Positions 1-64,000 of a stretch of DNA of 64,000 bases are shown in pieces. Each line of letters starts with the position of its first letter. Position 1 is the first letter of the stretch. The notes under the pieces are model-generated. The model made no database searches, was not told the DNA's origin, and saw nothing but the letters and a program-made list of their open reading frames with translations. The position numbers were made by a program, and so were the translations under genes. The stretch comes from Pseudoxanthomonas sp. (GTDB taxonomy: Bacteria; Pseudomonadota; Gammaproteobacteria; Xanthomonadales; Xanthomonadaceae), in assembly GCF_002863005.1 (NCBI RefSeq), contig NZ_PKDG01000015.1, forward strand, positions 124,001 to 188,000. The letters are read 5' to 3'.

Positions 1-1
1 G

Positions 2-1288
2 AGCCCGGGCGTGTTCACCGTGCTGGCCCCGCGCGAGCGCGATGTGGAATACCAGGCCGACCACCTCGGCGACCGTTGGGTTATCCGCACGAATGCCGAT
101 GGCGCGACCAACTTCAAGATCGTGACCGCGCCGACCGATTCGACCTCGCGCAAGGACTGGAAGGACTGGATCGCGCACCGCAATGACGTGTTCGTCGAGG
201 GCTTCGAACTGTTCGACGGTTTCAGCGTGGTGGCCGAACGCGCCAATGCGCTGGAGAGCCTGCGCGTGATCAAGGCAGACGGCAGCAGCGACTACGTCAA
301 GGCCGACGAGCCGGCGTACTCGATGGGGCTGTCGGCCAATCCGGAAACCGGCACCGACTGGCTGCGTTACAGCTACACGTCGATGACCACGCCGGCGACG
401 ACCTACGAGATCAACACCAAGACCGGCGAGCGCCGCCAGCTGAAGCAGCAGCCCGTGCCCGGCTACGACGCCTCGAAGTACGTGACCGAGCGCGTGTGGG
501 CACCGGCCCGCGACGGCAAGACGAAAATCCCGGTGACGCTGGTGTACCGCAAGGACGTCGCCCGCGACGGCAAGGCGCCGATGCTGCAGTACGCCTACGG
601 CAGCTATGGCGCGTCGATGGATCCGAACTTCAGCATCACCAACGTCAGCCTGCTGGACCGGGGCGTGGTCTACGCGCTTGCCCATATCCGCGGCGGCCAG
701 GAAATGGGCCGCGCGTGGTACGACGACGGCAAGCTCTACAACAAGGTCAACACCTTCACCGATTTCATCGATGTCACCGACTACCTGGTGAAGGAAGGCT
801 ATGCCGCCAAGGACCGCGTGGCCGCGATGGGCGGCAGCGCCGGTGGCCTGCTGATGGGCGCGGTGTCGAACATGGCGCCCGAGAAGTACAAGGTCATCCT
901 GACCTTGGTGCCGTTCGTCGACGTCGTCACGACGATGCTGGACCCCACCATTCCGCTGACCACCAATGAGTACGACGAGTGGGGCAATCCGGAAGAGAAG
1001 GGCTACTACGACTACATCCTCACGTATTCGCCCTACGACAACCTGCAGGCCAAGGCCTATCCGGCGATGTTCGTCGGCACCGGCCTGTGGGATTCGCAGG
1101 TGCAGTACTGGGAGCCGGCCAAGTACGTCGCCCGCCTGCGCGACCTGAACACCAGCAAGAATACGGTCGTGTTCCGCACCAACATGGAAGCCGGCCACGG
1201 CGGCAAGTCCGGCCGTTTCCGCCAGTATCGCGAGCGCGCGGAGATGTACGCCTTCATGCTCGACCAGCTGGGCGTGGCGTCGAAGTAA
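2..1288 (+). CDS. ptrB: Oligopeptidase B (S9A serine peptidase), 3' part
   Basis: The reading frame is already open at the left edge, so the N-terminal beta-propeller is cut off. Counting from codon 11, the visible part carries the whole catalytic domain: nucleophile Ser276 in GGSAGG, Asp361 in GLWDSQVQYWEPAK and His396 in MEAGHGG. The stretches VPFVDVVTTMLD and EYDEWGNP are typical of oligopeptidase B rather than prolyl oligopeptidase. The family cleaves short peptides after Lys or Arg, usually in the cytoplasm or periplasm; no signal peptide can be judged here. The gene is followed by a strong intrinsic terminator, so it ends its transcription unit. Family assignment is secure; subcellular location is unknown. 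Confidence 0.93.
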   Translation, partial: SPGVFTVLAPRERDVEYQADHLGDRWVIRTNADGATNFKIVTAPTDSTSRKDWKDWIAHRNDVFVEGFELFDGFSVVAERANALESLRVIKADGSSDYVKADEPAYSMGLSANPETGTDWLRYSYTSMTTPATTYEINTKTGERRQLKQQPVPGYDASKYVTERVWAPARDGKTKIPVTLVYRKDVARDGKAPMLQYAYGSYGASMDPNFSITNVSLLDRGVVYALAHIRGGQEMGRAWYDDGKLYNKVNTFTDFIDVTDYLVKEGYAAKDRVAAMGGSAGGLLMGAVSNMAPEKYKVILTLVPFVDVVTTMLDPTIPLTTNEYDEWGNPEEKGYYDYILTYSPYDNLQAKAYPAMFVGTGLWDSQVQYWEPAKYVARLRDLNTSKNTVVFRTNMEAGHGGKSGRFRQYRERAEMYAFMLDQLGVASK

Positions 1289-1308
1289 GCCGCCATGCGA
1301 GCACGAAG

Positions 1309-1339
1309 AAAGCCGGGGCAACCCGGCTTTTTTCTTTTT
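1309..1339 (+). terminator. Rho-independent terminator after ptrB
   Basis: A 9-bp perfect stem (1309-1317 with 1322-1330, AAAGCCGGG/CCCGGCTTT) with a GCAA tetraloop is followed directly by a T-rich run. It lies 20 bases after the oligopeptidase B stop codon. This is the clearest intrinsic terminator in the left part of the window. Confidence 0.85.
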
Positions 1340-1540
1340 CACGGCCAGCCGATGAGCGGCGCTCCAGTGTTGCGGCCCTCCCGCCGATAACCCGGGGAGA
1401 ACAGCAGCGGAACGGAGAGGTGGGCCATGGCGAGGTGGGGCGCGGTCGTCCGCTGCGCGCACGTCGTGTTCGCGCCATCGGCGGCGGATTTGGGGTACAA
1501 GGGCGCGGTGCCCGATACGTCTTCCCCCAGACCCCGCGAT

Positions 1541-1945
1541 ATGCCCGATCCCAAGCCCGCCCGGTTCCGCTGGGCGTGGTGGCTGCTGGCGTACGCCAGC
1601 CTGGGCATGGGCATCCTCGGCGTGTTCGTGCCCGGGTTGCCGACGACGGTCTTCATCCTGATCGCGGCCTATGCGGCCTCGCGCGGTTCGGACCGGTTGC
1701 ATCGTTACCTGGTCACGCACCCGCGTTTCGGCCCGATGATCCACGACTGGTACCTGCATCGCGCGGTGTCGCGGCGCGCCAAGTGGGCGGCGACGTGGGC
1801 GATGCTCGCCTGTGCCGCCCTCCTGGTCGCGCTGATGCTGTGGACCGGATCGCACCGGTGGTGGATGGTCGCGCTTCCCCTTGCGTGCATGGCCACGGTC
1901 GATGCATGGCTGTGGCGGCGTCCCGAGCCGCCACGCCCCGACTGA
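1541..1945 (+). CDS. DUF454 (YbaN-family) inner-membrane protein
   Basis: A 134-residue protein with the DUF454 pattern: an N-terminal membrane segment, the conserved core GVFVPGLPTTVFILIA, a short basic region with HPRFGPMIHDW, then two closely spaced C-terminal membrane segments. The frame is open upstream to 1427, but the ATG at 1541 (MPDPKPARF) gives the family's normal length and places the first hydrophobic helix near residue 10. YbaN-family proteins are small inner-membrane proteins of unknown function. It stands alone between a terminator and lptM, on the same strand as both. Confidence 0.8.
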   Translation: MPDPKPARFRWAWWLLAYASLGMGILGVFVPGLPTTVFILIAAYAASRGSDRLHRYLVTHPRFGPMIHDWYLHRAVSRRAKWAATWAMLACAALLVALMLWTGSHRWWMVALPLACMATVDAWLWRRPEPPRPD

Positions 1946-1973
1946 GCGCCCACCGCATTCATCGGGCTGTGGC

Positions 1974-1979
1974 TATACT
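1974..1979 (+). promoter_or_regulatory. Putative -10 box of lptM (leaderless start)
   Basis: TATACT (5 of 6 matches to TATAAT) lies six bases upstream of the lptM ATG. Transcription from it would begin at or next to the start codon. No clear -35 box was found. Computation of promoter strength was not possible. Confidence 0.4.
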
Positions 1980-1985
1980 CGCGCC

Positions 1986-2195
1986 ATGAACCGGAATGCC
2001 CGCCTTGTCCTTGCCGCCGCCGTGATGGCGGTCCTCTCCGCCTGCGGTGCCAAGGGCCCGCTGTTCATGCCGGAGAAGCCGGTCGAAGAAGCGCCCGTGG
2101 CCCCCGCCGACGCCGTGCCGCCTGCGACCGATGGCGCCCCCGCCGACCCGCCGATCGACCCCGCGACGGTGCCCGCCACCGACGGGAATGGCTGA
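1986..2195 (+). CDS. lptM: LPS translocon maturation lipoprotein LptM (YifL)
   Basis: A 69-residue lipoprotein. A short signal peptide ends in the lipobox LSAC at Cys19, followed by [10 protein letters not shown], the conserved motif of the YifL/LptM family. The rest is a Pro/Ala/Asp-rich tail with no predicted fold. LptM helps the outer-membrane LPS translocon LptDE mature its disulfides in E. coli. Its place immediately upstream of dapF is the same as in E. coli (yifL-dapF), which supports the call for such a short gene. The frame is open upstream, but only the ATG at 1986 places a signal peptide correctly. Confidence 0.85.
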
Positions 2196-2220
2196 GTCGA
2201 CGCACGCGCGGAGCACGTCG

Positions 2221-3051
2221 ATGCGTTTCACCAAGATGCATGGGGCCGGCAACGACTTCGTCGTGCTGGACCTGCGCGACGGCCTGCCGCCCCCGGATGC
2301 CGCGCTGGCCGCATCGCTCGCCGATCGTCACCGCGGCGTGGGCTGCGACCAGATCCTGACCATCGAACCCCCTCGCAGCGCCGGCGCGGTCGCGGCCTAC
2401 CGCATCTGGAATGCGGACGGCTCGCCTTCCCAGCAATGCGGCAACGGGGCGCGCTGCGTGGCGGCATGGCTGGTGCGCGATGGCGCTGCAGGTGACGTGG
2501 TCTTCCAGGTCGACAGCCCCGTGGCAGCGCACGCGGTGGAGCGCCTCGCCGATGATCGCTATGCGGTTGCGATGGGCGTCCCCGAGTTCGTGCCGGCGCG
2601 CATTCCCCTCCGCGGCTTCGACGACGCGCGCGCCGAGTACGACGCGGATGTGGACGAAGGCGTGCGGCTGCGCTTCGGCGCGGTGTCGATGGGCAACCCG
2701 CACGCGGTGATCGAGGTCCCGTCCGTCGATGCCGCCCCGGTGCTGCACTACGGCCCCTTGCTGCAACGCTCGTGGCACTTCCCGGAATCGGTCAACGTCG
2801 GGTTCGCCGAAGTGGTCGGGCGCGACCGCGTTCGCCTGCGCGTCTACGAGCGCGGCGTCGGCGAAACGCTCGCCTGCGGCAGCGGCGCCTGTGCGGCCGC
2901 GGCCGTGCTGATCCGTCGAGGTCGCGTGGATCGCGACGTCGCCATCGTGCTGCCGGGTGGCGAACTCCGCATCCGCTGGCCGTCCGACGACGCGCCGGTC
3001 ATCATGTCCGGGCCGGCGGCATTCGTATTCGAAGGGGAATGGAAAGCATGA
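2221..3051 (+). CDS. dapF: Diaminopimelate epimerase
   Basis: DapF interconverts LL- and meso-diaminopimelate in the lysine and peptidoglycan pathway in the cytoplasm. The protein is 276 residues, the family's normal length, and begins [15 protein letters not shown] as is typical. The two catalytic cysteines are visible: Cys73 in QQCGNGARC and Cys219 in ACGSGACA, in the two pseudo-symmetric halves. The start at 2221 is 25 bases after lptM. The stop overlaps the next gene's start (ATGA), so DUF484 is probably translationally coupled. Confidence 0.97.
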
Positions 3052-3722
3052 GCGAGACACTCGACAAACTGGGCGCCCACGAGGTCGCAGCGTGGCTGCG
3101 TCGCCACCCGACCTTCCTGAAGCAGTTCCCCGACCTCGCGCTGAGCATGGTGGTACCGCGCGACGAAGGCCCCACGGCGTCGCTGGCCAGCTATCAGCTG
3201 GAAGTCTTGCGCGACAAGAACCGCGAGTTGTCCAAGCGCCTCGGCGACCTGTTCGCCAATGCACAGGAAAACGAGCGCCTGGCCGTGCGCACGCACCAGC
3301 TGGCGCTCACGCTCATGAAACAGAACACCGCGGCCGACACCGTGCGCGCGATGGCGGCGTCGCTGGCCGAAGACTTCAACGGCGACCGCGTCAGCATCGT
3401 GCTGCTGCAGCCAGTGGCTGGGCTGGACGAAGGCGAGTGGCTGCAGGTCATCCCGGCCGACAACCCGCACATGGCCCCTTTCCGCGACTGCCTGCGCGAC
3501 GGTGAGCCGATCTGCGGGCGCCTGCAACCTGAGAAGCATGTGCTGCTGTATGGCGCGCGCGCGGAAGAAGTGGCGTCCTCGGCGCTGCTGCCCTTGCCCG
3601 GCATCGGCCTGGTCGCCGTCGGCAGCCGCGATGGCAATCGTTTCTACCCCGGCATGGGCACGCTGTTCCTGCGCATGATGGGCGAGACGCTGGTGACGGC
3701 GCTGAAGCGGTTCGATGGTTGA
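3048..3722 (+). CDS. DUF484 family protein (YigA-like)
   Basis: A 224-residue cytoplasmic protein of the DUF484 family. It has an N-terminal helical segment containing [12 protein letters not shown], a probable coiled coil near residues 40-85, and a GAF-like C-terminal half. The family lies between dapF and xerC in many gammaproteobacteria, as it does here; its function is not established, although linkage to xerC has led to suggestions of a role in recombination or chromosome dimer resolution. The ATG at 3048 overlaps the dapF stop by four bases; an ATG three codons upstream is possible but less likely. Confidence 0.88.
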
Positions 3723-3763
3723 GCGCGCGCTGACGCCCGTTGCTGGAATGACGGACCACCGGA

Positions 3764-4642
3764 ATGTACGCAGTCGCCGACTTCCTTGCCCATCTCGAGG
3801 TCGAGCGCCGCGTCTCTGCGCATACGTTGGACGCGTACCGGCGTGACCTCGCCGCGTTGACGGAATGGGCACAGGCCCAGGGCATTGCCCACCTCGTTGA
3901 GGTACATGCGGAGCAGCTGCGCACGTTCGTCGCCAGCGAGCACCGTCGTGGGTTGTCGCCGAAAAGCCTGCAGCGGCGGCTCTCGGCGTGTCGCAGCTAC
4001 TACCAGTGGCTGTTGAAACATGGCCGCGTGGCCGCGAGTCCCGCCGCTGCGCTGCGCGCGCCCAAGGCGCCGCGCAAGCTGCCGCAGGTGCTCGATGCCG
4101 ACGAGGCCGTCCGGTTGGTCGAGGTGCCGACCGATGCACCCCTGGGCAAGCGCGACCGCGCACTGCTCGAACTCTTCTATTCGTCCGGCTTGCGCTTGAG
4201 CGAGCTGTGCGCCCTGCGGTGGCGCGACCTGGACATGGCCGGTGGCATGGTCACCGTGCTGGGCAAGGGCAGCAAGGAGCGCAAGGTGCCGGTCGGCTCG
4301 CATGCGCGCAACGCGCTGGCCGAATGGCGACAGGAGCGACCGTCCGGCAACGAGGGCTTCGTCTTCCCCGGCCGTGCCGAGGGTCCCCTTTCGCAACGCG
4401 CCGTGCAGATCCGCATCAAGCAGCTGGCGCAGCGGCAAGGCCTGTTCAAGCACGTACACCCGCACATGCTGCGTCACAGTTTCGCCAGCCACATCCTCGA
4501 ATCCTCGGGTGACCTGCGTGGCGTGCAGGAGCTGCTGGGCCACGCCGACATCGCGACCACGCAGATCTACACGCACCTGGACTTCCAGCACCTGGCCAAG
4601 GTCTACGACGCTGCGCATCCGCGGGCCAAGCGCAAGAAATAG
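3764..4642 (+). CDS. xerC: Tyrosine recombinase XerC
   Basis: XerC acts with XerD at dif to resolve chromosome dimers. The protein is 292 residues with an N-terminal SAM-like core-binding domain and a C-terminal catalytic domain. Catalytic residues are present: Arg144 in SGLRLSEL, a Lys in GKGSKERK, His234 and Arg237 in HMLRHSF, His260 in LGHADIATTQ, and Tyr269 in IYTHLD. Context (dapF-DUF484-xerC) matches E. coli and argues for housekeeping XerC rather than XerD or an integron or phage integrase. A palindromic repeat follows the stop. Confidence 0.95.
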   Translation: MYAVADFLAHLEVERRVSAHTLDAYRRDLAALTEWAQAQGIAHLVEVHAEQLRTFVASEHRRGLSPKSLQRRLSACRSYYQWLLKHGRVAASPAAALRAPKAPRKLPQVLDADEAVRLVEVPTDAPLGKRDRALLELFYSSGLRLSELCALRWRDLDMAGGMVTVLGKGSKERKVPVGSHARNALAEWRQERPSGNEGFVFPGRAEGPLSQRAVQIRIKQLAQRQGLFKHVHPHMLRHSFASHILESSGDLRGVQELLGHADIATTQIYTHLDFQHLAKVYDAAHPRAKRKK

Positions 4643-4655
4643 GAAAGCCGTAGAG

Positions 4656-4749
4656 CCGTAGGCTGGGATGGAGCAACGCGTAATCCCAGCGCGTGCCTCC
4701 GACATCGCCGGGTTGCTGGGATTGCGCTTCGCTCCATCCCAGCCTACGG
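4656..4749 (+). repeat. GTAG-type palindromic repeat between xerC and hslV
   Basis: A 19-bp perfect inverted repeat (4656-4674 and 4731-4749; CCGTAGGCTGGGATGGAGC and complement) encloses a second 13-bp arm pair with one mismatch (4678-4690 and 4715-4727). The whole would fold into one long hairpin. The GTAG head near the outer end is typical of REP-like chromosomal repeats of Xanthomonadaceae. It may also reduce read-through from xerC into hslV. Confidence 0.85.
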
Positions 4750-4827
4750 CCCCGGGTTGCTTCCAAAGGCCATGCTTGAACCGCGGAGCGGCGTCCCCAC
4801 CTCTGGGGGAACACCCCGGAGGCCTCC

Positions 4828-5379
4828 ATGGACCCCAGCCAGAATCCGAACGTCTTCCACGCCACCACCATCCTGTCCGTGCGCCGCAACGGGCATGTCG
4901 CCGTCGCGGGCGATGGCCAGGTGACGCTGGGCCACACGGTCATGAAAGGCAACGCGCGCAAGGTGCGCCGGCTCGGTCGCGATGGCCAGGTGCTGGCGGG
5001 TTTCGCCGGCGCCGCGGCGGATGCGTTCACGCTGTTCGAACTGTTCGAGGCCAAGCTGGAGAAGCACGGCCAGCTGACACGCGCGGCCGTGGAATTGGCG
5101 AAGGACTGGCGTACCGAGCGCCGCCTGGGCAAGCTCGAAGCGCTGCTCGCCGTCGCCGACAAGGAAACCTCGCTGATCATCAGTGGCACCGGCGACGTCA
5201 TCGAGCCGGAGGACGGCATCATCGCCATCGGCTCGGGCGGTTCCTACGCGTTGTCCGCCGCGCGCGCGCTGCTCGCCCACACCGAGCTCGATGCGAAGTC
5301 CATCGCCGTCGAGTCGCTGAACATCGCCGGCGACATCTGCATCTACACCAACCGCAACGTGGTGGTCGAAGAGCTCTGA
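4828..5379 (+). CDS. hslV: ATP-dependent protease HslV (ClpQ), peptidase subunit
   Basis: HslV is the proteasome-like threonine peptidase that works with the HslU ATPase in the cytoplasm. The 183-residue protein has the mature N-terminus TTILSVRR at Thr13-Thr14, so processing would remove a 12-residue propeptide, longer than the single Met of E. coli. GDGQVTLG and [13 protein letters not shown] are conserved family blocks. The ATG at 4828 was kept because [12 protein letters not shown] is, from memory, the form seen in Xanthomonas relatives; a shorter start is not available in frame. hslU follows after 38 bases. Confidence 0.95.
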
Positions 5380-5417
5380 GCTCCGACGCCCGCTCGCATC
5401 CCAACGACTACATCGCC

Positions 5418-6809
5418 ATGACAGAAAACACTTCATCCACGATGACCCCGCGCGAGATCGTGCAGGAACTCGACCGTCATATCGTCGGCCAGCACGCGGC
5501 CAAGCGCGCGGTGGCCATCGCGCTGCGAAACCGCTGGCGCCGCATGCAGCTGGACACCAGCCTGCGCAACGAGGTGATGCCGAAGAACATCCTGCTGATC
5601 GGCCCCACCGGCGTCGGCAAGACCGAGATCGCGCGGCGCCTGGCGACGCTGGCGAATGCGCCATTCGTGAAGGTGGAAGCCACACGCTTCACCGAAGTCG
5701 GTTACGTGGGCAAGGACGTCGAGCAGATCGTCCGCGACCTCGCCGATACCGCGGTGAAGATGTACCGCGAGCAGGCCAAGGCGCGCATGCGCACCCAGGC
5801 CGAGGAGCGTGCGGAAGACCGCATCCTCGACGCGCTGCTGCCGCGTCGCGAGGGCGCCGGCGGCGGGTTCGGCTTCGGCGCGAACACCGCTACCACCACC
5901 GTCGACATCGGCGCGGAACCGTCGTCGAAGGAATCCGAGACCCGGCAGAAGCTGCGCCGCCAGCTGCGCAATGGCGACCTGGACGAGCGCGAGATCGAAC
6001 TCGAGCTCTCCGCCAACGTCGGCGTCGACATCATGACCCCGCCGGGCATGGAGGAGATGGGCCAGCAACTGCGCCAGATGTTCTCCAACCTGGGCGGCAG
6101 CAAGACCCACAAGCGCACCGTGACGATCAAGGCGGCGCGCCCGCAGCTGGTCGAAGAGGAAGCCGGCAAGCTGGTCAACGAGGACGACATCCGTGCGGCC
6201 GCGATCGAGGCCTGCGAGCAGCACGGCATCGTCTTCATCGACGAAATCGACAAGGTCGCCAAGCGCAGCGGCAACGTCGGCGGCGCCGATGTCAGCCGCG
6301 AGGGCGTGCAGCGCGACCTGCTGCCGCTGGTGGAAGGCAGCAACGTGTCGACCAAATACGGCACGGTGAAGACGGACCACATCCTGTTCATCGCGTCCGG
6401 CGCGTTCCACCTGGCCAAGCCGAGCGACCTGATCCCGGAGCTGCAGGGTCGTTTCCCGATCCGCGTCGAGCTGTCGGCACTGAGCAAGGACGACTTCATC
6501 CGCATCCTCACCGAGCCGAAGGCGGCGCTCAGCAAGCAGTACGTGGAGCTGATGAAGACCGAAGGCGTCGCGTTGCGTTTCAGCGATGATGCGATCGACC
6601 GTCTCGCCGAGATCGCCGCGCTGGTCAACGACCGCCAGGAGAACATCGGCGCGCGCCGCCTGCATACGGTGCTGGAGCGTTTGCTCGATACCCTCAGCTA
6701 CGAAGCCCCCGATCGCGATGGGCAGAGTGTGGTCATCGACCGTGCCTACGTCGACGCGCACCTCGGCGAACTGGTGCAGGACCCCGACCTGAGCCGCTAC
6801 ATCCTGTAA
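5418..6809 (+). CDS. hslU: ATP-dependent protease ATPase subunit HslU (ClpY)
   Basis: HslU is the AAA+ unfoldase that feeds substrates to HslV. The 463-residue protein has Walker A GPTGVGKT at 62-69, the pore motif GYVGKD close after it, the intermediate domain with its charged coiled region, Walker B VFIDEID at 272-278, and a C-terminal end LSRYIL that fits the tail inserting into HslV. The frame is open far upstream, overlapping hslV, but the ATG at 5418 ([15 protein letters not shown]) is the family's normal start. hslVU is a two-gene operon here, ending at a palindromic repeat. Confidence 0.97.
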
Positions 6810-6813
6810 CAAC

Positions 6814-6881
6814 GTAGCGTGCGCCCTGCGCACGACCGCATGAACCCCTCGATACGCGGTCGTGCGCGCAGCGCACGCTAC
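6814..6881 (+). repeat. GTAG-type palindromic repeat after hslU
   Basis: A 26-bp inverted repeat (6814-6839 and 6856-6881) with a short mismatched core and a 16-base loop. The outer end is GTAGCGTGCGC on one arm and its complement on the other. It starts five bases after the hslU stop. It is of the same general design as the other GTAG hairpins in the window but a different sequence family. Confidence 0.85.
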
Positions 6882-6921
6882 GCATGCGACAATCGCGGCC
6901 GTATCCACTTCCCGATCCCCC

Positions 6922-7260
6922 ATGTCGACGCTGCCGCCGTGCCCCCAATGCCAGTCCGAGTACAGCTACGAGGACGGCGGCCACCTGGTGTGCCCGGAGT
7001 GCGGCCACGAATGGTCTGCCGATGCCGCCGCCGCCGGCGATGAAGCGCGTGTCATCAAGGACGCGAATGGCACCCTGCTGCAGGACGGCGACACCGTCAC
7101 CGTCATCAAGGACCTGAAGGTGAAGGGTTCGTCGCTGGTGGTGAAGGTCGGCACCAAGGTCAAGAACATCCGCCTGGTCGACGGCGACCACGACATCGAC
7201 TGCAAGATCGATGGCATCGGCGCGATGAAGCTCAAGTCGGAGTTCGTGCGCAAGGCCTGA
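6922..7260 (+). CDS. yjdM: PhnA/YjdM-family zinc ribbon protein
   Basis: A 112-residue protein. The N-terminus forms a zinc ribbon with Cys7-X2-Cys10 and Cys24-X2-Cys27; the C-terminus is the PhnA domain ([15 protein letters not shown] ... [10 protein letters not shown]). The family is often annotated as alkylphosphonate utilisation protein PhnA, but the E. coli member is not needed for phosphonate use and its role is unclear. No phn gene is nearby. The ATG at 6922 places the first CxxC near the N-terminus as in homologues. Confidence 0.92.
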
Positions 7261-7303
7261 CACCCGCGTTTCACATCATCCTCGACGGACACGGAACGAC
7301 CGC

Positions 7304-8620
7304 ATGCAAATCCCTTCGCAGGCATCTCCGGACGGCAAGGTACGAACGGTGCTGGTGGTGGGTGGTGCGGGGTTCATCGGTGGCTACTTGGTGGCGGCGC
7401 TGCGCCGCCATGGCTGGCGCGTCCTGCGGGCCGTGCGGCCGAAGGGAAATCGGCTCGCAGATGACGAACGCCCTTGCGACCTGCAGGCGATGCGGCTGCC
7501 GGAGGATTGGGTGCCGCTGCTGGACGGCGTGGAGGCGGTGGTCAACGCCGCAGGCATTCTCCGCGAGGAAGCGGGGCAGACCTTCGAGGTCGTGCACGTG
7601 GCCGCGCCGCTGGCGCTTGCGAAGGCCTGCGTGGCGCGCGGCATCAGGCGCTTCGTGCAGGTATCCGCCCTGGGCCTGCCCGAGGATGGGCCGTTCATTG
7701 CCTCCAAACATCGTTTCGACGAACAACTCGGCGGGCTCGCGCTGTCGTCCGTCGTGCTGCGTCCGTCGGTGGTCTATTCGGTAAGCGGCTCCTACGGCGG
7801 AACCTCGCTGTTGCGTGCATTGGCGGGCTTTCCCGGCGCGCAATGGCTGCCGGGCGACGGTCGATGGCAGGTGCAGCCCGTTGCGGCGGAGGATCTGGGC
7901 GAACTGGTCGCGCGCGCGGCCGACGACACGGTCAGTGGGATTTACGAAGTGGGCGGCCCCACGCCGATGTCGTTGCGCGACTACCAGCAGCAATGGCGAC
8001 GTTGGCTGCGCATTCCCGGAGAGCGCGTGGTGGCCGTGCCCGAGGCCTGCGTGTCGCTTGCCGTGGCGACGATGGAGGCGGTGGGCCGCGGACCGGTGGG
8101 ACGGACGATGTGGCGCATGCTGCGAAAGGGCAATACCACCGCGCCGGATGCGACAGAGCGGCTGGAGGCCACTTTCGGCCTGCGGCCTCGCGCGCTCGCC
8201 GAGGCGCTGGGCCAGGCGCCCAGCCAGGTGCAGGATCGTTGGCAGGCGCAGCTCTACTTCCTCGCGCCCGCCTTGCGTTGGGCCGTGGTGGGCTTGTGGC
8301 TGCTGTCGGCGCTGGCCGGCTTCATCACGCCGGCGGCAGACATCCTGCGCCTCGCGGCGGATACGCCGCTGGCGGCCTGGGATCCGGTGATGCTGGCGCG
8401 CGTGGGTGGGGCGGCCGACCTGGTGCTCGGCCTCTGGTTGGCGAGTGGTTGGCGATCGCGGACCGCTGTCGGCGCGATGCTGCTCTTGTTGCTCGCCTAC
8501 ACGCTGGTGCTGGGCGGCTTGGTGCCTGCCTCGTGGTGGGACCCGCTGGGTGGCATGGCGAAGAATCTGGTGCTGCTGCCTTCGTTGGCGGTGCTGTGGG
8601 TCCTGACGGAGCGGCGCTGA
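7304..8620 (+). CDS. SDR oxidoreductase with C-terminal DoxX-like membrane domain
   Basis: A 438-residue fusion. Residues about 15-220 form an atypical short-chain dehydrogenase (NAD(P)-binding GGAGFIGGYL, NmrA or complex I NDUFA9 type), with VSALGLPEDGPF and the conserved SKHRFDEQL further on. The last 130 or so residues hold four hydrophobic segments like a DoxX domain. The fusion is a known architecture in proteobacteria with unknown substrate. The next gene, a DUF2269 membrane protein, starts one base after the stop, so the two are almost certainly co-transcribed and probably act together at the inner membrane. Confidence 0.88.
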   Translation: MQIPSQASPDGKVRTVLVVGGAGFIGGYLVAALRRHGWRVLRAVRPKGNRLADDERPCDLQAMRLPEDWVPLLDGVEAVVNAAGILREEAGQTFEVVHVAAPLALAKACVARGIRRFVQVSALGLPEDGPFIASKHRFDEQLGGLALSSVVLRPSVVYSVSGSYGGTSLLRALAGFPGAQWLPGDGRWQVQPVAAEDLGELVARAADDTVSGIYEVGGPTPMSLRDYQQQWRRWLRIPGERVVAVPEACVSLAVATMEAVGRGPVGRTMWRMLRKGNTTAPDATERLEATFGLRPRALAEALGQAPSQVQDRWQAQLYFLAPALRWAVVGLWLLSALAGFITPAADILRLAADTPLAAWDPVMLARVGGAADLVLGLWLASGWRSRTAVGAMLLLLLAYTLVLGGLVPASWWDPLGGMAKNLVLLPSLAVLWVLTERR

Positions 8621-8621
8621 G

Positions 8622-9086
8622 ATGACCTACCTGTGGGTGAAATGGATCCATATCCTCGCTTCGACGCTGCTGTTCGGCACCGGGCTGGGTATCGCGTTCT
8701 TCATGTGGCTCGCGCACCTGCGTGGCGATGCGCGCGTGATCGCCGCGACGGCGCGGACGGTGGTGATCGCCGACGCCTGCTTCACCGCGCCGGCGGTCGT
8801 CGTGCAACTGGCCACGGGCGTCTGGCTGACGCATCTGCTCGGCCTGCCGCTGGACGTCTTCTGGGTGAAAGCGGCGCTGATGCTGTTCTTCGTGATCGGC
8901 GCGTGCTGGTTGCCCGTGCTGTGGCTGCAGGTCCGCGCGCGCAACCTCGCCCAACGTGCCGTTGCGGATGGCGCGCCGCTGCCGCCTGCGTATCACCGCG
9001 CCATGCGGTGGTGGTTCTGGCTGGGTTGGCCGGCCTTCCTCAGCGTCATCACCATCTTCTGGCTGATGGTGATGAAACCCAGCTGA
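8622..9086 (+). CDS. DUF2269 family inner-membrane protein
   Basis: A 154-residue protein with four membrane segments and family blocks WVKWIHILASTLLFGTGLG and the central FTAPAVVVQLATGVWL. DUF2269 has no proven biochemical role; these proteins often sit beside DoxX-like SDR genes, as here with one base of spacing. The gene is convergent with the deaminase gene, leaving 17 bases between the stops. Confidence 0.87.
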   Translation: MTYLWVKWIHILASTLLFGTGLGIAFFMWLAHLRGDARVIAATARTVVIADACFTAPAVVVQLATGVWLTHLLGLPLDVFWVKAALMLFFVIGACWLPVLWLQVRARNLAQRAVADGAPLPPAYHRAMRWWFWLGWPAFLSVITIFWLMVMKPS

Positions 9087-9103
9087 TCCAGCACCCGGCG
9101 AGC

Positions 9104-9559
9104 TCAGTCCTCGCCGATGTCCTCGTTCCACACCTCGGGATTGGCGCGGATGTAGTCGCCCAGCATGGTGATGCATTCCTCACTCTGCAGGTCGATGACG
9201 GTGACGCCCGACTCGCGCAGCCAGTTGATGCCGCCCTGGAACGTCACCGATTCCCCCACGACCACCGTGCCGATGTTGAACTGGCGCACCAGTCCGCTGC
9301 AGTACCAGCAAGGGGCCAGCGTGGTGACCATGATCGTGTCGCGGTAGCGGCGCTGGCGGCCGGACTTTCGGAAGGCATCGGTTTCGCCGTGCACGGAGGG
9401 ATCGCCTTCCTGGACGCGGCGGTTGTGGCCGCAGCCCAGCAGTCGGCCGTCCTGGTGGTAGAGCGCCGCGCCGATCGGGATGCCGCCTTCGGCCAGGCCC
9501 TGGCGGGCTTCGGCGATGGCGGTCTCGAGTAGGGCGCGATAGTCGGGCGTCGTGCTCAT
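9104..9559 (-). CDS. Nucleoside/cytosine deaminase family protein, resembling fungal cytosine deaminase
   Basis: A 151-residue zinc-dependent deaminase of the CDA superfamily. His57-X-Glu59 (HGE) and PCWYC (Cys84, Cys87) give the zinc ligands and the proton shuttle. The C-terminus, containing PEVWNEDIGED, is strikingly like that of yeast cytosine deaminase, as is the LAPCxxC region, while tRNA adenosine deaminase hallmarks are absent. It most likely converts cytosine to uracil or deaminates a related base; the substrate is inferred. The ATG at 9559 was preferred to an open extension to 9619, which would add 20 low-complexity residues. Confidence 0.82.
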   Translation of the reverse strand: MSTTPDYRALLETAIAEARQGLAEGGIPIGAALYHQDGRLLGCGHNRRVQEGDPSVHGETDAFRKSGRQRRYRDTIMVTTLAPCWYCSGLVRQFNIGTVVVGESVTFQGGINWLRESGVTVIDLQSEECITMLGDYIRANPEVWNEDIGED

Positions 9560-9698
9560 GGCGGCGTCGATCGGGGTGGTCGGGCGCGCAGCATCACATG
9601 GTGGAGAGTGTGATGCCACTCACGGCGTGCGTGCGCCGGACTGGTTAGAACACTCGACGTGCCGCGTGACGCGCACGGTGACCAGGGGAGTCGGGAGC

Positions 9699-11321
9699 GT
9701 GAAAAGGGGATTCAAGGACGTATCGCGCCGTACCGCCGGGTTGGCGGTGGGGTTCCTGCTGGGGTTGTCGCAGGCAGCGGGTGTGCAGGCGCAGACGATC
9801 GAGCAGGGGTTGTTGCAACTGGAGTGGGGCGACCCGCCGCGCGCTGCTGCAGGACAACCCCGGCTCGCGCCCCGCTTCAATGCCTCGTTGCTCAGGGACG
9901 ACGGCAGCCGCATCGCGCTCGATCCCGCGCAGGCGAAGCTGGCCGCCGGCGATCTCTACGTGCTGGCCAATCGCCGCGTCGCCGTGGCGTTCGCGCCGCA
10001 GGGTCGCGTGATGTCGTCCGCGCCCGCGATCCAGGCCATCGTGCCGGCGGACCGCGTCACCCAGTCCGCGCCGGTGCAGGGCGCCAGCGCGCGGGTGATG
10101 GCGGCCGCTCCCATCAGCGGGACCACGCGCTGGGTGACGTTGATGTGCAAGTTCAGCGACGTGGCAGAGGAGCAGAAGGACCAGGCGTTCTTCCAGTCGC
10201 AGTACGGCGAGGGCGTGGGCCAACTCGGGCACTACTGGCGCGAGGTGTCCTACAACAAGATCAACCTGACCGGCAGCACGGCACATGGTTGGTACGTGCT
10301 GCCGAGCCCGCGCTCGACCTACGTCACCATGGTCGACGGCAAGGAGAAGGCGGATCTGAACAAGCTGTTCGCCGACTGCGCGTCCGCGGCGCCGGCGACG
10401 CTCGACCTGAGTACGCCGGTCGGCATCAACATGATGTTCAATGGCCTGCTCGATGGTTATGCGTGGGGCGGACAGAGCTGCGCGACGGTGCGTGGCGTGC
10501 GCCTGTGCAAGCGGGTCACCTGGAACCCCCCCTGGTCCTTCGGCAACCTGGCGCCGCTGGCGCACGAAATGGGGCATGGCTACGGTTTGCCGCACTCGGA
10601 CAATTCCGATGGGGACGACGACACCTACGACAATCCGTGGGACGTCATGAGCGATGGCTGGTCCAACGCGGTGGGCGATGCGACCTATGGCACGCGCCCC
10701 AAGCACATCAACATCTTCCAGCGAAACCGGTTGAGCTGGGTCGATGCGCCGCGCCAGCGGGTCGTCATGCTCGGCGACCTGGCCACCCGCGACATCACGC
10801 TGGACTATGCGCACCTGGCGGCGTCGGCGAACGTGCAGATGCTGGTGCTTTCGCTGTCGCCCCAGCCCGATCCCTATGCGACGGTGGTCTACACGCTGGA
10901 AGCTCGCAAACGCGAGGGCACGTACGAGGGCAGGCTCGCCGGCGATGCGGTGATCATCCACAAGATCGAACGTTCCGGTACCGCCTACAGTGTCGATGCC
11001 GACGCGCCGCCGGCCAACCGCTCGAACAACGAAGGCTCGATGTTCAAGGTGGGCGAGCGCTGGGTCACGCCCGATGCTTCCTACGCGGTCATGATCAAGG
11101 CGCAGACCGCCACCGGCTTCGTGGTGACCGTCGGCCCCGCGCGGGTATCGGGCGGGCCATTGCCCGCGCTGGTCAAGCCCGCCACGGTGTCGGCGTCGTC
11201 GACACCCGCGTCCACCACCACGCCACCGGGGCGCGATGCCGCCGGGCGTGACGTGGCGCCCTCGCGATGCAGCGCGCGGCAGGGTGGAAGAACTGCCAAC
11301 TGCAGCGTGCGCGAGCGCTGA
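9699..11321 (+). CDS. Secreted putative metzincin-like zinc metalloprotease, copy 1
   Basis: A protein of about 540 residues with an N-terminal Sec signal (hydrophobic GLAVGFLLGLSQAAG then VQA-Q). The zinc site HEMGHGYGLPH spans 289-299 (His289, Glu290, His293, His299), the HEXXHXXGXXH pattern, and NPWDVMS at 312-318 looks like a Met-turn. WGGQSC...LCKR suggests a disulfide-bonded insert. The last 50 residues are Ser/Thr/Pro-rich with a final cysteine pair. M6-like or another metzincin family is possible; the substrate is unknown. The GTG at 9699 follows a purine-rich SD-like stretch; an in-frame GTG at 9678 is an alternative. The gene at 11543 is a close paralogue. Confidence 0.8.
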   Translation: MKRGFKDVSRRTAGLAVGFLLGLSQAAGVQAQTIEQGLLQLEWGDPPRAAAGQPRLAPRFNASLLRDDGSRIALDPAQAKLAAGDLYVLANRRVAVAFAPQGRVMSSAPAIQAIVPADRVTQSAPVQGASARVMAAAPISGTTRWVTLMCKFSDVAEEQKDQAFFQSQYGEGVGQLGHYWREVSYNKINLTGSTAHGWYVLPSPRSTYVTMVDGKEKADLNKLFADCASAAPATLDLSTPVGINMMFNGLLDGYAWGGQSCATVRGVRLCKRVTWNPPWSFGNLAPLAHEMGHGYGLPHSDNSDGDDDTYDNPWDVMSDGWSNAVGDATYGTRPKHINIFQRNRLSWVDAPRQRVVMLGDLATRDITLDYAHLAASANVQMLVLSLSPQPDPYATVVYTLEARKREGTYEGRLAGDAVIIHKIERSGTAYSVDADAPPANRSNNEGSMFKVGERWVTPDASYAVMIKAQTATGFVVTVGPARVSGGPLPALVKPATVSASSTPASTTTPPGRDAAGRDVAPSRCSARQGGRTANCSVRER

Positions 11322-11542
11322 CGCGTAGGGGTTTCCCCTACGTGATGCGGATATCCCCGACGCGGCGCGCGACGGCGCCGATCGACGAAAAGCGAAGGCG
11401 GTTCGCGCGCGAATGCTGACCTGCATCGCAGTTCGGAACATCCGCGCGAAAAACATGCGTTCGTGCGGTTCCGCGCCCTCAAGACCTCGTGATTCCCGCC
11501 GACACCCGACCATGGCGGCGTCATTTCGACCCGCTTCCATGA

Positions 11543-13237
11543 ATGGGGTCGCGCGTGGTCACACACGGATCGGGCGACATCCGGCGAACGCGTTGCCGCG
11601 CACTGTTCGCCGTCGGAATGTCGATCATTGGATGCATCGTTCCGCATCTTCCGCTGCGTGCGGAGACGGTGGTGCAGGGTACGCTGCAGCTGCAGTGGGC
11701 GGATCCGCCGCGTGCATTGCCCGGTCGCGTCCAGGCGGCGCCGCACCTCGATGCGTGGCTCGACATGGGGCCAGGGCAGCGCCTGCGCCTGGACGTGGGG
11801 CAGGCCAAGCGTGCGGCGGGCGACCTCTACGCCCTGGCCAACCGCCGCGTAGCGGTGTCGTACGCCGCGCACGGCGACGTGGCTGCCGGCGCCAAGGTGA
11901 TGGCGTCGGCCGGCGTCGCGCCGTCGATCAGCGCCATCGTGCCCACCGACACCCTGAAACCGCGAGCGCTCGCAGCCGGAGCCGACGGCCGCGTCATGGC
12001 GTCCGCGCCGATCCTGGGCGCAACGCGCTGGATCACGCTGATGTGCAAGTTCGCCGACATCGACGCCGAGCAGAAACCGCGCAGCTATTTCCAGGAACAG
12101 TACGGCACCGCGCCGGGCCAGCTGGGCCATTACTGGTCCGAAGTGTCGTACGGCCAGGTCAGCCTTGCCGGCAGTTCCGCGCATGGCTGGTACACGCTGC
12201 CGAAGCCGCGCTCCGCGTACCTGGCCGATGTCAATGGCAAGCAGAAGGCGCAGTTGTCCGAACTGTTCGCCGACTGTGCCGCGGCGGCCGATGCCGAGGT
12301 CGGGTTCGCGGGCATCCAGGGTGTCAACCTGATGTTCAACGGCGAGCTGGACGGCAATGCGTGGGGCGGCGGTGCCTGCACCACGCTGGACGGCGTCTAC
12401 ACGTGCACGCGCGTGACGTGGAGTCCGCCGTGGTCGTTCGCCAATCTCGCGCCGCTGGCACACGAGATGGGGCACGGCTACGGACTGCCGCATTCCAACA
12501 ATTCCGACGGCGACAGCGACACCTACGACAATCCCTGGGACGTGATGAGCGACGCGTGGCGCAATGCGACCAGCGACGCCACGTACGGGTTGCTGCCCAA
12601 GCACCCGAACATGTACCAGCGCGAGCGCCTCGGCTGGCTGCCCGCCGCGCGCAAGCGCGTCGTGGCTGCCGACAATCGCGACACGATGGAGTTCGTGCTG
12701 GATGCCGGCAGCTTGCTGAAGACGGCCAACACGCAGCTGGTGGTGCTAGCCCTGCCTGCGCAGCCCGACCCCTACAGAACGGTCATCTACACACTGGAGG
12801 CGCGCCGCCGTACCGGCACGTACGAGGCCAAGCTGGCGGGCGATGCCGTGATCATCCACAAGCTGGAAGACTACGGCATCGCCTACAGCGTCGATCGCGA
12901 TACGCCGGCGGCCAACTATTCCAGCAACGAAGGATCGATGCTGAAGGTCGGTGGACGCTGGAATACGCCCGATGAACTGCACTGGGTGGAAGTGGTCTCC
13001 GCCACGGCCGACGGCTTCGTCGTGCGGATCGGGCCGAAGCCGCGCTCGATGAGTTCGCCGGCGCCGGTGCTGGTGCGTCCCGCGACGGTCGCAGCGTCCT
13101 CGCCGCCGGCGTCGCGTCCGGCACCGTCGGTCCCCACCCCGGCCGCGCGCGCGGCGACCCCGCCTCGCCGGCGCGCCTGCGACGCGCTGCCGTCGTTGTT
13201 GCGCGTGGCGCCCCTGTGCACCTGGATGGAACGCTGA
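11543..13237 (+). CDS. Secreted putative metzincin-like zinc metalloprotease, copy 2
   Basis: A 564-residue paralogue of the preceding gene, collinear with it throughout. A signal peptide (RRTRCRALFAVGMSIIG, cleavage near RA-ET) is followed by the same N-domain blocks (LANRRVAV, RVMASAPI, RWITLMCKF), the zinc site HEMGHGYGLPH at 307-317, the NPWDVMS Met-turn motif and the C-terminal GDAVIIHK domain. The copies differ most in their Pro/Ala-rich tails; this one ends in an Arg-rich segment with two cysteines. The start at 11543 is tentative; a GTG four codons later also fits. Tandem duplication is the likely origin. Confidence 0.78.
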   Translation: MGSRVVTHGSGDIRRTRCRALFAVGMSIIGCIVPHLPLRAETVVQGTLQLQWADPPRALPGRVQAAPHLDAWLDMGPGQRLRLDVGQAKRAAGDLYALANRRVAVSYAAHGDVAAGAKVMASAGVAPSISAIVPTDTLKPRALAAGADGRVMASAPILGATRWITLMCKFADIDAEQKPRSYFQEQYGTAPGQLGHYWSEVSYGQVSLAGSSAHGWYTLPKPRSAYLADVNGKQKAQLSELFADCAAAADAEVGFAGIQGVNLMFNGELDGNAWGGGACTTLDGVYTCTRVTWSPPWSFANLAPLAHEMGHGYGLPHSNNSDGDSDTYDNPWDVMSDAWRNATSDATYGLLPKHPNMYQRERLGWLPAARKRVVAADNRDTMEFVLDAGSLLKTANTQLVVLALPAQPDPYRTVIYTLEARRRTGTYEAKLAGDAVIIHKLEDYGIAYSVDRDTPAANYSSNEGSMLKVGGRWNTPDELHWVEVVSATADGFVVRIGPKPRSMSSPAPVLVRPATVAASSPPASRPAPSVPTPAARAATPPRRRACDALPSLLRVAPLCTWMER

Positions 13238-13314
13238 GCCACGCGCGATCGCGCAACCGGGTGGGGCGCGCTGCACCGCCGCGTCGTGCGTGGGCGGCCG
13301 ACGGCGGGTAGTGC

Positions 13315-13320
13315 GATAAT
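13315..13320 (+). promoter_or_regulatory. Putative extended -10 box of ubiE (leaderless start)
   Basis: GATAAT preceded by TGC (an extended -10, TGn) lies six bases before the ubiE ATG. Transcription would start at the ATG itself. No Shine-Dalgarno sequence is available in the six bases between. Confidence 0.45.
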
Positions 13321-13326
13321 CCGGCC

Positions 13327-14088
13327 ATGAGCGAATCCCCCTACGAACGCGGTACCACCCATTTCGGCTTCCGCGACGTCGCCGCCAAGGACAAGCAGAA
13401 GCTGGTGGGCGAAGTCTTCACGTCGGTCGCCGGCAAGTACGACCTGATGAACGACCTGATGAGCCTCGGCATCCATCGGGTGTGGAAGCGCTACTTCGTC
13501 AGCACCTGCCAGGTGAAGCGTGGCGACCGCGTGCTCGACCTTGCGGGTGGCACGGGCGACATCGCGGCGTTGCTGAAGGATCGGGTGGGCGATACCGGCC
13601 AGATCATCCTGGGCGACATCAACGCCGGCATGTTGTCGGTGGGCCGCGACCGCATGACCGATCGCGGCGTGGTGCAGGGGCTGGAGTACGTGCAGTGCAA
13701 CGCGGAAGCGCTGCCTTTCCCCGATGCGAGTTTCGACCTGGTCACCATCGCCTTCGGGCTGCGCAACGTGACCGACAAGGAAGCGGCGCTGCGCGACATG
13801 TACCGCGTGCTGAAGATCGGCGGGCAGGCGCGGGTGCTCGAGTTCTCCGAAGTCACCGTCGACTGGTTCAAGCCGGTCTACGATTTCCACTCGTTCAAGG
13901 TGCTGCCGAAGCTGGGGCAGTTGTTCGCGCAGGACGCCGGCAGTTACCAGTACCTCGCCGAGAGCATCCGCAAGCACCCGCCGCAGGCCGAACTGCAGGG
14001 CATGATGGATGCGGCCGGCTTCGCGCGGACCGGTTACAAGAACCTGTCCGCAGGCATCGTGGCCATCCATACCGGCTACAAGGTCTGA
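13327..14088 (+). CDS. ubiE: Ubiquinone/menaquinone biosynthesis C-methyltransferase UbiE
   Basis: UbiE methylates the benzoquinol ring in ubiquinone synthesis (and demethylmenaquinol where present), using S-adenosylmethionine, at the cytoplasmic face of the membrane. The protein is 253 residues. The N-terminal block THFGFRDV, the FTSVAGKYDLMNDLMSLG signature and the SAM site VLDLAGGTGDIA are all present, as is the C-terminal ESIRKHPPQAEL. The start at 13327 fits homologues and lies directly behind a -10-like sequence. Confidence 0.96.
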   Translation: MSESPYERGTTHFGFRDVAAKDKQKLVGEVFTSVAGKYDLMNDLMSLGIHRVWKRYFVSTCQVKRGDRVLDLAGGTGDIAALLKDRVGDTGQIILGDINAGMLSVGRDRMTDRGVVQGLEYVQCNAEALPFPDASFDLVTIAFGLRNVTDKEAALRDMYRVLKIGGQARVLEFSEVTVDWFKPVYDFHSFKVLPKLGQLFAQDAGSYQYLAESIRKHPPQAELQGMMDAAGFARTGYKNLSAGIVAIHTGYKV

Positions 14089-14147
14089 AAAAGGGGCCGA
14101 GCGCTCTGCAGAAGCGCCGCATGGGCGCGATGCTTTTCCGTCACCCC

Positions 14148-14208
14148 GATCGAGGGCATCGCGGGCATGGCCCGCTCCTGCAAGGCGCCACGGAGCAGGC
14201 GCCCGACG
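14148..14208 (+). repeat. Degenerate repeat of the GGAGCGGGCCATGCCCG family
   Basis: Read on the minus strand, this segment has GCAGGAGCGGGCCATGCCCG followed by CGATGCCCTCGAT, matching the repeat after glnE (36864-36979). It is partial and lacks a clean GTAG head. It sits in the 191-base gap between ubiE and the M1 aminopeptidase gene. Confidence 0.55.
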
Positions 14209-14240
14209 GCCAACGGCAAGGCAGCCCCGGCCCGGCGCGG

Positions 14241-14246
14241 TAAACT
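14241..14246 (+). promoter_or_regulatory. Putative -10 box of the M1 aminopeptidase gene
   Basis: TAAACT lies 33 bases before the ATG at 14280, with a GGAAG Shine-Dalgarno-like sequence near 14268 in the leader. No convincing -35 box is seen. Confidence 0.3.
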
Positions 14247-14279
14247 AGGCACTTCCCCCGTATCGCTGGAAGTCCCCTG

Positions 14280-16193
14280 ATGCGTTCTCTGGCTTTGCTG
14301 TTGTCCTGCGCCGCCGTGCTGGCGGCCGGTTGTTCCAAGGAACCCGAACCCGCCCCCGTGGCCGCCACGCCCAAGCCCGCCGCCGCTGCGCCCGTCGACC
14401 ACGACGAGCACTCCTACGCCGAGCCGCAGAAAGTGGCCATCGACGACCTGGCGCTGGACATCGCGGTCGATTTCGACGCCAAGACCATCGGCGGGACCGC
14501 CACCTACACGCTGGACTGGAAGGACAAGGCCGCTACCCGCCTGGTGCTGGACACGCGCGACCTGACCATCGCGAAGGTCGAGGGCGAGGCCAATGGCGCC
14601 TGGGCGCCGCTGCAGTACGCCCTGGCCCCGAAGGACGCGGTGCTGGGCAGCAAGCTGACCATCGAAACGCCGGCACGCAACGCCAAGGTCCGCGTCACCT
14701 ACACCAGTTCGCCGGAGGCCTCGGGCCTGCAGTGGCTGACGCCGGAGATGACCGAAGGCAAGCAACTGCCCTTCATGTTCAGCCAGTCGCAGCAGATCCA
14801 TGCACGCAGCTGGGTGCCGCTGCAGGACACGCCGCAGGTGCGCTACACCTACAGCGCGCACGTGACCTCGCGCCCGGACGTGATGGTGCTGATGAGCGCT
14901 GACAACGATCCGGCCGCGGCGCGTGATGGCGACTACACCTTCAAGATGCCGCAGAAGATCCCGTCGTACCTGATGGCGATCGCCGCCGGCGACCTGGTCT
15001 TCAAGCCGATCTCCGCGCGCAGCGGCGTGTGGGCCGAGCCGGCGATGGTCGACAAGGCCACGAAGGAGTTCGAAGACACCGAGAAGATGATCGCCGCCAC
15101 CGAGCAGCTGTACGGCCCCTACCGCTGGGACCGCTACGACATGCTGGTGCTGCCGCCGTCGTTCCCGTACGGCGGCATGGAAAACCCGCGCCTGAGCTTC
15201 ATCACCCCGACCGTGATCGTCGGCGACAAGACGCTGGTCTCGCTGATCGCGCACGAGCTGGCGCACAGCTGGTCGGGCAACCTGGTGACGTTCTCCAGCG
15301 CCAAGCATGGCTGGCTCAACGAAGGCTTCACTAGCTACGTCGAGAACCGCATCGTCGAAGCGCTCTACGGCAAGGAGACGTCCAGCATGGAGTACTCCAT
15401 CGCCCGCAACAGCCTGAAGAAGGAAATCGGCACGATGCCGGAGGCGACGCAGTCGCTGGCGGTCAAGCCGGGCACGACGCTGGATGCGGATGATGCGCTC
15501 AGCGCGGTCTCGTACGACAAGGGCGCCTGGTTCCTGCAGTTCCTCGAGGAGCGCTTCGGTCGCCAGGAGTTCGACGCCTTCCTGCGCGGCTACTTCGACC
15601 ACTTCGCATTCCAGAGCATCACCACCGAACAGTTCCTCGACTACGCGAAGAAGAACCTGTTCGACAAGCATCCCAACCTGGTCACCGATGCCGAAATCCA
15701 GGCGTGGGTATACGGCACGGGCATTCCGGCCAACGCACCGCAGGTGCAGTCGCGCGGCTTCTCCAACACCGATACCGCGCGCATCGCCTGGCAGGGCAGC
15801 GGCCAACTGCCCAATCCCCAGCTGACCGGCGGATGGGTCACCCAGCAATGGGTGCATTTCCTCGAAGGCATGGGCGAGAAGCTGACCGTCGAACAGCTCA
15901 AGCAGTTGGACGACGCCTACCACTTCACCGGCACCGCCAACGGCGAGATCGCGATGCGCTGGTACCCGCTGACCATCCGCAGCGGCTACGTCGAGGCGCG
16001 TCCGGAGATCGCCCGGTTCATCGAGCGCGTGGGACGTCGCAAGCTGATCATGCCGATCTACGAGGAACTGGTGAAGACGCCCGAAGGCTTGGCGCTGGCC
16101 AAGGAGAGCTTCGCGCGTGCCAGGCCGGGGTACCACCCGATCACGACCGGGTCGGTCGAGGCCTTGCTGGCGAAGGCATCCGCGGCGCCCTGA
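14280..16193 (+). CDS. M1 family aminopeptidase lipoprotein (leukotriene A4 hydrolase-like)
   Basis: A 637-residue zinc aminopeptidase. The signal peptide ends in a lipobox (LAAGC, Cys19), so it is lipid-anchored, probably in the outer membrane facing the periplasm. The substrate-binding GGMEN block precedes HELAH at 325-329 (zinc ligands His325 and His329, catalytic Glu326), and the third ligand is Glu348 in LNEGF. The C-terminal helical domain is of the leukotriene A4 hydrolase type, consistent with the length. It should release N-terminal residues from peptides. The alpha/beta hydrolase gene begins three bases after the stop, so they are one operon. Confidence 0.92.
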   Translation: MRSLALLLSCAAVLAAGCSKEPEPAPVAATPKPAAAAPVDHDEHSYAEPQKVAIDDLALDIAVDFDAKTIGGTATYTLDWKDKAATRLVLDTRDLTIAKVEGEANGAWAPLQYALAPKDAVLGSKLTIETPARNAKVRVTYTSSPEASGLQWLTPEMTEGKQLPFMFSQSQQIHARSWVPLQDTPQVRYTYSAHVTSRPDVMVLMSADNDPAAARDGDYTFKMPQKIPSYLMAIAAGDLVFKPISARSGVWAEPAMVDKATKEFEDTEKMIAATEQLYGPYRWDRYDMLVLPPSFPYGGMENPRLSFITPTVIVGDKTLVSLIAHELAHSWSGNLVTFSSAKHGWLNEGFTSYVENRIVEALYGKETSSMEYSIARNSLKKEIGTMPEATQSLAVKPGTTLDADDALSAVSYDKGAWFLQFLEERFGRQEFDAFLRGYFDHFAFQSITTEQFLDYAKKNLFDKHPNLVTDAEIQAWVYGTGIPANAPQVQSRGFSNTDTARIAWQGSGQLPNPQLTGGWVTQQWVHFLEGMGEKLTVEQLKQLDDAYHFTGTANGEIAMRWYPLTIRSGYVEARPEIARFIERVGRRKLIMPIYEELVKTPEGLALAKESFARARPGYHPITTGSVEALLAKASAAP

Positions 16194-16196
16194 CGC

Positions 16197-17174
16197 ATGA
16201 GGCGTCGCGTGCCCCGCGCATGGACGGCCGCCCTGGGGGTGGCCGTTCTTGTTTGCGCGCTGGCGCTGTGGACGTGGCGCGATCCGATGGCACCGCTGCG
16301 CGTGGGCATGGCCGCGGAGGGATGGTGGATCGGGCTGTCCGAGCATCGCGTCGTGGTCGGCGACCACCGCTGGGCGTACGACGAACGGGAGGCGAAGGCA
16401 CCTGCAGCGCCCACCGTGGTGATGGTGCATGGGTTCACCGGCAGCAAGGAGAACTGGTATCCGCTGGCGGAGCGGTTGGGCGGGCACTACCGCCTGGTCA
16501 TTCCCGATCTGCCGGGGTGGGGCGAAAGCCAGCGACGGGATGGTGCCGATTACGGCTTCAAGGCGCAGGCCGCGCGACTGGCGGCATTCCTGCGGGAGAT
16601 CCGCCGCGATGGCAGTCCGATCGTGCTGCTGGGGCATTCGATGGGCGGTGGCATCGTCGCGATCACCGCGGCCGATCATCCTGACCTCGTGGCGCGGGTC
16701 GGCCTGATCGACGCGGCGGGCGTGCGGTTCAAGGACAACACGTTCGGTATCGACGTGCTGGCGGGCGGGAATCCTTTCGCGGTCCACGATGCGGCATCGC
16801 TGCAGCGCTATCTGGACACGGTCTTCCACGACCGCACGACGCAACCCGCCATTCCCTGGCCCGCCTCGCAGGCGGTGATCGACTGGCGCATCGCACAGGC
16901 GCCGTTCGAACAGCGCGTGCTCGACCGCATCGGGCGCAGCGACGAGCGCTTCGTGCCCGGCGAGCGTGCGGCGCTGATCCGCCAGCCCGCCCTGTTGCTG
17001 TGGTGCCGGCAGGACCGCGTGATCGATCCCAGCGCGATGGTCCTTTACGCCGCAAAGATGCCGCAGGCGATCCAGGTTTCACTGGACGGTTGCGGCCATA
17101 TGTCCATCATGGAAAAACCCGACGACGTGGCGGCCGCGGTCGCCCTGTTGATCCAGCGAGGCATCTCCCGATGA
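16197..17174 (+). CDS. Alpha/beta hydrolase, probably membrane-anchored
   Basis: A 325-residue alpha/beta-fold hydrolase. An uncleaved or cleaved hydrophobic segment (TAALGVAVLVCALALW) at residues 9-24 points to the periplasm or inner membrane. VMVHGFTGSKENW forms the oxyanion region, Ser148 in GHSMGGG is the nucleophile, and CGHMSIMEKP near the end holds the catalytic His. This resembles monoglyceride-lipase-like or PHB-depolymerase-like hydrolases, but the substrate cannot be read from the sequence. The stop overlaps the next start (ATGA). Confidence 0.85.
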   Translation: MRRRVPRAWTAALGVAVLVCALALWTWRDPMAPLRVGMAAEGWWIGLSEHRVVVGDHRWAYDEREAKAPAAPTVVMVHGFTGSKENWYPLAERLGGHYRLVIPDLPGWGESQRRDGADYGFKAQAARLAAFLREIRRDGSPIVLLGHSMGGGIVAITAADHPDLVARVGLIDAAGVRFKDNTFGIDVLAGGNPFAVHDAASLQRYLDTVFHDRTTQPAIPWPASQAVIDWRIAQAPFEQRVLDRIGRSDERFVPGERAALIRQPALLLWCRQDRVIDPSAMVLYAAKMPQAIQVSLDGCGHMSIMEKPDDVAAAVALLIQRGISR

Positions 17175-17911
17175 AGAAGAACACGACATCCCTCCTGTTG
17201 CTGGCCCTCACGTGTGCGCTGGCGACGTCCGGTTGCGGCGACCGCGAGGCCGAACGCGCCGCCGCGGCGGCGGCCGAGGCCGCCGCCGTCGAGCAGCAGG
17301 CGGACGAACTGGCGAAGAAGTACGACAGTGCCGTGGCCGCCAGCGACTGGGACATGGCGCGCATCCACGGCGTCGCACTCGTCGACCAGTATCCGCAGAG
17401 CGCCGCCGCCGCACGCATCGGGCCCTCGCTGGCCGAGGTGAAAGCCAAGGCCGAGGGCGCGCGCGAGCAGCGGCGGATGGAGATGCTGTGGGACTACTCG
17501 CAGGTCGCGGCCGACGGCGGCACCCAGCGCTCCGCTTCCATCCTGAGCAAGGAGCCCGTCGACGTGGACGGCAGCGGCGCCAAGCCGGTGCAACTGGTGT
17601 TCCGCGACCATCCCAAGTGGAAGCGCAGCAGCTACCTGGTGCTGCAGGCCAGCGACTTCGCCAAGGCGTGCTACGGCCGCTGCCAGGTCACGGTGATCGC
17701 GGATGCCGCCGCACCGAAGCGGATGTCGGCCAATCGGCCCGACACCGACGAAGCCATCGCGATGTTCATCGACGACAACAAGGCGCTGTGGCGCCTCGCG
17801 CGCAAGACCCGGGTCCTTGAGATCGAGTTTCCCGTGAAGGATGGCAGCACGCGCAAGGCCGTGTTCGAGACCGGCGGGCTGGATGGCAGCCAGATGCCCG
17901 GGTGGGACTGA
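17171..17911 (+). CDS. Lipoprotein of unknown function
   Basis: A 246-residue protein with a lipobox (ATSGC, Cys19 or so) and an Ala/Glu-rich helical segment just after it (RAAAAAAEAAAVEQQADELAKK is helix- or coiled-coil-prone; only its character is noted here). The middle has RQE-rich helix then a beta-rich half with SYLVLQASDF and CYGRCQV. I do not recognise a characterised family. The ATG overlaps the hydrolase stop by four bases, which suggests coupled translation and possibly a joint role with the two preceding envelope hydrolases. Confidence 0.72.
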   Translation: MKKNTTSLLLLALTCALATSGCGDREAERAAAAAAEAAAVEQQADELAKKYDSAVAASDWDMARIHGVALVDQYPQSAAAARIGPSLAEVKAKAEGAREQRRMEMLWDYSQVAADGGTQRSASILSKEPVDVDGSGAKPVQLVFRDHPKWKRSSYLVLQASDFAKACYGRCQVTVIADAAAPKRMSANRPDTDEAIAMFIDDNKALWRLARKTRVLEIEFPVKDGSTRKAVFETGGLDGSQMPGWD

Positions 17912-18001
17912 GGGATCGGGAGGGCGGCCATCGTCGGAGCCGCCGGACGCGATCGCGACGCGCCGAGCTTCGCGGCCGTCGCCAGGCAGGCGCGCTGTCC
18001 G

Positions 18002-19441
18002 CTAGGCGACCACCCGGTTCCTTCCCATCGCTTTCGCGCGATACAGCGCGACATCGGCCTGGCTGAGCAGTTGTTCCAGTCCCGCGATGCGTGCTGGCCC
18101 CGAGGCGACGCCGACGCTGACGGTGATGTCGAGAAGGCGGCCATCCTCGAGCGGAATGGGATCGCTCGCCAGCCGGCGCAGGCGTTCGGCGACGACGCAC
18201 GCGGCCGTGGCGTCCACGCCCGGCAATAGCACGGCGAATTCCTCGCCGCCGAATCGTCCGAACAGACCGTCCTCGCGCAGGTGGTCGCGCATCCGGGCGG
18301 CGAACGTCCTCAGCACCGCGTCCCCCGCCGCGTGGCCGTGGCGATCGTTGACCGATTTGAAGTGGTCGATGTCCAGCATCATCGCGACGACCGTGCCGCC
18401 GCTCTGCTGCACCTGTTCCGCCAGTTCCAGGCCTCGTCGCAGGAAGGCGCTGCGGTTGAGCACGCCGGTCAACGCGTCGTGGTCGGCGGCATGGTTCAGC
18501 GTGGCCAGCAAGCGGTTGCGCGCCGCGTTCACGCTGGCCACGGTGAGCGGCGCCACCGCCAGCAGCGCCATGCCCATGCGCAGCGAGATGACCGGCTGCA
18601 CGCTGGCATCCTGCAGCTGCAGGTCGATCCAGCCGGTGGCGATGGCGATCAGCGTCCACATGCACAGCAACGCCGTGACGAGCGCGGTGGTGAACAGCCG
18701 GTAGGCCAGGGCGCACCACAGCAGTGCGGGGACGGGAAAGGCGATCGCGCCGGGGCCGCCGACGGCTACGCCCAGCACCAGCGCCAGTGCCAGCGCGGCG
18801 AGGGGCAGGAGCAGCCGGGGGTGTGACCGCGCGCGGACCAGCGCGGCACGCAGTTCGCGCCAGGCGCCCGCAGGCGAGGGCGCCAGCAGGATCACCGGCA
18901 ACAGCGCCACGTAGCTGACCAGTTCGGCGGAAAACCAGAACCCGCTGGCCGTCAGGAACCCCATCCGCATCATCGCGTGCGAGCCCAGGCTGCCCGCCAG
19001 GCTCGCGCCCAGCGCCGCCACGGCCGAGACCGCCAGTACCCACAGCATCGACAGCGGATGCCGCAGCTGACGGTCGTCGTGGCGCACATGCCGGAGCAGC
19101 AGGTAGCCGGCCAGCACGCCGGCCAGATTGGCCGCGGTCAGTCGCAGCGTGGTGGGCAGGGAGGTGCCGGTCAGCAGGTCCGCCGCCACGTAGCCCAGCG
19201 CGGCGGCCGCCCAGCCGGCGGGCGACGCCAGCGCGGGCCGTCGCGCGAACAGCCCCAGCAGCAGGGCATTGGTCGGCCAGAAGGTGGCGAGCTGCTGTTC
19301 GGGCCGGGTCAGGATGCCCAGGCCACTGGCCAGGAAGACCACGCTCGCCACGAGCAGCGCCTGTGATGCGAGGCGGCGGAAAGTGAGCCATGCAGGCACA
19401 TGGACGTCATGCGGATCCGGTTGCCGATGCTGCGCGACCAT
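18002..19441 (-). CDS. MASE1-type membrane diguanylate cyclase (GGDEF)
   Basis: A 479-residue protein. About eight hydrophobic segments fill residues 20-300 in a MASE1-like sensor (FWPTNALLLGL and the region after it), followed by a GGDEF domain with DHDALTGVLNRSAF, LDIDHFKSVND and the active loop GGEEF at 398-402. It should make cyclic di-GMP from two GTP. The inhibitory RxxD site before GGEEF is not intact (the aspartate position is Gly). There is no EAL domain. The gene stands alone, convergent with the lipoprotein gene and separated from the PfkB kinase gene by 205 bases in which I see only GC-rich sequence. Confidence 0.9.
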   Translation of the reverse strand: MVAQHRQPDPHDVHVPAWLTFRRLASQALLVASVVFLASGLGILTRPEQQLATFWPTNALLLGLFARRPALASPAGWAAAALGYVAADLLTGTSLPTTLRLTAANLAGVLAGYLLLRHVRHDDRQLRHPLSMLWVLAVSAVAALGASLAGSLGSHAMMRMGFLTASGFWFSAELVSYVALLPVILLAPSPAGAWRELRAALVRARSHPRLLLPLAALALALVLGVAVGGPGAIAFPVPALLWCALAYRLFTTALVTALLCMWTLIAIATGWIDLQLQDASVQPVISLRMGMALLAVAPLTVASVNAARNRLLATLNHAADHDALTGVLNRSAFLRRGLELAEQVQQSGGTVVAMMLDIDHFKSVNDRHGHAAGDAVLRTFAARMRDHLREDGLFGRFGGEEFAVLLPGVDATAACVVAERLRRLASDPIPLEDGRLLDITVSVGVASGPARIAGLEQLLSQADVALYRAKAMGRNRVVA

Positions 19442-19646
19442 GCTGCCCCTGCCCGTTGCCGACTGCGCGGGGCATGGCCGTGCGACCCCGTCCCCGGCCT
19501 TACCTTACGTCACAAACGTGGGGGCGTGGCGACCCCGGGGTCCAGGCCAGCGTTTCCCGCCTTGGCGCGCTGACGGAAGGCCGGACGCGCGGCGCGTGCA
19601 TGCCCGGCGACGGTGGGCGGTCCCGCCCTCCGCCCGGCGTTCCGGC

Positions 19647-20579
19647 TTACAGCGCGTAACCGAACTGCTGCTTGAACTGTTCGTTGAATTCGTCGAAGTC
19701 GAAGCGCTGGTTCTGCGTGCCCGGGTGCTCGACCTTCAGCGCGCCCATCAGGTTGCCCATGCGGCCGATGGTCAGCCAGTCGTATCCCTTCTCGATGCCG
19801 AAGATCAGGCCGGCGCGGAAGGCGTCGCCGCATCCGGTCGGGTCCGTCACCCGTCGCTCGTGCGCGGGCGGGATGTCGTAGGTCTTGTCGGGCGTGTGGA
19901 TCTGCGAGCCGTGCGGACCGCGCGTGGTGATGTAGGCCTTCACGCGCTTGACGATCTCCGCCTCGTCCCAGCCCGTGCGTTCCTGCAGCAGGTTCGACTC
20001 GTAGTCGTTGACCGTGACGTAATCGGCCAGCTCGATGAAGTGGCGCAGCTCCTCGCCGTTGAACAGCGGCATGGCCTGGCCGGGGTCGAAGATGAAGGGG
20101 ATGCCGCCTTCGGCGAACTCGGCCGCATTCTGGATCATGCCCTCGCGCCCGTCCGGGCTGACGATGCCGAAGGTCACACCAGGCACGTCCTTCACGTGGT
20201 TCTCGTAGCTGCGCATCATCGCGCCCGGGTGGAACGCGGTGATCTGGTTGTTGTCGTGGTCGGTGGTGATGAACGCCTGCGGGGTGAACAATTCATCGAT
20301 CACCTTCACCTGCGACAGGTTGATGCCCTGCTCGACGAAATGCTCGCGATAGGGGCCGAAGTCCTGGCCCACCGTGGCCATCGGGATCGGGTCGCCGCCC
20401 AGCAGCTTCAGGTTGTAGGCGATGTTGCCGGCGCAGCCGCCGAACTCGCGGCGCATGCGCGGCACCAGGAACGACACGTTAAGGATGTGCACCTTGTCCG
20501 GCAGGATGTGGTTCTTGAACTGGTCCGGGAACACCATGATGGTGTCGTAAGCAAGGGAACCACAGATCAATGCGGACAT
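19647..20579 (-). CDS. PfkB-family carbohydrate/adenosine kinase
   Basis: A 310-residue ribokinase-family kinase. The first PfkB signature is FGGCAGNIAYNLKLLGG near residue 50, and the second is DPTGCGDAFRAG with catalytic Asp252. Related xanthomonad proteins are annotated as adenosine kinase, but the substrate (adenosine or a sugar) is not provable here. The frame is open upstream to 20795, but ATG 20579 (MSALICGSLAYD) starts the kinase fold directly. It is divergent from mreB across a 307-base gap. Confidence 0.88.
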   Translation of the reverse strand: MSALICGSLAYDTIMVFPDQFKNHILPDKVHILNVSFLVPRMRREFGGCAGNIAYNLKLLGGDPIPMATVGQDFGPYREHFVEQGINLSQVKVIDELFTPQAFITTDHDNNQITAFHPGAMMRSYENHVKDVPGVTFGIVSPDGREGMIQNAAEFAEGGIPFIFDPGQAMPLFNGEELRHFIELADYVTVNDYESNLLQERTGWDEAEIVKRVKAYITTRGPHGSQIHTPDKTYDIPPAHERRVTDPTGCGDAFRAGLIFGIEKGYDWLTIGRMGNLMGALKVEHPGTQNQRFDFDEFNEQFKQQFGYAL

Positions 20580-21933
<1,354 letters not shown>

Positions 21934-21949
21934 TGAAGCAGTGACGAGC

Positions 21950-22032
21950 GGAGAGGAGTGAGAAGTGAGTGGAAGAGACTCGCCTGCCGCCGTTCGTTTC
22001 GCCCCGTTCACTCCTCACTTCTCACTCCCCTC
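21950..22032 (+). repeat. Inverted repeat between mreB and mreC
   Basis: GGAGTGAGAAGTGAG at 21955-21969 is perfectly inverted at 22014-22028, in a 115-base gap. The GGAGAGGAGTGAG motif here recurs in degenerate form after rodA (27002-27065), so this may be a mobile-type repeat. The hairpin might also attenuate mreB read-through. Confidence 0.65.
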
Positions 22033-22048
22033 GACCCGTCTCTAGCCC

Positions 22049-23206
22049 GTGCCTTCCTACGCCGGTCCTCCCGTCGCCACCCGCGGTGAAGTCGCCAGCA
22101 CGCTGCGGCTGTTGGGCTATCTCGCGCTGACCATCGCGCTGGTGATCCTGGACCACCGGGGTGGGTGGCTGTCGCACGTGCGCGCGCAGGCCAACGTGGT
22201 GGCACAGCCGCTGTGGTGGCTGGCGGGCCTGCCGGGTCGCGTGACCACCCGTGTCCAGGACGATGCCGCCACCCGGACGGGCCTGATCGAAGAGAACCGT
22301 CGCCTGCGCAACGAAGCGCTGGTGGCCAGTGCCCGGCTCGCGCGGCTGCAGACCGCTGCCGCCGACAACGCCCAGCTGCGTGCGTTGCTGGGCGTGAAGA
22401 CCTCGCGCGGCCTGGATGTGCAGCTCGCGCCGATCCTCGACATCGACCTCGCGCCCGGCCGCCAGCGGCTGGTGCTGGATGCCGGCAGTCGCGCCGGTGC
22501 CACGGTGGGGCAGTCGGTCATCGATGCCGGCGGGCTGATGGGGCAGATCATCGAAACGACGCCCGCCCATTCCACCGTCCTGCTGCTGACCGATCCCGAC
22601 CATGCCGTGCCCGTGGTGATCGCACGCAACGGCGTACGCCTGATCGTCTATGGCCGCGGTCGCAGCGACCTGCTGGAACTGGCCGACGTGCCGCTCAACA
22701 GTGGCGTGAAGGTGGGCGACCTGCTGGTCACGTCGGGCCTGGGCGGCCGGTTCCCCGCGGGCTTTCCCGTCGGCACGGTCGCCGCGCTGAGGCCGGACGA
22801 CAGCCATGCGTTCCTGGTCGGCGACGTCACGCCGGCGGCGCAGCTGGACAGGGGGCGCGATGTGTTGCTGCTGAAGTCCGGGCCGCCGCAGCCGCTGCCC
22901 ACGCCGGATCCGACGCGGTTCCTGCCGGACACGGCTTCGCCAGCGGCAGGCTCAGCCGGTCCGGCGGAAATGGGGTCGTCCACGTCCGCGACCCAAAGCC
23001 CCTCTCCCACCGGGAGAGGGGGTGGGGTGAGTGGCAACGAAGGAAGTGCTGGTACAGGCACGCAGTCTGCGTCCACGCCCGCGACGACGTCCCCGCAAGC
23101 GCCGCGCCCTGCGAACGTCCCGACCCTCACCCCAACCCCTCTTCCTAGGGAAGAGGGGCCAAAAGCGCCGGCCTCGAACCCTCCGACAACGGAGCCGCAG
23201 CGATGA
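22049..23206 (+). CDS. mreC: Rod shape-determining protein MreC, with repeat-derived C-terminal tail
   Basis: MreC is a periplasmic scaffold anchored by one N-terminal helix (residues 20-38, LLGYLALTIALVILD). A coiled coil (residues 75-115) and the two beta domains follow (VGQSVIDAGGLMGQIIE, GGRFPAGFPVG). The family core ends near residue 280. The last 100 or so residues are Pro/Ser/Thr-rich and are encoded partly by a palindromic repeat element (22998-23160). The start is GTG at 22049. Length is 385 residues, longer than most MreC. The stop overlaps the mreD start by four bases. Confidence 0.93.
   Translation: MPSYAGPPVATRGEVASTLRLLGYLALTIALVILDHRGGWLSHVRAQANVVAQPLWWLAGLPGRVTTRVQDDAATRTGLIEENRRLRNEALVASARLARLQTAAADNAQLRALLGVKTSRGLDVQLAPILDIDLAPGRQRLVLDAGSRAGATVGQSVIDAGGLMGQIIETTPAHSTVLLLTDPDHAVPVVIARNGVRLIVYGRGRSDLLELADVPLNSGVKVGDLLVTSGLGGRFPAGFPVGTVAALRPDDSHAFLVGDVTPAAQLDRGRDVLLLKSGPPQPLPTPDPTRFLPDTASPAAGSAGPAEMGSSTSATQSPSPTGRGGGVSGNEGSAGTGTQSASTPATTSPQAPRPANVPTLTPTPLPREEGPKAPASNPPTTEPQR
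22998..23160 (+). repeat. Palindromic repeat element inside mreC, copy A
   Basis: The left unit is CCCCTCTCCCACCGGGAGAGG plus GGTGGGGTGAG (22999-23030); the right unit (23122-23159) is its inverted form, GACCCTCACCCCAACCCCTC then TTCCTAGGGAAGAGGGG. Each unit is itself palindromic. The element lies in frame in the mreC C-terminal tail, encoding SPSPTGRGGGVSGNEG and PTLTPTPLPREEG. A copy occurs in mrdA (25663-25826). Confidence 0.88.
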
Positions 23207-23688
23207 ATCGCGCGCGTACCGGCTGGCTGATGCCGTTGAGCATCGTCCTGGCGCTGCTGCTGGGCCTGCTGCCGCTGCCCGACGTGATGCAGCCGTTGCG
23301 CCCCTACTGGCTGGCGCTGGTGGTGGCGTACTGGGTGATCGAAGCGCCGGACAGCGCGGGCCTGGGTTTCGCTGTCATCGTCGGCCTGGTCGCCGACCTG
23401 ATGTTCGGCACGCTGCTGGGCGAACAGGCGCTGCGCCTGCTGATCATGGCCTTCATCCTGCAGCGCTTCCGCGCGCGGCTGCGCTTCTTCCCGATGTCGC
23501 AGCAGGCGCTCGCCATCGGCGGCCTGCTGCTCAACGATCGCATCGTGACCACCGTGGTGCACCTGGCGCTGGGCGAGCCGACGCTGCCGTGGCAGTACTG
23601 GTGGGCGCCGTTGCTGGGCATGGTGTTCTGGCCGCCGCTGTTCGTGCTGATGGACGCGCTGCGGCTCGGTCGCCGCAGGCGGGGCTGA
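23203..23688 (+). CDS. mreD: Rod shape-determining membrane protein MreD
   Basis: MreD is a 161-residue inner-membrane protein with five to six hydrophobic segments; it links MreC to the elongation complex. The conserved GLVADLMFGTLLGEQALRLL block is present. The ATG at 23203 overlaps the mreC stop (ATGA). Confidence 0.94.
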   Translation: MNRARTGWLMPLSIVLALLLGLLPLPDVMQPLRPYWLALVVAYWVIEAPDSAGLGFAVIVGLVADLMFGTLLGEQALRLLIMAFILQRFRARLRFFPMSQQALAIGGLLLNDRIVTTVVHLALGEPTLPWQYWWAPLLGMVFWPPLFVLMDALRLGRRRRG

Positions 23689-23691
23689 GCC

Positions 23692-25860
23692 ATGCTCGGG
23701 CCCCGCCGTCGCGGCAAGAATCCGCACGCCGAAGCCGACCAGTTCCGTCGCCGCGCGGTGACCGGTTTCGTGGTGGTCGCGCTGTGCCTGCTGGGCCTGG
23801 GCGCGTGGTACTTCAAGCTGCAGGTCATCGACCACGCCGACTACGCCACGCGCTCGGAAGCGAACCGCATCCGCCCGCGGCCGGTCGTGCCCGGCCGCGG
23901 CACCATCTATGACCGCAACGGCCTGCTCCTGGCGGAGAACGTGCCCGCGTTCCGCCTCGACGTGACGCCCGACAAGGTCAAGGAGCCGGCCAAGCTGATC
24001 GCCGAACTGGCGAAGATCATCGATCTCGACCCCGAGGACATCGCGCGCTTCGAGGCCACGCGCAAGGCGACGCGCGGGTTCCGCCCGATCACGCTGAAGC
24101 TGCGCGTGAGCGAAGAGGAGATGGCGCGTTTCGCGGTCGACCGCTGGCGCTATCCCGGGGTTGAGCTGGTTCCCTATCTCACGCGGCGCTATCCCTACGG
24201 CGAACTGTTCGCGCACATCGTCGGCTACGTCGGGCGCGTGGACGAGAAAGACCTGGCGTCGCTGGGCGAGATCAATGCCGCGCTGACCCACATCGGCAAG
24301 ACCGGCCTGGAGCGCTATTACGACGAGCAGTTGCGCGGGAAGATCGGGTACGAAAAAGTCGAAACGAACGTGGAAGGCCGCGCGCTGCGCGTGGTCGGCC
24401 GCGTGCCGGCGCAGGCGGGCACCGACCTGCGCCTGAGCGTGGACGCGAAACTGCAGCAGGCGATCGTCGATTCCTTCGGCGAACTGGAGGGTTCGGCGAT
24501 CGCGGTCGATCCGCGCACCGGTGAGATCCTGGCGATGGTCAGCCTGCCCAGTTACGACCCGAACCTGTTCGTCAACGGGATTTCCAGCACGGATTTCAAG
24601 CGGCTCAACGACAACCCGTCACGGCCGCAGTTCAACCGCCTGGTGCTGGGTGGCGTGGCGCCGGGCTCGACGCTGAAGCCGTTGATCGCGCTCGCCGGCC
24701 TGGACAGCGGCAAGCGCAAGCCGGAGGACACGGTGGTGTCGACCGGCATGTTCTACCTGCCCGGCACGAGCCGCGGCTGGGGCGACGCCAGCCGCCGCGG
24801 CCATGGCGTGACCAACCTGCGCAAGTCGATCTCGCAATCGGTGAACACGTACTACTACCGGCTGGCGCTCGATCTCGGCATCGCGCAGTTCGACGACTAC
24901 ATGGAGCACTACGGGTTCGGGCAGCCGACCGGCGTCGACCTGAGGGGCGAGATCGGCGGCATCCTGCCGTCGCCGGCGGCCAAGCTGAAATCGCGCAAGG
25001 AGCGCTGGTATCCGGGCGACACCGTCAATGTCGCGATCGGGCAGGGCGACTGGAAAGTCACGCCCCTGCAGTTGGTGCGCGCCACCGCCGGCATCGCCAG
25101 CGGGCAGTTGCGGCGCCCGCACCTGGTCCGGGAATCGCGCGTCGGTTTCGACCGTCCCTGGGAGCCGATGCCGCAACCGGCGCCCATCGCGATCAGCCCG
25201 AATCCCGCGAACGTGGAGGTGGTGCGACTGGGCATGCAGGACACCATGCAGCCCGGCGGCACCGGTTGGCGCGTCGCCCTGAACGCCCCCTACCTGATGG
25301 CGGGCAAGACCGGCACCGCGCAGGTGATCAGCCGCCGTGGCACCGCAGCGGTCGATCCGCGCAGCCTGCCCATGCACCTGCGCCACCGTTCCCTGTTCGT
25401 CGGTTTCGCGCCGGCCGACAACCCGACGATCGCCATCGCCATCGCGGTGGAAGGCGGCGGCTACGGCGGCAGCACCGCCGGGCCGATGGCGCGCAAGATC
25501 TTCGATGCCTACCTGCTGGGGAAGATGCCGGAGAAGGAGGGCGAGGAGGCCGTGCCCGTCGGCACTACGCCAGCGACACCGCCCGCTGCGCCGACACCGG
25601 CCGCACCGACGACGACACCGCCTGCGAATCCGGCGCCGGGCACAAGTCCGAGCCAGGGCACTAGCCCCTCTCCCACCGGGAGAGGGATTGGGGTGAGGGG
25701 CAGCGAAGGTCGTGTGGGTGCGAACTCCAGTAACTCGACCGCGCTCGCGCCGCGCTCCTCTTCTATCCCCGGCATCGCGCCTGCCCCGACCCTCACCCCA
25801 ACCCCTCTCCCGGGAGAAGAGGGGCTCGCAACCGCCTCCGCTTGGAGGGCTTCGGCATGA
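23692..25860 (+). CDS. mrdA: Penicillin-binding protein 2 (MrdA), with repeat-derived C-terminal tail
   Basis: PBP2 is the elongation transpeptidase that cross-links new wall with RodA. A single N-terminal helix (residues 24-44) is followed by the PBP dimer domain and the transpeptidase domain: Ser326-X-X-Lys329 (GSTLKP), Ser383-Val-Asn385, and Lys539-Thr-Gly541. At 722 residues it is about 90 longer than E. coli PBP2. The extra sequence, after about residue 625, is a Pro/Thr/Ala-rich tail encoded in part by the repeat element at 25663-25826. The stop overlaps rodA by four bases. Confidence 0.95.
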   Translation: MLGPRRRGKNPHAEADQFRRRAVTGFVVVALCLLGLGAWYFKLQVIDHADYATRSEANRIRPRPVVPGRGTIYDRNGLLLAENVPAFRLDVTPDKVKEPAKLIAELAKIIDLDPEDIARFEATRKATRGFRPITLKLRVSEEEMARFAVDRWRYPGVELVPYLTRRYPYGELFAHIVGYVGRVDEKDLASLGEINAALTHIGKTGLERYYDEQLRGKIGYEKVETNVEGRALRVVGRVPAQAGTDLRLSVDAKLQQAIVDSFGELEGSAIAVDPRTGEILAMVSLPSYDPNLFVNGISSTDFKRLNDNPSRPQFNRLVLGGVAPGSTLKPLIALAGLDSGKRKPEDTVVSTGMFYLPGTSRGWGDASRRGHGVTNLRKSISQSVNTYYYRLALDLGIAQFDDYMEHYGFGQPTGVDLRGEIGGILPSPAAKLKSRKERWYPGDTVNVAIGQGDWKVTPLQLVRATAGIASGQLRRPHLVRESRVGFDRPWEPMPQPAPIAISPNPANVEVVRLGMQDTMQPGGTGWRVALNAPYLMAGKTGTAQVISRRGTAAVDPRSLPMHLRHRSLFVGFAPADNPTIAIAIAVEGGGYGGSTAGPMARKIFDAYLLGKMPEKEGEEAVPVGTTPATPPAAPTPAAPTTTPPANPAPGTSPSQGTSPSPTGRGIGVRGSEGRVGANSSNSTALAPRSSSIPGIAPAPTLTPTPLPGEEGLATASAWRASA
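25663..25826 (+). repeat. Palindromic repeat element inside mrdA, copy B
   Basis: The same bipartite element as in mreC: left unit CCCCTCTCCCACCGGGAGAGG and GATTGGGGTGAGG (25665-25698), right inverted unit ACCCTCACCCCAACCCCTC then CCGGGAGAAGAGGGG (25789-25824). It is read in the same frame as the mreC copy, giving SPSPTGRGIGVRGSEG and PTLTPTPLPGEEG. Confidence 0.88.
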
Positions 25861-26993
25861 CCGATCTCCTTCGCTGGGGTTTCGACCTGCTGCGGCACGT
25901 GCTGCGCACGCTGGACTGGCCTTTGCTCGGCGCCCTGGTGGCGCTGATGGGGATCGGCCTGGCCGTGCTGTACAGCGCCGGTGGCGAAGCGCTGGGGTCG
26001 CGGCTGGTGCTGGCGCAGGGCGTGCGCTTCGGCGTCGGCCTGGTGGCGATGTGGGCACTATCCCGGGTGACGCCGGTGCGCCTGCGCGCCTGGACGCCGG
26101 GCGTGTTCGCCGTGGCGTTGCTGCCGCTGGTGCTGGTGCTGTTCATCGGCACCGGCAAGCACGGCGCGCACTGGATCGACCTGAAGTTCTTCTACCTGCA
26201 GCCGTCGGAACTGCTGAAGATCGCGTTGCCGATGATGCTGGCGTGGTACCTGCATCGCGAGCCGCTGCCGCCGGGCTGGCGCACCACGCTCGTGGCGGCG
26301 CTGCTGATCGGCCTGCCGACCGGGTTGATCCTGCTGCAGCCGGACTTCGGCACGGCGATGCTGGTCGCGGCCAGCGGGGTGTTCGGCCTCTACCTCGCCG
26401 GCCTGTCGTGGTGGTGGTTCATCACGGCCGGCGTGCTGGGCGGTACCGCCGTGGGACTGGTGATGTTCGCGCCGATCTCGTGGTTCTCGTTCCTGCGCGA
26501 GTATCAGCAGAACCGCATCCTGACGTTCCGCGATCCGGAAAACGATCCACTCGGCGCGGGCTGGAACATCCTGCAGTCGAAGATCGCCATCGGCGGCGGC
26601 GGCTGGAACGGCAAGGGTTGGGGCCAGGGGTCGCAGTCCCACCTGGATTACCTGCCGGAGCATACGACCGACTTCATCTTCTCGGTGCTGTCGGAAGAAT
26701 TCGGCTGGATCGGCGTGGCGGTGACGCTGTCGCTGTACCTGTTCGTCGTCGGACGCTGCCTGTGGATCGCGATGGACGCGCGCGATACGTATTCGCGCCT
26801 GCTCGCCGGCACGCTGGGCATGGCACTGTTCGTCTATGTCATCGTCAACGGCGGCATGGTCTCGGGCCTGCTGCCGGTGGTCGGCGTGCCGATGCCCCTG
26901 CTGAGTTACGGCGGCACCTCGGCGGTGTCGCTGCTCGCCGGCCTGGGGCTGGTGATGGCGGTGCGTGCGCATCGTCCCGTGCATGGGTATTGA
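25857..26993 (+). CDS. rodA: Peptidoglycan glycosyltransferase RodA (SEDS)
   Basis: RodA polymerises lipid II together with PBP2. The 378-residue protein has ten predicted membrane segments. The conserved SEDS blocks are present: QPDFGTAM (the catalytic Asp is in QPDFGTA), WNILQSKIAIGGGGWNGKG, LPEHTTDFIFSVL and PLLSYGGTSAVS. The ATG at 25857 overlaps the mrdA stop; a TTG five codons upstream is unlikely. Confidence 0.96.
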   Translation: MTDLLRWGFDLLRHVLRTLDWPLLGALVALMGIGLAVLYSAGGEALGSRLVLAQGVRFGVGLVAMWALSRVTPVRLRAWTPGVFAVALLPLVLVLFIGTGKHGAHWIDLKFFYLQPSELLKIALPMMLAWYLHREPLPPGWRTTLVAALLIGLPTGLILLQPDFGTAMLVAASGVFGLYLAGLSWWWFITAGVLGGTAVGLVMFAPISWFSFLREYQQNRILTFRDPENDPLGAGWNILQSKIAIGGGGWNGKGWGQGSQSHLDYLPEHTTDFIFSVLSEEFGWIGVAVTLSLYLFVVGRCLWIAMDARDTYSRLLAGTLGMALFVYVIVNGGMVSGLLPVVGVPMPLLSYGGTSAVSLLAGLGLVMAVRAHRPVHGY

Positions 26994-27001
26994 GTAGTGC
27001 G

Positions 27002-27065
27002 TGGAGAGGAGTGAGGCGTGAGTAGAAGCAGGTGTTGCTGTTCCTCGCTCCGCTCCACTCACTGC
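27002..27065 (+). repeat. Degenerate inverted repeat after rodA
   Basis: GTGGAGAGGAGTGAGGCGTG on the left and CCTCGCTCCGCTCCACTCAC on the right are imperfectly inverted. The GGAGAGGAGTGAG core matches the left arm of the repeat after mreB. It fills most of the 123-base gap before mltB. Confidence 0.5.
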
Positions 27066-27116
27066 CGCGTCCCAACGTTCACGATTTCCCGCACCCTGCA
27101 TGCTACCCTCGCCCCG

Positions 27117-28256
27117 ATGATGCGAAACGCACTTTCCTGCCTTCTGGTGCTGGGCCTGGCGTCCTGCGCCACACCGCAACCGCCGCCGCCGGCGGCTTCG
27201 ACGACGCCTTCCGCTGCCGCTCCGGCGACGCCCGCCGAGACGTCGGTCGAGCGTGTGGCCGAGGTGCCGCCGGAAGCGCTGAAGCCGGTCGATTTCCTCA
27301 CCGCGCGTGCGCAGTTCGTGCGCGATACCTCCGCGAAGTACGGCATCGCACCCGCCGAGATCGAGGCGACGCTGGCCAAGGCGCAGTTCCTCGACAGCGT
27401 GGTCGCGGCGATGTCGCGACCGGCGGAACGGGTCAAGCCGTGGAGCGAATACCGGGTCGGCTTCCTGACCCAGACCCGCATCGACGGGGGCCGCGCATTC
27501 ATGGCGCAGCACCGCGACGAGCTGACCCGCGTCGAGCAGCAGTACGGTGTGCCGGCCGAGGTGATCGTGTCGATCATCGGCGTGGAGACCAACTATGGCG
27601 GCTTCACCGGTCGCCACAAGGTGCTGGATGCGCTGTACACGCTCGCGTTCCGCTATCCGCGCACCGGCAATCCGGAGCGTGCGGCTTACGAATACCGTCG
27701 CGAGCAGTTCTTCCGCGACGAACTGGCGCAGCTGTTCGCGCTGGGACGGGAAGAGAAGCTCGACATCGCCTCGCTGACCGGCAGCTATGCCGGCGCGATG
27801 GGGCTGGGCCAGTTCATGCCATCGAGCTACCGCGAGTTCGCAGTGGACGGCAACGGCGACGGTCGCCGTGATCTGTTCGCCACGTATCCGGACATCTTCG
27901 CCTCGATCGCCAATTACTTCCGCAAGAAGGGTGGCGAACGCGGCGGCTGGGTGCCGGGCGGCGCGGTCGTCGCGCGCGCCCAGCTGCAGGACGGGTTCGC
28001 CGAGTTCAACCCGGAGACCTGGACACCCGACTACTCGCTCGCGCAACTGGCCGAGAAGGGCTACCGGCCGCTCGACCCGGTCGCGCCGGACGCGATGGCC
28101 ACGCTGGTGCAACTGGATGGCGCGGACGGCAAGCAGTACTGGCTGGGCTTCCAGAACTACTACGCGATCACCCGGTACAACAATTCCAAGATGTACGCGA
28201 TGGCGGTCTACCAGCTGTCGCAGGCGATCGCCGGCCGCGAGATTCCGCCGGCATGA
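27117..28256 (+). CDS. mltB: Lytic murein transglycosylase B (lipoprotein)
   Basis: MltB cleaves peptidoglycan with formation of anhydromuramic ends, in the periplasm from the outer membrane. The 379-residue protein has a lipobox (LASC, about Cys16). The catalytic Glu157 lies in GVETNYGG, and GAMGLGQFMPSSYREFAVD and GWVPGG are family blocks. Two adjacent ATGs (27117, 27120) could serve as starts. A TACCCT sequence 9 bases before the ATG could be a -10 box. The stop overlaps rlpA (ATGA). Confidence 0.93.
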   Translation: MMRNALSCLLVLGLASCATPQPPPPAASTTPSAAAPATPAETSVERVAEVPPEALKPVDFLTARAQFVRDTSAKYGIAPAEIEATLAKAQFLDSVVAAMSRPAERVKPWSEYRVGFLTQTRIDGGRAFMAQHRDELTRVEQQYGVPAEVIVSIIGVETNYGGFTGRHKVLDALYTLAFRYPRTGNPERAAYEYRREQFFRDELAQLFALGREEKLDIASLTGSYAGAMGLGQFMPSSYREFAVDGNGDGRRDLFATYPDIFASIANYFRKKGGERGGWVPGGAVVARAQLQDGFAEFNPETWTPDYSLAQLAEKGYRPLDPVAPDAMATLVQLDGADGKQYWLGFQNYYAITRYNNSKMYAMAVYQLSQAIAGREIPPA

Positions 28257-29416
28257 AGTGGCTGGCCCTGCCGCTGCTGGCGGTGGCCCTGGCCGCGTGC
28301 AGCACGGCGCCGAAGAAGCCACCGGCGCCCTCCGCGGGCGGCACCGTGCGGCCGGCGCCGGCGACGCCCTCGCCGGCCATCGCGGGCAAGGACTGCTCGC
28401 GCTATGCGCCGGCGCAGGAAGACCTGTCCACGCGTGGCGACTACACCGCCGGTGGTCTGTACAAGCCCGGCGTGTCGGACACCACGCCCGACCACGTGCC
28501 CGACCTGGATTGCATCCGCGAACCCGTGGTCACCGCCGAGGCGCGATCGCGGGTCGGCAACAAGTCGCCGTATTCGGTGCTCGGCAAGCAGTACCGCGTC
28601 CTCGACCGCGTCGACGGCTACGTGGAGCAGGGCACCGCCTCGTACTACGGCAACAAGTTCCATGGCCGTCGAACCTCCAACCAGGAGGTGTACGACATGT
28701 ACGCCTACAGTGCCGCGCACAAATCGCTGCCCTTGCCCAGCTTCGCGCGCGTGACCAACCTGGACAACGGCAAGTCGGTGGTCGTGCGGGTGAACGATCG
28801 TGGTCCTTTCCACGAGGGCCGCGTGATCGACCTGAGTTATGCCGCCGCGGTGCGCCTGGGCATCACCCAGCGCGGGACGGGTCGCGTGGAAGTGCGCGCG
28901 CTGACGCCGGAAGGCGCCACGCTCGCGGCCACGCCCGCGACGGATTCGCCTCCCTCGGCGATGGACCAGCTCGTCGGGACGTTGCCTGCAGAGGCGGTCC
29001 GCTACCACGTGCCAGCCAAGCCGGGCGATGTGCCCAGTGCCGCCGGCTTCGAGGCGTGGATGAAAGCCAACGGGGTACGTGTCGCGTCCGGCAAGCCGGG
29101 CGCCCCTGTGGTCACCAGCCCTGCCGCGAGTGTGCCGCTTGCCGCCGTGCCGGCGAAGGCCCCTCCGCCGGCCGCGGCGACGCCATCCACCGTGCAGCTG
29201 CAGGTCGCCAGTTTCTCCAGTCGCGACAATGCCGACCGCGCACTCGCGCGCCTGACCGCCGCCGGCATCGCCGATGCGCGGCTCAGCGATGTGCCCGGCG
29301 CGGACCGTCCGCTGTGGCGATTGCGCGTGGGGGCCGCCGATGCCGCGTCGGCCGAAGCATTGGCGGGCAGGATCGCGAGTCTGGGTTTCGGACGCCCGCA
29401 GATCGTTCGCGACTAG
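28253..29416 (+). CDS. rlpA: Septal lytic transglycosylase RlpA with SPOR domain
   Basis: RlpA is an outer-membrane lipoprotein acting on denuded glycans at the septum. The 387-residue protein has a lipobox (LAAC, Cys16), a double-psi beta-barrel (GTASYYGNKFHGRRTSN through VRVNDRGPF and IDLSYAAA), a Pro/Ala linker and a C-terminal SPOR domain (VQLQVASFSSRDNADRAL). Translation is probably coupled to mltB by the ATGA overlap. Confidence 0.95.
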   Translation: MKWLALPLLAVALAACSTAPKKPPAPSAGGTVRPAPATPSPAIAGKDCSRYAPAQEDLSTRGDYTAGGLYKPGVSDTTPDHVPDLDCIREPVVTAEARSRVGNKSPYSVLGKQYRVLDRVDGYVEQGTASYYGNKFHGRRTSNQEVYDMYAYSAAHKSLPLPSFARVTNLDNGKSVVVRVNDRGPFHEGRVIDLSYAAAVRLGITQRGTGRVEVRALTPEGATLAATPATDSPPSAMDQLVGTLPAEAVRYHVPAKPGDVPSAAGFEAWMKANGVRVASGKPGAPVVTSPAASVPLAAVPAKAPPPAAATPSTVQLQVASFSSRDNADRALARLTAAGIADARLSDVPGADRPLWRLRVGAADAASAEALAGRIASLGFGRPQIVRD

Positions 29417-29476
29417 CGTCGACGTCCGGCTGCCGGTTTTTTACGTCTTTCCAACCCACGCGGTAGCCGGCCTCCC

Positions 29477-29482
29477 TACAAT
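29477..29482 (+). promoter_or_regulatory. Putative -10 box of the D,D-carboxypeptidase gene
   Basis: TACAAT (5 of 6 matches to the consensus) lies 49 bases before the ATG in the 115-base gap after rlpA, with AGGAG (29517-29521) as a Shine-Dalgarno sequence in the leader. No good -35 box is apparent at the usual distance. Confidence 0.4.
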
Positions 29483-29531
29483 GTTCGCCTTGCACCGTCA
29501 GGCCCAGGGCCTTGCCAGGAGTTTTCCGCCG

Positions 29532-30728
29532 ATGAAGTTCCGTTTCGTTCTCGCCGCGCTCGCGACCACCGCCATGGGTCTGGCCATCGCCCAGACCCCC
29601 GCGCCGGCCACGCCGCCCGCCGCCGCCGCGGCTCCCGTCGCCATCCCGCCCGCGCCCACGCCGACGGCGACCGCATGGGTGCTGATGGACTACATCACCG
29701 GGCAGGTACTGGCGGGCGAGAACTACAACGAGCGTGTCGAGCCGGCCAGCATCACCAAGGTGATGACGTCGTACGTGCTGGCCGCCGAGCAGAAGAACGG
29801 CAAGATCAAGCCGACCGACCAGGTGATGATGAGCGAGCGCGCCTGGCGCGAGGGCGGCGCCGGCACCGACGGCAGCTACAGCGGTTTCGCCGTCAACAAG
29901 ACCGCGCCGCTGCTGGACATGGAAACCGGCATGGCCGTGCAGTCCGGCAACGACGCCGCCATCGCCCTGGCCGAGCACGCCGCCGGCAGCCAGGAAGCCT
30001 TCGCGTCGCTGATGAACAACTACGCCGCGCAGATCGGCATGAAGGGCTCGCACTTCGTCAACGCGCATGGCCTGTCGGCGCCGGAGCATTACTCCACCGC
30101 GTACGACCTGGCGTTGCTGGGCCGCGCCCTGATCCGCGAGTATCCGGAGCAGTACGCCTTCAACAAGATCAAGGAATTCACGGTCGGCACCATCACCCAG
30201 CCGAACCGCAACCTGCTGCTGTGGCGCGATCCGAGCGTGGACGGCATCAAGACCGGCCACCATTCCGCCGCGGGCTACTGCCTGATGAGCTCGGCCAAGC
30301 GCGGCGACCAGCGCCTGATCGCGGTGGTGATGGGATCCACCTCGGAGAAGCAGCGCGCCGACGACAGCCTGGCATTGTTGAACTGGGGCTTCCGCTTCTA
30401 CGAAACCCACCGCCTCTACGAGCCGGGCAAGGCCATCGCCACGCAGCGCGTTTGGAAGGGCAAGACCAAGGATGTGCAGCTGGGCGTGGCCCAGCCGATG
30501 CTGGTCAGCGTGCCGCGGGGCCGCTACGACGACCTGAAGCCGACGATGGACGTGCCGAAGACGCTGGTGGCGCCGATCACCGCAGGCCAGGCCATCGGGA
30601 TGGTGAAGGTCACGCTGGACGGCAAGGTCGTCGCGCAGTCGCCGCTGGTGGCGATCACGCCGATCGAGGAAGCCGGCTTCTTCAAGCGCCTGTGGGACGC
30701 ATTCTGGATGTGGTGGGAGTCGGAGTGA
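29532..30728 (+). CDS. dacC: D-alanyl-D-alanine carboxypeptidase (S11, DacA/DacC type)
   Basis: This penicillin-binding protein trims pentapeptide side chains in the periplasm. The 398-residue precursor has a signal peptide (cleavage near AIA-QT), a Pro/Ala linker, and the three active-site motifs: Ser73-X-X-Lys76 (SITK), Ser138-Gly-Asn140, and Lys240-Thr-Gly. A beta-rich domain follows, and the C-terminus FFKRLWDAFWMWWES is an amphipathic, Trp-rich membrane anchor. The frame is open upstream to 29274 but only ATG 29532 gives a signal peptide. DacA versus DacC cannot be decided. Confidence 0.94.
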   Translation: MKFRFVLAALATTAMGLAIAQTPAPATPPAAAAAPVAIPPAPTPTATAWVLMDYITGQVLAGENYNERVEPASITKVMTSYVLAAEQKNGKIKPTDQVMMSERAWREGGAGTDGSYSGFAVNKTAPLLDMETGMAVQSGNDAAIALAEHAAGSQEAFASLMNNYAAQIGMKGSHFVNAHGLSAPEHYSTAYDLALLGRALIREYPEQYAFNKIKEFTVGTITQPNRNLLLWRDPSVDGIKTGHHSAAGYCLMSSAKRGDQRLIAVVMGSTSEKQRADDSLALLNWGFRFYETHRLYEPGKAIATQRVWKGKTKDVQLGVAQPMLVSVPRGRYDDLKPTMDVPKTLVAPITAGQAIGMVKVTLDGKVVAQSPLVAITPIEEAGFFKRLWDAFWMWWESE

Positions 30729-30750
30729 TCCGGCGCACCGCACGATGAGG

Positions 30751-30779
30751 AAAGGCCGGCGCATGCCGGCCTTTTTCTT
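30751..30779. terminator. Terminator between the carboxypeptidase and EamA genes
   Basis: A 10-bp stem (30751-30760 with 30765-30774, AAAGGCCGGC and complement) with loop GCAT is followed by TT and a T-rich stretch on the plus strand. It lies between two convergent genes and the A-run on the left would serve as a T-run for the minus strand, so it may work both ways. Confidence 0.8.
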
Positions 30780-30785
30780 GCCTGC

Positions 30786-31679
30786 CTACAGGCCGGCCGC
30801 GATCACCGCGATGGCGAGGATCGCGAGCGGAATCGCCAGCAGGGTGGTGCGGCTCAGCCGCTCGCGGAACAGCCACGTGCCGGCCAGCGTGCCCAGGACC
30901 ACCACGCCGATGTTCATCGTCGAGAACACCACCGCCGGATGGTCGGGCAGCGCGCGGTGGGCCTTCACGTAGAACAGGATGTTGCCGAAGTTCAGCGCCC
31001 CGAGCAGCAGGCCCGTGCCGAGCGCGGGCAGCGTGAGCGCCGGGCCGCCACGCAGGCGCCGTGCGCCCTGCACGCCCAGCATCACGATGAAGGCGGCGAC
31101 GAAGGCGACCTGCAGCGAGGCCGCGAACGGCGTGCCGGCTGCAGCGATGTGCTTCAACAGCACGTCCACGCTGGCGTAGCCGACCAGCACCACCAGCGGC
31201 AATGCCCAGCCGGTCCAGCCGCCCTCGGCCCCGGCCGACGCGGTGCGCGGGCGCAGCGCCAGCAACACGATGGCGACCAGGCCCACTGCGAGACCGGCGA
31301 GACGCAGCGCATTGGCCTGTTCACCGAACCAAAGGAAGGCGGCCAGCAGCGACAGTACCAGCGACATGCGCTGTGCGATGTCGGTGCGCACGATGCCGGC
31401 CGCCTTCACCGAGGCCGACAGCGCCAGGAAGATGCCCGGCAGCAGGACCGCCAGCAGCGCGAGCGCGGGCCACGGAGCATGCGCAGCGGCCAGTGCCGAC
31501 AGCGGCGGATCCAGCAGGGTGAAGCACAGCAGGGAGGCGGCCAGGTAGTTCCAGGCGATGCCTTGGGCCGTGTCGATGCCGCGCCGCTGCATGAGCTTCA
31601 GCAGGACCGACACGAGCACGCTGCAGACGACGCTGGAGAGCAGATAGGGCACGGCGGACCTCGCGGGAAGGGCGGGCAT
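30786..31679 (-). CDS. EamA/DMT-superfamily transporter
   Basis: A 297-residue inner-membrane protein with ten hydrophobic segments in two similar halves, typical of EamA-type drug/metabolite transporters. GIAWNYLAASLLCF and GALNFGNILFYVKAHRALP are recognisable blocks, the second resembling the small-molecule or EamA C-terminal repeat. The substrate is unknown. The ATG at 31679 was chosen because the upstream open frame adds only low-complexity Arg-rich residues. Confidence 0.85.
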   Translation of the reverse strand: MPALPARSAVPYLLSSVVCSVLVSVLLKLMQRRGIDTAQGIAWNYLAASLLCFTLLDPPLSALAAAHAPWPALALLAVLLPGIFLALSASVKAAGIVRTDIAQRMSLVLSLLAAFLWFGEQANALRLAGLAVGLVAIVLLALRPRTASAGAEGGWTGWALPLVVLVGYASVDVLLKHIAAAGTPFAASLQVAFVAAFIVMLGVQGARRLRGGPALTLPALGTGLLLGALNFGNILFYVKAHRALPDHPAVVFSTMNIGVVVLGTLAGTWLFRERLSRTTLLAIPLAILAIAVIAAGL

Positions 31680-31765
31680 TATCGCGGTATCGCCTCCCCG
31701 CCTTGCCCGATGGCCTTTGGATGTCACTCTTTTCGTGTGTAGCCAGCGAAACCGCATTCTTCGCC

Positions 31766-31771
31766 TATCAT
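31766..31771 (+). promoter_or_regulatory. Putative -10 box of the CsgG-type gene
   Basis: TATCAT lies about 93 bases before the GTG start at 31865, which has a strong AAGGAGAAG Shine-Dalgarno sequence near 31851. It implies a leader of about 85 bases. No clear -35 box was seen. Confidence 0.3.
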
Positions 31772-31864
31772 CGCGGTCGGGCGACCCGGCACGCGAACGC
31801 AGGCCACGCCCGCAATGGAAGGTCCGCGGGGTGCGGGCACCATCATTCTCAAGGAGAAGCACGC

Positions 31865-32827
31865 GTGAACAGGGGAACCTGCAAGAAGATGACGATGACG
31901 GCCTGCCTGCTGATGGCGGCCGCTGCGACGACACCCGCCTGGGCGCAGCGCCAGAGCGCGCAGGACCAGCGCAAGCAGCAGACCGCGGAGATCCCGACCT
32001 GCAGCAAGCCGCTGGGTACCATCTCGGTGATCGAGCCCGAGGACGGCGTGAACTGGTGGAGCGGCCAGCAGCTGCCGGCACCGTCGAAGCTGATCAAGGT
32101 GTTCGTCAACAAGTCGCGCTGCTTCACGCTGGTGGACCGTGGCGTGGGCATGGGTGCGGCGATGGCCGAGCGCGATCTGGCCGCCAGTGGCGAGCTGCGC
32201 AACCGCTCCAACATCGGCAAGGGCCAGATCCGTGCCGCCGATTACGTGCTGGTGCCCGACCTGATCTCGCAGAACAGCAATGCCGGCGGCAATGCCATCA
32301 GCGGCCTGCTGGGCGGACTGATGGGTGGCAACGTCGGTCGAGTGGTGGGCGGACTGGACTTCAAGAAGAAGACCGCCGACGTCGTCCTGACCGTCACCGA
32401 CGTGCGTTCTTCCGAGCAGGTCGCCATGGCCGAAGGCAGCGCCAAGAAGACCGACATCGGCTGGGGCGCGGGCGGCAGCCTGTTCACCGGCAGCCACTGG
32501 GGCGGTGGCGGTGCCAGCGGCTACGCCAACACCGAGATCGGCCAGGTCATCACGCTGGCCTACTTGCAGGCCTACACCAACCTGGTCAGCGAGCTGGGCG
32601 GCCTGTCCGGCAATGCCTCGGCATCCAATGCCCAGCAGGCGGTGGAGATGACCAAGCCCGGCCGCCTGTTCGCCAACCCGAAGGGTACCGGCAAGGCCGT
32701 GCGCGACCTGGACCCCGGCATGATGCTGTACCCCACCGGCAACAAGGACGGGGTGATGTGGGAAGTCGAGGACGAACTCGGCAACAAGGGCTGGGTCTCG
32801 TCCAGCCTGGTGCAGCTGGCGCGCTGA
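31865..32827 (+). CDS. CsgG/HfaB-family secreted protein with C-terminal SH3-like domain
   Basis: A 320-residue precursor with a cleavable signal peptide (ACLLMAAAATTPAWA-Q, site near residue 27). The middle (KVFVNKSRCFTLVDRG, AADYVLVPDLISQ, VLTVTDVRSSEQVAMAEG) matches the CsgG/HfaB fold of secretion-related proteins. A Gly-rich stretch holds the hydrophobic GNAISGLLGGLMGGN. The last 60 residues (GRLFANPKGTGKAVRDLDPG ... GWVSSSLVQL) look like a bacterial SH3 domain. No lipobox is present, unlike CsgG. Function unknown; no curli genes are nearby. GTG start with good RBS. Confidence 0.8.
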   Translation: MNRGTCKKMTMTACLLMAAAATTPAWAQRQSAQDQRKQQTAEIPTCSKPLGTISVIEPEDGVNWWSGQQLPAPSKLIKVFVNKSRCFTLVDRGVGMGAAMAERDLAASGELRNRSNIGKGQIRAADYVLVPDLISQNSNAGGNAISGLLGGLMGGNVGRVVGGLDFKKKTADVVLTVTDVRSSEQVAMAEGSAKKTDIGWGAGGSLFTGSHWGGGGASGYANTEIGQVITLAYLQAYTNLVSELGGLSGNASASNAQQAVEMTKPGRLFANPKGTGKAVRDLDPGMMLYPTGNKDGVMWEVEDELGNKGWVSSSLVQLAR

Positions 32828-32846
32828 ACCGCCGCGCCGGGTGAAG

Positions 32847-32874
32847 ACGAAGGGCCGCGCACGCGGCCCTTCGT
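32847..32874 (+). terminator. Hairpin after the CsgG-type gene
   Basis: A 13-bp perfect stem (32847-32859 with 32862-32874, ACGAAGGGCCGCG and complement) lies 19 bases after the stop. The following bases are only weakly T-rich, so efficiency as an intrinsic terminator is uncertain. Confidence 0.55.
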
Positions 32875-32916
32875 CGTTCCCGGATGGCGCGGCTTGGCTT
32901 TCGCTGCCCGCATCCC

Positions 32917-32922
32917 AATAAT
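32917..32922 (+). promoter_or_regulatory. Putative -10 box of ybeD-lipB (leaderless start)
   Basis: AATAAT lies six bases before the ybeD ATG at 32929. As with lptM and ubiE, the start of transcription would fall at the ATG, leaving no room for an RBS. Confidence 0.4.
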
Positions 32923-32928
32923 CCGGGC

Positions 32929-33207
32929 ATGGAAATCAAATCCGACAACCCCGAACACGGCTTCCAGTTTCCCGGCACCTTCGAGCTCAGCGCCATGGGC
33001 TCGGCCGGCACCGGCCTGGAGACCGAGCTGCCCAGCCTGCTGGAATCGAAAGGCGTCGAGGTGCTGCACGAAGACATCAGCTGGAAGCATTCCACCAACG
33101 GCAAGTACGTGTCCGTGCGCATCCGCTTCCAGGCCAACGACCGCGCGCAGTACGACGCGGCGCATGAAGCCCTGCGCGACCACCCGGAAGTGAAGTGGAC
33201 GCTGTGA
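32929..33207 (+). CDS. ybeD: DUF493 family protein YbeD
   Basis: A 92-residue cytoplasmic protein of the DUF493/YbeD family (an ACT-like fold). The core [18 protein letters not shown] is typical. Its place upstream of lipB is the same as in E. coli (dacA-ybeD-lipB), which supports the call; the D,D-carboxypeptidase gene is also nearby at 29.5 kb. The function is unknown, although it has been suggested to act as a small regulator of lipoate metabolism. Confidence 0.93.
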
Positions 33208-33863
33208 CCTCGCCCTGCGCTGTCCGCGAGCTCGGCCGCCAGGCCTACGAGCCGGTCTGGCGCGCCATGCAACGCTTCACCGATGCGCGTACCGACGCGA
33301 CCGGCGACGAACTGTGGCTGGTGGAGCACGACCCGGTGTTCACCCTCGGCCAGGCCGGCAAGCCCGAGCACGTGCTTGCGGCGGGCGACATCCCGGTCGT
33401 CCATGTCGACCGTGGCGGACAGGTGACGTACCACGGCCCCGGCCAGATCGTTGCGTATCCGCTGTTCGACCTGAAGCGCCTGAAGGTCGGCGTGCGCGAC
33501 TACGTCTGCAGGATCGAGCAGGCGATGATCGATACGCTGGCAGAGTGGAACGTGCATGCCGAACGCAAGGACGGCGCTCCCGGCGTCTACGTGGCCGGCG
33601 CCAAGATCGGCGCGCTCGGCATCCGCGTGCGGCGCGGCTGCACCTTCCATGGCCTCGCGTTCAACATCGCGATGGATCTCGAACCGTTCCACCGCATCAA
33701 TCCGTGCGGCTATCAGGGCCTGCAGGTCGTTTCGCTGGCGGACCTCGGCGGTCCCTCCGGTATGGATCAGGTGAAGCCGGTGCTGCTTAAGCACATGGCG
33801 GAGCAGTTCGGCCTGTCGCTGCGACACGAGGCCGTGCTGCCGGATCTTTCGCAGGCGGCCTGA
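33204..33863 (+). CDS. lipB: Octanoyltransferase LipB
   Basis: LipB transfers octanoyl groups from acyl carrier protein to lipoate-dependent enzymes. The 219-residue protein begins with GTG at 33204, overlapping the ybeD stop (GTGA); a GTG three codons upstream also exists. The catalytic pair is Lys134 (GAKIGALG) and Cys168 (INPCGYQG), and [12 protein letters not shown] and HGLAFN are family blocks. No lipA is present within the window on its 3' side. Confidence 0.96.
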
Positions 33864-33873
33864 TCCCGCTGTC

Positions 33874-34005
33874 GTAGGAGCGACGTCAGTCGCGACCGCA
33901 CGACGGGGCAGCCCAGGTGCGCAGGGAGACGGTCGGAGCGAATTCTTGGTGGTTCGCCATCACCGTGGTCTGACGAACTCCGGTCGCGACTGACGTCGCT
34001 CCTAC
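33874..34005 (+). repeat. GTAG-type palindromic repeat between lipB and glnE
   Basis: Perfect 25-bp inverted arms (33874-33898 and 33981-34005, GTAGGAGCGACGTCAGTCGC then GACCG) enclose 82 bases of mixed sequence. This is the strongest member of the GTAG-GAGCGACG family in the window; a decayed copy lies at 46487-46558. Confidence 0.92.
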
Positions 34006-34023
34006 AACAGCCGCGGCGCATGC

Positions 34024-34029
34024 CAGAAT
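34024..34029 (+). promoter_or_regulatory. Weak -10-like sequence just before glnE
   Basis: CAGAAT (4 of 6) lies seven bases before the glnE ATG. It is the weakest of the leaderless-type starts noted and is listed for completeness. Confidence 0.25.
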
Positions 34030-34036
34030 CGCCGCC

Positions 34037-36850
34037 ATGAACGATGCGACCTCGTCCCTGGACACGGAACGCGATGCACTGATCGAACGCGGCCTGGCGC
34101 GACTGCGCGCCGTGTCCGCCGACATGGAGGGACTGCTCGCAGACACCGGCCACGTCGATCGTGTGTCGAGCGTGATCGCCACGAGCGACCTCGCGCTCGA
34201 AACCCTGCGCCGCCAGCCCGATCTGCTGACCGTACTGCTGCGCGACGATGGCGCCGCGCCGTGGCCGGTGCACGCACTGACGATCGACAATATTGCCCAG
34301 TGGCCCGAGCTGCTCCGCCGCTACCGGACCGCCGAGTCGACTCGGCTGGTGTGGCGCGACGTGCATGGCCTGGACACGGTCGACGACACGCTGGCCGGCA
34401 CCACGCGCCTGGCCGAGGTCTGCCTGCAGACCGCGCTCGACGCGCTGGAAGCCGAGTTCGCGCAACGCCATGGCGTCGTGCGTGCACCCGACGGTAGTGT
34501 GCAGCGCCTGGTGGTGTTCGGCCTGGGCAAGCTGGGCGGCGGTGAACTGAATTTCTCTTCCGATATCGACCTGGTCTATGCGTATCCGCAAGGGGGCGAA
34601 TCCGATGGCGCGCGATCGCTCGCCGCCGAGGACTACTTCATGCGGCTGGGCCAGCGTCTGGCGAAACTCCTGGATGAGCCGACCGTCGACGGCTTCTGCC
34701 ATCGCGTCGACCTTCGCCTGCGCCCTTTCGGCAATGCGGGTCGCCTTGCGTTGTCGTTCGCCGGCATGGACCTGTACTTCCAGCGCGAAGGCCGCGACTG
34801 GGAACGCTATGCATGGTTGAAGGCGCGCGCGGTCGCCGGCGACATCGAGGCGGGGGAGCGCTGGCTGGAGTCATTGCGGCCGTTCGTCTATCGCCGGTAC
34901 CTGGACTACACCGCCCTCGATGGCCTGCGCGAAATGAAGGCCGCCATCGCCGCCGAGGTCGCGCGCCGCGAACTGGCCGACGACATCAAGCGCGGCCCGG
35001 GCGGCATCCGCGAAATCGAATTCCTGGTGCAGGCCTTGCAGCTCATCCGCGGGGGGCGCGAAGCGACCCTGCGCGAACGGCGCCTGCGCGTGGCGCTGCC
35101 GGCGCTGGTGGCGGCACGCCAGGTGTCGCCGGAGGAAGGCGAGGCGCTGATACAGGCCTACCGTTTCCTGCGCCGGCTGGAGAACCGCCTGCAGATGCTG
35201 CGCGATGCACAGACGCACGCACTGCCCGAGGATCCGCTGGAGCGTCACCGCATCGCACGGGGTCTCGACCATCCGGATTGGGAAGCGCTGCGTGCGGCCC
35301 TGGATGTGCAGCGCGCACGCGTGTCCGCCGAGTTCGCCGAACTGCTGGCGCCGCGCCAGCGCGATGCCGCGCCGGGTGCGCTGGCGCTGTACTGGCGCGC
35401 ATTGCCCGACGGGGGCGATGCGCAGGTGCTGGCGTCGTCCGGATTCGCCGATGCCGGCAGCGCGGATGGCGCACTGCGCGAATTCGTGCAGTTCAGTGGC
35501 GTGCGCGCGTTGTCCGATGCCGCGCGCGCGCGCCTGGATCGCGTGGTGCCCGCCTTGCTCGATGCCTGCGCGCGTTCGTTGCAGCCGGATGCCGCGCTGC
35601 GCCGCGTGCTGTCGCTGCTGCAGGCCATCCTGCGGCGCGCAAGCTATCTGGCCCTGCTCGATGAGCAACCCAGCGCGTTGGGGCGGCTGGTCGACGTCCT
35701 GGCACGCAGCGCACTGTTGTCCGAACGGCTGGCCCAGTACCCGTTGTTGCTGGACGAACTGCTGGACACGCGCGTCTCCGGCCCGATGCCCGACCGCGAC
35801 GAACTGCGCGCGGAGTGCGAGGCCGCGCTGCTCGAAGACGATCCGGAGACGTGCCTGCGCGTATTGAACGAGCGCCGCCTGGCCCTTAGCTTCCGCGTGG
35901 CGCTGGCCGCGCTGGACGGACGCCAGTCGGCGCGCGACAGCGTGCGCCAGCTGGCATGGCTGGCGGACGAAGTCGTTGGGGTCGTGGTGCAGGTCGCCAC
36001 GCGCGACGTCGCCGCCTCGCACGGCGTGGTCGGGTCGGGCCGGTTCGCGGTGGTGGGTTACGGCAGCCTCGGCGGCGAAGAACTCGGCTTCGGCTCCGAT
36101 CTCGACCTCGTGTTCCTGTTCGATGCGCCGCCGGAGGCGGACTCCGATGGGCTGCGGCCGATGGAAGCGGGTCGCTGGTATGCGCGGTTGGCGCAGAAGA
36201 TCGTGGCATTGCTCGGCGCGGTCACGGCAGCGGGCCGACTCTACGACGTGGATGTGCGCCTGCGCCCGGACGGCGCGAAAGGCCTGCTGGTGTCGTCGCT
36301 GGCCAGTTTCACGGAGTACCAGCGCGAGCGCGCATGGACGTGGGAACACCAGGCGCTGGTCCGCGCGCGCGCCATCGCCGGCGATGCCACGCTGCGGCAG
36401 GCGTTCGAAGACGTGCGGACGGCCACGCTGGCGCGCGCGCGCGACGCCGGCGCACTGCGCGATGACGTGATCAGGATGCGTGCGCGCATGCGCAGCGAGC
36501 TGGACCGCAGCGATGCCGCCCGCTTCGACCTGAAGCAGGGGGCGGGAGGCCTGGTCGACCTCGAGTTCCTGGTGCAGTACCTGGTACTGCGTGACGCAGC
36601 GGCGCAACCGGCCCTGCTGTCGCCCCGCGATACGCCCGGCCTTGTCGCGACGCTGGCGGCGCAAGGGGCACTGTCGACGGACGAGGCCGACGCCCTCGAT
36701 GCCGTGCATGCGACCTTCGTCGCCGAAGGTCTGGGCTGCACGCTCGACCGGCGTCCGCGGCTGGTGGTCGAGAACGCGGCACTGGCGACGGCCCGCGCGG
36801 TGGTGCAGCGGACCACGGCGGCGCACGGACTTGCCTTCGATCCAGCGTAG
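34037..36850 (+). CDS. glnE: Bifunctional glutamine synthetase adenylyltransferase/removase
   Basis: GlnE attaches AMP to glutamine synthetase and removes it, according to the state of PII. The 937-residue protein has two nucleotidyltransferase domains: the N-terminal removase with [17 protein letters not shown] (Asp176, Asp178) and the C-terminal transferase with [18 protein letters not shown] (Asp688, Asp690), joined by helical linkers. Length is normal for the family. It is a lone gene between two repeat elements and a convergent gene. Confidence 0.96.
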
Positions 36851-36863
36851 CCCTTCGTTCTTT

Positions 36864-36979
36864 GTAGGAGCGGGCCATGCCCCTCCCTCACCCGATTCCT
36901 TGCAGGAGCGGGCCGCGCCCCCGATGCTCTTGATTCGGCATCCGGTGCGAACAGCATCGCGGTCAGGACCCGCTTCTAC
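36864..36979 (+). repeat. GTAG-type repeat cluster after glnE
   Basis: GTAGGAGCGGGCCATGCCC at 36864, a related unit CAGGAGCGGGCCGCGCCC near 36902, and an inverted end ATCGCGGTCAGGACCCGCTTC then TAC at 36956-36979. The right end carries the stop codon of the ELM1-like gene on the minus strand. A related partial copy is at 14148-14208. Confidence 0.8.
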
Positions 36980-37956
36980 AAAGAATTGCTTGTATGTCCC
37001 TTCCAGCCAGGGAGGTCCAGGCGGGCGCGCACGTCGGCGGCGATGCGGGCGGTTTCGCGCAAGGGTTCACCGTCGAAGGCAGGCGACGCGTCGGCGAGAT
37101 CGCGGATGCGTCCGCGCGCGACCAGCGTGTCCAGGAAGCGGCGGGGACGTCCGCCAACGCGATCCGGCTCGAAGACCTGCACGGGCACGCGCGTGCCGCA
37201 GGCTTCCGACACCATGTTGACCGATTCCGGCGTGCAGACGATGCGGTCGGCCCAGGCCAGCAGCCCTGCGTAGGGATTGGGACCGTCGCTCGCATCGCAC
37301 CAGAGCACGGTGTGCGGACGCGCGGCGTAGCGTTGGCGAACGCGCTGCACGATGTCGCGGGAGGTGCGTCGCGACGTCGTGATCATCAGGCTGCCTGCGC
37401 CCGTCGTGTCGTCGAGCGCCGTGGCGAGGCGTGCGAACGCAGCGTCGTCGAAGGCATAGTGCGTGCTGCCGCCGCCGATCAGCAGTGCCGTGCGTGGCGA
37501 GGGCAGGGCAGCCAACGCCGCGAACGCGCCGCGCGCAGCGGACAGCCAGGCGTCGTCGACCGGATTCAGGCTGCCGAGCAGGGTGAGCACGTTCGCGCCG
37601 GCCAGTCCGTCGTGCGCTGGGGCGATCACCAGATCCCAATGCGACGGATCGATGCGAGGGTCGAGGATCTGGACGACGCGGCTGCAGCGATCGCGCAGCA
37701 GCCGCGTCGCCAGCGCCGCCTGGCGTCCGCAGCCGATGGCCAGCGCGGGCGGTGCGTTCCACATGGCGCGGAAGGCAGGTCCGAACGCGCTCGGCGCGCC
37801 GGGTAGCGAACGCGGCGCCACCCAGCGCCAGGGCGCGCGCGCCGCCAGCGTGATCTCGTCCGCGTGCAGGCCCAGGGCGCGCGCCAGCGCCGCAGCCTGC
37901 CGCACATTGCCGGCATGGCCGTCGCTCAGCGTGCAGAGGCGGGGCGCATCGGCCAT
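36976..37956 (-). CDS. ELM1-family protein (mitochondrial fission ELM1-like)
   Basis: A 326-residue protein of the ELM1 family (LSDGHAGNVRQAAALARAL at the N-terminus, VQILDPRIDPSHWDLVIAP, GGGSTHYAFDD and the C-terminal TPESVNMVSEA and PVQVFEPDR). Bacterial members look like GT-B-fold glycosyltransferases in shape and are widespread, but their function is not known. The stop codon TAG is the complement of the CTA in the repeat's outer CTAC end, so the repeat has set the 3' end. ATG 37956 was preferred to GTG 37977. Confidence 0.85.
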   Translation of the reverse strand: MADAPRLCTLSDGHAGNVRQAAALARALGLHADEITLAARAPWRWVAPRSLPGAPSAFGPAFRAMWNAPPALAIGCGRQAALATRLLRDRCSRVVQILDPRIDPSHWDLVIAPAHDGLAGANVLTLLGSLNPVDDAWLSAARGAFAALAALPSPRTALLIGGGSTHYAFDDAAFARLATALDDTTGAGSLMITTSRRTSRDIVQRVRQRYAARPHTVLWCDASDGPNPYAGLLAWADRIVCTPESVNMVSEACGTRVPVQVFEPDRVGGRPRRFLDTLVARGRIRDLADASPAFDGEPLRETARIAADVRARLDLPGWKGHTSNSL

Positions 37957-38031
37957 CACAGGACTTTTTCGTTCCACTGGTTAAAACAATCCGTTCCGGG
38001 GCGATTGGATGTGGCCATAGTCAGGACACTC

Positions 38032-38037
38032 TACACT
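38032..38037 (+). promoter_or_regulatory. Putative -10 box of the nitroreductase gene
   Basis: TACACT (4 of 6) lies 58 bases before the ATG at 38096 in the 139-base gap that also holds the ELM1-like gene's promoter region on the minus strand. No -35 match at the right distance. Confidence 0.3.
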
Positions 38038-38095
38038 CCCCCGCATTCGCTGGCCCGGCACCTCGGGCTTCCCTCCCTTCCGCTGCAGGTTGCCC

Positions 38096-38683
38096 ATGTC
38101 CCACGCCCTCGACGCCGCTTCGCTCGACCAGTTGTTCCGCACTGCGCGCACCTACAACGCCTTTAGTGGCGAGGTCAGCGACGACACGCTGCGCCAGTTG
38201 TACGACCTGCTGAAGTTCGGCCCCACGCAGGCCAACACCACGCCGGCGCGCTTCGTGTTCGTGAAGTCGGCCGAGGCCAAGGCCAAGCTGGGTCCGACGC
38301 TGGACGAGGGCAACTATGCCAAGACGATGGCGGCACCGGTGACGGTGATCATCGGGCGCGACGAGGACTTCCACGAGAAGCTGCCGTTCCTGTTCCCGCA
38401 CACCGATGCCAAGGCCTGGTTCGAGGGGCCGCGCGAGAACCGGTTCAAGCCGGCGCTGCGCAATGCGAGCCTGCAGGCGGCCTACCTGATCCTCGCCGCG
38501 CGCGCGCTCGGCCTGGACGCCGGCCCCATGACCGGCTTCAATGCCGGCAAGGTCGACGAGGCTTTCTTCGCCGGCACCGCGATCAAGTCCGACATCCTGG
38601 TCAACCTCGGCCATGGCGATCCGTCCAGCATCTTCCCGCGTTCCCCGCGCCTGGGCTTCGACGAAGCCGCGCGCATCCTCTGA
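38096..38683 (+). CDS. RutE-like nitroreductase (malonic semialdehyde reductase family)
   Basis: A 195-residue flavin-dependent nitroreductase-fold protein. It matches the RutE/YdfG-type group: [37 protein letters not shown], and [26 protein letters not shown]. RutE reduces malonic semialdehyde to 3-hydroxypropionate in uracil breakdown, but no other rut gene is nearby, so the substrate is inferred from family only. The start is ATG 38096, not the TTG six bases upstream. It ends 25 bases before the YceI gene. Confidence 0.87.
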
Positions 38684-38708
38684 TACCCCACCCACCGGAG
38701 ATTTCCCC

Positions 38709-39287
38709 ATGCGCAAGACCCTGCTCGTTGCCGCCCTGTTCGCCTTCGCCGGTGCCGCGTTCGCCGCGCCGGTGACCTACAAGCTCGATCCCGGCCATAC
38801 CAATGTGCTGGCCAGCTGGAACCACTTCGGCTACTCGAACCCGAGCGCCAACTTCGGCCAGGCCGACGGCACCCTCGTGTACGACGCCGACAAGGTTTCG
38901 GCCTCCAGCGTGCAGGTCACCCTGCCGCTGACCGGCCTGAGCGCGCTGGCCGACCAGTTCTACGACCACCTGACCAGCGACAAGTGGTTCGACGCCGCCA
39001 AGTACCCCAGCGCCACCTTCAAGAGCACGAAGGTCGAGGCTGCCGGCGAAGGCAAGCTGAAGGTCACCGGCGACCTGACCATCAAGGGCGTCACCAAGCC
39101 GGTGGTGCTGGACGTGACCCTCAACAAGGCCGGCGAGCACCCGATGAAGAAGGTGCCGGCGATCGGCTTCGACGCCACCGCCACCGTGAAGCGCAGCGAC
39201 TTCGGCCTGGGTGCCTATGCGCCGATGGTCAGCGACGAAGTCACGCTGAAGATCACCACCGAAGCGACGGCCGACGCCAAGAAGTAA
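38709..39287 (+). CDS. YceI family periplasmic protein
   Basis: A 192-residue precursor with a cleavable signal peptide (LLVAALFAFAGAAFA-APV). The mature part is a YceI-type lipocalin-like barrel: YKLDPGHTNVLASWNHFGYSN, KYPSATFKSTKV, GDLTIKGVTKPVVLDV. Members bind polyisoprenoids (TT1927b) or occur with membrane cytochrome genes; the ligand here is unknown. A GGAG sequence eight bases before the ATG is a good RBS. Confidence 0.93.
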   Translation: MRKTLLVAALFAFAGAAFAAPVTYKLDPGHTNVLASWNHFGYSNPSANFGQADGTLVYDADKVSASSVQVTLPLTGLSALADQFYDHLTSDKWFDAAKYPSATFKSTKVEAAGEGKLKVTGDLTIKGVTKPVVLDVTLNKAGEHPMKKVPAIGFDATATVKRSDFGLGAYAPMVSDEVTLKITTEATADAKK

Positions 39288-39313
39288 GCCGGTTCCCTCG
39301 CCGACGTTATCCC

Positions 39314-39345
39314 GAACGCCGCCCCCAGGGGCGGCGTTCTTCGTT
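39314..39345 (+). terminator. Hairpin after the YceI gene
   Basis: A 12-bp perfect stem (39314-39325 with 39328-39339, GAACGCCGCCCC and complement) with a two-base gap, followed by TTCGTTG. It lies 26 bases after the stop. The T-run is short, so termination strength is uncertain. Confidence 0.6.
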
Positions 39346-39382
39346 GCCGGCACCGCGCCTTGGGACGGTCCGGGGCGGCTGT

Positions 39383-39388
39383 TAGACT
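39383..39388 (+). promoter_or_regulatory. Putative -10 box of the zinc finger gene
   Basis: TAGACT lies 32 bases before the ATG at 39421. No matching -35 box was found. Confidence 0.25.
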
Positions 39389-39420
39389 GGGCACCCCCTG
39401 TTCCGCGATTCGCCACCGCC

Positions 39421-39618
39421 ATGAGCCAGACCGCCACCGCGCCCGCCAACGCCGAGAAGCGCTACACCGTGTCGCGGAGCGACCTGCCGCTGAGCTGCCC
39501 GCTGCCGTCCATGGCGCTGTGGAATTCGCATCCGCGCGTCTACCTGCCCATCGAGGACGCGCCCGGGGGCGACGTGCAGTGCCCGTACTGCGGGTCGCAC
39601 TTCGTCCTGGCCGACTGA
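39421..39618 (+). CDS. Zinc finger (zf-CHCC) domain protein
   Basis: A 65-residue protein with a C-terminal CPYCGSHF zinc knuckle, a conserved His (NSHPRVYLPIED) and an N-terminal Cys in LSCPLPS, matching the zf-CHCC family. The mitochondrial homologue is complex I subunit NDUFS6; the bacterial role is unproved. The next gene, a glycosyltransferase, starts 36 bases later. Confidence 0.88.
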   Translation: MSQTATAPANAEKRYTVSRSDLPLSCPLPSMALWNSHPRVYLPIEDAPGGDVQCPYCGSHFVLAD

Positions 39619-39654
39619 CCGGACGATGCCGGCCTTCCGCATGGCCCGCCGACC

Positions 39655-40794
39655 ATGCGCCGACTGACCGTCGTCCAGTTGCTGCCGGCGCTGGAATCCG
39701 GCGGTGTCGAACGCTCCACCCTGGAGGTCGCCGATGCACTGGTGCGCGCCGGCCATCGCGCCGTGGTCGTCTCGGCCGGCGGACGCCTTGAACCCGCCCT
39801 GCGCAGCAGTGGCGCCGAACACATCACCCTCGCCATCGGCCGCAAGTCGCTGCTGACGCTGCGCCATGTGGCCGCACTGCGGCAGCTGTTCGCGCAGGTC
39901 GGTGCCGACATCGTGCATGCGCGCTCGCGCCTGCCGGCGTGGCTGGGCCTGTGGGCGCTGCGCGGCATGCCGGCGACGTCGCGGCCCCGTTTCGTCACCA
40001 CCATGCACGGGCTCAATTCGCCGAGCCGCTACAGCGCCGTGATGACCCATGGCGAACGCGTGATCTGCGTGTCGGACACGGTGCGTCGCTACCTGCTGCA
40101 GCACTACCCGCGCACGGATCCGCGCAAGCTGGTGGTGATCCTGCGTGGCATCGACCCGGCGCAGTTCCCGCGCGCCGCCCATCCTGATGCCAGTGCGCGT
40201 GCATGGGCAGCCGATCAACATCCCGCACTGGCGGGCGACGGTCCACTGCTGCTGTTGCCGGGTCGTGGCACGCGCCTGAAAGGACACCAGGAGGCGCTGA
40301 CACTGCTGGGCAAGCTGCGTGATCAGGGTATCGACGCGCGCCTGTGGATGCCCGGTACGCGCGAACACGGGCGCGAGCAGTACGTGATCGATCTGGAAAC
40401 CGAGGCACGACGCGCTGGATTCGCCGATGCCCTCGCCATCACGCCGCCGACAGCGGAGATCGCGCGCGCCTACGCCGCCAGCGATCTGGTGCTGCAGCTG
40501 TCGCGTAAACCGGAAGCCTTCGGCCGTACCGTCATCGAAAGCCTGTCGGTGGGACGTCCCGTGGTTGGATGGGCTCACGGCGGCGTGGGAGAACTGCTGG
40601 AGGAACTGCAGCCCGGCGGCGCGGTGCCTGCGTTCGATGCGCGTCGCCTGCACGACACCGTGATGGCGTTCCTCGCGCATCCGCCGCCGGCATTGGCTAC
40701 GATGGAGTCCTACACCCTGCGCGCGATGCAGGACGCCACGCTCGCCCTCTACCACGATCTCGCCGATGACCGCCGACTCGCCATCGATCCCTGA
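39655..40794 (+). CDS. GT4-family glycosyltransferase
   Basis: A 379-residue GT-B transferase. N-terminal VVQLLPALESGGVERSTLEVA binds the acceptor; the C-terminal domain has LLPGRGTRLKGHQEAL and the EX7E motif (EAFGRTVIE), typical of retaining GT4 enzymes. It likely adds a sugar to lipid A core or O-antigen, judging by the following ligase and acyltransferase genes. The stop overlaps the ligase start by 29 bases. Confidence 0.9.
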   Translation: MRRLTVVQLLPALESGGVERSTLEVADALVRAGHRAVVVSAGGRLEPALRSSGAEHITLAIGRKSLLTLRHVAALRQLFAQVGADIVHARSRLPAWLGLWALRGMPATSRPRFVTTMHGLNSPSRYSAVMTHGERVICVSDTVRRYLLQHYPRTDPRKLVVILRGIDPAQFPRAAHPDASARAWAADQHPALAGDGPLLLLPGRGTRLKGHQEALTLLGKLRDQGIDARLWMPGTREHGREQYVIDLETEARRAGFADALAITPPTAEIARAYAASDLVLQLSRKPEAFGRTVIESLSVGRPVVGWAHGGVGELLEELQPGGAVPAFDARRLHDTVMAFLAHPPPALATMESYTLRAMQDATLALYHDLADDRRLAIDP

Positions 40795-42088
40795 TACGTC
40801 CGCCCATCGTGCACCGCACGGCTGGCGCTGGGCGCCTGCCTGGGTGCTGACGTTCGTCGCCCTGTGGCCGGCGCCGGGGTATGCGGAAGGCGTGATGGTG
40901 CTGGGTGCCCTGGCGGCGATCATCCGCCTGTTGCTCGGCCGTTTCCGGGGCAGCGCGCGCCTGCTCAGCGGGGCGGCGTGGGCGCTGACCAGCGCCCTGT
41001 TCGCTGCGTACTGGTTGCCCCAGGCGATCTCCGCGATCGATGCGGTCGATGCGCCCCGCGCATTGCGCGAGGCGGCGGTGGACCTGCGCTACCTGCCGTT
41101 CCTCTGGCTGGTGGCGGCCTCCGTCGCGAACGCGCGCGCGCGGCACACCACGTTCACCGGGCTGGCCGTCATCGTGGCCGTCTGGACGATCGACGCGCTG
41201 GCGCAGGCGCTGTTCGGCACCAGCCCGTTGTTCTGGGGCCTGGACCAGCTCAAGCACCTGATCAGCGGACGCCCGATGTGCACGGCGGAGCAGATGGCCG
41301 GCATCGACCGCCTCAGCGGCTTCCTCGGTCCCTGCAACCGCAAGCTTGGCGTGGTGATGGCGAGCCTGTCGCCGTTCCTGCTGTTCGCCGCTGCCCGACG
41401 CCTGCAGGTCGCGGGCTGGCTGCTGGCCTCGGCGGCGATCGGTGTCGTGGTGCTGCTGGCGGGCGCGCGCGCTGCCTGGATCACCTATGCACTGGTGCTG
41501 GTGTTCTCGGGCTGGAAGCTGCTGGGCTGGAAGCGGCTGCTGGCCGTGTTCGCCTTCGGCGCCGTGCTGCTGGCGGTGCTGACCGTAGCGTCGCCGCAGG
41601 TGCGCGAGCGCATCCTGCTCACCACCCATGCCCTGACCGCCAGCGAGGCGGGCGTGGACACGGCATTGTCCGGACGTGGCCAGATCTGGTCGGCGGCAGG
41701 CTGCATGATCGCGCGCCATCCGGTGAACGGAGTCGGCGCGCGGGGCTTCCGCGAAGCGTTTCCCGCCTGCGATGCCAGCGCCGATGGACGACCGGCGTGG
41801 GGACAGGGCCCCGCGTACCACGCCCACCAGATCGTACTCGAGGTGCTCAGCGAGACCGGCATCATCGGTCTGCTGCTGTGGCTGGCGGGCGCGGCGCTGG
41901 CATGGCGCGCGTGGCGCTATGCCAGGCCGCAGGCCAAGGACCGGGCGCGGCCCGCCATGCTGGCGCTGGCGGTCACGGTATTTCCTTTCAACACCCACCT
42001 GGCGTTCTATTCGACGTTCTGGGGTGGCCTGACCCTGATGCTCGCGGCGCTATACGCAGGCAGCCTGCTCGCGCGCGATGACGAATGA
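40766..42088 (+). CDS. O-antigen ligase-like membrane protein (Wzy_C)
   Basis: A 440-residue inner-membrane protein with about eleven hydrophobic segments. The periplasmic loop in the second half (SGRGQIWSAAGCMIARHPVNGVGARGF ... HAHQIVLEVLSETGIIGLLLW) has the Wzy_C/WaaL pattern and the conserved His. It could ligate O-antigen to lipid A core or polymerise O-units; ligase and polymerase cannot be told apart by sequence alone. The stop overlaps the next gene by 11 bases. Confidence 0.85.
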   Translation: MTADSPSIPDTSAHRAPHGWRWAPAWVLTFVALWPAPGYAEGVMVLGALAAIIRLLLGRFRGSARLLSGAAWALTSALFAAYWLPQAISAIDAVDAPRALREAAVDLRYLPFLWLVAASVANARARHTTFTGLAVIVAVWTIDALAQALFGTSPLFWGLDQLKHLISGRPMCTAEQMAGIDRLSGFLGPCNRKLGVVMASLSPFLLFAAARRLQVAGWLLASAAIGVVVLLAGARAAWITYALVLVFSGWKLLGWKRLLAVFAFGAVLLAVLTVASPQVRERILLTTHALTASEAGVDTALSGRGQIWSAAGCMIARHPVNGVGARGFREAFPACDASADGRPAWGQGPAYHAHQIVLEVLSETGIIGLLLWLAGAALAWRAWRYARPQAKDRARPAMLALAVTVFPFNTHLAFYSTFWGGLTLMLAALYAGSLLARDDE

Positions 42089-42983
42089 GCGTTCGCCCGG
42101 CCGGCGCTGCTGGTTCATAGCGCCCGCCAACCTGCTGGCCCATGGCGTCGCACGCCTGCCGCAGGCGGTGCTGCTGGCGATGGGGCGTCTGGCCACCTTC
42201 CTGCTGTGGCCCCTGCTGGCCAAGCGCCGGCGGCATGCGGCCACCAACATCGCACTGTGTTTTCCCGAGCGCGACGCGCAGGCGCAGGCACGTCTGCTGC
42301 GCGACACCGTCCGTGCCACGGTGACCGGGGCGCTCGAACTCATCCGCGGCTGGTACGCCCCCGCCCATGCGCTGCGCGGGCTTGCCGACGTGCAAGGGCT
42401 GGAACACGTGCGCGCCGCGCAGGCGCGGGGACGCGGCATCCTGCTGTTCGGCGGACACATCCCGCATTCGGAACTGTGCGCGCGACTGCTCGGCGAGGCA
42501 CTGGGCGAACGCGTGACCATCGTCGCGCGGCGCAACAACGATCCCTGCGTCGAGCGCCTGCTGGACGGCGCGCGGCGTCGCGTGTTCGCCGACGTGATCG
42601 CCAAGAAGGACGTGCGCGGCCTGCTGCGCGCATTGTCGCGCGGCGGCATCGTGGCGTATTCGGCCGACCAGGATTTCAACTACCAGAATGCGTTCGTGCC
42701 GTTCTTCGGGGTGCCGGCCGCCACGCTGACCGCCACGCCGGATCTCGCGCGCCGCGGCAATGCGGTGGTATTGCCGTTCTGGTTCCATCGCGACGATGAC
42801 GGTCGCTACCAGCTGCGCGTCGAGCCCACCTGGCGCGGATGGCCGAGTGGCGACCCGGTGCAGGACGCCGCCCGCTACATGGCCGAGCTGGAGGCGGTCG
42901 TGCGCCAGCATCCTGAGCAGTATCTGTGGGTGCACCGGCGGTTCAAGACACGGCCACCCGGCGAGCCGAACCTCTATCGGTAG
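42078..42983 (+). CDS. Lipid A biosynthesis acyltransferase-like protein, copy 1
   Basis: A 301-residue member of the LpxL/LpxM (HtrB/MsbB) family, a membrane-associated acyltransferase for the secondary acyl chains of lipid A. The HX4E motif is His127 to Glu132 (HIPHSE), and NIALCFPE, SADQDFNYQNAFVPFFG and YLWVHRRFK are conserved. The variant GGHIPHSELC differs from the usual GHFTTLE. It is followed tail to tail by a paralogue on the other strand, whose stop codon overlaps its own end by ten bases. Confidence 0.9.
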   Translation: MTNERSPGRRCWFIAPANLLAHGVARLPQAVLLAMGRLATFLLWPLLAKRRRHAATNIALCFPERDAQAQARLLRDTVRATVTGALELIRGWYAPAHALRGLADVQGLEHVRAAQARGRGILLFGGHIPHSELCARLLGEALGERVTIVARRNNDPCVERLLDGARRRVFADVIAKKDVRGLLRALSRGGIVAYSADQDFNYQNAFVPFFGVPAATLTATPDLARRGNAVVLPFWFHRDDDGRYQLRVEPTWRGWPSGDPVQDAARYMAELEAVVRQHPEQYLWVHRRFKTRPPGEPNLYR

Positions 42984-43040
42984 AGTTCGCCGCGCCCGTC
43001 GGGCTGGCGCTTGAAGCGGCGATGGATCCACAGGTACTGC
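42921..43040. repeat. Long imperfect palindrome at the junction of the acyltransferase genes
   Basis: Both genes end YLW(V/I)HRRFK...LYR and meet in a tail-to-tail arrangement, so 42921-42983 and its complement on the other strand form an imperfect inverted repeat. The centre is CTCTATCGGTAGAG, where each strand reads CTC TA(T/C) CG(G/A) TAG, Leu-Tyr-Arg-stop. Confidence 0.75.
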
Positions 43041-43906
43041 GTCGGCGCCTGGCGCACCATGGCTTCGATGGCGGCGATCACGCGTGCCGTGTCGGCGGTG
43101 GCGTCCGTCGACGGGAAATCCTCGAACGCGGGCGACAGGGTGAGCGTGTAGCCACCGTCGTCGCGCCGGACATGGGAGAACGCCATCACCGCCGCACCGG
43201 ACAGGCGGGCGAGTTGGTGCGTCGACGTCAGGCTGTAGGCGGGATGCCCGAAGAACGGAACGAACACGCTGTCGCCGCGGCGGGTGTCCTGGTCCGGCGC
43301 GAACCACAGCAGGCCGCCCTGCTTCAGGTGCTTCAGCGCCGGGCGCAGTTCGTCGCGGGTGAACATGGCGGTGGCATAGCGCAGCCGGCCGCGCTTGACC
43401 GCCCACTCCATCGCCCCCTGGTTGTGGGGACGGTACATGCCGGCCAGTGGCGCGTAATCGCACATCAGGCGCGCCGATATCTCCAGCGTGGTGAAGTGGC
43501 CGGACACCACGATGACGCCGCGGCCACCCGCGCGCGCAGCGGCCAGATGCTCCAGTCCTTCGACCCGCAGGCCTTTCCGCATCGGCGCGACGCTGCCCCA
43601 CCAGGCGCGCGCGAACTCGAACAGTCCGATGCCCAGTTCGCCGAAACCGGCGCGCGCCAGCGCTTCCTGGGCCTGCGCATCGAGTTCCGGAAAGCACAGG
43701 GCGATATTGCGCCGCGCCACATGCCGGCGTTCCCGCAGCACGCGGTACAGCAGGGCGCCCACGGCGCGTCCGAGCGGGCGCTGCACGGCCCACGGCAGCC
43801 GGGCGACCAGCCATGCCAGCCCGATGCCCAGCCACGACGGCCACTGCCGCGGCCCGAGGGGTGGACGTTCGCCGGGGTCGGAGGATCGCTTCTCGGAGTC
43901 GGCCAT
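42974..43906 (-). CDS. Lipid A biosynthesis acyltransferase-like protein, copy 2
   Basis: A 310-residue LpxL/LpxM family enzyme. The HX4E site is His137 to Glu142 (HFTTLE), and NIALCFPELDAQAQE, MYRPHNQGAMEW, FAPDQDTRRGDSVFVPFFG and YLWIHRRFK are all standard for the family. The true start is the ATG at 43906; the open frame continues to 45226, antisense to waaA, and should not be counted. A TACAAT box lies five bases before this ATG. Divergent from waaA across 39 bases. Confidence 0.93.
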   Translation of the reverse strand: MADSEKRSSDPGERPPLGPRQWPSWLGIGLAWLVARLPWAVQRPLGRAVGALLYRVLRERRHVARRNIALCFPELDAQAQEALARAGFGELGIGLFEFARAWWGSVAPMRKGLRVEGLEHLAAARAGGRGVIVVSGHFTTLEISARLMCDYAPLAGMYRPHNQGAMEWAVKRGRLRYATAMFTRDELRPALKHLKQGGLLWFAPDQDTRRGDSVFVPFFGHPAYSLTSTHQLARLSGAAVMAFSHVRRDDGGYTLTLSPAFEDFPSTDATADTARVIAAIEAMVRQAPTQYLWIHRRFKRQPDGRGELYR

Positions 43907-43911
43907 GACGC

Positions 43912-43917
43912 ATTGTA
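43912..43917 (-). promoter_or_regulatory. Putative -10 box of acyltransferase copy 2 (leaderless start)
   Basis: On the minus strand, TACAAT (5 of 6) lies five bases before the ATG at 43906. It lies in the 39-base gap shared with waaA. Confidence 0.45.
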
Positions 43918-43945
43918 GCGGTGGCCGCGGGTATCCTTGTCGCCC

Positions 43946-45247
43946 ATGTCGAACCGCACCGCCGAACGCCTGTTGCGCGCCCTCTATTCGGTGGTGCTGT
44001 ACATCCTGACGCCCGTCACGGTGTACCACCTGATCTGGCGCGGCTTCCGCTACCCGGAATACTTCCAGCGCTGGAACGAACGCTACGGCAGCTACGACAT
44101 GCCGGGCGGCGTCGTCGATGTCTGGCTGCATGCCGTGTCGGTCGGCGAGGTGAACGCGGCGGCGCCGGTCGTCGATGCGCTGCTGAAGCGGCACCGCGGG
44201 CTGCGCCTGCTCATCACCACCATCACGCCGACCGGCTCGCAGCGCGTGCAGGCGCTGTGGGGCGAGCGCGTGCTGCACGTCTACTCGCCGTACGACCTGC
44301 CGGGCGCGGTGGCGCGCTTCCTCGGCCACTTCCGTCCGCGACTCGCACTGATCATGGAAACCGAACTGTGGCCCAGCCTGCTGTTCGGCTGCCACGACCG
44401 TCGCGTGCCGGTCTACATCCTCAATGCACGCCTGTCGGCGCGCTCGCTGCGCGGCTACAGCGTGTTGCGGCCGCTGATCGCGCGCACCCTGCGCACGGTA
44501 CGCAGGGTGGCCGCGCAATCCGGCGACGACGCGGGTCGCTTCGTGCAACTGGGCGCGCTGCCGGAGCAGGTGCGCGATGTGGGCAACCTCAAGTTCGACA
44601 TTCCCGTTCCGGACAACGTGCGCGACGTGGTCGCGGATTTCCGCCAGCACCTCGCCGGCGGGCGACGCGTTTGGATCGCCGCCAGTACGCACGAAGACGA
44701 GGAGGCGCCCGTGCTCGCCCTGCACGCGCGCCTGCGCCGGCGGTGGCCGGACCTGCTGCTGTTGTGGGCGCCACGGCATCCGGAGCGATTCCCGCGCGTC
44801 GCCGAGGCGGCACGCGAGGCTGGCTGGCATGTCGGTACGCGGCGTGGCGAGCGCTGGCCCTCCGTGGGCAACGAGGTCTTCGTGCTCGACACGCTGGGCG
44901 AGCTGATGGCGTTCTATGCCTGCGCGGACGTGGCCTTCGTGGGCGGCAGCCTGCAGGCGATCGGCGGACACAACCTGCTGGAACCGGCCGCCGTCGGCAC
45001 GCCCGTGGTGACGGGGCCGCACCTGCACAACTTCAGCGAGATCTCCCGCCGCCTGGTGGAAGCCGATGCGCTGGTGATCGCTCCCGATGCCGCCGGCGTG
45101 GGCGATGCGATCGAAGCCCTGCTTGCCGACGACGGCCGCCGTCGCGAGGTCGCCGATCGCGGCCGCGCGCTGGTCGAACACGGCCGGGGTGCACTCGCGC
45201 GCACGCTGGCGATGATCGCGCCGCACCTGCCGGCCCCGGTGGCATGA
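43946..45247 (+). CDS. waaA: 3-deoxy-D-manno-octulosonic acid transferase WaaA (KdtA)
   Basis: WaaA adds Kdo to lipid A precursor at the inner membrane. The 433-residue protein has an N-terminal membrane segment (SVVLYILTPVTVYHLIW), the catalytic Glu68 in SVGEVNAA, ETELWPSLLF, and the C-terminal GT-B nucleotide site (DTLGELMAFYACADVAFVGGS). ATG 43946 was preferred to TTG 43937. The stop overlaps the CoA-transferase start (ATGA). Confidence 0.95.
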   Translation: MSNRTAERLLRALYSVVLYILTPVTVYHLIWRGFRYPEYFQRWNERYGSYDMPGGVVDVWLHAVSVGEVNAAAPVVDALLKRHRGLRLLITTITPTGSQRVQALWGERVLHVYSPYDLPGAVARFLGHFRPRLALIMETELWPSLLFGCHDRRVPVYILNARLSARSLRGYSVLRPLIARTLRTVRRVAAQSGDDAGRFVQLGALPEQVRDVGNLKFDIPVPDNVRDVVADFRQHLAGGRRVWIAASTHEDEEAPVLALHARLRRRWPDLLLLWAPRHPERFPRVAEAAREAGWHVGTRRGERWPSVGNEVFVLDTLGELMAFYACADVAFVGGSLQAIGGHNLLEPAAVGTPVVTGPHLHNFSEISRRLVEADALVIAPDAAGVGDAIEALLADDGRRREVADRGRALVEHGRGALARTLAMIAPHLPAPVA

Positions 45248-46464
45248 ACCCGGCGGTGCCCCGCGCCCTGGCCGGCGTCCGCGTCCTGGACCTGACCCGC
45301 GTCCTTGCCGGTCCGTGGTGCACGCAGGTCCTCGCGGACCTCGGTGCCGATGTCGTCAAGGTGGAACGTCCCGGCAGCGGCGACGATACGCGTGGCTGGG
45401 GGCCTCCCTTCCTGCGCGATGCCGATGGCAATGAAACCGGCGAGTCCGCCTACTACCTGTGCGCGAACCGCAACAAGCGCTCGCTGGCGGTCGACATCGC
45501 CACCGAGGAGGGGCAGGCCGTCATCCGCCGCCTGGCGTCGGAAAGCGACGTGCTGGTGGAAAATTTCAAGGTCGGCGACATGGCGCGCTATCGCCTGGAC
45601 GCATCCACCTTGCGCGCCGCCAATCCGCGCCTGGTCTACTGCTCGATCACTGGCTTCGGGCAGGATGGACCCTATGCGCGCCGCGCCGGCTACGACTTCG
45701 CCATCCAGGGCCTGGGTGGCCTGATGGGCGTTACCGGCGCCGCGAACGGCGAGCCGCAGAAGGTGGGCGTGGCGGTCGCCGACCTGTTCACCGGCATGTA
45801 TGCCACCGTCGCCATCCTCGCCGCGCTGCGCCACCGCGATGCCACGGGCGAAGGCCAGGTGATCGACATGGCGCTGCTGGATGCGCAGGTCGCGATGCTG
45901 GCCAATCTCGGCAGCCACTATCTGGTGGGTGGCGAGGTGCCGCCCCGGCAGGGCAACGCCCACGCGAACATCGTGCCGTACCAGGTCTTCGCCGTCGCCG
46001 ATGGGCACATCATCGTGGCGGTCGGCAACGACCGGCAGTTCGTGCGTCTGTGCGAAATGCTGGATCTCGCGGCGCTGGCCGGCGATCCGCGCTACGCGAC
46101 CAACGCCGCGCGCGTGCGCCATCGCGATGCGTTGGTCCCCCTGCTGCAGGACGCGTTTCATGCCCGCGAGCGGCACGGCTGGCTTGCCTTGCTGGAAGCG
46201 GCAGGCATCCCCTGCGGACCGGTCAACGACATCGCCGACGTGTTCGCCGATCCGCAGGTGAAGGCGCGCGGCATGGTCACGCGCATCGAACATCCGCATG
46301 CCGGCGCGGTGCCACTCGTTGCGAGTCCTCTCAAGCTGTCGGCGACGCCGGTCGATCTGCGGCATGCGCCGCCGCTGCTCGGACAGCATACCGACGAGGT
46401 GTTGCGCGAGGCTGGCTACGACGAGGCGGAGATCGCCTCGCTGCGTGCGCTCGGTGCGATCTGA
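45244..46464 (+). CDS. CaiB/BaiF-family CoA transferase
   Basis: A 406-residue class III CoA transferase. ALAGVRVLDLTRVLAGPW, VKVERPGSGDDTRGWGPPF and CANRNKRSLAVD open the family fold, and the catalytic Asp180 is in VADLFTGMYA. The enzyme moves CoA between carboxylic acids; acyl-CoA partner unknown. The overlap with waaA suggests co-transcription, although no functional link to lipid A is obvious. A decayed repeat follows. Confidence 0.93.
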   Translation: MNPAVPRALAGVRVLDLTRVLAGPWCTQVLADLGADVVKVERPGSGDDTRGWGPPFLRDADGNETGESAYYLCANRNKRSLAVDIATEEGQAVIRRLASESDVLVENFKVGDMARYRLDASTLRAANPRLVYCSITGFGQDGPYARRAGYDFAIQGLGGLMGVTGAANGEPQKVGVAVADLFTGMYATVAILAALRHRDATGEGQVIDMALLDAQVAMLANLGSHYLVGGEVPPRQGNAHANIVPYQVFAVADGHIIVAVGNDRQFVRLCEMLDLAALAGDPRYATNAARVRHRDALVPLLQDAFHARERHGWLALLEAAGIPCGPVNDIADVFADPQVKARGMVTRIEHPHAGAVPLVASPLKLSATPVDLRHAPPLLGQHTDEVLREAGYDEAEIASLRALGAI

Positions 46465-46486
46465 ACCGGAAGTAGGTGAGCTGGCC

Positions 46487-46558
46487 GTGGGAGCGACGTG
46501 AGTCGCGAGCGCTTGGGCGGCCAGGCACCGCCTGCATCGCGACTGACGTCGCTGCCAC
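46487..46558 (+). repeat. Decayed GTAG-GAGCGACG repeat after the CoA transferase gene
   Basis: GTGGGAGCGACGTGAGTCGCGA (46487-46508) and TCGCGACTGACGTCGCTGCCAC (46537-46558) are imperfectly inverted. The sequence matches the arms of the perfect repeat at 33874-34005, but the GTAG head has become GTGG. Confidence 0.75.
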
Positions 46559-46580
46559 GACAGCGTGGCACTCCGGAAAC

Positions 46581-46610
46581 GACGACGGCGGGCCGAAGCC
46601 CGCCGTCGTC
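46581..46610 (-). terminator. Hairpin after tolC (minus strand)
   Basis: A 12-bp stem (46581-46592 with 46599-46610, GACGACGGCGGG and complement) lies 24 bases beyond the tolC stop codon, followed on the minus strand by GTTTCC. The T-run is weak. Confidence 0.55.
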
Positions 46611-46633
46611 ATCGCGCACGGGACGCGAGGTGC

Positions 46634-47980
46634 TTACTGCGACACCGGCTGCGACGACAGGCGCGCTTCGGCGTCGGCGGTCAGCAGACGGTTGACATCC
46701 TGCACGTCGGCGCCGTCGAGGGTACCGGCGGCCTGTTCCAGCAGCAGGCGGTTCTGCAGGAAGTTGTAGCGTGCCTGCGCGTATTCCACCTGCGCCTGGA
46801 ACAGCGTGCGCTGGTTCTGCAGCACGTCCAGCACGGTACGGGTACCGACCTCCAGGCCGACCTGCGAGGCGTCCAGTGCGCTCTGCGCGGAGAACACGGC
46901 CAGGCGGCGGGCCTCCACTTCGGTCACGCCGGCGACCAGCGCCTGGTAGGCGTTGCTGGTGTTGCGGATCAAAGCGCGGCGGGTCTGCTCCATGCCGTCG
47001 GCCGCGCGGTCGCGCTGGGCCAGGGCCTGGCGCACGCCGGACTGGGTGGCGCCGCCGGAGAAGATCGGCACGGTCAGCGTCACGCCCCAGTTGTAGCCCT
47101 CGCCATCGCGCGACAGCGTGCCCGGCACGCTGTCCCAGTCGGTGCCATTGGAATAGCCGCCGCGGAAGTTCAGCGTGGGATAGTGGCCCGCGCGCGCGCT
47201 GGATACGCCATGCCGTGCCGATTCCAGCACGTACTCGGCCGACTTCAGGTCCGGGTTCTGCTCGAGCGCGCGATCCACCCACGCCTGCGCGTTCTGCTCG
47301 GGCGGCAGTTCCGGACGGAAGTCGTCCGGCAGGCCCTTCAGGCCGCTGATCGGCTGGCCGGTGATCTCGGCCAGCGCGCGGTAGCTGTCGTCCAGCGCGT
47401 TGCGCGCGAGGATGGTGTTGGCGCGCGCGCTGTCGTACTGCGCACGGGCTTCGTGCACGTCGGTGATCGGCGCCAGGCCGACATCGAGGCGCTTCTGCGC
47501 GTAATCGAACTGCTTCTTCGACGCGGCCTCGTTGGTCTCGGCGGCGGCCAGCGACTCGATGCCGATCAGCACGTTGAAGTAGGCGGCCGACGTGCGCGTG
47601 ATCAGCAGGTTGTTCGCCGACGCCAGATCGTAGTCGGCGGCCTGGCTGATGGCGCGCTGGCCGCGCAGGTTGGCGATGCGGCTCCAGTCGAAGATCGTCT
47701 GGCTGACCGAGGCGCCATAGCTGCGGCTCTTGCCGTCGCCGGTGGGATCGCCCGGACGGCTGCTGTGGGTCAGCTCATAGCCGGCGCTGCCGGTGATCTG
47801 CGGCAGCAGGACAGCGCGCGCCTGCACGGCGCCTTCCTTGTCGATCAGGCGGGTGGACTCCGCGATGGAGAGCTGGGGGTCGCCGGTGCGCGCCAGTTCA
47901 TAGGTCTGCATCAGGTCGGTGGCGTTCGCCGCGACCGGCAAGGCCAGTGCGAGCGCGAGTACGAGGGGGCGACGGCTCAT
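46634..47980 (-). CDS. tolC: TolC family outer-membrane channel
   Basis: The 448-residue protein has a signal peptide (LVLALALALPVAANA-TD) and two OEP (outer-membrane efflux protein) repeats: MQTYELARTGDPQL at the N-terminus and AQVEYAQARYNFLQN near the end. This is the trimeric exit duct for tripartite pumps. The ATG at 47980 was chosen over an open extension of 37 residues that overlaps the next gene. It may serve the MFP-RND pair at 49.6-53.9 kb, which has no channel gene of its own. It follows pcm by 22 bases. Confidence 0.93.
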   Translation of the reverse strand: MSRRPLVLALALALPVAANATDLMQTYELARTGDPQLSIAESTRLIDKEGAVQARAVLLPQITGSAGYELTHSSRPGDPTGDGKSRSYGASVSQTIFDWSRIANLRGQRAISQAADYDLASANNLLITRTSAAYFNVLIGIESLAAAETNEAASKKQFDYAQKRLDVGLAPITDVHEARAQYDSARANTILARNALDDSYRALAEITGQPISGLKGLPDDFRPELPPEQNAQAWVDRALEQNPDLKSAEYVLESARHGVSSARAGHYPTLNFRGGYSNGTDWDSVPGTLSRDGEGYNWGVTLTVPIFSGGATQSGVRQALAQRDRAADGMEQTRRALIRNTSNAYQALVAGVTEVEARRLAVFSAQSALDASQVGLEVGTRTVLDVLQNQRTLFQAQVEYAQARYNFLQNRLLLEQAAGTLDGADVQDVNRLLTADAEARLSSQPVSQ

Positions 47981-48002
47981 GCGGGTTCCTTTGTGTATTT
48001 CT

Positions 48003-48659
48003 TCAGAAGACGAACTGGGGCGCCGGCGCGGCGCCGACCAGATAGGCGAGGTCGGTTTCGAACAACGAGTCGATGCGGGGGCCGTTGACATCGTTGACGT
48101 GCAGCACGGCTTCCATCACCGGCGACACGCCCTGCACGACGAACAGGCGTCCGCCCGGACGCAGCCACTGCAGGAAGCGCGCGGGCACGGTGGCGACGGC
48201 GCCGGTCACACAGACAACATCGAAACGACGGTCGGTGTCCCAGGCCAGCGCATCGGCGGTCTCGATGCGCACGTTGCTGCCGAGTCCGGCGGTCTCGAGG
48301 CGCGCGCGCGCGGCGTCGGCGAGGTCGGGGTGGATCTCCAGGCTGACGACGTCCCGCGCCAGGTGCGCCAGGCACGCGGTCAGGTAGCCGCTGCCGGTCC
48401 CGATCTCCAGCACGTCCTCATCGGCCTGCGGCTTCAGCGCCTGCAGGGTGCGTCCCTCGATGACGGGCTTGGCCATCGCCTGGCCATGCCCGAGCGGCAG
48501 TTCCAGGTCCGCGTAGGCCAGCGCGCGGTGCGCGTCGGCCACGAAGCTCTCGCGCGGCAGCGCGGCCAGCGTCTCCAGCACGCGCGCATCCAGCACGTCC
48601 CAGGGACGTACCTGCTGCTCGACCATGTTTTCGCGGGCCTGGGTGTAATCGATCGTCAT
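48003..48659 (-). CDS. pcm: Protein-L-isoaspartate O-methyltransferase
   Basis: This 218-residue enzyme repairs isoaspartyl residues using SAM. ENMVEQQVRPWDVLD, the SAM site VLEIGTGSGYLT and VTGAVATVP are typical of this xanthomonad subfamily. The ATG at 48659 (MTIDYTQ) was preferred to 48671. Because tolC starts 22 bases after its stop, the two are probably one operon. Confidence 0.9.
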   Translation of the reverse strand: MTIDYTQARENMVEQQVRPWDVLDARVLETLAALPRESFVADAHRALAYADLELPLGHGQAMAKPVIEGRTLQALKPQADEDVLEIGTGSGYLTACLAHLARDVVSLEIHPDLADAARARLETAGLGSNVRIETADALAWDTDRRFDVVCVTGAVATVPARFLQWLRPGGRLFVVQGVSPVMEAVLHVNDVNGPRIDSLFETDLAYLVGAAPAPQFVF

Positions 48660-48806
48660 GGGGGTGGTCATCCGACGCGGAGGGCTGGGCCGGGCATTTT
48701 ACCGGGCTGGCATCGTCCGCGCTGGGCAAGGATCGCGGCAGGTCCGGCCGGGGGCGCAGTGCCGGAAGTCACCGCAACCTCCGTCGCGCGGGGTGGCGCT
48801 TCAGCT

Positions 48807-49478
48807 TCAGCGGCGGCCATAGGCCCTCAGGAACATGTCCACGGTGGCGTCGATGTGGCGACGGGTATCGAGCGGTCCCGGTTGGCTGCAAAGGCCGCAG
48901 GTCATGCGCGCATGCACCTCGCCCTTGATCAAGGTGAAGAACTGCACCGAGGCCGTGCCCACATCCGGGATGTCCAGTTCGCCCTTGGCCACCAGCGCCT
49001 GCAGCAGCGTGGCGAACGCCTCGTGCGTGCGCTGCGGGCCGGCTTCCCAGAACGTCTTCTTGAGTTTGTCGTCGATGTTGCCGGGGACCATCATCATGCG
49101 ATGCGTGCTGATGGCCTCCTCGCTGGTGATCAGCGCGAAGAAGGCTTGCGCGATGGCCTTCAGCTGGTCGCGCAGGCTGCCGGTCAGTTCGATCTCGAAC
49201 AGGGCATCCGGCAGCATCTCCTCGCACTTGGCCTGGACCGCGGCAGCGAACAACGCGTCCTTGTCGCCGAAGTGGCTGTACACGGTGAGCTTGGAGACGC
49301 CCGCTTCGGCGGCGATCTGGTCCATGCTCACGCCGTTGAATCCCTCGCGCGCGAACAACTGCTTGGCCGCCTCCAGGATGGCGGCGCGCTTGCCGAGGTC
49401 CTTCGGCCGGCCGGGGCCGCTCGCGGCGGGCTTGACGGGGGGCTTGGCGCGGCGGGATGCGGGGCGTGGACTGACCAT
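48807..49478 (-). CDS. TetR-family transcriptional regulator
   Basis: A 223-residue regulator with an N-terminal helix-turn-helix (ILEAAKQLFAREGFNGVSMDQIAAEAGVSKLTVYSHF, about residues 34-70) after a basic, Pro-rich leader. The C-terminal domain (AFFALITSEEAISTHRMMM) is of the AefR type. It is divergent from the MFP-RND efflux genes across 78 bases, the usual arrangement of a local repressor. The inducer is unknown. Confidence 0.93.
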   Translation of the reverse strand: MVSPRPASRRAKPPVKPAASGPGRPKDLGKRAAILEAAKQLFAREGFNGVSMDQIAAEAGVSKLTVYSHFGDKDALFAAAVQAKCEEMLPDALFEIELTGSLRDQLKAIAQAFFALITSEEAISTHRMMMVPGNIDDKLKKTFWEAGPQRTHEAFATLLQALVAKGELDIPDVGTASVQFFTLIKGEVHARMTCGLCSQPGPLDTRRHIDATVDMFLRAYGRR

Positions 49479-49556
49479 GACGTAATACTAGACTACCCGG
49501 TTCGATATTTATACTATACCGCCAAGTCCACTAATTGAAATCGCAACGGAGCGGTC
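49479..49556. promoter_or_regulatory. Divergent promoter and operator region of the TetR gene and efflux operon
   Basis: This 78-base gap is far more A/T-rich than its surroundings. ATACTAG at 49486-49492 and ATACTAT near 49511 are near-direct copies; TATACT at 49510-49515 could be a -10 box for the efflux operon. The expected TetR operator probably lies here, but no perfect palindrome was found. Confidence 0.5.
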
Positions 49557-50696
49557 ATGCGCCAGACGCGCTGGAACGGAGTGTTCGGAATCCTCCTGCT
49601 GGGCTTGGCTGCCTGCAGCGCGGAACAGCCCGCGGAAACACCGCGGCCGGCGTTGGTGGTGCAGCCCGGCGGCGGTGCCGATGCCGCATTGTCGGCGTAT
49701 GCCGGCGAGGTGCGCGCCCGCGAGGAGAGTCCGCTGTCGTTCCGCGTCGGCGGCAACCTGGTCCGCCGCAACGTGGACGCCGGTGCACGCGTGCAGAAGG
49801 GCGAAGTGCTGGCGGTACTGGATGCGGGCGATTTCGCCTTGCAGGCGCAGGCGGCACAGGCGCAACTGGCCGCTGCCGAAGCCGACCTGGTCCGCGCCCG
49901 TGGCGATCGCGACCGCTACGCCAAGCTGGTCGGCGACAAGTTGATCAGCCAGTCCGCCTACGATGCGCAGGTGGCCGCCTGGAAAGCCGCCGAGGGCCAG
50001 GCGCGTGCGGCGCGTGCGCAAATGGACGTGATGCGCAACCAGGAAGGCTATTCGCAACTGCGCGCGCCGCGCGATGGCGTGATCGCCAGCCGCCAGGCGG
50101 AAGCGGGCCAGGTCGTGGCCGCGGGCCAGACGGTCTTCACGCTCGCAGCCGATGGGGGGCGCGAAGTCGCCATCGGACTGCCGGAGAACCGCATCCGTGC
50201 CTTCAGCGTCGGGCAGCCTGTGATGATCGAACTCTGGAATGCGCCTGGCCAGCGCCTGCCCGGTACCATCCGCGAAATCGCGCCGGCCGCCGACGCGCAG
50301 ACACGGACGTACGCGGCGCGCGTGAGCCTGGTCGGCGATGCGCAGCAGCAGGTCGAACTGGGCCAGAGCGCCCGAGTCTATGTGCAGGAGAACGGCACGA
50401 AGGCGGCACTGAAACTGCCGCTGTCGGCCATCCAGCGCGGCGACGACGGCGCGACCACGGTGTGGGTGGTCGATCCCGCCAGCGGCAAGGTGCAGGCACG
50501 CCCGGTGCAGCTCGGACCCTATGGAGACGTTTCCGTGCCCGTGCTGGGGGGCGTGAAGGCGAGCGACTGGGTCGTCGCCGCGGGTGGCCACCTGCTGCGC
50601 GAGGGCCAGGTCGTCACTCCGGTGGACCGAAGCAACCGGCCGCTGAAGCCCGTTGGCGCCGGTGGCGCGGCGGCGATCGCCACGCGTTCGGAGTAA
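49557..50696 (+). CDS. RND efflux membrane fusion protein (lipoprotein)
   Basis: A 379-residue periplasmic adaptor. A lipobox (LAAC, Cys20) anchors it to the inner membrane; the lipoyl half (SFRVGGNLVRRNVDAGARVQKGEVLAVLD), the alpha-hairpin (QAQAAQAQLAAAEADLVRARGDRDRYAKL) and the second lipoyl half (RAPRDGVIASRQAEAGQVV) are in order, followed by the beta-barrel domain. It pairs with the RND transporter that begins five bases after its stop. Confidence 0.93.
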   Translation: MRQTRWNGVFGILLLGLAACSAEQPAETPRPALVVQPGGGADAALSAYAGEVRAREESPLSFRVGGNLVRRNVDAGARVQKGEVLAVLDAGDFALQAQAAQAQLAAAEADLVRARGDRDRYAKLVGDKLISQSAYDAQVAAWKAAEGQARAARAQMDVMRNQEGYSQLRAPRDGVIASRQAEAGQVVAAGQTVFTLAADGGREVAIGLPENRIRAFSVGQPVMIELWNAPGQRLPGTIREIAPAADAQTRTYAARVSLVGDAQQQVELGQSARVYVQENGTKAALKLPLSAIQRGDDGATTVWVVDPASGKVQARPVQLGPYGDVSVPVLGGVKASDWVVAAGGHLLREGQVVTPVDRSNRPLKPVGAGGAAAIATRSE

Positions 50697-50700
50697 CGGC

Positions 50701-53700
50701 ATGCGCCGCTTCAATCTCTCCGAGTGGGCGCTGACCAACCGCAGCCTGGTGCTGTTCACCATGATCCTGCTCGGCATCATCGGTGCGTGGTCGTACAAGC
50801 ACCTGGGGCAATCGGAGGATCCGCCGTTCACGTTCAAGGCGATGGTGGTGCGCACCGTATGGCCGGGCGCGACGGCCGAAGAGGTTTCGCAGCAGGTCAC
50901 CGAGCGCATCGAGAAGGCGCTGATGACCACCGGCAACTACGAATACATCCGTTCGTATTCGCGGCCGGGCGAATCGCAGGTGATCTTCGCTGCGCGCGAC
51001 AGCCTGAAGTCGCGCGACATGCCGCAACTCTGGTACCAGGTCCGCAAGAAGGTCGGCGACATCCGCGCCACGCTGCCCAGCGGCGTCATCGGCCCCTTCT
51101 TCAACGACGAGTTCGGCGACACCTTCGGCAACATCTATGCGTTGACCGGCGAAGGTTTCGACTACGCGGTGATGAAGGATTACGCCGACCGCATCCAGCT
51201 GGAGCTGCAGCGGGTGGACGATGTCGGCAAGGTCGAACTGGTGGGCCTGCAGGACGAGAAGATCTGGATCGAGCTGTCGAACACCAAGCTGGCCACGCTG
51301 GGCATACCGCTCAACGCGGTGCAGCAGGCGCTGGAAGAACAGAACGCGGTGACGCCGGCGGGGTTCTTCGAGACGCCGACCGATCGGGTGCAACTGCGCA
51401 TCAGCGGCGAGTTCACGTCGGTCGACGAGATCCGCGAATTCCCGATCCGCGCCGGCGGACGTACCGTCAAGCTGGGCGACATCGCCGAGATCAAGCGCGG
51501 CTTCGCCGACCCGGCCGCGCCACGCATGCGTTTCATGGGGCAGCCGGGCATCGGCATCGCGGTGGCGATGAAGGACGGCGGCGACATCCTGACGCTGGGC
51601 GAAACGCTCGAGGCCGAGTTCCAGCGCCTGCAGAAGACCCTGCCGCTGGGCATGGAACTGCGCAAGGTGTCCGACCAGCCGGCGGCCGTGGAAGCCTCGG
51701 TGGGCGAGTTCGTCCGCGTGCTGGCGGAAGCGGTGATCATCGTGCTGCTGGTCAGCTTCTTCTCGCTGGGCATGCGCACGGGGCTGGTGGTGGCGGTTTC
51801 GATCCCGCTGGTGCTGGCGATGACGTTCGCGGTGATGCACTACTTCGGCATCGGTCTGCACAAGATTTCGCTCGGTGCGCTCGTGCTCGCGCTGGGCCTG
51901 CTGGTCGACGACGCGATCATCGCGGTCGAGATGATGGCCATCAAGATGGAGCAGGGCTTCGACCGGCTGAAGGCGGCCAGCTTCGCCTACGAATCGACCG
52001 CCTTCCCCATGCTCACCGGCACGCTGGTCACGGCGGCCGGCTTCCTGCCCATCGCGACGGCCGCATCCAGCACCGGCGAGTACACGCGTTCGCTGTTCCA
52101 GGTGGTGACGATCGCCCTGGTCGTTTCGTGGATCGCTGCGGTGCTCTTCATTCCTTACCTGGGCGACAAGATGCTGCCCGACCTGGGCAACCCGCAGCCG
52201 CCGAAAGCAGGCTCGCCTGCGGCACGCTGGCATGCGTTCCGCGCGCGGCTGGCGGATCGCTGGCCGCAGTATGCCGGCATGCTCGCACCCAAGGCGCACG
52301 ATGCGCACGACCACAATCCGTACCACACGCCGTTCTACCAGCGCTTCCGCGGCTGGCTGGCGTTCTGCCTGCGCCATCGGTGGCTGGTGATCGGTGTGAC
52401 CGCGGCCGCGTTCGTCGCGTCCATCGCGCTGTTCCGCTTCGTGCCGCAGCAGTTCTTCCCCGACTCGGTGCGTCCCGAACTGATGGTGGACCTGGAGCTG
52501 GCCGAAGGCAGCTCGCTGAAGTCCACCGATGCCCAGGCGCGCAAGCTCGAGAAGCTGCTCGCCACGCGGGAAGGCGTGATCAACTACGTGGCCTACATCG
52601 GCACCGGTTCGCCCCGCTTCTACCTGCCGCTGGACCAGCAGCTGCCGCAGGCGCATTTCTCGCAGTTCGTGGTGCTGACGCAGGACACCCGGGCGCGCGA
52701 GTCGACCCGTCGCTGGCTGGTCGACGACGTCGCGCCGCAATTCCCCGAACTGCAGTTCCGCGTGACCCGCCTCGAGAACGGCCCCCCGGTCGGATATCCG
52801 ATCCAGTTCCGCGTGTCCGGCGAGCATGTCGATCGCGTGCAGGCGATCGCGCGGCAGATGGCGGAGAAGGTGCGCGCCAATCCGCACGTCTCCAACGTCA
52901 ACCTGGACTGGAGCGAGCCGAGCAAGATCGTGCGGCTGCAGATCGACCAGGATCGCGCGCGCGCCCTGGGCGTCAGTACGGCGCAGGTGTCGCACTTCCT
53001 GTCCGGATCGCTGTCGGGCCTGAGCGTCAGTACCTATCGCGAAGGCAACGAGCTGGTCGAGATCCTGTTGCGGGGTCCCGAGGAAGAGCGTACGCGGCTC
53101 GACCTGCTGGGCAGCCTGGCGGTACCGACGAGCAGCGGCGGCAGCGTGCCGTTGTCGCAGATCGCCAATCTCGAATACGCGTTCGAGGACGGCATCATCT
53201 GGCACCGCGACCGCCTGCCCACGGTGACCGTGCGCGCCGACCTCAACAGCGACGATGTGACGGCACCGACGGTGGTGGCGCAGATTTCGCCGACGCTGGA
53301 TGGCATCCGCTCCGCGCTTCCGCAGGGTTACCTGCTGGAAACCGGCGGCACCGTCGAGGATTCGGCGCGCGGGCAGAAGTCCATCGCGGCCGGCATGCCG
53401 CTGTTCCTGCTCGCCGTGACCACGTTGCTGATGCTGCAGCTGCGCAGCTTCTCGCGCATGGCGCTCGTGCTGCTGACGGCGCCGCTGGGCCTGATCGGCG
53501 TGACGCTGGCGCTGCTGGTGTTCCGCGTGCCGTTCGGTTTCGTGGCGATGCTGGGCACGATTGCGCTGGCCGGCATGATCATGCGCAACTCGGTGATCCT
53601 GGTGGACCAGATCGACCAGGACATCCAGGCCGGCCACGACCGCTGGCACGCGATCATCGACGCCACCGTGCGCCGGTTCAGGCCGATCGTGCTGACCGCG

Positions 53701-53871
53701 CTGGCGGCGGTGCTGGCGATGATCCCGCTGTCGCGCAGCGCCTTCTTCGGGCCGATGGCGGTGGCCATCATGGGCGGCCTGACCGTGGCCACCGTGCTGA
53801 CGCTGTTCTTCCTGCCGGCGCTGTATGCGGCCTGGTTCAAGGTGCGGCCGGAAGAGGGCGCCGCGCGCTGA
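50701..53871 (+). CDS. RND efflux transporter (HAE1/AcrB-like)
   Basis: A 1056-residue inner-membrane pump with the standard layout: TM1, a large periplasmic loop, TM2-7, a second loop, TM8-12. The proton-relay pair is in TM4 (LVDDAI). At the TM10 position where AcrB has Lys940 (AKNAIL), this protein has Arg (MRNSVIL); this is an alignment by eye. It has the divergent, narrow-substrate type of RND sequence. Drugs or other substrates cannot be inferred. A TolC-type channel is encoded 2.7 kb upstream on the opposite strand. Confidence 0.94.
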   Translation: MRRFNLSEWALTNRSLVLFTMILLGIIGAWSYKHLGQSEDPPFTFKAMVVRTVWPGATAEEVSQQVTERIEKALMTTGNYEYIRSYSRPGESQVIFAARDSLKSRDMPQLWYQVRKKVGDIRATLPSGVIGPFFNDEFGDTFGNIYALTGEGFDYAVMKDYADRIQLELQRVDDVGKVELVGLQDEKIWIELSNTKLATLGIPLNAVQQALEEQNAVTPAGFFETPTDRVQLRISGEFTSVDEIREFPIRAGGRTVKLGDIAEIKRGFADPAAPRMRFMGQPGIGIAVAMKDGGDILTLGETLEAEFQRLQKTLPLGMELRKVSDQPAAVEASVGEFVRVLAEAVIIVLLVSFFSLGMRTGLVVAVSIPLVLAMTFAVMHYFGIGLHKISLGALVLALGLLVDDAIIAVEMMAIKMEQGFDRLKAASFAYESTAFPMLTGTLVTAAGFLPIATAASSTGEYTRSLFQVVTIALVVSWIAAVLFIPYLGDKMLPDLGNPQPPKAGSPAARWHAFRARLADRWPQYAGMLAPKAHDAHDHNPYHTPFYQRFRGWLAFCLRHRWLVIGVTAAAFVASIALFRFVPQQFFPDSVRPELMVDLELAEGSSLKSTDAQARKLEKLLATREGVINYVAYIGTGSPRFYLPLDQQLPQAHFSQFVVLTQDTRARESTRRWLVDDVAPQFPELQFRVTRLENGPPVGYPIQFRVSGEHVDRVQAIARQMAEKVRANPHVSNVNLDWSEPSKIVRLQIDQDRARALGVSTAQVSHFLSGSLSGLSVSTYREGNELVEILLRGPEEERTRLDLLGSLAVPTSSGGSVPLSQIANLEYAFEDGIIWHRDRLPTVTVRADLNSDDVTAPTVVAQISPTLDGIRSALPQGYLLETGGTVEDSARGQKSIAAGMPLFLLAVTTLLMLQLRSFSRMALVLLTAPLGLIGVTLALLVFRVPFGFVAMLGTIALAGMIMRNSVILVDQIDQDIQAGHDRWHAIIDATVRRFRPIVLTALAAVLAMIPLSRSAFFGPMAVAIMGGLTVATVLTLFFLPALYAAWFKVRPEEGAAR

Positions 53872-53881
53872 GCGACTCGGC

Positions 53882-53907
53882 GCGGCGGGGGTTCAAGAAC
53901 CCCCCCG
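53882..53907 (+). terminator. GC-rich hairpin after the RND gene
   Basis: A stem of GCGGCGGGGGTT and AACCCCCCCGCCGC with a CAAG loop and a two-base bulge lies ten bases after the stop. There is no T-run, so it may not terminate by itself. Confidence 0.4.
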
Positions 53908-53948
53908 CCGCAGCCGATACTGTGGAGGTCGAAGCCCCTCCGGACCCT

Positions 53949-56924
53949 GTGCCCGCCGTGCGCCGCCTGCTGATCCAAGGCCTGTGTCTGCTGGTCCTGC
54001 TCGTCGGCGCCCCCGCGTGGGCGCTGGACCCTGCGCGCAAGGTCGACGAGTACACGATCGCGCGCTGGACCATGGAGGACGGGCTGCCGCATAACCTGAT
54101 ACACGCCATCCACCAGGATGCCGACGGGTACGTGTGGACCGGGACATGGGAGGGCGCGGCGCGCTTCGACGGCCGCCGCTTTACCGCTTACGACGCAGGC
54201 ACGGTCGAGGGGCTGGAAATCGAGGGCGTGCGCGCGATCACGCCGCACCCGCAGGGGGGCATGGTGCTGAGCCTGGGCCGCGTGGGGCCGGGTGTACTGC
54301 GCTTCCACCAGGGGCGCTGGCAGCGACTGCCGGGCCGCGCAGGCACGCTGGCGGATGTTTCCGTGCTGCGCTACGGACCGGACGGTGCCCTGTGGATCGG
54401 GACCGACCATGCCCTGTTCCGCATGGAGGCGGACGGCCGCCTGCTGGAAATCGAGAGCGATCACGCGCGTCTCGCCAACGAGCGGGTGCTGACGATCCTG
54501 CCGTTGCAGGACGGGCGGGCGCTGGTGGGCAACCGCCACGGCCTGTTCCGGATCGACCAGGGAAAAGCCAGCGAATGGGGCAGCGGTGTCGGCCTGCCGG
54601 AAACATCGGTGCTGGCGGTGCAACCGTCGCGCTGGGGCGGGCTGCTGGTCGGCGGCAGCGCAGGCGTCTGGCGGCTGGAGCACGGCCGGGCCCGGCAGAT
54701 CACCGGCGAACGCGTCGAAGCCATGCTGGAGGACCGCAACGGCAACCTGTGGGTCTCCACCCTCGACGGCCTGCGTCGCTACGCGCAGGGGCGCTATGAA
54801 ACCCTGGGCGAGCGCGAGGGCCTGATGGGTCGGCTGGCGCCCGCCCTGTTCGAGGACCGCGATGGCCTGTTGTGGGTGGGCACCACCAACGGGCTGTACC
54901 GCATCTCCGACGGGCCGGTGTTCGGACTGGGCCGCAGCAGCGGCCTGCGCGACATCTACGTGCGCGCGATCATCGAGCGGCCCGGGCAGGGCGTGTGGAT
55001 CGGCCATCCGATGGGTGTGGACGCCTGGCAGGCGGGGCGGAGCCGCGCCGTGCCGCTCGCCTTTGATGGCAAGTCCGATCCATCCGTGCTGTCGCTGGCC
55101 AATGCGCGCGACGGCGGACTGTGGATCGGGACCTACGACCAGGGCGTGATCCATCTGCCCGCCGCCGGCGAAGGCGCGCAGGGTTCACCCTGGCGCCTGG
55201 ACGAAGCGGATGGCCTGCCGTCCAACCATGTGCGCGCACTGCTCGAACGTGCGGACGGCTCCTTGTGGATCGGCAGCAACGAAGGCGTGACCGTCTATCG
55301 CGAGGGCCGCATCGTGCGCCATTACGACGCCGACGACGGACTGCCCGACGGCAACGTCTACGTGCTCTACGAAACCGCGCAGGGCGTGCTGTGGATCGGC
55401 ACCAGCAACGGCATGGCGATGATGCAGCGCGATGGCACGCTGCGCCGCTGGACGCCGATGTCCGATTTCCCGGCCGTCGCCGCATTCGACTTCCTCGCCG
55501 ACCCCGACGGCAGCCTGTGGGTCGCCACCGACCGCGGCCTGCTGCACTGGCGCGACGGCACGTTCATGCAGTTCGACCATCGCCAGGGACTGCCGAACAA
55601 TCGCCTGTTCCGGCTGCTGGAGGACGACAACGGGGATTTCTGGGTATCGAGCAATCGTGGCGTCTTCCGCATCTCGCGCCCGGCGCTGACGGCCGTGGAG
55701 AACCGCCACCTGACGCGCCTGCCGGTGGAAGCGTTCACCCATGCGGACGGACTGCCGAGCAGCCAGGCCAACGGTGCCTCCGCGCCGGCGGGCTGGCCGA
55801 TGCGCGACGGCAAGCTGTGGTTCGCGACGGCGAACGGCGTTGGCGTGATCGATCCGGACGACGCCCGTCGCCAACGCAGCCAGGGCGTCACGCTGGTCAT
55901 CGAGTCGGTGGAAGCCGACGGCCGCGTGCTGCCCTTGCAGGCGCGCTACGCCCTGGCGGCGGACACGCGCCGCGTGGTGATCCGCTTCACCGGGCTGAAC
56001 CAGCGCGCTCCCGAGCGCCTCCGCTATCGCTATCGGATGGTCGGCTTCGACCGTGGCTGGATCGAGACCGACAACGGCGTCGCGCACGATGCGGTGTACA
56101 CCAACCTGCCCGCGGGCAGACTGCGCTTCGAAGTACAGGTGATGAACGCGCCCGCGGACTGGAGCAGGCCGGAAGGCCTGGTGATGCGCACGGCGGACCT
56201 GGACAAGGCGGCGCCGTGGTGGCTGCAGACATGGGCGATGGTCGCCTATGTCGTGCTGGCCGGTGTGCTGGGCTGGGGCGTCCTGCTGCTGGCGATGCGG
56301 GGCCAGCGGCATCGCCAGCATCGCCTGCAGGTACAGATCGATGCGCGCACCTCGGAGCTGAGCGACAAGAACGCGCAGCTCGAACAGGCCGGCGAGGCGA
56401 ATGCGCGGTTGCTGGAGCAGTTGGCCTACCAGGCCCGCCACGATCCCCTGACCCGGCTTGCCAATCGTCGTGCCGGCGACGCGTTCCTCGCCGAGGCACT
56501 CGACACCAGCCGCCGCGAAGGGCGGCCGCTGTCCGTCGCCTTGCTGGACATCGACCACTTCAAGACCGTCAACGACCGTTACGGCCATGCATTCGGCGAT
56601 GACGTCCTGTCTCAGGTCGCGGCGCTGGCAGGGCAGGCGATCGGCGATCACGACGACGTGCTGATCGCACGGTGGGGCGGGGAAGAGTTCCTGGTCTGCC
56701 AGCAGTTGCCCTGGTCGACTGCGCGTGCGCGCCTGGACGCCCTGCGCGAAGGCATCGCCCAGGCCGGCATCGACACGCCCGACGGCGGCACGTTGCGATG
56801 CACGGTGAGCATCGGCGTCGCGGAACTGGAGGCCGGGCAGGACCTGCGCGACCTGCTACGGGTCGCCGACGAGCGCCTCTACCGCGCGAAACAGCAGGGG
56901 CGCAATCGCCTGGTGTCGGGCTGA
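53949..56924 (+). CDS. Two-component regulator propeller sensor diguanylate cyclase
   Basis: A membrane sensor of about 991 residues. A signal peptide or anchor (LLIQGLCLLVLLVGAPAWA) is followed by a periplasmic propeller built from Reg_prop repeats (DGLPHNLIHAI, DGLLWVGTTNGLYRI, DGLPSNHVRALLERADGSLWIG and others), a Y_Y_Y-like domain (VVIRFTGLNQRAPERLRYRYRM), a membrane helix near residue 765-790 and a GGDEF domain with GGEEF at 910-914. No RxxD inhibition site precedes it. It should make cyclic di-GMP on sensing an envelope signal. GTG 53949 or 53958 are both possible starts. Confidence 0.88.
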   Translation: MPAVRRLLIQGLCLLVLLVGAPAWALDPARKVDEYTIARWTMEDGLPHNLIHAIHQDADGYVWTGTWEGAARFDGRRFTAYDAGTVEGLEIEGVRAITPHPQGGMVLSLGRVGPGVLRFHQGRWQRLPGRAGTLADVSVLRYGPDGALWIGTDHALFRMEADGRLLEIESDHARLANERVLTILPLQDGRALVGNRHGLFRIDQGKASEWGSGVGLPETSVLAVQPSRWGGLLVGGSAGVWRLEHGRARQITGERVEAMLEDRNGNLWVSTLDGLRRYAQGRYETLGEREGLMGRLAPALFEDRDGLLWVGTTNGLYRISDGPVFGLGRSSGLRDIYVRAIIERPGQGVWIGHPMGVDAWQAGRSRAVPLAFDGKSDPSVLSLANARDGGLWIGTYDQGVIHLPAAGEGAQGSPWRLDEADGLPSNHVRALLERADGSLWIGSNEGVTVYREGRIVRHYDADDGLPDGNVYVLYETAQGVLWIGTSNGMAMMQRDGTLRRWTPMSDFPAVAAFDFLADPDGSLWVATDRGLLHWRDGTFMQFDHRQGLPNNRLFRLLEDDNGDFWVSSNRGVFRISRPALTAVENRHLTRLPVEAFTHADGLPSSQANGASAPAGWPMRDGKLWFATANGVGVIDPDDARRQRSQGVTLVIESVEADGRVLPLQARYALAADTRRVVIRFTGLNQRAPERLRYRYRMVGFDRGWIETDNGVAHDAVYTNLPAGRLRFEVQVMNAPADWSRPEGLVMRTADLDKAAPWWLQTWAMVAYVVLAGVLGWGVLLLAMRGQRHRQHRLQVQIDARTSELSDKNAQLEQAGEANARLLEQLAYQARHDPLTRLANRRAGDAFLAEALDTSRREGRPLSVALLDIDHFKTVNDRYGHAFGDDVLSQVAALAGQAIGDHDDVLIARWGGEEFLVCQQLPWSTARARLDALREGIAQAGIDTPDGGTLRCTVSIGVAELEAGQDLRDLLRVADERLYRAKQQGRNRLVSG

Positions 56925-57257
56925 TCAGCGACCGACGAACCGCAGCCCGCCCGCTTCGCCTTCGCCGACGGTTTCAGGATCGGTCACCAGCGCATTCTCG
57001 AAGCCGCCGCCGCTGCCGCTGTAGAGCAGGTAGACCGGCTTCTCGTTGCGCAGCAGGTCGATCGCATTCTGGAAATCGTCCAGGTGATAGTGCAGCTGCG
57101 GCTGCGTTCCGTTCAGCCCGTCCTGGGGCAACGCGGCACCGTTGGCATGGAACACCAACTGGCCGATGTATGCGCCGCCGGCCATCAGGCCGATGCGGCG
57201 GCGGAAGGTGTTGGCGGAATAGATGACGTGGTACTTCTCGATCTGAGTCGTGGGCAT
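56925..57257 (-). CDS. Conserved hypothetical protein
   Basis: A 110-residue soluble protein. It has IEKYHVIYSANTFRRRIGLM, YIGQLVFHANGAALP, HYHLDDFQNAIDLLRNEKPV and a Gly-rich SGSGGGFENA near the end. I recall similar short proteins in other proteobacteria but no function. No signal or membrane segment. It directly follows the diguanylate cyclase gene on the opposite strand (stop codons abut) and leuB lies upstream of it on the same strand, 71 bases away. Confidence 0.7.
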   Translation of the reverse strand: MPTTQIEKYHVIYSANTFRRRIGLMAGGAYIGQLVFHANGAALPQDGLNGTQPQLHYHLDDFQNAIDLLRNEKPVYLLYSGSGGGFENALVTDPETVGEGEAGGLRFVGR

Positions 57258-57328
57258 CGTGCCTGTCCTGTGCGTGCATCCCCTGCCTGTCCTTCAACGC
57301 AGGGGATGCCGCCCTCAGGCCAAGCGCC

Positions 57329-58417
57329 TCAGTCGCGCAGTTCGGCCACGTAGCACTGCGCCTGCATCTGTTCGAGCACGGCCTGCGCCGCCACCTGCGT
57401 GGACACGCCGCGGCCGCCGGTAGCCAGGTCGTTGGTGAACACCTGCGCGTTGAGCGCGCCATCCACGGACCGTTCGATGCAGTCCGCTTCCTCATGCAGG
57501 CCCAGCGAGTGGCGCAGCAGCAGCGCGCAGCTCAGGATGGTGGCGTAGGGATTGGCGATGCCCTTGCCCGCGATGTCCGGCGCGGAGCCATGGATCGGTT
57601 CGTACAGGCCGACCTTGCCGTCGCCCAGCGACGCCGAGGGCAGCAGGCCGAGCGAACCGGCCAGCATCGAGGCTTCGTCGGTCAGGATGTCGCCGAACAT
57701 GTTCTCGGTGACGATGACGTCGTACTCGCGTGGCTTGGCGAGCAGGTGCATGGCCATCGAGTCCACCAGCTGGTGTTCCAGCTTCACGTCGGGGAATTCC
57801 TCGTGGCCGATGCGCGTGGCGACGTCGCGCCACAGACGCGAGGTCTCCAGCACATTGGCCTTGTCGACCGAGACCAGGTAACCACGCCGTTGCCGGGCCA
57901 GCTTGAATGCGCTGCGCACCACGCGCTCGATCTCGGTGACCGAATAGCTGCACAGGTCGCTGGCGCCGCGCGCATCGCGGGTCTTCTCGCCGAAGTAGAT
58001 GCCGCCGGTCAACTCGCGCACCACCACGATGTCCACGCCGGTGAGCAGGTGCGGCTTGATCGGGGAGGCGTTCAGTGCGGCCGGGTGCGGGCGGACCGGA
58101 CGCAGGTTGGCGAACAGGCCCAGCCCCTTGCGCAGTGCCAGCAGTCCCTGCTCCGGGCGGACCTTGGCGTTCGGGTCCGACCACTTCGGGCCGCCCACGG
58201 CGCCGAGCAGCACCGCGTTCGCCTGCTGGCAGCCCTGCAGCGTCGCCTGCGGCAATGGTTCGCCGTGCCTGTCGATGGCGATGCCACCGATGTCGTACTC
58301 GTGGAAGTCGAAGGTATGGCCGTGGCGGCGCGCGAGCGCGCGCAGCACGGTGACGGCGGCGGCGGTGACTTCCGGACCGATGCCGTCACCGGGAAGGAGG
58401 GCGATGTCAGCGTGCAT
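57329..58417 (-). CDS. leuB: 3-isopropylmalate dehydrogenase
   Basis: LeuB oxidises and decarboxylates 3-isopropylmalate in leucine synthesis. The 362-residue protein begins [17 protein letters not shown], has the substrate motif [22 protein letters not shown] and the NAD-binding [14 protein letters not shown]. The ATG at 58417 overlaps the leuD end by 11 bases. It is the last gene of the ilv/leu cluster. Confidence 0.97.
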
Positions 58418-58988
58418 GGCGGGTGGCCTCGTAGCGTTCGATGTCGGTGTGGCGGGCCAGCAGGTAGCCCAGTTCGTCGACGCCCTGCAGCAGGCAGGTC
58501 TGCGCGAAGGCATCGAGCGGGAAGGAAAAGACGTCACCCTGCGGCGTGCGGAGTTCCTTCGCGGCGACATCGACGACGAGTTCGTCGTCGGGGCGCTGCA
58601 TCAGGGCCTGCACGACCTCTTCCGGCAACACGACCGGCACCAGACCGTTCTTCAGGCTGTTGTTGCGGAAGATGTCGGCGATCTCGCTGCTGACGATCGC
58701 GCGCAGGCCCAGGTCGGTCAGCGCCCAGGGCGCGTGCTCGCGCGAGGAACCGCAGCCGAAGTTGCGGCCGGCCAGCAGGATCTCCCGCCCGGCGTTCGCG
58801 GACTGGTTGAAGGGAAACGACGGGTTCGGCGAGCCATCGGCCTGCCAGCGCCAGTCGTTGAAGGCGTTCTTGCCCAGGCCGGCACGGTCGGTCGTCGACA
58901 GGAAGCGCGCGGGGATGATCTGGTCGGTGTCGATGTTGGTCTGCGCCAGCACCACGCTCTGCGAGCGGATTTCGCGGAAGCCGGCCAT
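58407..58988 (-). CDS. leuD: 3-isopropylmalate dehydratase small subunit
   Basis: LeuD pairs with LeuC to isomerise 2- to 3-isopropylmalate. The 193-residue protein has [13 protein letters not shown], the swivel-domain loop [17 protein letters not shown] and [13 protein letters not shown]. Its ATG overlaps the leuC stop by one base (TGATG). Confidence 0.97.
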
Positions 58989-60409
58989 CACGCCACCGCC
59001 TTCTGGTGGTCGAACAGATCGCGTGGATCGCTGACCCGTCCGTTCACCGCCGCCCACGCTGCGGTCAGCGGCGATGCCAGCAACGTGCGCGCGCCCGGAC
59101 CCTGGCGACCTTCGAAGTTGCGGTTGCTGGTGCTGACGGCCAACTGGCCCGGCGCCACCAGGTCGCCATTCATGGCGATGCACATCGAGCAGCCGGGCTC
59201 GCGCCACTCGGCTCCGGCGTCGCGGACCACCTGGTCGATGCCCTCGGCTTCGGCTTCGCGCTTGACGATTTCCGAGCCCGGCACGACCAGCATGCGCACG
59301 CCGGCCGCCACCTTGCGACCACGCAGCACCTGCGCCACGTCGCGCATGTCGCGCAGGCGTCCGTTGGTGCAGGAACCGACGAACACCACGTCCACCGGCG
59401 TGCCTTCCAGCGCATGGCCGGCACTCAGCTGCATGTAGTCCAGGCCCTTCTTCGCGGCGGCGTCGGCAGGTTCGGGAATCGGCACATCGATCCCGATCGC
59501 GGTGCCCGGATGCGTACCCCAGGTCAGGGTCGGCCGGATGTCGGCGGCATCGATGCGGACCTCGGCATCGAACGTGGCGCCGTCTTCGCTGCGCAGCGTC
59601 TTCCAGTACGCGACCGCGTCGTCGAACGCCTCGCCCTTCGGTCCGCGAGGCGTGCGCGCGACCCAGTCGAACGTGGTCTGGTCCGGCGCCACCATGCCGG
59701 CACGCGCTCCGGCCTCGATCGACATGTTGCACAGGGTCATGCGCTGCTCCATGTCCAGCGCCTCGATGGCGCTGCCGCGGAACTCGATGACATGGCCGGT
59801 GCCGCCGTTGACGCCGATCACGCCGATCACGTGCAGGACGATGTCCTTGGCGCCGACGCCGGGCGCGAGGGCACCGTCGACGGTGATGGCCATCGTTTTC
59901 GGCTTGCGCTGCAGCAGGCACTGGGTGGCCAGCACGTGGCCGACTTCACTGGTGCCGATGCCGAACGCCAGCGCGCCGAACGCGCCATGCGTGCTGGTGT
60001 GGCTGTCGCCGCAGACGATGGTCATACCCGGCAGGGTGAAGCCCTGCTCAGGGGCGATGACATGGACGATGCCGCGGTTCGGCGACGCCATGTCGAACAG
60101 TTCGATGCCGTGCTCGGCGCAGTTGCGCGCCAGCGTTTCCACCTGCGTTTCGGCCGCCTTGGTGTAGTACGGCAGCTTGCCATCGGCACCGGCGGGCAGG
60201 GTGGGCGTAGAGTGGTCCATCGTCGCCTTCGTGCGATCCGGGCGGCGCGGCGACAGGCCACGTGCCTTGAGCTCCGTGAAGGCTTGTGGCGACGTGACCT
60301 CGTGGATCAGGTGCAGGTCGATGTAGAGCACGGCGGGAGCGGCGTCGGTCTCGGGGACGACGACGTGGGCTTCCCACAGTTTGTCGAACAAGGTGCGTGG
60401 CGCGGTCAT
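58988..60409 (-). CDS. leuC: 3-isopropylmalate dehydratase large subunit
   Basis: LeuC is the [4Fe-4S] aconitase-type subunit. The 473-residue protein starts [17 protein letters not shown] and has the substrate motif [24 protein letters not shown], a first cluster cysteine in GSCTNGRL, and the pair in CSMC. The frame is open further upstream but ATG 60409 is the normal start. Confidence 0.97.
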
Positions 60410-60455
60410 GCGGGTTCCGGTGGTGCGTTGGACGGGGTGAAAATAGGCTGGCGCC

Positions 60456-62006
60456 TCAGGCGGCCGCTGCTTCTTGCTTCTCGGCGCGGCGCTGACGCAG
60501 CAGCCGGTTGGCGACATCCAGCCAGGCCAACGCGCTGGCCTCGATGATGTCCTTGCTGGTGCCGGTGCCTTCGTACTCCTCGCCGTCGCAGCGCACCGAC
60601 AGGCTGGCTTCGCCGCGCGCATCGGCACCGATGCCCACGCTGTGCACCTGGTAGCTCTCCAACTGCAGTTGCACGCCGGTGGCGGCGGCCAGTGCGCTGA
60701 ACAGCGCATCGACCGGGCCATTGCCCTGTGCGGTTTCCGAAATGCGGTTGCCGTCCGGATCCGACAGTTCGACCAGCGCGTTGGCGCGGCTCCCGACGTC
60801 GCTGATCGTCATCGACGACAGCCGGTAACCATCGCTGACCGGTGCGTCCTGCATCAGCGCCTGCAGGTCGGCGTCGCCGATCACGCGCTGCTTCTCGCAC
60901 AGGGTCTTGAACTGCTCGAACACCAGCTTCAGCTCGTCCTCTTCCAGCCAGTAGCCCAGCGCACGCAGGCGCTGTTCGACCGCCGCGCGCCCGCTGTGGC
61001 GGCCCAGCACCATCTGCGACGACGGCCAGCCCACATCCTGAGGCTGCATGATCTCGTAGGTGCCGCGGTGGCGCAGCATGCCGTGCTGGTGGATGCCGGA
61101 TTCGTGCGCGAACGCGTTGGCGCCGACGATGGCCTTGTTGCGCTGGACGGGCATGCCGACCAGGCGCGACAGCAGTTGCGAGGTCGGCACGATGCGGCGG
61201 GTGTCGATGCGCGTATCCAGGGTGTAGAACGCGCTGCGGACCTTCAGCGCCATCACCAGTTCCTCGATCGCGCAGTTGCCCGCACGCTCGCCGATGCCGT
61301 TGATCGATCCTTCCACCTGGCGCGCACCGCCTTCGATGGCGGCCAGCGAGTTCGCGACCGCCAGGCCCAGGTCGTTGTGGCAGTGGGCGCTGAACACCAC
61401 CTTGTCGGCGCCGGGTACCTCGGCGATCGCGCGCTCGAACATGCGGCGGATCTCCTCCGGCGTGGTGAAGCCGACCGTGTCCGGCAGGTTGATGGTGGTC
61501 GCGCCGGCGGAAATCGCAGCGGCGATCGCTTCGTGCAGGAAGTCCTCCTCGGTGCGGGTCGCGTCTTCGGCGGAGAACTCGATGTCGTCGACATGGCCGC
61601 GCGCCATGCGCACATGCTTGTCGATGGATTCCAGTACCTGGTCGCGGCTCATCCGCAGCTTGTGCTCGCGGTGCAGTGGGCTGGTGGACAGGAACAGGTG
61701 CAGGCGCGGCTTCGCGCCCGACGCCAGCGTGCGCAGCGAGGTCTCGATGTCGCCCGGCAGGCAACGGGAGAGCACCGCCAGCGTAGTCTCGCGCAGCTCG
61801 CGTGCGATCAACGCATGCGCTTCGCGGTCGGACTGCGAGCTGGCGGGAAAGCCGGTCTCGATGATGTCCACGCCCAGGTCGGCCAGGCCGCGGGCCATCA
61901 CCACTTTCTGCTGCGGCGTCATGCTGCAACCCGGGGATTGCTCGCCGTCGCGCAGCGTGGTGTCGAAAATTCGGATCTGTGCGGGGGTGGGAATGGTCGT
62001 GTTCAC
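60456..62006 (-). CDS. leuA: 2-isopropylmalate synthase
   Basis: LeuA condenses acetyl-CoA with 2-oxoisovalerate, the first step to leucine. The 516-residue protein has [14 protein letters not shown], the metal-binding [20 protein letters not shown], and a C-terminal LeuA-type leucine-binding regulatory domain (from about residue 395). The start is GTG 62006, with GAGGAA eleven bases upstream on the minus strand; it overlaps the ilvA stop (GTGA). Confidence 0.96.
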
Positions 62007-63136
62007 CAGATGGATTCCTCGTGTACTTCTGTTTCCGTGGCGGCGACCGCGATGCGGCGCGTGCCTGTCTTGATGGGGAGTCTGGCCGCGGCGCGGGCGG
62101 GCGCGCGGGGGCTGGGAAGCGAGGGCTCGCCCTCGGCGTTGCGCCGGCGCGGCTTGCGCGGAGGACGCGGTCGCACGTCGGACAGCAGCTGCGCCAGCAC
62201 GGTCGCGTCGATATTGCCACCCGAAACCACCGCGCACTTGCGCTTGCCGGCGACGCGACGACCGGCGGCCAAGGCCAGCGCGCCGGCGCCCTCGGCGATC
62301 AGGTGCTCTTCCAGCGCCAAGCGCACCAGCGTCTCGCGCAGTTCGGCTTCGCGCACGGTCACCACGTCGTCCAGCAACTGCGTGCACAGGCGACGGGTGA
62401 TGAAGCCGGGCACCTTCACCCGCACGCCATCGGCCAGCGAGGCGACCGGATCCTTCGGTGCGGTGTCGCCCTTCATCGCGCGGATCATCGAATCCACGCC
62501 CTCGACCTGCGCGCCGACCACGCGCACGCCCTGCGACTTCAGCGCCAGGGCGACGCCCGATGCCAGTCCACCACCGCCGATCGGCACGATGACGACATCC
62601 GGGCTGTAGGGTGCGATCTCGATGCCGACCGTGCCCTGGCCGGCGATCACGTCGGGGTCGTCGAAGGCGGACAGGAAGCGGTAGCCATTCTGCTCGGCCA
62701 GTTCCTTCGCAAAGGCGAAGGCTTCGTCATAGCTGTCGCCATGCTGGCGCACGGTGGCACCCCAGTGGGCGACGCCGGCGATCTTGGTCTGCGGCGCGCC
62801 GTGCGGCATCACCGTGATCGCCTGCACGCCCAGCCGGTACGCCGCCCAGGCCAGCCCTTGCGCGTGGTTGCCTGCGGAGGCGGCGATCACCGGCCTTCGG
62901 TCGCCACGCTCGCGGGCGGCCAGCAAGGCGTTCAACGCACCACGGACCTTGTAGGAGCCGGTGCGCTGCAGGTTCTCCAGCTTCAGCATCACGCCGAAAC
63001 GTTCCGCATGATGCAGCGGGGTGGGAGGCAGGTAACGCCGCAGCCGCGCCTGCGCCGCCAGCACATCGGCCACGGTGACGACGACGTCGCCTACGTCCGG
63101 TTCGCTGCTGGCGGGGGCGCGGCCGGCATCAGGCAT
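62003..63136 (-). CDS. ilvA: Threonine ammonia-lyase, short form without ACT regulatory domain
   Basis: The enzyme makes 2-oxobutyrate from threonine for isoleucine synthesis. The 377-residue protein has the PLP lysine Lys63 in GSYKVRGA, the phosphate-binding GGGGLASG and SGGNID. The catalytic domain ends near residue 325 and is followed by about 50 basic, Pro/Ala-rich residues ending in EVHEESIW, not by the ACT-like feedback domains of E. coli IlvA. It thus resembles TdcB in length. Similar genes lie between ilvM and leuA in Xanthomonas, from memory. Confidence 0.92.
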
Positions 63137-63208
63137 CGCGGCACGCGAACGGCTGATGTCGAAGAAGACGCCTCCGGACCACGGCGCCTGCGTTGGCGGG
63201 CGTGGCGT

Positions 63209-63481
63209 TCAAGCAGCGCGCTCCTGGCGGCGATGGTCGCGGCTCAGTTCCTGCACGGCACTGAAGGACAGTTCCTCCACGTCGTAGATCTTCAACAGCT
63301 GCTGGCGCAGGGTCTCCGGTGCGCGGGTGCTGTCGATCACCAGCGCCAGCGCCCAGTAGCCCTCGCCGTCGTGGGTGGCGTGCACCGCATGGGGCGGAAA
63401 GCCGCGGCGCTCGATCATGCCCAGCACGCGCACCAGGGCGCCCTCGGCAGGTTTGAGCTTCAGTTCAAGCCGGTAACGCAT
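63209..63481 (-). CDS. ilvM: Acetolactate synthase small subunit, IlvM type (ACT)
   Basis: A 90-residue ACT-domain protein similar in size to E. coli IlvM (87). MRYRLELKLKPAEGALVRVLGMIERRGF is the typical opening. It regulates and stabilises the large subunit, whose stop overlaps its start by 17 bases. It is not the longer IlvH/IlvN form. Confidence 0.9.
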   Translation of the reverse strand: MRYRLELKLKPAEGALVRVLGMIERRGFPPHAVHATHDGEGYWALALVIDSTRAPETLRQQLLKIYDVEELSFSAVQELSRDHRRQERAA

Positions 63482-64000
63482 TCTTCTTCTCCGGTCCGTC
63501 GGCCGCGATGGCAGTCTCGGCGGCGACCTTGGCGGGATTGGCGTCCAGCATCGAGCTGTTGGCGTGGTTCGGCGGCACCAGCGGCCACACGTTGGCCTTG
63601 ATGTCGATGGTGACGTGCAGCAGCGCCGGACCCGGCGCGGCCAGCAGGTTGGCCAGCGCGCCTTCGACCTCGTCGCGCAGGCTGATGTGGTGCGCCGGAA
63701 TGCCGAACACGCGGGCCAGCGCGGCGAAGTCCGGGTTGTCGGACAGGTCGATCTCGCTGTAGCGCTCGGCGAAGAACAGTTCCTGCCATTGCCGCACCAT
63801 GCCCAGCGCGCTGTTGTCGATCAGCACGATCTTCACCGGCAGCTTGCAGCGGGCGATGGTCGCCAGCTCCTGCACGTTCATCATGAAGCCGCCATCGCCA
63901 TTGACCAGGATGACGGAGCGGTCCGGACAGGCGAACTGCGCGCCCATCGCCGCCGGCAGGCCGAAGCCCATCGTGCCCAGTGCGCCGCTGGTCAGGTGGT
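63465..64000 (-). CDS. ilvG: Acetolactate synthase large subunit, 3' part
   Basis: The frame is open at the right edge, so only the C-terminal TPP-binding domain is visible: HLTSGALGTMGFGLPAAMGAQ, the TPP motif GDGGFMMNVQEL, and NSALGMVRQWQELFF. The enzyme condenses pyruvate with pyruvate or 2-oxobutyrate in valine and isoleucine synthesis. The small-subunit partner type (IlvM) supports naming it IlvG. The N-terminal and FAD domains lie outside the window. Confidence 0.93.
   Translation of the reverse strand, partial: HLTSGALGTMGFGLPAAMGAQFACPDRSVILVNGDGGFMMNVQELATIARCKLPVKIVLIDNSALGMVRQWQELFFAERYSEIDLSDNPDFAALARVFGIPAHHISLRDEVEGALANLLAAPGPALLHVTIDIKANVWPLVPPNHANSSMLDANPAKVAAETAIAADGPEKKNALPA

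Follow-up and report, generated by a model that had tools for sequence, protein, structure and literature searches.

Inverted triplex-motif repeat doublets in frame in mrdA and mreC of Pseudoxanthomonas: conservation as nucleic acid and a candidate DUF559 partner

Background

The triplex motif TM of Escherichia coli (TM/PIT; Holder et al. 2015, PMC4666352) is present, in the published description, in 23 copies with 5 close inverted pairs. All of these copies were given as intergenic and were reported to be unassociated with mobile elements, and their sequence formed a triplex in vitro, for which that account gives no support in vivo. REPINs (Bertels and Rainey 2011, PMC3116915) are described as inverted REP doublets that form, together with a spacer, a small replicating unit, and in the REPIN/RAYT system, as outlined there, the enzyme gene is flanked by the cognate repeat. 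Intragenic GTAG/CGTC REPs and Rickettsia palindromic elements (PMC3733652), as that source presents them, are palindromes that have entered housekeeping genes with the reading frame kept; dimers are frequent, and some of the insertions are at gene ends.

The locus studied here shares features with each of these systems. In the window (the whole stretch of 64,000 nt of Pseudoxanthomonas sp. DNA that was analysed), mreC and mrdA each contain a tail-to-tail pair of repeats built on the plan described for TM/PIT, that is, CCCTCTCCC, a short loop, GGGAGAGGG, and GGGGTGAGGG as the third strand. Arms of the mreC/mrdA type possess three segments able to form a triplex, and their own genome holds many near-identical copies; in contrast to the E. 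coli copies as described, those of the window are intragenic, each of the two genes mreC and mrdA containing a doublet in its reading frame, and DUF559 genes are bracketed by the motif. The doublets resemble REPINs, as described, in being inverted with a short spacer, and the DUF559 genes are flanked by repeats as are those of RAYTs, whereas the doublets here are within coding sequence and not extragenic, and the candidate partner is a nuclease of Vsr-like fold. No good TM-type copy flanked any of the 20 Y1_Tnp genes examined among 105 genus matches (two poor ones had 5 mismatches), which argues against a cognate RAYT as the mover. From the intragenic palindromes of PMC3733652, as far as they are described, the present elements differ in being paralogous copies in two genes of one operon with conservation between species at the level of DNA, and no constant GTAG/CGTC tag was seen by eye beside the palindrome in the own-genome copies. 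The predicted fold of DUF559 matches the catalytic domains of Vsr (1vsr) and the homing endonuclease I-Bth0305I (3r3p), and its conserved polar residues agree with this; we infer that a selfish-nuclease logic may be common to homing endonucleases and DUF559. Unlike these enzymes, the candidate nuclease DUF559 stands alone between inverted palindromes.

Results and discussion

Position and structure of the elements in mreC and mrdA

The four genes concerned are on the forward strand: mreC (nt 22049–23206), mreD (23203–23688), mrdA encoding PBP2 (23692–25860), and rodA (25857–26993, with the ATG at 25857 assigned by reading the sequence). The stop codons of mreC and mrdA overlap the starts of mreD and rodA, respectively, as ATGA. 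The element in mreC, identified by sequence comparison as a tail-to-tail TM/REP repeat pair in frame, spans nt 22997–23159, and that in mrdA, identified likewise, spans 25663–25826. In mrdA, the left repeat (25663–25699, forward strand) consists of a palindrome (25666–25686) and the tail TTGGGGTGAGGG (25688–25699), the third strand of the triplex; it is followed by a spacer (25700–25789) homologous to that of mreC, and by the right repeat (25790–25826, reverse strand) with its tail at 25790–25801 and palindrome at 25803–25823. Measured as an inverted pair, the mrdA element has 47-nt arms, 83% complementary and 70 nt apart. Its left 57 nt match mreC 22997–23053 at 86% and its right 41 nt match mreC 23119–23159 at 90%, and since both half-matches are at an offset of 2666 nt, the internal spacing of the two elements is identical. 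With up to 3 mismatches, the palindrome pattern was found 4 times in the 64-kb window, against 0.04 expected. These comparisons bear out the initial annotation, which had noticed the same bipartite element in both genes.

Translation of the mreC element gives SPSPTGRGGGVSGNEG and VPTLTPTPLPREEG (about residues 317–371 of 385), and that of the mrdA element gives SPSPTGRGIGVRGSEG and APTLTPTPLPGEEG (about residues 658–712 of 722), so that the matching peptides read in the same frame, as first annotated, are indeed seen in both translations. Both elements are C-terminal to the last Pfam domain of their protein, the MreC domain (to residue 276) and the transpeptidase domain of PBP2 (to residue 604). 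They also end less than 50 nt before the overlapped stop codons, with the mreD start 44 nt past the mreC element and the rodA start 31 nt past the mrdA element; mreD itself has no element. The folding z-scores of the two elements were -4.95 and -4.35, and no Rfam match reached the gathering score within 20000–32000 of the window. A different repeat (GGAGAGGAGTGAG...) with an inverted partner occupies the gap between mreB and mreC (21940–22043) and occurs again after rodA (27003–27028).

The repeat unit and its copies in the genome

The repeat unit is a REP-like motif, CCCTCTCCC-N3-GGGAGAGGGG-TTGGGGTGAGGG, which can also be written CCCCTCTCCC-N3-GGGAGAGGGG-TTGGGGTGAGGG; on comparison with the motif as published (PMC4666352), we identify it as the intrastrand-triplex motif TM. 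Valid triads (C.G*G and T.A*A/T) made up 458 of 500 over 50 arms, counted on one strand and with no shuffled control. At position 5 of the third strand, where T or A fits a triplex, T was present in 40 arms, A in 9 and G in 1, although these are counts of non-independent events and four of the nine A came from clade-B copies. This T/A pattern favours the triplex reading of the arms, as judged from base composition at that site.

With up to 3 mismatches, 31 tails were counted in the own genome of 3.96 Mb; the read-backwards control is itself high (27 versus 31) and uninformative because the motif is nearly symmetric, and the copy counts of the other genus genomes are to be read in the same way. 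Five close pairs occur in this genome, all with tails inward, at spacings of 112, 112, 394, 633, and 733. Most single copies appear to be intergenic (30 loci), the intergenic and intragenic calls here and for other pairs being simple ORF and GC3 readings and not annotation; some copies are in longer open frames yet ahead of the likely start.

At least two further copies are in frame in the own genome, both single and in mid-gene: one in a protein which we take from its sequence to be Mfd-like (LTPTPLPEGEG, the same frame as the right arm), and one in a presumably IcmF-like mutase (SPSPQPLSHEGRG, a different frame). The possibility, raised with the initial annotation, that the element is in frame in many unrelated genes thus held for two other genes, one in a different frame, and many were not found. 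Over the 30 mfd loci read, of 38 matches, the repeat was in frame at 7 (one a poor match); the same linker holds different inserts in several other genomes and little or none in many, so that it appears as a site tolerant of in-frame repeats. Within the mfd loci L347–L376, genomes G007, G029, and G037 carry a different repeat, encoding an SRLRGND-like peptide.

Distribution of the doublets

The mrdA gene was present in all 38 genus genomes, and 37 mreC-mrdA loci were compared, that of G024 being left out as it is split over contigs. Doublets were found in both genes in 10 of the 37 (G000, G009, G010, G013, G016, G017, G018, G019, G027, and G029), with the right palindrome broken in mrdA of G009 and G013; in mreC only in three (G023, G028, and G030); in mrdA only in one (G012); in mrdA, together with a half element in mreC, in one (G007); and in neither gene in 22. 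Presence in the two genes is uncoupled in some species, an outcome that the initial annotation had named as counting against its reading. The doublet genomes form two separate clades, A and B, with element-free sisters; all but one of the 21 clade-A doublets have a spacing of 112 nt, and all four clade-B doublets one of 121. In mrdA of G009 (L102, about 5450–5480) and G013 (L093), the right-hand repeat is itself interrupted by a further palindrome-like insert (CGGGGACTTC.TTCGGT...). In mreC of G007 (L092), the right half of the element is gone, the protein ends early, and the overlap with mreD is lost; from this genome, the mreC tail seems dispensable.

By PBP2 sequence, the closest named relatives belong to Pseudoxanthomonas. 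Outside these genomes, 51 named loci, a few of them lacking one gene or its end, had a doublet in nine, all from Pseudoxanthomonas already counted, and the lone match in mreC of Xanthomonas among them was a single, poor copy with 5 mismatches. A strict pair pattern gave 11 pairs in 8 of the 38 genus genomes, all inside mreC or mrdA. When the pattern was loosened, 21 of the 395 family genomes had pairs. Twelve of these were Pseudoxanthomonas, with 19 pairs, of which mreC and mrdA accounted for 17 and other sites in G028 for two; the other nine genomes, from outside the genus, had 12 pairs. Contexts were read for 9 of those 12, which appeared to be intergenic or upstream of a start, and for the two additional G028 pairs. 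Doublet genomes had 5–50 other copies versus 0–14 in doublet-free genomes; G010 had 52 repeats.

Common descent and the shared reading frame

The spacers of mreC and mrdA, compared in codon register over 11 mreC and 9 mrdA clade-A copies, had an identity of 0.487; permuting the codons gave 0.302 (sd 0.028), and none of 2000 permutations reached the observed identity. For the spacer core alone, the identity was 0.432, which was reached once in 2000. In clade B, the mreC and mrdA copies were 67–76% identical. Identical spacing and homologous spacers show the element of mrdA to be a paralogue of that in mreC, and the basal G023, with a doublet in mreC only, suggests that the insertion in mreC came first.

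Two independent chance insertions, sharing a frame because the others hold stops, would be one account of the common frame. In both window copies, three of the six frames are stop-free, of which only one is in the inserted orientation. Among the 25 doublets, frame +0 was open in all by definition, +1 was closed in 23 and +2 in 16, while of the reverse frames -0 was open in 20, -1 closed in 20, and -2 open in 23. The +0 frame was the sole open one of the plus orientation in 16 of 25 copies, as such chance insertions would predict, so that viability often fixes the frame within the inserted orientation; with both orientations taken together, about three frames are available. The initial wording, which spoke of one frame out of a possible six, needs qualification accordingly; the sole stop-free frame that it had named as evidence against its own reading occurs, in the plus orientation, in those 16 copies. 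Against separate insertions are the identical spacing and homologous spacers of the two copies and the quite different spacings of the three other close own-genome pairs (394, 633, and 733), and we regard this account as very improbable. The suspicion that the shared frame is more than two independent coincidences was justified, as the spacers share descent; shared descent and viability together explain the same frame in mreC and mrdA.

Conservation at the level of nucleic acid

Conservation was examined at fourfold-degenerate sites of the 170-nt copies of clade A, excluding the 172-nt mrdA copy of G009 and the four clade-B copies. Fourfold-site identity of the arms was 0.950 in mrdA (9 copies) and 0.954 in mreC (11 copies), compared with 0.717 and 0.663 in the gene bodies and 0.726 and 0.613 in the spacers; none of the 26-codon windows of the bodies (0 of 115 and 0 of 49) reached the identity of the arms. 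At codon positions 1 and 2, the arms (0.83–0.92) were below the bodies (0.93–0.98), and the arms were conserved alike across all codon positions. The mrdA spacer was flat over the three positions (0.62/0.61/0.65), while that of mreC showed some codon periodicity (0.73/0.76/0.61). This pattern of fourfold sites and codon positions means that the constraint is mainly on nucleic acid: what persists across species is the two arms as hairpin- or triplex-forming nucleic acid, and not the peptide.

PBP2 and MreC are physical partners, and the initial annotation had considered a shared function of their tails, in which one kind of segment, derived from the repeat, would serve both proteins within the elongasome. 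The agreement of frame and peptides between the two genes, retained in many clade-A species, the near confinement of genus pairs to mreC and mrdA, and the periodicity of the mreC spacer would be in keeping with such a function. Against it stand arms that are uniform over codon positions and far above the synonymous sites of their genes, an mrdA spacer lacking codon periodicity, the absence of the element from both genes in 22 of 37 genomes, the truncated mreC of G007, and TM-type repeats in frame in two other proteins. We therefore hold a function of the peptides to be highly improbable, and the shared peptide of mreC and mrdA is a by-product.

A second account of conserved synonymous sites is that the doublet acts as an mRNA hairpin that tunes expression of the operon, for example at the mreC/mreD and mrdA/rodA junctions, through slowed ribosomes or exonucleases. 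The location of the elements 44 and 31 nt ahead of overlapping starts and the folding z-scores would suit this role. Covariation between the arms of the long stem was weak (two-sided pairs, 6 of 500 shuffles, with an equal number of such pairs in a slid control), which leaves room for selection on RNA structure, but the local hairpins had no excess of covariation (154 of 500). In addition, the element is absent in the majority of genomes noted above, two other genes carry single copies far from their ends, and presence of the doublet tracks the genome-wide repeat load, so that a regulatory hairpin is in our judgement quite unlikely. The protein tails look instead like tolerated mobile DNA, maintained at the nucleic-acid level.

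DUF559 genes bracketed by palindromic repeats

Repeat pairs of 387–394 nt enclose a small DUF559 gene. Among 68 of the 85 genus DUF559 matches, a set including every match from clade-A genomes (the 17 omitted were at contig edges, multidomain, low-scoring or not fetched), 56 had inverted palindromes on both sides (score of at least 20; other borders give 55) and 12 were unbracketed, compared with 2 bracketed of 121 control windows. In a coarse regular-expression sorting into repeat types I–IV, 25 of the 56 bracketed loci were assigned to the TM-type repeat and the others to at least three further families of similar plan. On the DUF559 tree, repeat type required 15 changes versus 38.4 with shuffled labels (none of 200 as low), a clustering partly due to orthologous near-copies. 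In a sample from Pseudomonadota, taken from the best-scoring genes and hence non-random, 28 of 29 new loci could be used, the remaining one being at a contig edge; 13 were bracketed and 15 were not, with 1 of 112 controls bracketed. No published report of a link between DUF559 and palindromic repeats was found in the open-access library searched. In G018, the TM-type repeat also brackets intergenic stretches of 703–727 nt (L218, 1480–2246; L243, 1480–2270), which contain large nested palindromes and no evident gene.

The predicted DUF559 fold (pLDDT 81) matched 3hrl (3.9e-9), 3r3p (4.5e-6), and 1vsr (2.6e-3) in Foldseek searches, and residues D57, E68, D70, Q73, H74, and R82 were invariant over 39 sequences. 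According to this model, DUF559 is a protein of Vsr/homing-endonuclease fold and a putative nuclease.

The type-I DUF559 arrangement was present in 14 of 15 doublet genomes versus 5 of 22 others (Fisher, 2.9e-5). Phylogenetic comparison left too few contrasts for a firm link: there were 8 and 4 independent ones, of which the 3–4 informative ones were all favourable (p = 0.125–0.25). G030, with a doublet and without type-I DUF559, had the most decayed arms, with 7 mismatches versus 0–5 (median 1) in the other 24 doublets, and G021 and G032 had neither type-I DUF559 nor doublets. Taken on sequence evidence, we infer that the DUF559 protein may move or maintain TM-type repeats, and a DUF559 nuclease is the likely but unproven candidate for the partner of the doublet.

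Gene conversion or replication template switching among TM copies might also keep the arms uniform, with no dedicated enzyme and with DUF559 genes as passengers. Near-identical repeats genome-wide, the same change on both sides of the mreC arms of G013, and a locally compensated change in mreC of G000 are what such exchange would leave, and the internal TAG in the type-I DUF559 gene of G010, a genome with 52 repeats, fits passengers. E. coli K-12 points the same way, as its DUF559 gene ycjD is unbracketed despite abundant TM copies: one TM copy is located 167 nt past its 3′ end and a TM-like palindrome covers that end, but no inverted bracket was detected (flank score 9; L377, 1406–1619, fabI-ycjD), so that ycjD adds proximity of DUF559 and TM, not a bracket. 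However, exchange among copies leaves unexplained the correspondence between individual palindrome families and the DUF559 lineages they enclose, and we consider it somewhat unlikely.

Interpretation of the mrdA element

The mreC/mrdA doublets are best read as a mobile repeat doublet that lies in frame and was copied from one gene of the operon to another. More fully, we assign a probability of about 0.72 to the reading of the mrdA element as an in-frame TM doublet, paralogous to that of mreC and kept as nucleic acid, with DUF559 as a candidate acting in trans. The element consists of two facing TM-type repeats, REP-like and triplex-capable, in frame in the low-complexity tail of PBP2, and would be a short non-autonomous form of a mobile family; one of the two doublets would be the source of the other, or both would go back to a single parent. 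Three circumstances would make such a doublet tolerable in mreC and mrdA: length and sequence of the tails are free to vary; the stop codon is overlapped by the following gene, so that coding sequence is all the space there is at the 3′ end; and insertions that bring in a stop are lost. The TM family may in turn be moved, kept uniform, or both, in trans by the DUF559 protein.

A broader proposal is that a large class of palindromic repeats independent of RAYTs, comprising TM/PIT and its sister families, has DUF559 proteins as its dedicated nucleases for mobility or maintenance, with every DUF559 lineage recognising a palindrome of its own. The mreC/mrdA doublets would then be non-autonomous members, lodged in two cell-wall genes and kept at the DNA level by that nuclease; to this proposal we give a little less than an even chance. 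The common tail of PBP2 and MreC advises caution against reading shared peptides as elongasome motifs, since conservation at the DNA level can be visible in protein. If the broader proposal is true, a nuclease family with cognate inverted repeats would constitute a parallel to the RAYTs, built on a fold like that of homing endonucleases.
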